Positions 1 through 20,927 of a stretch of DNA of 20,927 nt are shown here, piece after piece. Position 1 is the first letter of the stretch. Each line of letters begins with the position of its first letter. The translations under genes and the position numbers were made by a program. Source of the DNA: a virus; IMG/VR virus record IMGVR_UViG_3300021091_002245, positions 1-20,927 of that record; one strand, written 5' to 3'. The notes under the pieces were generated by a model. It was not told the DNA's origin. It was given only the letters and a program-made list of their open reading frames with translations, and did not search any database.

Positions 1-2
1 AA

Positions 3-1718
3 CCGTCATGGACAGAATTTTTTGAAGGGTTAATTAAGTCAGCTAGTGATTTACCGGGAGCATTGATTGATTTATCTAAAGTTATTACCGAACAAACTGT
101 AATAGCTGTTCGAAGTTTAACTGGCGAAAATGAACAATTGGCAGTAGGATTTAGTCAAACCTTTGCCATGGCACAAAAAGCTCAAGCTGCCGTCTTAGAT
201 TTAGCAAAAGCAGCAACATTTTATGAATCTAGCATAAAAAATACATCGAAGTCAATGGGTATTGGCTTTAATGCTAGTTTAAAAATGACAAAACAATTTA
301 TTGATTTATCAAAAACAATGTCAGGCGCAAGTCTTAATACTAAAATGACTGCTGAACAGTTCGGTAAATATGCTGGTATTATTAAAAATGTAGTTCCCGG
401 ATTAGATCAATTAAATATAAAAAATACAAAATATTATGCAGGTTTACAACAAACAAATTTAGTATTAGATCAATTTATGGGATTATCTGCAGAACAAGCT
501 AGCGCATTTACTCAATATGCCGGCAGTACCGCAGCCAATTCGGCACAACAATTAAAATTTATTAATGATGTATCTCAAATATTAGGAGATGATGCCGAAG
601 GAACTTTGGGTTATACAAGAATGATAGCAGAGGGTATTGCAGAAGCTGGTGCAGATATTCAATTACAATACGGACGATTACCTGGGTCTTTAGAAGTTGC
701 AACAATAAAAGCATCTCGTTTAGGTATGAAATTAGAAGATTTAGCAGGCGCTGGCGAATCGTTATTAGATATTGAAAGTAGTATTGGCAAAGAATTAGAA
801 TATCAACTTTTAACAGGTCGACAATTAACAGATAATCAAGGAAACAGTTTAACTAATTTATATCGAGAAGCAACGCTTCGAGGTAATGCAAGTGACCAAG
901 CTGATATTTTAGCTGATATTATAGAAAAAGAAGGTGCCACTTTAGAAAATAATTTGTTTGCAAGAAAACAAATGGCTGACTTATTAGGTATTCAAGAACA
1001 ACAATTAGCTAGTGCTATACAAAAACAAAAGATTTTTGAAAAAGCTGGCGAAAAGCTTGGCATAACTGTAGATATTGATGATGATGCATCAATATTAAAT
1101 GCCGCAAAAGCTCTAAGAGACTCAAATGAATTAAACCAAAAAGAATTAGACGAACTAGCTAACTCATTAGATCAGCGCGGCACTGAAGATTTATTAAAAC
1201 AACAGTTAGCAAATTCAAATGAACAGCTAATTATGCAAAAATTGCAGTTTTCTCAAAATTCAACAGATGCAATGAGACAAAGTTTTTCATTAGCTCTTCA
1301 GGGAATGACTGACGCGCAACAACAAATGGATACGGAACAACTAAAAGCTATTGGTAGTGCGATAATAAACACAACCACTGTCGGCGGATTAGCACAGACA
1401 CTTCAAGGTATGCTTGAAGCCGGCACAATTGTAACGCAGCCAACGGTTGGTGGCGGAATATCAACTGAAAATGACCTTATTGCAACGCCAACTGGCTATG
1501 GAGATCGCATATTACTTGCTGGCGAAGATACATTTGCATTAAATAACGATGATACCGTTATAGCAGGAACCAATCTATTTCCAAAACAATCTTCTGGCAA
1601 TAGTAGTTTAACTTCAAAGATAGATGAATTAATTGCAGAAATAAGAACACAGACACGAGTATTATCAAAACGAGATAATACATTTGGTGCTGGTATAAAC
1701 AGTGCATATTACGGATAG
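3..1718 (+). CDS. Probable tail tape-measure protein, 5'-truncated by window edge
   Basis: The reading frame is open to the left edge of the window (codons from position 3), so the TTG at 63 is only an internal leucine and the true start lies upstream. At least 571 residues are visible. They are mostly Ala/Gln/Leu/Lys-rich and look helical, with Asp/Glu-rich stretches and no cysteine-rich or enzymatic motif. Near the C-terminus is a Gly/Asp turn region reading GYGDRILLAGEDTFALNNDD, a type of ending I associate with phage tape-measure proteins. It sits directly upstream of baseplate genes, the usual place for the protein that sets tail length inside the tube. The next gene follows after 8 nt with an AGGA ribosome site. 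The assignment rests on composition, ending and context; another large virion protein is possible. Confidence 0.55.
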   Translation, partial: PSWTEFFEGLIKSASDLPGALIDLSKVITEQTVIAVRSLTGENEQLAVGFSQTFAMAQKAQAAVLDLAKAATFYESSIKNTSKSMGIGFNASLKMTKQFIDLSKTMSGASLNTKMTAEQFGKYAGIIKNVVPGLDQLNIKNTKYYAGLQQTNLVLDQFMGLSAEQASAFTQYAGSTAANSAQQLKFINDVSQILGDDAEGTLGYTRMIAEGIAEAGADIQLQYGRLPGSLEVATIKASRLGMKLEDLAGAGESLLDIESSIGKELEYQLLTGRQLTDNQGNSLTNLYREATLRGNASDQADILADIIEKEGATLENNLFARKQMADLLGIQEQQLASAIQKQKIFEKAGEKLGITVDIDDDASILNAAKALRDSNELNQKELDELANSLDQRGTEDLLKQQLANSNEQLIMQKLQFSQNSTDAMRQSFSLALQGMTDAQQQMDTEQLKAIGSAIINTTTVGGLAQTLQGMLEAGTIVTQPTVGGGISTENDLIATPTGYGDRILLAGEDTFALNNDDTVIAGTNLFPKQSSGNSSLTSKIDELIAEIRTQTRVLSKRDNTFGAGINSAYYG

Positions 1719-1726
1719 GAAACAAT

Positions 1727-3874
1727 ATGAGTAATCCAACAATAGGAGCAGGACAACAATTTACAGCGCCATATGATATATTACCTAATTTAATATATAC
1801 TAATCCTACATCGAAAAATTCATCACAATTTTTAAATAATTTTAATATAAACACTACTCAAGAAAATCTTATTTCTAACAGTTTATCTATATATAATCCG
1901 ACAATTGCTGGTAATATAACACAAACAACATTTAATATAAACACTACTCAAGAAAATCTTATTTCTAACAGTTTATCTATATATAATCCGACGATTAGTT
2001 CTCAACAATTTACATCTTTTAATGTTACTAGTATTAATCCTGGTAGTATCGGCCTTGCATCACAATTATTATTAGATAATCCAACGTTTAATAACAATAC
2101 CCAATTTGAATTTCCATATAATATAGACACTACTCAAGAAAATAATATTTTACAAAATATATCTATATACAATCCAACGTTTAATAACAATACCCAATTT
2201 GAATTTCCATATAATATAGACACTACTCAAGAAAATAATATTTTACAAAATATATCTATATACAATCCAACGTTTAATAATACCCAATTTGGTAGTACAT
2301 ATACATCAGCACCTGGATATACAGGTAACCCATTCAACGCCATTCCGGATAAAGTTCTTGGTATTGGATATTCTTTAGATTCAGCTAGAGCTGCATTTAA
2401 TGTAACTGGTAGTTTCACTAATTTAACAAATGCACAATTTTTAAGAAACAGTTTTGGATATGCAAGTAGCATAGCCGCAGGTGCATTAGGATTTCCACAA
2501 ATCGGACAAAGTGCTCAAAAAATATTTGATAGTACGATTGAAGGAAATGATGTAGTTACTAGCACGTATTTTACATTGCCTTTTGATCAACTAACTAGCA
2601 AAATAAATTATGCAGGCTCAGCAATTGATATTGCAAATTCCGTTGGAAATTTAGTACCATATTCAGATTTTCGATCAAAACGTTTTGCAAGTTCATTTGC
2701 AAATCAAAATGCCAACTTAGCAGTAAAAATAAGTTCAGCAATTGGAAAAGCTAGAAAAGATGGAGCAGCTATAGCATTACGAAGAGGTACTTTTAATACT
2801 CGGGCTGCTATATACTCTGCAGCTACATTATCGCCAGCTGGCGCATATTCATTGTTCAATTTGAATGGTATCGGACAATTTGGTTTTGGTTGGGGCGATC
2901 ATGATAATCCATATGCAATGCGTAGTGATTTTACGTTGCGTAGTGAAGTAAGTACCGAATGGAAATTTACTAATCGTACTGGTAGTTTTGTTAGATCAAC
3001 AAATGCGTTAGATAGAGTAACACCATTCCGCGGCGACAAAGTTAACGTTATTGATTTTGGCCGCCGACTGTTAAAAAATGCATATCAATGGAAACCATCT
3101 AACGATATAGTTAGTGATGTACCTAAAACATCTTTAACTAAAGACTTTATCAAATTCTTTTTAACAGGGCCAACATTAACTGCTACTGATTTATTTGGCG
3201 ATGTAAATAATAAAAAAGATGATATTATAGTATTTCGAGCTATATTAACATCATTAACTGATTCATTTAGTCCGGAATGGACTGGTGTTAAAATGATTGG
3301 TCGAGCTGATCAAAATTATCAATATAGCGGGTATTCTCGAACTTTAAGTTTAGGATTTGATATTGTTGTAACTGACCGCGATGAAATTAAACCAATATGG
3401 CGAAAATTAAATGCACTTGCTGGTTATTGTGCACCCATATATGATGCAACATCGATTGCTTTGGTAGGTCCGTGGATGCGAATAACATTGGGTGATCTAT
3501 TTCATCAAACACCGGTAGTAATGACTCAGTTAAGCTATACATATGATTTAGATCATTCATGGGAAATTAATATCGAAGGCGATAACGAAATGTTTGAGAC
3601 ACCTAGAAAAATTTCCGTAAGTTGTGATTTTAATGTTATTAGCGATACATTACCACAAAATAATGGTAGATTCTTTGGTTTAGCTAAAAAGTATAACAGC
3701 GAAAATCTATCACAGGAGGGTAATGATAATTGGTTAAGTGATTTCAAACCAACTGCACCAGATCCTGGGTTCCTTCAGGGTGACGTTACGTTAGCAGCTG
3801 CACCAGAAGTGCAAAGAGGCGGAACGAATGCAGCAGATTCAACAACGAATAATGCCGGTCAAGTTTTCGGATAA
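1727..3874 (+). CDS. Baseplate/tail structural protein with N-terminal tandem repeats
   Basis: This is a 715-residue protein with ATG preceded by AGGA (7 nt spacing). Residues 1 to about 190 are Asn/Thr/Gln/Ile-rich and carry a repeated module (a TTQEN core followed by SIYNPT), present four times with units of 30-31 residues. The rest looks globular. Residues about 500-640 contain GDLFHQTPVVMTQLSYTYD and a Trp-rich segment of the kind I associate with baseplate or tail-tube junction proteins of T4-like marine phages. No signal peptide or membrane segment is seen. It lies between the tape measure and the gp53-like wedge gene, which supports a baseplate or tube-cap role. The exact T4 counterpart (gp48 or gp54-like) is inference. 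The repeats are near-identical at DNA level, so copy number may vary between relatives or be collapsed in assemblies. Confidence 0.6.
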   Translation: MSNPTIGAGQQFTAPYDILPNLIYTNPTSKNSSQFLNNFNINTTQENLISNSLSIYNPTIAGNITQTTFNINTTQENLISNSLSIYNPTISSQQFTSFNVTSINPGSIGLASQLLLDNPTFNNNTQFEFPYNIDTTQENNILQNISIYNPTFNNNTQFEFPYNIDTTQENNILQNISIYNPTFNNTQFGSTYTSAPGYTGNPFNAIPDKVLGIGYSLDSARAAFNVTGSFTNLTNAQFLRNSFGYASSIAAGALGFPQIGQSAQKIFDSTIEGNDVVTSTYFTLPFDQLTSKINYAGSAIDIANSVGNLVPYSDFRSKRFASSFANQNANLAVKISSAIGKARKDGAAIALRRGTFNTRAAIYSAATLSPAGAYSLFNLNGIGQFGFGWGDHDNPYAMRSDFTLRSEVSTEWKFTNRTGSFVRSTNALDRVTPFRGDKVNVIDFGRRLLKNAYQWKPSNDIVSDVPKTSLTKDFIKFFLTGPTLTATDLFGDVNNKKDDIIVFRAILTSLTDSFSPEWTGVKMIGRADQNYQYSGYSRTLSLGFDIVVTDRDEIKPIWRKLNALAGYCAPIYDATSIALVGPWMRITLGDLFHQTPVVMTQLSYTYDLDHSWEINIEGDNEMFETPRKISVSCDFNVISDTLPQNNGRFFGLAKKYNSENLSQEGNDNWLSDFKPTAPDPGFLQGDVTLAAAPEVQRGGTNAADSTTNNAGQVFG
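1841..1992 (+). repeat. Direct repeat, 62-bp identical copies with 90-bp period
   Basis: Positions 1841-1902 and 1931-1992 are identical over 62 bp, offset by 90 bp (30 codons, so in frame). They encode the module FNINTTQENLISNSLSIYNP twice within the N-terminus of the structural protein. Identity at silent positions indicates a recent duplication or gene conversion. Confidence 0.9.
2078..2293 (+). repeat. Tandem repeat, 93-bp unit, two perfect copies plus a partial third
   Basis: Units start at 2078, 2171 and 2264. The first two (2078-2170 and 2171-2263) read identically over 93 bp (31 codons). The third begins the same way, lacks one 3-bp AAC unit and diverges after about 30 bp. The unit shares the ACTACTCAAGAAAAT core with the 62-bp repeats at 1841-1992, so both sets appear to come from one ancestral module. 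All changes keep the reading frame. Confidence 0.9.
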
Positions 3875-3896
3875 TCATAAAAGATACAAATATATT

Positions 3897-4199
3897 ATGT
3901 CAAGTAGATATGCATCATCAAAACAATTACAAAATTCAGCAGGAAAACGTAGATTGTCTTCCGTAATAGTTCCTAACATTCCATTGTCACCAAATGATGT
4001 TTATGTGCAAACTACATCTATAGATCGTTTAGACAAATTGGCTAATACATTTTATCAAGATGCAACAATGTGGTGGGTTATAGGTGTAGCAAATGGTTTA
4101 GGAAAAGGCACATTAATTATTCCGCAAAATACTACAATACGGATACCAGATAAAAATATTGTACAACAAGTTATTAATGAAATTAATTTATCGCGATGA
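3897..4199 (+). CDS. Baseplate wedge protein, gp53-like (LysM-like fold)
   Basis: This is a 100-residue protein from the ATG at 3897. The frame is open back to 3828, but the earlier start would overlap the upstream gene by 47 nt. The core matches the LysM-like wedge family represented by T4 gp53: a segment reading DRLDKLANTFYQDATMWWVI, then a conserved Asn, then a Gly-rich turn and IPQNTTIRIP before a short C-terminal helix. In these proteins a short LysM-type domain anchors the wedge in the baseplate rather than binding cell wall as a secreted protein. No signal peptide is present. The stop overlaps the ATG of the next gene in an ATGA arrangement, suggesting translational coupling of baseplate components. 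The family call is fairly secure; exact orthology to gp53 is inferred. Confidence 0.7.
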   Translation: MSSRYASSKQLQNSAGKRRLSSVIVPNIPLSPNDVYVQTTSIDRLDKLANTFYQDATMWWVIGVANGLGKGTLIIPQNTTIRIPDKNIVQQVINEINLSR

Positions 4200-4702
4200 G
4201 CAACATATTTTATTCACAAGTTGACCCCGCAGTTCAATTAGAACTAAATGCTCGAGGTTTATCGGGTCGTAATCGAACAACTCAAGATTTAAATTTTATG
4301 CTTGGCAAAATTGCCAATGTTCAACTAACAGCATATAAATCTGGTTCTGCTGACCCCGGGGCTGTAATTGCTGTATTAGGAGGCGTTGACGTAAGATCTG
4401 GCAGATATCTACCATCGAGTCCAACCAGCTTTACTGTAGTAAGAGCTAACGAGAATCATGAATTCAAGAATTTTGCATCGGGCGACGGCGGCTTTTTAAC
4501 GAATCCTAAATATACAGTTGATGAAATCGAAGATATCGGCAGCACAGCAACATTAAAATCAAAAGAATTAACTGATACATCTAGAAGAATAGGGCCGATT
4601 ATTACTGCAGTAAGTGTTGATATTGGAGACCATTCTATGGGATTATTGAATAAAGCAACGGTTAACATAACAATTCCAAATCCGAGATTTAGATATATTT
4701 GA
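4196..4702 (+). CDS. Baseplate hub-like protein, N-terminal part (frameshifted)
   Basis: The 168-residue ORF starts at an ATG overlapping the gp53-like stop. It encodes the N-terminal part of a longer baseplate protein. The last meaningful segment reads LLNKATVNITIPNPR, after which this frame gives four more residues and a TGA. The expected continuation (DLDIFEDTWLYPGRYVKIDI) is encoded in the +1 frame directly across that stop. The two parts together would make about 800 residues, a plausible size for a hub or gpD/gp27-like tail protein. This piece is therefore either half of a gene broken by a small indel, the product before a ribosomal frameshift, or the result of a base error. It is not a convincing stand-alone protein. 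Confidence 0.65.
   Translation: MSNIFYSQVDPAVQLELNARGLSGRNRTTQDLNFMLGKIANVQLTAYKSGSADPGAVIAVLGGVDVRSGRYLPSSPTSFTVVRANENHEFKNFASGDGGFLTNPKYTVDEIEDIGSTATLKSKELTDTSRRIGPIITAVSVDIGDHSMGLLNKATVNITIPNPRFRYI
4682..4702 (+). other. Frameshift point in the hub-like gene
   Basis: Frame 4196 reads Pro-Arg-Phe-Arg-Tyr-Ile-stop here (TGA at 4700-4702), while the frame of the downstream ORF reads Asp-Leu-Asp-Ile-Phe-Glu-Asp. The local bases are AATCCGAGATTTAGATAT. Loss of one CG from an original CCGCGAGAT would explain it exactly, restoring Asn-Pro-Arg-Asp-Leu-Asp. There is no long homopolymer and no standard -1 slippery heptamer. A +1 slip at ATT-TGA is possible but would lose the DLDIF segment. Confidence 0.7.
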
Positions 4703-6605
4703 AGATACATGGTTATACCCAGGACGCTATGTTAAAATTGATATACAACATCCAAATTCTGCTATAATTACTGGTGCCGATACTAATCTTATTTCTACAT
4801 CATCATTATTTGGATCATTATCAGAAGAAATAATTGACACAAAATTAAATAAATTGTATCCATCTTTAAAAAAAGATTTAACTGCATTTAAACGAGAAAT
4901 ACGTAAATTAAATAAATTTTCATTTCAAGGTTTGATAACATCTTTTGATTTTTCATATACAACAGAAGGATCAGTAGATGTTACAATATCATTAACAGGT
5001 ACCAGTAATACATATACTGACGTAACCATGTTAATGAATCCAGATACTAAAAAAAATGAAACTAAAACTTTTAAAGTTTATGATGCCGTCGCCACCGCTA
5101 GTGTCGCACAATTACAAGAACTAAGTTTAGAAACTGGGTCTGGGTCTACTGAGTTCTATGGACAAATATTCAACAGATTTGAAGAACTATTAAATAAGTT
5201 TAAAACACACAATCAAATAGATCCAAAACAAAATCCTCCGATGCTAATTCCATTTAATATTGTTTCTGGTTTAGAAACTGGTTCTGATCATTTTATGTTA
5301 TATGGTAAACTATATCCAAACATACAAACTCCGCCATTTAAACCTCAAACATTTGTTGCAGATCCATCATCTTCAATTGATATAACAACACAAAGTTCAT
5401 CATTTCAACAACAACAAGAACAGGCTAAATCTACATATAATGCACAATGGGAATCATATGTTGCAACACAAAGATATATAACATTAGGTGCATTAATACA
5501 ATGCGTTAATAATTATATTACACCAAAATTAGAAGGATCTGTAGAACAATATGATATTAAATGTACAGATCTGGTACCGGGAAGTAATTATTATCCACAA
5601 CTTACTTCATGTATTCCTAAAGATATATTGTTACTGCCAAATAATGAAAATTTAAAATCTAATGATGGAGGAATGAGTGTTTATGGAGGTTTAAAAATGT
5701 ATCCGGATGTTTTAAAAACAATGGAAACAAAAAATGTAACTAAATGGCCGGGAATATTTGGAACGCCAAATCAATCTGATTCGACTGTTATTTTTCCTTC
5801 AAGAATTTTTATAAATTTAGAATACATACAAACAGTATTAAATGAATTATCCGCAAAAAATACAAAGCAATTTACATTAGCTTCATTTTTAGCAAATATT
5901 AGTGCTAGAATATCATATGCAACAGGCAACGCAATTATCTTAAAATTAGTAACAGATCCGAATAATCAGCAACAATTACTTTTTAGTGATACAAAATATT
6001 TAAAACCAATTAACACTAAAAATCCAGTAACTGCATATTCAGTTCCAATGTTAGCAAATCATCCAAACGGAACAATTGTTAGAGAATTTACGTTTCAAGC
6101 TAAACTACCTAACAACGTTAAAAATTTGTCATATGTTTTGAATTCGGGAACAGATGTATCTGATGATGAAATTGCACCATATTTAAATTTTATGTATAAT
6201 TCAAAAGATCCTGATTCAATAAATAAAGCTCGAGAAAAATATAAAAACAAATACGAGCAAAACATAAAAAATTTAGATGATGCTAAAATTAGTTATGGAG
6301 AAGTTCCGTTAGTACGAGAAAATACAACAAAATTATACAAAGCATTGATAGAGTATATAAAATTTCCATTTCCAGACATAGAAAAATCCAAACAACTCAC
6401 AGCGCCAATATTTCCATTTGATGTTGAATTTACAATGGATGGCATAAATGGATTACGTTATGGCGACGTTTTAACATTCGCCGGATTACCAGAAAAATAT
6501 AAAAAAAATACAGTATTCAGTGTAATTGGCATTACTCATGATGTAGACACTGATGGCGTATGGACTTCTAAAGTTAAATGTATAATGCGACCGAAATTAG
6601 GATAA
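4686..6605 (+). CDS. Baseplate hub-like protein, C-terminal part (frameshifted)
   Basis: This frame is open from 4671 and becomes protein-like from the GAT at 4686 (DLDIFEDTWLYPGRYVKIDI). There is no ATG, GTG or TTG in frame between 4671 and the TTG at 4854, which has no ribosome site and lies inside the conserved region, so independent initiation is unlikely. The 639 codons end in FPFDVEFTMDGINGLRYGDV, then a segment containing VIGITHDVDTDGVWTSK, then an RPKLG end. This is the kind of C-terminal beta-rich domain I associate with phage baseplate hub proteins (gp27/gpD-like fold). The role would be the central hub joining tail tube and spike. It needs a +1 (or -2) shift to join with the 4196 ORF. 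AGGA close to its end serves the next gene. Confidence 0.6.
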   Translation, partial: DLDIFEDTWLYPGRYVKIDIQHPNSAIITGADTNLISTSSLFGSLSEEIIDTKLNKLYPSLKKDLTAFKREIRKLNKFSFQGLITSFDFSYTTEGSVDVTISLTGTSNTYTDVTMLMNPDTKKNETKTFKVYDAVATASVAQLQELSLETGSGSTEFYGQIFNRFEELLNKFKTHNQIDPKQNPPMLIPFNIVSGLETGSDHFMLYGKLYPNIQTPPFKPQTFVADPSSSIDITTQSSSFQQQQEQAKSTYNAQWESYVATQRYITLGALIQCVNNYITPKLEGSVEQYDIKCTDLVPGSNYYPQLTSCIPKDILLLPNNENLKSNDGGMSVYGGLKMYPDVLKTMETKNVTKWPGIFGTPNQSDSTVIFPSRIFINLEYIQTVLNELSAKNTKQFTLASFLANISARISYATGNAIILKLVTDPNNQQQLLFSDTKYLKPINTKNPVTAYSVPMLANHPNGTIVREFTFQAKLPNNVKNLSYVLNSGTDVSDDEIAPYLNFMYNSKDPDSINKAREKYKNKYEQNIKNLDDAKISYGEVPLVRENTTKLYKALIEYIKFPFPDIEKSKQLTAPIFPFDVEFTMDGINGLRYGDVLTFAGLPEKYKKNTVFSVIGITHDVDTDGVWTSKVKCIMRPKLG

Positions 6606-6607
6606 AA

Positions 6608-7243
6608 ATGTCAAGATTAAAATTATACTATCCCGTTGACGAAATAACTACTAATTTATATACAACTGGTTTGGAATGGATGACTACTGATAACAAAGAA
6701 TATATTGGATCATATCATCTATACACAACCGGCGAAGCATATACACAGCCAAATTGGAATCCTAAAACGTCTTTACAATTAATTCCATATCAAGAAGTTA
6801 CTGTAGAAAATCATAAAAATATTGTTTATCGACAACTAACAAATGATGCATATACAGGAACATATGTTTCACCCAAATCAATTCCAGTACAAATACGTAA
6901 ACAAGATATTATCAACGGATCTATTTCTAGATATTTTTTGAAAAAACATAATGAATCAGCAATTATAGAAACAAATCAATTACAATACAATCAATGGCAA
7001 TCTAATGTTATGGATTCGAAAATATATTCCGCAACATCATTAACATGGTTTATTACTGGAAATATTAATGATGAACAACGAAATGGATATTTAGTAGAAG
7101 GCGTAATTACTAAAAATAAAAAAGAAGTACAACGAGCTGCAACATTTTTACCGGAAATTGTTGGTCATTTAACAAATCTAACTGAATATTATACAGATAA
7201 TATTTTTAATATTGCAACAGACATCAACGGATTGGATTCCTAA
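6608..7243 (+). CDS. Probable virion/baseplate-associated protein, unknown function
   Basis: This is a 211-residue protein. I chose the ATG at 6608, just after the upstream stop and 5 nt behind an AGGA, over the in-frame ATG at 6578 inside the previous gene. I do not recognise a defined domain. The N-terminus (SRLKLYYPVDEITTNLYTTG, then EWMTTDNKEYIGSYHLY and TTGEAYT) has the Tyr/Gly-rich pattern I associate with small structural proteins placed after baseplate genes in marine T4-like phages. There are no cysteines, no signal peptide and no membrane segment. It is the last gene of the structural block before the polymerase gene. A virion role is inferred from position and composition only. Confidence 0.55.
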   Translation: MSRLKLYYPVDEITTNLYTTGLEWMTTDNKEYIGSYHLYTTGEAYTQPNWNPKTSLQLIPYQEVTVENHKNIVYRQLTNDAYTGTYVSPKSIPVQIRKQDIINGSISRYFLKKHNESAIIETNQLQYNQWQSNVMDSKIYSATSLTWFITGNINDEQRNGYLVEGVITKNKKEVQRAATFLPEIVGHLTNLTEYYTDNIFNIATDINGLDS

Positions 7244-7267
7244 TAAAAATTTCTTATTATCCATATA

Positions 7268-8590
7268 ATGATAGTGGATACTATAGAAGAGGTTACGCAA
7301 ACGTTACAATATATCAAAGACAGAAAAACTTTGCTAGTACCAGTATACTGTAGTCCCATGAATCATGCAGCAGTTAATCGTTTATGTGCAATCTACATTT
7401 ATACAGAAGATGATGTAGAGCGTATGATTCCTATATATCATACTGAACAACTAAGGGGCTTTCCTGAACATGTAAGTTCTTTTTTAGCATTAGAGAATAT
7501 CTTTGTTCACGACAAGAAGCGATGGCTACAAACGGGAGGTAATGGGTCGGTATGGGATGTAAAAACATTGTGGTGGTATACATACGGCGAAGCATATGAT
7601 GAATCACATTATCCAACTGCAGCTCATCAATTTTATTGGAGACGGCACGCTACATTAGATGCAGTTAATTGTATTATTCCGTTGCAACAACATATGGCAA
7701 TGTGTCAAAAAATACGTTACTATGCTTGGCCAATGTGTGTGAATGCTCAACTATCAGAATCATACCTGCAATTCAATGCAACATATCCAGAAGTATTTGC
7801 ACGTATTGAATCCGCGGGTCTACAAGTTACTGATGATTTTCGTATGCCAGAGTTGATTCATGAAGGTAAGGTATATTCAAACTATCATTATCATACAACA
7901 ACAGGCCGACCAAGCAACGCATTTCGAGGTTTCAACTTTGCTGCAATGAATAAGGATGATGGCACCAGAGCAGCATTTTGTAGTCGCTTTGAACGAGGTG
8001 CATTAGTAGAAATGGACTTTGATTCATATCACGTTCGGCTCATTGCAAAGATGATCGGATATGAATTACCTGCATCATCAATACATGATTATTTAGGTCA
8101 ATTTTATTTTGATGTTGCAAATTTAACTGATACACAACGTGAAGAAAGCAAAGCAATAACATTTCGTTTATTGTACGGAGGTATCGATCGAGAATTCTTA
8201 AGCATACCATTTTTTGCACAAGTAAATGATTTTGTGTATAAAATATGGAATAAATGGAAACGTACGGGTTGCGTAGAAACGCCCGTATTGAAACGCAATA
8301 TCTGCAAGGATGGTATGCAGAATATGACTGCTAATAAATTGTTTAACTATTATTTACAAGCAGTAGAAACCGAAGTATCAGTTCTTAAATTGAAGCAAGT
8401 GCAAGATTTAATTGCACCATATGCAAGTTGCATGATACTTTATACATATGACTCCCTGCTTTTCGATGTAGATTATTCAGAAGCAAAAGAGTTGTTACCA
8501 CAAATCAAACACGTATTAGAACAAGGCAACTTTCCAGTAAAAGTGAAGGTTGGCGATATTTATGATAAAATAAAAACTATTTCTTTATGA
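7268..8590 (+). CDS. polA: DNA polymerase, family A, small phage type
   Basis: The 440-residue protein carries the landmarks of a Pol I-type polymerase in order: TTTGRPSN (residues 210-217), motif A DFDSYHVRLIA (250-260, catalytic D250), the O-helix REESKAITFRLLYGG (291-305, with K295, F299 and Y303 matching E. coli K758, F762 and Y766), and motif C YTYDSLLFDV (392-401, catalytic D395). Two usual residues differ: the motif A Glu (E. coli E710) is His255, and the motif C HDE is YDS. Residues 1-160 look like a shrunken 3'-5' exonuclease fold (HDKK near 81, WDVKTLW near 96) but lack the DxE motif. No 5'-3' exonuclease domain is fused; that activity is encoded at 12090. ATG at 7268 lacks a clear Shine-Dalgarno. 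It would synthesise phage DNA; the divergence makes kinetic properties uncertain. Confidence 0.85.
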   Translation: MIVDTIEEVTQTLQYIKDRKTLLVPVYCSPMNHAAVNRLCAIYIYTEDDVERMIPIYHTEQLRGFPEHVSSFLALENIFVHDKKRWLQTGGNGSVWDVKTLWWYTYGEAYDESHYPTAAHQFYWRRHATLDAVNCIIPLQQHMAMCQKIRYYAWPMCVNAQLSESYLQFNATYPEVFARIESAGLQVTDDFRMPELIHEGKVYSNYHYHTTTGRPSNAFRGFNFAAMNKDDGTRAAFCSRFERGALVEMDFDSYHVRLIAKMIGYELPASSIHDYLGQFYFDVANLTDTQREESKAITFRLLYGGIDREFLSIPFFAQVNDFVYKIWNKWKRTGCVETPVLKRNICKDGMQNMTANKLFNYYLQAVETEVSVLKLKQVQDLIAPYASCMILYTYDSLLFDVDYSEAKELLPQIKHVLEQGNFPVKVKVGDIYDKIKTISL

Positions 8591-9630
8591 CTATAGATTC
8601 AATATTAACAGAATGGTGTTATAGATTACCAAAAGGTTATCCCACCATGGACTCTGATTATCAAATTTTAGATACGATATTATCAGAGATGACTTCATTA
8701 AACTCAACAGAACGAAATAAGATTGTTCGTAAAGCCCGCGGATATAATATTTCGGAATCTATAAATACCAAAACATCTATATTAACGGAAAGTTCTGCAG
8801 ATTATGATGCTGCAATTAAATCGAGATTAGGGTTAGATCCTGAAGCTGAAATACCGCAAGTACAAGGCCATTATAATCTAGATAATGGACCATTAGCATT
8901 AACTTCAAAGGATGCTGAGATATTTAAACAACTTTGGCCTGAAACTATGAATTCTGCTATTATAGGAAAAGGAGAAATTGCATTATATTGGTTATATCAA
9001 TATCAAAATCCAGCAGTAAATACAATTGATAATCGCGGCGACGACCAACCTGATTTAACAATTGATTCTGATAATGTTGAAGTAAAAAGTTATCCATCCC
9101 ATAATGCTAGAATAGGATTAGGCAGATTTCAAAAATTTAAAGAAACTAGACAATTAGTTTCAATTATTTTTGGTATACATACATTAGCTCAAACATTCGG
9201 ATCATCAGATGATTCAAAAAAAGTTTATTCTGATTTAGCCTTTGGTGGTAAAGAATTAGAAGAAGCATTTCGAACATTTATTGCTCTGGATAGATTACCA
9301 TCAAAAATGGAATTAATTGAATCATTTCCTATATTTCGAAATTTATTTTCACAAATTGAGTTAGTTAAACAATCATTAAATTTACGAGATGACACTTATG
9401 AACCTCGAGCTGCAGCTGCTGCATTATTAACGAATATATTACGTGAAAAATTACAAATTAAACCAGGCGATGGCGGATATATAATCAATACTAGTAGTAA
9501 AAATCCAACTGATATATATACATATGAAATTGACTTTGAATCTTTAGATATTGATACAGTACTAGCTAATGTTGTAATCAATGGCGGTACAATTGAAGCA
9601 AACTATAAAAATTTATTCGCCAAGGAGTAA
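8587..9630 (+). CDS. Candidate PD-(D/E)XK nuclease, phage protein
   Basis: This 347-residue protein overlaps the polymerase stop by 4 nt (ATGA), so the two are probably co-translated. Residues 155-167 read PDLTIDSDNVEVK, which fits a PD-(D/E)XK metal site (D156, E165, K167). GKGE with E130 and the following helix could supply the extra acidic residue usual in that fold. The N-terminus contains LTEWCYRLPKGYP, a motif I have the impression of seeing at the start of other phage proteins. The C-terminal half has long helices and a Tyr-rich end. Coupling to the polymerase suggests work on DNA during replication or recombination, for example end processing or Holliday/flap cleavage. The nuclease call is an inference from one motif plus spacing; a non-enzymatic virion or packaging role is not excluded. 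Confidence 0.5.
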   Translation: MTIDSILTEWCYRLPKGYPTMDSDYQILDTILSEMTSLNSTERNKIVRKARGYNISESINTKTSILTESSADYDAAIKSRLGLDPEAEIPQVQGHYNLDNGPLALTSKDAEIFKQLWPETMNSAIIGKGEIALYWLYQYQNPAVNTIDNRGDDQPDLTIDSDNVEVKSYPSHNARIGLGRFQKFKETRQLVSIIFGIHTLAQTFGSSDDSKKVYSDLAFGGKELEEAFRTFIALDRLPSKMELIESFPIFRNLFSQIELVKQSLNLRDDTYEPRAAAAALLTNILREKLQIKPGDGGYIINTSSKNPTDIYTYEIDFESLDIDTVLANVVINGGTIEANYKNLFAKE

Positions 9631-9634
9631 CAAC

Positions 9635-10021
9635 TTGAAAACACAACTGCTTTGCACATTCGCACATAGATCAGATTTAAACATAGTAACGGAATATATA
9701 CAGCAAAGTTATATTATACCAGAACGTCGGATATTTGTATTTGCTAATGCAGAATCCGCAGATAATTTATATTGCACATACAATGCAGATGCTGGCACTC
9801 AAAGAGGACAGAATACAATTAGCATTCATCGCAAAAAGGAAACTAATACATTATATACAGTTAATGCACTTAATGAAGTTATCAGAGCCGTAAATAATGG
9901 CGTATTAGACAAAACGTTTCAACTTGATTGGAGCATATATCAAAATTCATTTATACTTACAGATGATGCAGGCTTCCGAGTTATCGACCTTGTGTTTTTC
10001 AAGAAACTTTCTTGGAACTAA
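9635..10021 (+). CDS. Conserved-looking phage protein of unknown function, TTG start
   Basis: I place the start at the TTG at 9635, which has AAGGAG at 9622-9627 with 7 nt spacing. The in-frame ATG at 9581 has no ribosome site and would overlap the upstream gene by 50 nt. The product is 128 residues. It has an alpha/beta look, with a central segment TISIHRKKETNTLYTVNALN and the C-terminal segment LDWSIYQNSFILTDDAGFRV. I believe related sequences occur in T4-like marine phages, but I know no function. It has one cysteine pair (LLCTF and LYCTY), not in a redox spacing. It lies between the polymerase/nuclease pair and the SSB gene, so a replication-linked role is possible. Confidence 0.6.
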   Translation: MKTQLLCTFAHRSDLNIVTEYIQQSYIIPERRIFVFANAESADNLYCTYNADAGTQRGQNTISIHRKKETNTLYTVNALNEVIRAVNNGVLDKTFQLDWSIYQNSFILTDDAGFRVIDLVFFKKLSWN

Positions 10022-10064
10022 TATTTATATATGTAAAAGATTTAAAAAATACTTAACAAATTAC

Positions 10065-10095
10065 TTTGAATTAACGAATTAATTACTTATATTGT
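10065..10095 (+). promoter_or_regulatory. Candidate promoter for the SSB-RecA block
   Basis: TTGAAT (10066-10071), 16 nt spacer, TATATT (10088-10093), in the 121-nt gap before the SSB gene. The same -35-like string TTTGAATT followed by AAC recurs before the helicase gene. It can also be read as a Bacteroidetes-type TTTG-N19-TATATTGT. The region is very AT-rich, so chance matches are likely. Confidence 0.35.
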
Positions 10096-10142
10096 AATTA
10101 TAATTTAAATATTTTATTAACTTAATCAATAAAGGAGTACTT

Positions 10143-10913
10143 ATGGCACTTAACCTTGACGCTATCAAAGCAAAACTTAATCAATTAAACAAAACCGATG
10201 ACAAAAAAAGCAACATCTGGAAGCCTGAATCTGGCAAGACACGTGTTCGCATCGTCCCTTACATTCATCGCAAAGAAAATCCATTTCTAGAATTGTATTT
10301 CCATTATGACATTGGTAAAAAAACCATGTTGTCACCCATCACATTCGGAAATGCAGATCCAATTGTAGAGTTTGCTGAAAAACTTAAAAAGACCGGAGAC
10401 AAAGAAGATTGGCTCATGGGTCGTAAAATTGAACCAAAAATGAGAACTTATGTTCCTGTTATCGTTCGTGGTAAAGAATCTGAAGGAGTTAAATTCTGGG
10501 GCTTTGGTAAAACCATTTATACGGAATTGCTTTCTATTATTGCAGATGCTGATTATGGTGATATTACCGACTTAATGAATGGTCGTGATATTGATGTAGA
10601 ATTTACGCCGGCAGAGGGTACGGGTTCATATCCTAAGACAGCAATTCGTGTTAAACCAAATACGCAACCTGCTACAGAAGATAAAGAAGTTGCTCAGAAG
10701 ATTATGAATCAACCACAAATCACTGATTTATTTCCAGAGCCGACATTTGATGAATTGCAAGAAGCATTAGAAGAATGGATGAATCCAGAAAATGCAGATT
10801 CAGATGTTGAATCAGATAAAGAAGAATCAGCTCCTACAGCACCAGCATCAAGCAAACCAGCAGCAACTAAAGTTGAAAACGTTGCAGATGCATTCAATGA
10901 TCTATTCAAATAA
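10143..10913 (+). CDS. Single-stranded DNA-binding protein, T4 gp32-like
   Basis: The 256-residue protein starts at an ATG with AAAGGAG at 10131-10137. The N-terminus (ALNLDAIKAKLNQL) resembles the helical cooperativity segment of gp32-type SSBs. The core has SGKTRVRIVPY, FLELYFHYDIG and VKFWGFGKTIYTELL, aromatic- and basic-rich strands typical of the OB fold. Residues about 215-256 form an acidic Glu/Asp/Ser and Ala/Pro-rich linker ending DAFNDLFK, equivalent to the partner-binding tail. Unlike T4 gp32 there is not one cysteine, so the zinc site is absent. It coats ssDNA and should work with the RecA and helicase encoded just downstream. A gap of 13 nt with AAGGAG leads into recA. Confidence 0.85.
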   Translation: MALNLDAIKAKLNQLNKTDDKKSNIWKPESGKTRVRIVPYIHRKENPFLELYFHYDIGKKTMLSPITFGNADPIVEFAEKLKKTGDKEDWLMGRKIEPKMRTYVPVIVRGKESEGVKFWGFGKTIYTELLSIIADADYGDITDLMNGRDIDVEFTPAEGTGSYPKTAIRVKPNTQPATEDKEVAQKIMNQPQITDLFPEPTFDELQEALEEWMNPENADSDVESDKEESAPTAPASSKPAATKVENVADAFNDLFK

Positions 10914-10926
10914 CAAGGAGTTATAA

Positions 10927-12090
10927 ATGGCAAAGAGTAAAAGTAAACTGGAACTAGAAGACAGTCTAGCAAATACATTAGCAGATAGTATCAACAAGCA
11001 ATTTAAAGGACAAAATCTTAAGACTGCGTTTTTTTTAGATGGCGATGAAGATTCTCCAAGCAATGTATCAGAATGGATTTCTTCAGGATGCTCGATGCTT
11101 GATTTAGCAATTTCAAACCGGCCTTATGGAGGATTTCCTGTAGGCCGGATTACTGAAATTACCGGATTAGAAGCATCTGGTAAATCATTATTAGCAGCAC
11201 ACACTTTAGCAGAAACACAAAAGAAGGGTGGATTAGCTGTTTATATTGATACCGAATCTGCTACGAGTGCTGAATTCTTAACGGCTATTGGTGTTGATTT
11301 GAAAACAATGCTATATGTACCATTAGAAACAATTGAAGAAATTTTTGAAACAATTGAAACAATTGTAGAAGGCGTTCGCAAATCAGATAAAGATCGTTTA
11401 GTTACAATTGTTGTAGACTCAATTATGGGTGCATCTACAAAAATTGAAATGTCAGCTGAATATGATAAAGATGGTTATGCAACTTCAAAGTCAATCATCT
11501 TGTCGAAAGCAATGCGTAAAGTAACTAATTGGATTGCACGTGAGCGTATTTGTCTTATCTTTACAAATCAGTTACGTACTAAATTAGGCGTATCATTTGG
11601 AGACCAATGGACAACTGCGGGTGGCAAGGCAATTCCATTCCACGCATCAGTTCGACTTCGACTTAAAAATACAGGTATGATCAAAGCTAAAGTATCTGGC
11701 GTTGAACAAGTTGTAGGTAGCAAAACAAATGTACAGGTAGTTAAGAATCGTATGGGTCCGCCGCATCGCAAAGTAGATTATGAAATTTACTATGATAGTG
11801 GTATTGACAATTATGGTGGTTGGTTATCTATCATGAAAAATTTTGATTTAGTCAAACAATCAGGTGCATGGTATACATTAGAAGATGTTGATCATGAAAC
11901 GGGTGAAACGTTTGGCGAATTAAAATTCCAAAGCAAAGATTTTGTAGAAAAGGTTATTAATAACCCAGAAGCAAAAGATAGGTTATATAGAAGAATCTGC
12001 GATGCTTATATATTCAAATATCAAGCTGGTGTTGATGGTGGTATTGATGATGTAATAATCACAGACGAATTCATTGACGAAGAAGGATAA
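10927..12090 (+). CDS. RecA/UvsX-family recombinase
   Basis: The 387-residue protein starts at an ATG with AAGGAG at 10915-10920. Walker A is GLEASGKS (80-87, K86). YIDTES places the catalytic glutamate at E110. Walker B is LVTIVVDS with D164. The segment TNQLRTKLGVSFGDQWTTAG followed by GKAIPFHASVRLRL matches the RecA L1/L2 region and the strand after it. The C-terminus is acidic (DDVIITDEFIDEEG). It forms ATP-dependent filaments on ssDNA and drives strand exchange and recombination-dependent replication, probably with the SSB upstream. Motif spacing is closer to bacterial RecA than to T4 UvsX, so I leave the symbol blank. The stop overlaps the exonuclease ATG by 1 nt. Confidence 0.92.
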   Translation: MAKSKSKLELEDSLANTLADSINKQFKGQNLKTAFFLDGDEDSPSNVSEWISSGCSMLDLAISNRPYGGFPVGRITEITGLEASGKSLLAAHTLAETQKKGGLAVYIDTESATSAEFLTAIGVDLKTMLYVPLETIEEIFETIETIVEGVRKSDKDRLVTIVVDSIMGASTKIEMSAEYDKDGYATSKSIILSKAMRKVTNWIARERICLIFTNQLRTKLGVSFGDQWTTAGGKAIPFHASVRLRLKNTGMIKAKVSGVEQVVGSKTNVQVVKNRMGPPHRKVDYEIYYDSGIDNYGGWLSIMKNFDLVKQSGAWYTLEDVDHETGETFGELKFQSKDFVEKVINNPEAKDRLYRRICDAYIFKYQAGVDGGIDDVIITDEFIDEEG

Positions 12091-13142
12091 TGAATAAGTA
12101 TCAAAGATTATTTAAAGAGTTACAACAAGAAAGAACTTCAAGCCCGTCGGATGTAAATGATCATTTCATGGTATTCGACGGCTTGAATACTTTCATTCGT
12201 AGCTTTGGCGCTACTCCTGCTTACAATGAAGATGGAGATCATATTGGCGGTATTACTGGATTTCTATATTCAATAGGTAAGACAGTTCGAGATTTTAAAC
12301 CAACCCGATGTATCATTGTATTTGATGGTAGAGGTGGTTCCGCTAAACGTAAAAAGATTTACGGCGATTACAAAGCTAATCGAGCAAATAAAACAAAACT
12401 TCGTCGTCATGATCATCATAATTTAACTATTGAAGATGAACAAGAATCAATGCGTCATCAATTTAGCAGATTGGTTTCATATCTAGATAATTTGCCAGTT
12501 ACATTCATGGCAATAGATGGCATTGAAGCAGATGATGCAATTGCGTATATTGCACAAATGTATGAAGATACTTGCAAAAAGATTACTATTGTTTCTACGG
12601 ATAAAGATTTCTACCAATTGGTAGATGATCGAATTCAAGTTTGGTCGCCCATTAAAAAGAAAATGTATGATGTAGAAGCAGTTCATAAAGAATTCGGAGT
12701 GCATCCTAATAACATGGTTATTTATAGATCGTTTACAGGCGATGCTTCTGATAATATTCCGGGCGTTAATGGAATAGGACCAAAAACTATTTTAAAATTG
12801 ATTCCTGAATTAGCACAACCCGCAGAATATTCAGTTGATGCATTATTAGATAAAAGTCGAAACAATCTTAAAGAATCTAAATCATATCAAAAGATTCTAG
12901 ATAATGCTCGAATTATTGAGCAAAATTATCAACTCATGAATATCAAATTATTAGATATTCCAGCCCCGGCGGCAAGTAAGATTCGTGGTATTATGGAACA
13001 ACCAATACCGCAATTAAATAGGCCAGAATTTCAAAGATTATTTTATGAAGATAAGATGTGGGCTATCATGAAGAATTTACCGGATTGGTTGAATAATACA
13101 TGGTTATCTTTGAATGCGTTTGCAAAACAAACACATAAATGA
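12090..13142 (+). CDS. 5'-3' exonuclease / flap endonuclease
   Basis: The 350-residue protein has all motifs of the Pol I N-terminal/T4 RNase H family: FDGLN (D30), VFDGRGGSAKRKKIYGDYKA (D79 and the basic arch), GIEADDAIAYI (E146, D148, D149), STDKDFYQLV (D171, D173), and the helix-three-turn region GDASDNIPGVNGIGPKT (D218, D221). The expected metal-binding acidic residues are all present, so it should be active. It removes RNA primers and 5' flaps during lagging-strand synthesis, the job fused to polymerase in bacterial Pol I but separate here, matching the polymerase at 7268. The C-terminal 100 residues are family-variable. It starts in a TAATG overlap with recA. Confidence 0.92.
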   Translation: MNKYQRLFKELQQERTSSPSDVNDHFMVFDGLNTFIRSFGATPAYNEDGDHIGGITGFLYSIGKTVRDFKPTRCIIVFDGRGGSAKRKKIYGDYKANRANKTKLRRHDHHNLTIEDEQESMRHQFSRLVSYLDNLPVTFMAIDGIEADDAIAYIAQMYEDTCKKITIVSTDKDFYQLVDDRIQVWSPIKKKMYDVEAVHKEFGVHPNNMVIYRSFTGDASDNIPGVNGIGPKTILKLIPELAQPAEYSVDALLDKSRNNLKESKSYQKILDNARIIEQNYQLMNIKLLDIPAPAASKIRGIMEQPIPQLNRPEFQRLFYEDKMWAIMKNLPDWLNNTWLSLNAFAKQTHK

Positions 13143-13143
13143 T

Positions 13144-13171
13144 TTGAATTTAACAATGATTTTTATATAAT
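13144..13171 (+). promoter_or_regulatory. Candidate sigma70-like promoter before the helicase gene
   Basis: TTGAAT (13144-13149), 16-nt spacer, TATAAT (13166-13171). The -10 is a perfect consensus, and the -35 string is shared with the element before the SSB gene. The -10 ends only 6 nt before the helicase ATG, and no Shine-Dalgarno is seen, so any transcript would be nearly leaderless. Chance occurrence in AT-rich DNA is possible. Confidence 0.35.
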
Positions 13172-13177
13172 GGTTAT

Positions 13178-14533
13178 ATGACAGATAAATTAAGTGAATA
13201 CGGATTTGGATTTCAAGTCAAAGTCATAGCAGCATTATTTACGGATAGAATATTTTTACAACAAATTGCAGATATTATTCAACCCGATTATTTTGAATCT
13301 GAATCAAATAGTTGGTTACTTGAAGTTATATTAGAACACTTTCGACAATACAAAGCGCCGCCTACTAAAGATGTACTTAAGGTAAAGGTTACGGAGATTG
13401 AGAATGACATTCTTAAAACTTCGGTATTAGAACAATTAAAAGAAGTATTCCGATACATGGAATCGGATGATCTTTCTTTTGTAAAAGATGAGATTCTAAA
13501 GTTTTGTAAGAATCAAGAAATCAAACGAGCTATCATGGATTCAGTTACCTTGCTTAAAATGGGTAACTATGATGAAATTAAATCTAAAATGGATAGTGCC
13601 ATGAAAGCTGGTGCTGACACAAACATTGGATTAGATTATATCAATGATGTAGCATCTCGTTACAATGAAGCAGCTCGACATACAATTACAACTGGTTGGG
13701 ATGTTATTGATGATTTAATGGATGGAGGATTAGCTCCGGGCGAATTAGGCGTTGTAATGGCTCCTGCAGGTATTGGTAAATCATGGATGCTTATTAATAT
13801 TGGTGCAAATGCAGTGAAAGCAGGCAAAACGGTTATACATTATACATTGGAGCTTAATGAAAACTATGTAGGACAACGTTATGATTCTGTATTAACTGGT
13901 ATTAACGCACAAACTCTAAAACATCATCAAGCCACTGTCGAGGAAAAGATGCGTTCTTTAACGGGTAATTTGATTGTTAAATATTATCCAACTAAATCAG
14001 TTGGCGCAATGGCACTCAAAGCTCATGTTGAAAAAACCATAATGCAAGGCAAAACACCAGATCTTATTATTGTAGATTATGGCGATCTTTTAAAGGTAAA
14101 TACTAAGAAAGACAAACACGAAGCATTAGAAGATTTATATGAAGAACTTCGTGGTATGGCTGGCGAATATAAAATTCCAGTATGGACTGCATCTCAAGCA
14201 GGACGTAGTGCGTTGGAAGAAGATGTTATTGAAGCAGATAAGATTGCATCTTCATACGGTAAAGTGATGGTTGCTGATTTCTTGATGTCACTTTCACGCA
14301 AAGTAGAAGATAAGATGTCAGGTACGGGTAGAGGTCATGTTATTAAGAATCGATTCGGTCCGGATGGTATAACATTACCAAGCAAGATTAACACAAATAA
14401 TGGTCAATTTCAATTTTTTGAACCGCAGACAACTCAAGGCAAACAAACTACTCAAACAATGAAAACGGGTGAGAATTTAATGAAGAAAAATTTAGCACAA
14501 AAGTTCAAAGATTTGGGTGGACAATTTGGATAA
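13178..14533 (+). CDS. Replicative DNA helicase, DnaB/gp41-like
   Basis: The 451-residue protein has an N-terminal helical domain (1-150, with PDYFESESNSWLLEVILEHF as in DnaB-type N-domains) followed by a RecA-like motor domain. Walker A is APAGIGKS (195-202, K201), the catalytic glutamate is in HYTLELNE (E226), Walker B is DLIIVDYGDLL (D300), and the sensor segment is PVWTASQAGRS. The late NRFGPDGI motif matches the arginine-finger region of this family. It would form a hexamer that unwinds the fork on the lagging strand. No fused or adjacent primase is seen in this window. The C-terminal tail is Gln/Lys-rich. An intrinsic terminator follows 24 nt after the stop, so this is probably the end of a transcription unit. 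Confidence 0.9.
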   Translation: MTDKLSEYGFGFQVKVIAALFTDRIFLQQIADIIQPDYFESESNSWLLEVILEHFRQYKAPPTKDVLKVKVTEIENDILKTSVLEQLKEVFRYMESDDLSFVKDEILKFCKNQEIKRAIMDSVTLLKMGNYDEIKSKMDSAMKAGADTNIGLDYINDVASRYNEAARHTITTGWDVIDDLMDGGLAPGELGVVMAPAGIGKSWMLINIGANAVKAGKTVIHYTLELNENYVGQRYDSVLTGINAQTLKHHQATVEEKMRSLTGNLIVKYYPTKSVGAMALKAHVEKTIMQGKTPDLIIVDYGDLLKVNTKKDKHEALEDLYEELRGMAGEYKIPVWTASQAGRSALEEDVIEADKIASSYGKVMVADFLMSLSRKVEDKMSGTGRGHVIKNRFGPDGITLPSKINTNNGQFQFFEPQTTQGKQTTQTMKTGENLMKKNLAQKFKDLGGQFG

Positions 14534-14557
14534 AATCATATTTATATAAAATGAATT

Positions 14558-14582
14558 GGGAAGGAATCCTCCTTCCTTTTTT
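14558..14582 (+). terminator. Intrinsic (Rho-independent) terminator
   Basis: GGAAGGA (14559-14565), loop ATCC, TCCTTCC (14570-14576), then six T. The 7-bp GC-containing stem is perfect and stands out in AT-rich DNA. It separates the replication block from the ribonucleotide reductase block. It is the only convincing intrinsic terminator I see in the window. Confidence 0.85.
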
Positions 14583-14625
14583 CATCTACAAAAACTAAGT
14601 TATTAACATATTAAAAAGGACATAT

Positions 14626-15621
14626 ATGCCAAAACTTTTTGAGAATCGAATCCCGTTTAAGCCATTTGAATATCCAGAATATTACAATGAAGGATGGCTA
14701 AAACAAGCACAAGCATTTTGGTTGCATACAGAAATTCCAATGCAAGGAGACATTAAAGATTGGAATGAAAATTTACAACTACATGAAAAAAATCTAGTAG
14801 GAAATATTCTTTTAGGTTTTGCCCAAACTGAATGTGCAGTATCAGATTATTGGACTACCATGGTTACGAAATGGTTTCCTAAACATGAAATCAAACAAAT
14901 GGCAATGATCTTTGGTTCTCAAGAAACAATTCACGCAACGGCATATTCATATCTAAATGAAACTTTAGGATTGGAAGATTTTGAAGCATTTCTACATGAG
15001 CCATCAATTGCTGAAAAATTTGAATTCTTAACATCAACTACTGCAGATTGGACTCACGAAGATTTAGCTACTAATCCAATGGCACGAGAAGAAGTAGCTC
15101 GTTCATTAGCAATCTTTTCTGCATTTGCTGAAGGCGTATCACTCTACTCATCATTTGCAGTATTATATTCATTTCAAATGCGAAACATGTTAAAAGGCAT
15201 CGGACAACAAATGAAATGGTCTGTACGTGATGAATCTTTACACTCAAAAATGGGTTGTCAACTATTTCGTCATATGTGCGAAGAATATCCAGAACTCAAA
15301 GATGCGGTTCAATCAGATGTAGAAGAAGCTGCAACGTTGATGGCACAAATGGAAGAGCAATTTATTGATAAAATGTTTGAACAAGGCAATTTAGAAAATC
15401 TTAAAAAGGAAGATTTAAAAAACTTTATCAGAAAAAGAGCCAATGAAAAATTACATGAGCTTGGATATCAATCTATTTTTAATTATAATGTAAAATCAGC
15501 GGAAGAGTTAGATTGGTTTTATCACTTAACCGGCGGACATACGCATACAGATTTTTTTGCAGTACGTCCAACTGATTATTCAAAAGCAAATGAAGGCGAA
15601 GATTGGTCTGATTTATGGTAA
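14626..15621 (+). CDS. nrdB: Class I ribonucleotide reductase, beta (radical) subunit
   Basis: The 331-residue protein starts at an ATG with AAAGGA at 14615-14620. The diiron ligands can all be placed by spacing: E69, then E100-T-I-H103, then E169, then E203-S-L-H206. The gaps of 31 and 34 residues equal those of E. coli NrdB. Y107 lies four residues after H103, the position of the tyrosyl radical, so this looks like a tyrosyl-radical enzyme. The C-terminus ends GEDWSDLW, an aromatic/acidic tail of the type that docks in the alpha subunit. It makes the radical used by NrdA to turn ribonucleotides into dNTPs for phage DNA. It is the first gene after the terminator and overlaps nrdA by 7 nt. 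Confidence 0.95.
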   Translation: MPKLFENRIPFKPFEYPEYYNEGWLKQAQAFWLHTEIPMQGDIKDWNENLQLHEKNLVGNILLGFAQTECAVSDYWTTMVTKWFPKHEIKQMAMIFGSQETIHATAYSYLNETLGLEDFEAFLHEPSIAEKFEFLTSTTADWTHEDLATNPMAREEVARSLAIFSAFAEGVSLYSSFAVLYSFQMRNMLKGIGQQMKWSVRDESLHSKMGCQLFRHMCEEYPELKDAVQSDVEEAATLMAQMEEQFIDKMFEQGNLENLKKEDLKNFIRKRANEKLHELGYQSIFNYNVKSAEELDWFYHLTGGHTHTDFFAVRPTDYSKANEGEDWSDLW

Positions 15622-17423
15622 CGAAAAAAGAAAAAACAATGAAAAGTTTCGGTGAAGAATTAGGATGGGAATTAGGAGTAGATTATCCAGAGTGGGGTAA
15701 TACCGAAATATACGTTAAAACAATATCAAAAGGATATTTGTTAGAAGGCGAAACTCCTAAAGATGCATATTGGCGAGTTTCAACAGCAGTAGCCCGTCGT
15801 TTAGGCAAACCATCATTAGCATCCAAGTTCTTTGATTATATCTGGAGAGGTTGGCTTAATTTAGCAACACCAGTATTATCCAACACGGGTACAGATCGAG
15901 GTTTGCCAATTTCATGTTTTGGTATTGATGTAGCAGATTCAATTCAAGACATTGGCGGTAAAAACTTAGAAATGATGCTTCTTGCTAAACATGGAGGTGG
16001 CGTCGGTATTGGAATGAACATGATTCGTCCTGCAGGTAGCAAAATATCACAAAACGGTACATCGGATGGAGTTGTTCCTTTTGCAAAGATTTATGATTCA
16101 ACTATTTTAGCAACAAACCAAGGATCGGTTCGTAGAGGTGCAGCATCAGTTAACTTGAATATTGATCATCTAGACTTCGAAGATTGGTTGGAAATTCGCG
16201 AGCCAAAAGGCGATGTGAATCGTCAATGTTTAAATATGCATCAATGTGTAGTTGTTTCTGATAAATTTATGCGTAAATTGGAAGAAGGCAATGAAGATGC
16301 TCGTCGCAAATGGGGTAAAGTACTTCAAAAGCGTAAAGCAACTGGCGAACCATATATCATGTTTAAAGGCAATGTTAATAAACAAAATCCAGATGCATAT
16401 AAAACAAATGGTTTAAAAGTATTTATGACGAATATTTGCAGTGAAATTACATTGCATACTGATGAATCACATTCATTTGTTTGTTGTTTGTCTTCTTTGA
16501 ACTTAGCAAAATATGATGAATGGAAAGATACCGACCTAATCTACACAGCCACCTGGTTTTTAGACGGTGTCTTAGAAGAATTTATTCAAAGGGCTAAGAA
16601 TATGCGAGGCTTTGAAAACTCTGTTAGAAGTGCGGAAAAGGGTCGTGCTTTAGGTTTAGGAGTTTTAGGTTGGCATACTTATTTACAACAAAAAGGTATA
16701 GCATTCGAAGGATTACCGGCACAATTTGAAACACGTAAAATCTTTTCTCAAATTAAAATTGAATCAGAACGAGCTTCACGTGACTTAGCAAATGAATATG
16801 GCGAACCACTTTGGTGTGCAGGAACAGGAATGCGTAATACTCACTTAAGAGCAATTGCTCCAACCGTTTCAAATTCAAAACTATCAGGTAATGTATCTGC
16901 TGGAATTGAACCATGGGCAGCAAATGTATTTACAGAACAAACTTCTAAAGGTACTTTTATTCGTAAAAATCGAGAATTAGAAAAAGCACTTAGAAAAATT
17001 GGAATCAATAATAAAGAAACTTGGGATAAGATTTTAACAGATGGTGGTTCTGTACAAGATATATCAGAATTAGATGATTGGGGCTTTATTTCCGGAAAAT
17101 TGATGCATCGCAATGAAATGCCAGAGATTGCTTTTACTAATAAAGAAATTGATTGGGCAAAAGATGTATTTAAAACATTCAAAGAAATCAATCAATTAGA
17201 ACTAGTTAAACAAGCAGGCCTTCGTCAACAATATGTAGATCAAGCAGTGTCACTTAATTTAGCATTTCCGTCACAAGCATCTCCAAAATGGATCAATCAA
17301 ATTCATATTGAAGCTTGGAAACAAGGAATCAAAACACTTTATTATATGCGTACTGAATCAGTTCTTCGCGGGGACATCGCAATGCGTGCAACAGATCCGG
17401 ACTGTTTAAGCTGTGATGGATAG
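15615..17423 (+). CDS. nrdA: Class I ribonucleotide reductase, alpha (catalytic) subunit
   Basis: The 602-residue protein has the key residues: C101 (PISCFG), the NICSE triad N273/C275/E277, C290/C291 as the redox partner of C101, the radical-transfer tyrosine pair Y576-Y577 (KTLYYMRT), and the phosphate-binding loop PTVSNSKLSGNVSAGIEP. The C-terminal CLSC (C597, C600) is the shuttle that is re-reduced by thioredoxin or glutaredoxin. The N-terminus enters the helical domain within about 10 residues, so the roughly 90-residue ATP-cone is absent and dATP shut-off through it is not expected. The start at 15615 overlaps nrdB; the ATG at 15639 is an alternative. The phage thioredoxin at 20122 is a candidate reductant. 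Confidence 0.95.
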   Translation: MVTKKEKTMKSFGEELGWELGVDYPEWGNTEIYVKTISKGYLLEGETPKDAYWRVSTAVARRLGKPSLASKFFDYIWRGWLNLATPVLSNTGTDRGLPISCFGIDVADSIQDIGGKNLEMMLLAKHGGGVGIGMNMIRPAGSKISQNGTSDGVVPFAKIYDSTILATNQGSVRRGAASVNLNIDHLDFEDWLEIREPKGDVNRQCLNMHQCVVVSDKFMRKLEEGNEDARRKWGKVLQKRKATGEPYIMFKGNVNKQNPDAYKTNGLKVFMTNICSEITLHTDESHSFVCCLSSLNLAKYDEWKDTDLIYTATWFLDGVLEEFIQRAKNMRGFENSVRSAEKGRALGLGVLGWHTYLQQKGIAFEGLPAQFETRKIFSQIKIESERASRDLANEYGEPLWCAGTGMRNTHLRAIAPTVSNSKLSGNVSAGIEPWAANVFTEQTSKGTFIRKNRELEKALRKIGINNKETWDKILTDGGSVQDISELDDWGFISGKLMHRNEMPEIAFTNKEIDWAKDVFKTFKEINQLELVKQAGLRQQYVDQAVSLNLAFPSQASPKWINQIHIEAWKQGIKTLYYMRTESVLRGDIAMRATDPDCLSCDG

Positions 17424-17424
17424 G

Positions 17425-17453
17425 TTGGAAATACTAATAAAATATATTATAAT
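17425..17453 (+). promoter_or_regulatory. Candidate sigma70-like promoter before folE
   Basis: TTGGAA (17425-17430), 17-nt spacer, TATAAT (17448-17453), in the 50-nt gap between nrdA and folE. A start near 17460 would leave a short leader to the ATG at 17474. The match is good, but the surrounding DNA is almost pure A/T. Confidence 0.4.
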
Positions 17454-17473
17454 AATAAAAAAGAAATGACTAT

Positions 17474-18136
17474 ATGAAAACAGATGAACAATTAGGATTA
17501 CAAGTAAAACAATTTTTAATTGATAAAGGTGTAGAAACACCAATGGTAGATAACGGATTAACCGATTTAGAAAAAATTGCAGAAATTAAAGATAAATTTA
17601 CTGACATTATGAATGCTTTGGGTTTAGATTTACGAGATGACAGTTTAATCGATACTCCGAGTCGTGTTGCAAAAATGTATGTAAATGAAATCTTCTTTGG
17701 GTTAGATTATAAACATTTTCCAAAAGCAACTACGGTTGATAATAAGATGAAATATGATGAAATGGTTATTGAGCGTAATATCAATGTTCAATCAAATTGC
17801 GAACATCATTTTGTTATCATTGACGGTTCATGCCATATTAGTTATATACCTAAAAATAAAGTATTAGGATTAAGTAAATTAAATAGAATAGTTCAGTTCT
17901 TTTCTAAAAGACCACAAATACAAGAAAGATTAACCGAACAAATTTATTATGCTTTAAGTTATATTTTAGAAACAGAGGATATTGGCATAATTATAGAAGC
18001 AACACATTATTGTGTAAAATCGCGAGGAATACAAGATGTTAATTCTGATACGGTAACAAGCAAAATGGGAGGATGTTTTAAAACAGATCCCGAAGCACGT
18101 AAAGAGTTTTTATCAATTATTAACAAACAAAAATAA
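17474..18136 (+). CDS. folE: GTP cyclohydrolase I
   Basis: The 220-residue protein has the family signatures in order: DTPSRVAKMY (60-69), SNCEHHF (107-113), GLSKLNRIVQFFSKRPQIQE (132-151) followed by RLTEQI, and THYCVKSRG (177-185). Zinc ligands C109, H112 and C180 and the catalytic histidines H111 and H178 are present, so the enzyme should be active. It converts GTP to dihydroneopterin triphosphate, the shared precursor of folate and 7-deazaguanines. Its queD- and queE-like neighbours point to the 7-deazaguanine route. The stop overlaps the next ATG by 1 nt. Confidence 0.95.
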   Translation: MKTDEQLGLQVKQFLIDKGVETPMVDNGLTDLEKIAEIKDKFTDIMNALGLDLRDDSLIDTPSRVAKMYVNEIFFGLDYKHFPKATTVDNKMKYDEMVIERNINVQSNCEHHFVIIDGSCHISYIPKNKVLGLSKLNRIVQFFSKRPQIQERLTEQIYYALSYILETEDIGIIIEATHYCVKSRGIQDVNSDTVTSKMGGCFKTDPEARKEFLSIINKQK

Positions 18137-18603
18137 TGGCACGTTACATTTCAACTAAATTATATGATGGGTACTCAGCATGTTTCCGTCAATGGAAAGC
18201 AGATGGCACACATTGTAAATACCTACATGGCTATGCAATTTCATTCCGAGTATGGTTTGAAGGTGAACTAGATGAACGCAATTGGGTATGGGATTTCGGC
18301 GGTATGAAAAGAGCTAACTCTACCATCTTAGGTATGTCACCAAAAGAATACTTTGCTTGGTTGCTAGATCACACAACTATTGTAGCTGAAGATGATCCAT
18401 ACTTACAAAAATTTATACAAATGGACAAAGATGGAATCATACAACTTAGAGTATTACCAGCAACTGGCTGTGAGAGATTTGCAGAGTTTTTATTTGAAAT
18501 AATCAATGCATTCCTCAAGGAAGAAACTGAAGGAAGAGTTAAAGCTACAAAAGTAGAAGTATACGAACACGAACGAAATTCAGCAAGTTATGAACAATAT
18601 TAA
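18136..18603 (+). CDS. queD: QueD-like 6-carboxytetrahydropterin synthase homologue
   Basis: The 155-residue protein is of the 6-pyruvoyl/6-carboxy-tetrahydropterin synthase family. Aligned by eye with E. coli QueD, it keeps the catalytic cysteine (C27 in GTHCKYLHGY), the Asp-His pair (D78-H79 in LLDHT) and the late glutamate (E144 in VYEHE). VWDFGGMK corresponds to the conserved DF-x-x-LK segment. Two of the three zinc histidines are replaced: the AAH histidine by F17 and the second HGH histidine by Y33, leaving H31. H26 might substitute. It should turn dihydroneopterin triphosphate into 6-carboxytetrahydropterin if the metal site is rebuilt; otherwise a related pterin reaction is possible. 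It overlaps folE by 1 nt. Confidence 0.8.
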   Translation: MARYISTKLYDGYSACFRQWKADGTHCKYLHGYAISFRVWFEGELDERNWVWDFGGMKRANSTILGMSPKEYFAWLLDHTTIVAEDDPYLQKFIQMDKDGIIQLRVLPATGCERFAEFLFEIINAFLKEETEGRVKATKVEVYEHERNSASYEQY

Positions 18604-18937
18604 TGAAATGTATGTATCAATTTACGAGTATACAGGTAAATCTGCTACACTTAATAATGTAGGTCGCGAAATAATGGATGCTGCCTTAAAAGAAGGCATC
18701 AAAATTGTTTGGCGTGATTTACCTCCGGACATGAGTCGCGAAAATTTTTCTCGAGTTGCAACATATCCTAGATCATTTCTAAATAAATATTTTGGCAATG
18801 ATGTTAAGTATACAATGATAGATCCAGTAACTTTGAACGCATTGTTTGATAAACTAACTGCATTAGAAGAAAAATTTAACGAACTAATAAAAAAATTAGA
18901 TCATGTCGATGCCAATGATGATGAATTACCTTTTTAA
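18590..18937 (+). CDS. Small protein with SSB-like acidic C-terminal tail
   Basis: The product is up to 115 residues, from an ATG overlapping queD by 14 nt; the ATG at 18608 (6 residues shorter) is an alternative. I do not recognise the family. Residues 7-70 have a beta-alpha pattern, and ATYPRSFLNKYFG may be a thioredoxin-fold-like cis-Pro segment, but there is no CxxC. Residues 80-105 look like a coiled-coil helix (LNALFDKLTALEEKFNELIK). The end, DANDDELPF, strongly resembles the DDDIPF tip that bacterial SSB proteins use to bind replication and repair partners. It lies between the queD and queE homologues, so a link to base modification or to recruiting host SSB-binding proteins is possible. 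Confidence 0.65.
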   Translation: MNNINEMYVSIYEYTGKSATLNNVGREIMDAALKEGIKIVWRDLPPDMSRENFSRVATYPRSFLNKYFGNDVKYTMIDPVTLNALFDKLTALEEKFNELIKKLDHVDANDDELPF

Positions 18938-18944
18938 TCCTATT

Positions 18945-19721
18945 ATGAAACCAGGAAGAATTACAGATTACACAAAAACATTACCAATAGTAGAATTGTA
19001 TCGTTGCGTACAATCCGAAGGCAGTCGGTTTGGCCGACCTACTATTGCAGTTAGAACTACAGGTTGCACGCATCGTTGCTATTTTGGCGAGGGTGGGTGG
19101 TGCGACTCATGGTATACAAGTATACATCCTGAAAAAGGCACCTTTTGTTTTAATGACATCATTAAGATTTATGATGAGAATCCACATATTACGGAAATGA
19201 TGTTAACAGGCGGGTCTCCAACCATGCACCCTGCATTAGTAAATGAATTAACACATTTCGCTCATGAAAGAGGTATTCTTATCACAATTGAGACTGAAGG
19301 ATCTCATTTTATTGAGACTGATTATCCAATTGGACTTATTAGCCTTAGTCCTAAGTTTAGCAATAGTATCCCAGTTGTAGGTGTTGCAACTCCACAAGGT
19401 ACTATTACAGATGAAAAAATGGTTAAACAGCATAACAAGTTCAGATTAAACACGGAAGCTATTAAGCAAATGATATCATTTCATGCCGATTACCATTATA
19501 AACCAGTTTGGGATGGCACTGCATATAATTTAGAAGAAATTGAAGAATTTAGGGTATTGTTTAACATTCCTAAAAATAAGACATATATTATGCCCGCAGG
19601 TGATACGCGTGACGAGCTTATTAAAATGTACCCTATCGTATTCGAAATGTGTGCTGAAAAAGGCTATAACATGACTGGTCGCGATCACATAATAAGTTAT
19701 AATACAAAAAGAGGAGTATAA
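18945..19721 (+). CDS. queE: QueE-like radical SAM protein (7-carboxy-7-deazaguanine synthase)
   Basis: I chose the ATG at 18945 (258 residues), 7 nt after the previous stop. Earlier in-frame ATGs (18903-18921) lie inside that gene and none has a ribosome site. PIVELYRCVQSEGSRFGRPT followed by IAVRTTGC matches the QueE entry segment. The cluster cysteines are C41, C45 and C53 (TGCTHRCYFGEGGWCDSWYT), a CX3CX7C spacing with five extra residues compared with the usual CX3CX2C. The SAM-contact motif is LTGGSP instead of LTGGEP. LSPKFSNS matches the LSPK segment. QueE turns 6-carboxytetrahydropterin into 7-carboxy-7-deazaguanine. Together with folE and queD it completes the route to that base. A tiny gene follows with a strong GAGGAG. 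Confidence 0.82.
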   Translation: MKPGRITDYTKTLPIVELYRCVQSEGSRFGRPTIAVRTTGCTHRCYFGEGGWCDSWYTSIHPEKGTFCFNDIIKIYDENPHITEMMLTGGSPTMHPALVNELTHFAHERGILITIETEGSHFIETDYPIGLISLSPKFSNSIPVVGVATPQGTITDEKMVKQHNKFRLNTEAIKQMISFHADYHYKPVWDGTAYNLEEIEEFRVLFNIPKNKTYIMPAGDTRDELIKMYPIVFEMCAEKGYNMTGRDHIISYNTKRGV

Positions 19722-19722
19722 C

Positions 19723-19869
19723 ATGCACGAAATTCTTCATATCATCGGAATTTGCCCAGATAATATGTCTCATATTGATTTGTTAGATTTAATTTTTGTA
19801 AATTATCAAAATAATCTTAATCTTAACACAATGAACTATTTTATTACAAATTTTTTTAAAAAAATATAA
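19723..19869 (+). CDS. Small hypothetical protein, 48 residues
   Basis: The ATG has GAGGAG at 19711-19716 (6 nt spacing), among the best ribosome sites in the window, and the ORF starts 1 nt after queE. It encodes MHEILHIIGICPDNMSHIDL and ends NYFITNFFKKI. The sequence is Ile/Asn/Phe-rich with one cysteine and no membrane helix long enough to call. No family is recognised. The stop overlaps the next ATG by 1 nt (TAATG). The good ribosome site and tight packing argue that it is translated. Confidence 0.6.
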   Translation: MHEILHIIGICPDNMSHIDLLDLIFVNYQNNLNLNTMNYFITNFFKKI

Positions 19870-20066
19870 TGAAACGAGAAAAACCACTAAAACGTACAAA
19901 ACGTAAAAAAGACCATTTAAGTATGGTAACATGGAATCAATTAACTTACGAAACAGTTAATATGCCAGCATATTTAGCAGATGAATATGTTCGTTATTTT
20001 GATTTAACAAAAGTTCCTGCAACATCAGAATTACGCTTTTGGATTTCACAAAGAGATAGAAAATGA
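19869..20066 (+). CDS. Small basic hypothetical protein, 65 residues
   Basis: The ATG overlaps the preceding stop by 1 nt. The first 15 residues are very basic (KREKPLKRTKRKKDH). A more ordinary segment with aromatic residues follows (SMVTWNQLTYETVNMPAYLA) and the end is WISQRDRK. The basic head suggests nucleic-acid binding, but no fold is recognised. It sits in a coupled chain leading to thioredoxin. Confidence 0.6.
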   Translation: MKREKPLKRTKRKKDHLSMVTWNQLTYETVNMPAYLADEYVRYFDLTKVPATSELRFWISQRDRK

Positions 20067-20125
20067 ATTGGACAGTAACAACAACATTTGGAAATAATGT
20101 TAAAATTATATATCATATAGTATGA
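20063..20125 (+). CDS. Possible 20-residue mini-ORF between two coupled genes
   Basis: The ATG overlaps the upstream stop (ATGA) and the stop overlaps the thioredoxin ATG (ATGA). The peptide would be MNWTVTTTFGNNVKIIYHIV. The first 12 bases (ATGAATTGGACA) are the same as the start of the groES gene at 20383. It may be a leader that carries ribosomes to thioredoxin, or the remnant of a partial duplication. It is too short to judge from coding potential. Confidence 0.3.
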   Translation: MNWTVTTTFGNNVKIIYHIV

Positions 20126-20370
20126 AACAGATATTATACTTTACAGCAACATGGTGCGGCCCATGTAAGTTGTTAAAGCCTCAAATTCAGGCAATGCAAA
20201 GTCAATTACCAATAACTATCTTAGATGTAGATACAAATTCAGAAGCAGTTGGAAAATATTCAATTCGCAATGTTCCTACAATCATCGTTACGCGAGCTGG
20301 CAATGAAGTAGGCCGGTTAATTGGCAATAACATCACACAAGAAAGAATTGTAGAATTATTTAATCAATAA
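20122..20370 (+). CDS. Thioredoxin-like protein
   Basis: The 82-residue protein has the active site TWCGPCK (W11, C12, C15) and the cis-proline in NVPTIIV (P52), followed by the usual GRLIG turn. It is shorter than E. coli thioredoxin (about 108) because the N-terminal strand and helix are reduced, which is common in phage versions. No signal peptide is present, so it is cytoplasmic. It reduces disulfides, and the likely client is the C-terminal CLSC of the phage NrdA. The start overlaps the mini-ORF or follows the basic protein by 55 nt. Confidence 0.92.
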   Translation: MKQILYFTATWCGPCKLLKPQIQAMQSQLPITILDVDTNSEAVGKYSIRNVPTIIVTRAGNEVGRLIGNNITQERIVELFNQ

Positions 20371-20382
20371 AAGAAATAAGTT

Positions 20383-20682
20383 ATGAATTGGACACCAATT
20401 GGAGATCAAGTTTTAATTAAAGTAGAAAAAGTTTCAGAGAAAACAAAAGGCGGAATTATCTTAGTAGACCGCGATATGAATTTTACTAAAGGAGTTGTTG
20501 TAGCAACAGGCCAAGGTTTATTTACGCAAACTGGAGATCGTATTCCGATGACAGTAAAAACAGGTGATGAAGTGTTTGTATACAAATCAAACCTAGGCGA
20601 AAACAAAAGTATTATTCTAGATGATACAGATTATATGTTGATTCGCGAATCTGAAATCGGTCTTGTAAATTCAGCTCAATGA
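20383..20682 (+). CDS. groES: Co-chaperonin GroES-like protein
   Basis: The 99-residue protein is of the Cpn10 family: an N-terminal PIGDQVLIKVEKVSEKTKGG, where the last part is the mobile loop that binds GroEL, then GIILVDR, the GDEVFVYKSN core and the C-terminal LIRESEIG. The length is normal for the family. No GroEL gene is visible here, so it should work with the host chaperonin, as T4 gp31 does for capsid folding. The stop overlaps the next ATG (ATGA). Confidence 0.9.
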   Translation: MNWTPIGDQVLIKVEKVSEKTKGGIILVDRDMNFTKGVVVATGQGLFTQTGDRIPMTVKTGDEVFVYKSNLGENKSIILDDTDYMLIRESEIGLVNSAQ

Positions 20683-20927
20683 TTGAAGCATTAGGCTGGA
20701 TTAGCACTTTATTAGTATTAATAGGATACATACTCAATGCTAAATGTTTAAGAACGCCGGCTATGATAGCTTGGATTGTTGGAGATATTGGTTGGATAAC
20801 ATATGATATCTTCATAGACAATTTTAGTCATTTAGCATTGAGTGCTATTATCATTTCAATTAATTTATTTGGAATATACGAAACATGGAAAAAATCATCA
20901 CAAAAGAACAAATACGAGACCGAGTTC
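20679..20927 (+). CDS. Small membrane protein, 3' end outside window
   Basis: The ATG at 20679 overlaps the groES stop, and the frame is open for 83 codons to the end of the window. Three hydrophobic segments are visible: residues about 5-21 (LGWISTLLVLIGYILNA), 28-46 (AMIAWIVGDIGWITYDIF) and 50-68 (HLALSAIIISINLFGIYETW), followed by a Lys-rich tail. The repeated Gly-Trp-Ile pattern recalls small PnuC-like or PQ-loop-like membrane proteins, but I cannot assign a substrate. It would sit in the host inner membrane. Confidence 0.7.
   Translation, partial: MIEALGWISTLLVLIGYILNAKCLRTPAMIAWIVGDIGWITYDIFIDNFSHLALSAIIISINLFGIYETWKKSSQKNKYETEF

Follow-up and report, generated by a model that had tools for sequence, protein, structure and literature searches.

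The 20,927-nt stretch of viral DNA analysed here, hereafter the window, encodes a reduced family A DNA polymerase in which histidine occupies the position of the steric-gate glutamate of E. coli Pol I. Judged by the aligned sequences, this histidine gate is real, extends across the clade and is under functional constraint; the enzyme that carries it is of a known kind, the phage polymerase group divPolA1. The gene and the motif are located as follows.

7268..8590, + strand: reduced family A DNA polymerase, divPolA1-type (Pfam, profile alignment, AF2 model, homology to immuto35A_1)
8015..8038, + strand: motif A codons, DFDSYHVR, with the His255 codon at 8030-8032 (calculated as 7268 + 3 x (n - 1); profile alignment)

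The open reading frame at 7268-8590 (+) comprises 440 codons from ATG to stop, and the one reverse-strand frame translated over this interval was full of stops. The product matched Pfam DNA_pol_A (PF00476) at 43.2 bits against a cut-off of 34.3, and PHROG 17, 'DNA polymerase', was a second profile match. A search of solved structures by sequence returned weak matches to Klenow only (E 0.014), and immuto35A_1, from Flavobacterium phage immuto, was found to be homologous at 30% identity. The key residues were R214, D250, H255 (gate), K295, F299, Y303, Q364 and Y394-D395-S396. The family A features D250, D395, K295, F299 and Y303 were present, as was the Pol I fold with the exception of the thumb; the usual glutamate at the steric gate, taken as non-defining, was absent. 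The product is assigned to family A as a divergent member.

To place the histidine, E. coli Pol I was aligned to a 58-member family profile (E 2.9e-10) without manual placement. DFDSYHVR stood opposite E. coli DYSQIELR, so that D250 corresponded to D705 and H255 to E710. The sequence-only reading had put His255 at the glutamate gate position of Pol I, and because the profile alignment paired the same residues, its placement of the motifs was right. His255 is most likely a steric gate, as read from this alignment and by analogy with family C polymerases.

It had also been asked whether the histidine is conserved in the clade. This was the case in all 231 family rows that covered the position, among the matches listed. 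In an alignment of the window with 152 loci, histidine was found in 151 of the 151 rows covering the column among the matches listed, and two of the 153 rows were gapped; other polymerases (L085-L087 and L089) and two loci below the cut-off (L088 and L090) had been left out. The patterns of the first two locus searches contained motif A with histidine. Because part of the earlier loci had been found by these motif-containing patterns, a search with the C-terminal part only, whose patterns lacked motif A, was added, and histidine was present in 80 of its 80 rows (best 80 of at least 504 confirmed stretches). The locus samples were the best 80 of 192, the best 80 of at least 594 and the best 80 of at least 504 confirmed stretches. 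The window was counted once among the 231 rows, L001 (the window itself) having been dropped as a locus before the count. Among the matches listed, these rows contained 215 different sequences, which fell into 83 clusters at 75% identity and into 20 at 50%; the histidine codon in the family was CAT 124 times and CAC 106 times.

In the far branch, motif A was mostly of the DISAYHPTL type, compared with DFDSYHVR in the window, with the histidine kept. Proline followed the gate histidine in 78 of 80 far-search rows (best 80 of at least 504). This His-Pro resembles family B motif A, in which the gate tyrosine is followed by proline.

In control family A polymerases, the alignment count gave glutamate at the gate in 149 of 149 rows, of which 76 resembled the second polymerase of immuto, 41 resembled that of Roseobacter phage CRP-3, and the other 32 came from bacterial genomes. 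Twelve of 161 control loci without an ORF of at least 300 residues reaching E 1e-20 were left out, among them L457, which has glutamate. L457 (G011:C33:866-1519) is a different short family A frame of 424 aa, comparable to divPolA1 in size and in the short stretch ahead of motif A; it has the gate motif DYSSLEPR and motif C LHDA, matched the divPolA1 profile weakly (18.1 bits) and lies in the same bacterial metagenome bin, G011, as the divPolA1 locus L154. Since it is short and has retained glutamate, a reduced polymerase does not need histidine.

The other motifs were also as the sequence-only reading had described them. Its altered motif C, TYDS for HDE, was recovered in the profile alignment, where YDS stood opposite HDE (Y394 for H881, D395 for D882 and S396 for E883). 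The catalytic pair D250 and D395 and the O-helix Lys, Phe and Tyr, which it had called intact, were aligned with their E. coli counterparts, KAITFRLLY standing opposite KAINFGLIY (K295 for K758, F299 for F762 and Y303 for Y766), and were conserved across the family. Family members spanning 27-100% identity had little or no variation at either catalytic aspartate or at the equivalents of Lys758, Tyr766 and Arg668. In two alignments of the matches listed, F299 was kept in all 151 rows of the first and in 78 of the 80 rows of the second, and position 394 was tyrosine in all 150 rows and in 78 of 80, respectively. The Arg754 position (R291) was variable, with arginine in 80 of 150 and 4 of 80 family rows among the matches listed and tyrosine in nearly all of the remainder. 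Motif C was HDQ in the 76 controls like the second immuto polymerase and HDE in the 32 bacterial ones; in the CRP-3-like controls it was HDS in 37 of 41, HDE in 3 and a gap in 1. Because serine for Glu883 is common in the CRP-3-like clade, the loss of this glutamate is not special. Tyrosine at the His881 position was found in none of the 149 control polymerases.

The AF2 model of the window polymerase, built with 58 sequences, had a pLDDT of 93.8, and 409 of its 440 residues were aligned with Bacillus Pol I (3hpo; Z 28.4, rmsd 3.3). The thumb span from Gly184 to Arg214 was 30 residues compared with 124 in E. coli, and the 184-206 stretch measured 12-32 residues in all 228 family rows measured (matches listed). 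The Lys-to-Asp stretch, which includes the fingers, was 100 residues compared with 124 in E. coli. These lengths show the thumb, as aligned, to be mostly lost in divPolA1. The E. coli exonuclease motif DTETD fell opposite VYCSP, in a part where the N-terminal alignment is weak, and proofreading has probably been lost in the window polymerase. The sequence-only reading had included neither the incomplete thumb and the probable loss of proofreading nor the other replicase carried by most relatives. Thumb loss, together with the absence of the Arg754 equivalent from roughly two thirds of the family rows, could make synthesis very weak.

With E. coli Pol I Klenow, the window polymerase thus has in common the fold, motifs A, B and C, the aspartate pair and the Lys758, Phe762 and Tyr766 equivalents. 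It differs in having His for Glu710 and Tyr-Asp-Ser for His881-Asp-Glu883, a thumb stretch shorter by 94 residues and no recognisable proofreading motif.

The name divPolA1 was given, in the text of Yutin et al. 2024 (PMC11348598), to proteins from 14 phages including immuto. The group is described there as having a truncated thumb, an inactivated exonuclease and conserved palm residues, and as accompanying a regular DNA polymerase in a replication gene context, with a role in replication. The window polymerase is assigned to divPolA1. As far as the text of that paper goes, it has in common with the immuto member homology, a truncated thumb, palm residues and replication genes downstream, which were indeed present in the window; it differs in belonging to another branch. 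The words 'steric', 'motif A', 'ribonucleotide', 'SSB' and 'UvsX' do not occur in the text of PMC11348598, apart from figures and supplements. Since its figures mark motifs A, B and C with alignments, the gate residue may be visible there. In the literature search, divPolA1 was found only in Yutin et al. 2024 and its preprint, and no paper on a phage family A polymerase with a histidine steric gate in motif A was found. The gate histidine and the linkage to the small protein p149 appear to be undescribed within the searched literature; other gate residues may have been mentioned earlier.

The genes around the polymerase were found to form a conserved set.

6578..7243, + strand: p207 family, usually directly upstream of the polymerase (62/85 loci)
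8587..9630, + strand: p347, variable slot between the polymerase and p149 (locus comparison)
9581..10021, + strand: p149, 146 aa, conserved close partner of the polymerase (locus counts; AF2 model)
10143..10913, + strand: gp32-like single-stranded DNA-binding protein (Pfam gp32, 51.2 bits; PHROG 1192)
10927..12090, + strand: RecA/UvsX recombinase (Pfam RecA, 182 bits)
12090..13142, + strand: 5'-3' exonuclease like the N-terminal 5' nuclease domain of Pol I (Pfam 5_3_exonuc_N, 116.6 bits)
13178..14533, + strand: DnaB/gp41-like replicative helicase (Pfam DnaB_C, 66.2 bits)

The polymerase gene stands first in an operon, and the order polymerase, variable or absent slot gene, p149, SSB, RecA/UvsX, 5' nuclease and helicase was conserved in relatives. 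The NCBIfam pola match of the 5' nuclease was limited to profile positions 2-254 of 890. Neither p207 (6578..7243) nor p347 had a Pfam or PHROG match, and the eight slot-gene representatives from relatives had no Pfam match above the cut-off. These slot genes (L137, L127, L150, L123, L144, L125, L141 and L119) encode about 350-825 aa and fall into several clusters. The slot resembles an insertion site, its content differing between phages and being absent in many.

The p149 family, of about 150 residues, carries the motif HRKKETNTLYTxNALN (HRKK-TNTLYTINALN) and had no Pfam or PHROG match. Among the matches listed, 95 of the 96 loci that were seeded with the polymerase and had at least 3 kb of flank carried p149 downstream, and the polymerase was present in 33 of 33 p149-seeded loci with at least 3 kb upstream, or 27 of 27 after removal of the six that repeated DNA of polymerase-seeded loci. 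With 2 kb of flank, linkage held for 107 of 109 loci seeded with the polymerase and for 38 of 39 seeded with p149 (matches listed). Thirteen of 80 p149 matches were themselves polymerase-seeded loci and were left out of the p149-seeded count. When 84 loci thinned at 75% identity were combined with the window, p149 was found in 79 of 85 (matches listed); in five of the six others the sequence ends less than 1 kb from the polymerase, and the sixth is L158. In these 79 loci p149 was always on the polymerase strand; it was the next gene in 41, separated by one gene in 31 and by more in 7, and no fused polymerase-p149 frame was found among them. In named phages, p149 occurred in the same six records that matched the polymerase over at least 80% of its length, two of which are the same phage. 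Both genes were also present in LR756508.1 (L082, 484 kb), a huge phage, in which family B matches lie about 18-25 kb further on.

The AF2 model of p149 had a pLDDT of 89.3. Comparison of its fold with the PDB gave no convincing match (best Foldseek E 0.11; best VIA Z 6.3 over 62 residues). The candidate identity of p149 as T4 RegA was rejected, as comparison with the one T4 protein used gave no match. A tentative and rather doubtful proposal is a polymerase made of two parts, divPolA1 and p149, in which p149 would take over from the missing thumb in gripping DNA or in processivity, and the invariant His-Tyr pair would represent a previously undescribed family A gate chemistry, possibly with altered sugar selection. 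Because p149 is a very consistent partner of a thumbless polymerase, the function of divPolA1 can be tested directly.

Other replication enzymes of the relatives were then considered. A second replicase of family B was found in 13 of 17 records and a full family A polymerase in one, immuto, whose full-length enzyme has a normal gate motif, DYTSLE. No second replicase was found in 3 of 17 records, contigs that may be fragments, and none was seen in the window, a 20.9-kb fragment. Family C polymerase was found in none of the seven records searched; these did not include G007, in which, as in two others, no second polymerase was found. The family B frame was short in two far-branch contigs (G072:C1:55978-56703, 587 aa; G074:C1:46559-47233, 559 aa), perhaps because the gene is split; elsewhere the frames were 834-859 aa, except in LR756508 (1022 and 625). 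A DnaG-like primase was present in all three genomes examined, in immuto, where it is annotated, and in two relatives.

A role of divPolA1 as the phage replicase was set aside in view of the family B (13/17) or full family A (1/17) enzyme of the relatives, as was a role as primase, suggested by the altered gate, given the DnaG-like primase of immuto and two relatives. Since the relatives have another replicase and a DnaG-like primase, divPolA1 is unlikely to be the main replicase and need not be the primase.

The reading that we somewhat favour is that divPolA1, with Pol I-like palm and fingers and a degenerate exonuclease fold, has a role in repair or gap synthesis beside the main replicase. 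The repair role is inferred from gene context. The genome would be copied by a gp43-like family B enzyme or, in immuto, by the full-length Pol I. The divPolA1 protein, presumably catalytically active and distributive and acting without proofreading, would carry out short DNA synthesis within the recombination/replication operon, perhaps with the assistance of p149. It may fill gaps left by the neighbouring 5' nuclease; alternatively, it may act on DNA coated with SSB or RecA, in repair or lesion synthesis. His255 would replace Glu710 as a bulky gate beside the invariant Tyr303, and since such a gate stands next to Tyr303, dNTPs are probably still preferred. Widespread phages that form a clade with His kept in place of Glu offer a natural system in which to test how a polymerase may rebuild its sugar selection.

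The alternative that bears most directly on the gate is relaxed or inverted sugar selection, in which His255 and Tyr303 would admit ribonucleotides and the enzyme would make RNA or mixed primers or act as an RNA polymerase. In T7 RNA polymerase a His-Tyr pair reads the 2'-OH. The excluding glutamate was absent from all sampled family rows (matches listed); a passage of PMC12529929 identifies this residue as the gate of family A polymerases and reports that an apicoplast enzyme of this family accepts GTP once the residue is replaced by alanine. However, the Phe762 equivalent is retained (F299, in the row counts given above for the matches listed), and the three genomes examined have a DnaG-like primase.

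Histidine is bulky, and a histidine also serves as the presumptive gate of Pol III alpha, a family C enzyme whose fold is unrelated to that of family A. According to a passage of PMC8485763, the presumptive steric gate of E. coli Pol III alpha, identified by structural modelling, is H760, a residue invariant in Pol III alpha. The two enzymes have this presumptive histidine gate in common; in Pol III, which is a main replicase, it is located in the fingers and not in motif A. Since histidine is the presumptive gate in what is described of Pol III, loose sugar selection is not a necessary consequence, and a working but rebuilt gate is expected. Relaxed selection was kept as a rival reading, but an unlikely one.

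Within the text of Yutin et al. (PMC11348598), the idea of an RNA polymerase was raised for divPolA2 and not for divPolA1. The divPolA2 of barbaviruses is described there as a second family A-like polymerase that lacks the usual thumb and accompanies a family B replicase; unlike divPolA1, it has a variable gene neighbourhood. The divPolA1 profile gave no significant match to one divPolA2 protein (AUR84708; hhalign probability 0.2). By eye, the motif A of this one protein, DFKAFE, has glutamate at an equivalent-looking position, so that the two groups differ, a point against relaxed selection in divPolA1.

It is less probable still that divPolA1 is a retired polymerase that performs no synthesis in vivo and serves as a structural, primer-binding or regulatory subunit. 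The missing thumb, the probable loss of proofreading and the regular replicase of most relatives are consistent with this. However, a non-catalytic protein would not need the invariant or near-invariant catalytic aspartates or the equivalents of Lys758, Tyr766 and Arg668.

The sequence-only reading had linked the changed gate to 7-deazaguanine genes, three of which lie within the window.

17474..18136, + strand: FolE (NCBIfam NF006824, over cut-off)
18136..18603, + strand: QueD-like protein of the PTPS family (Pfam PTPS over cut-off; NCBIfam QueD below cut-off)
18903..19721, + strand: QueE-like radical SAM protein (NCBIfam QueE models, all below cut-off)

The QueE-like protein (18903..19721) had no Pfam match and was 66% identical to the immuto protein annotated as QueE. 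QueE was found in 11 of 14 records carrying divPolA1 and was missing from three, including Microcystis phage Mel-JY01, which was deposited as complete. Of the two genes sought as marks of a preQ0-type DNA modification system, QueC and DpdA, each was present in 1 of 11 relatives' records, with the immuto protein as the sole query for DpdA. With QueE usual among the relatives and QueC and DpdA found only in immuto, the 7-deazaguanine route appears incomplete.

A gate tuned to modified dGTP, that is, to 7-deazaguanine nucleotides made through FolE, QueD and QueE, would agree with the presence of these genes in the window and of QueE in most records, and polymerase use of such nucleotides is a possibility in a passage of Hutinet et al. 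2019 (PMC6884629), where it is proposed for Campylobacter phages. However, the gate senses the sugar, whereas 7-deazaguanine changes sit on the base, and most of the genome is probably copied by the second polymerase. Histidine was equally present in records without QueE (3/14) and without QueC and DpdA (10/11). Because it is present where QueE, QueC or DpdA was not found, it does not track the 7-deazaguanine genes; the proposed link was not upheld, and we regard this explanation as highly improbable. An origin of His255 in a sequencing, frame or alignment artefact is refuted by its presence in 231 of 231 rows (matches listed) from 83 clusters at 75% identity, by the use of both CAT and CAC and by a profile alignment made without manual placement.

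Several further observations concern the genomic surroundings. In the window, the helicase gene is followed by NrdB and NrdA, a class I-type ribonucleotide reductase (14626-17423). In G001, G008 and Mel-JY01 this place is taken by another kind of reductase gene, which is B12-type-like (L174:14084-15940). A baseplate-region gene is split in the window (4196-4702 and 4854-6605) and is a single ORF in G008 (744 aa) and G001 (668 aa), which points to a break, an insertion or an assembly error. Eight contigs with divPolA1 (L152-L159) were found in bacterial or archaeal metagenome bins, one of them Nitrosopelagicus. Phage operon genes surrounded the polymerase in six of the seven of these contigs that were laid out, and they are probably phage contigs within the bins.
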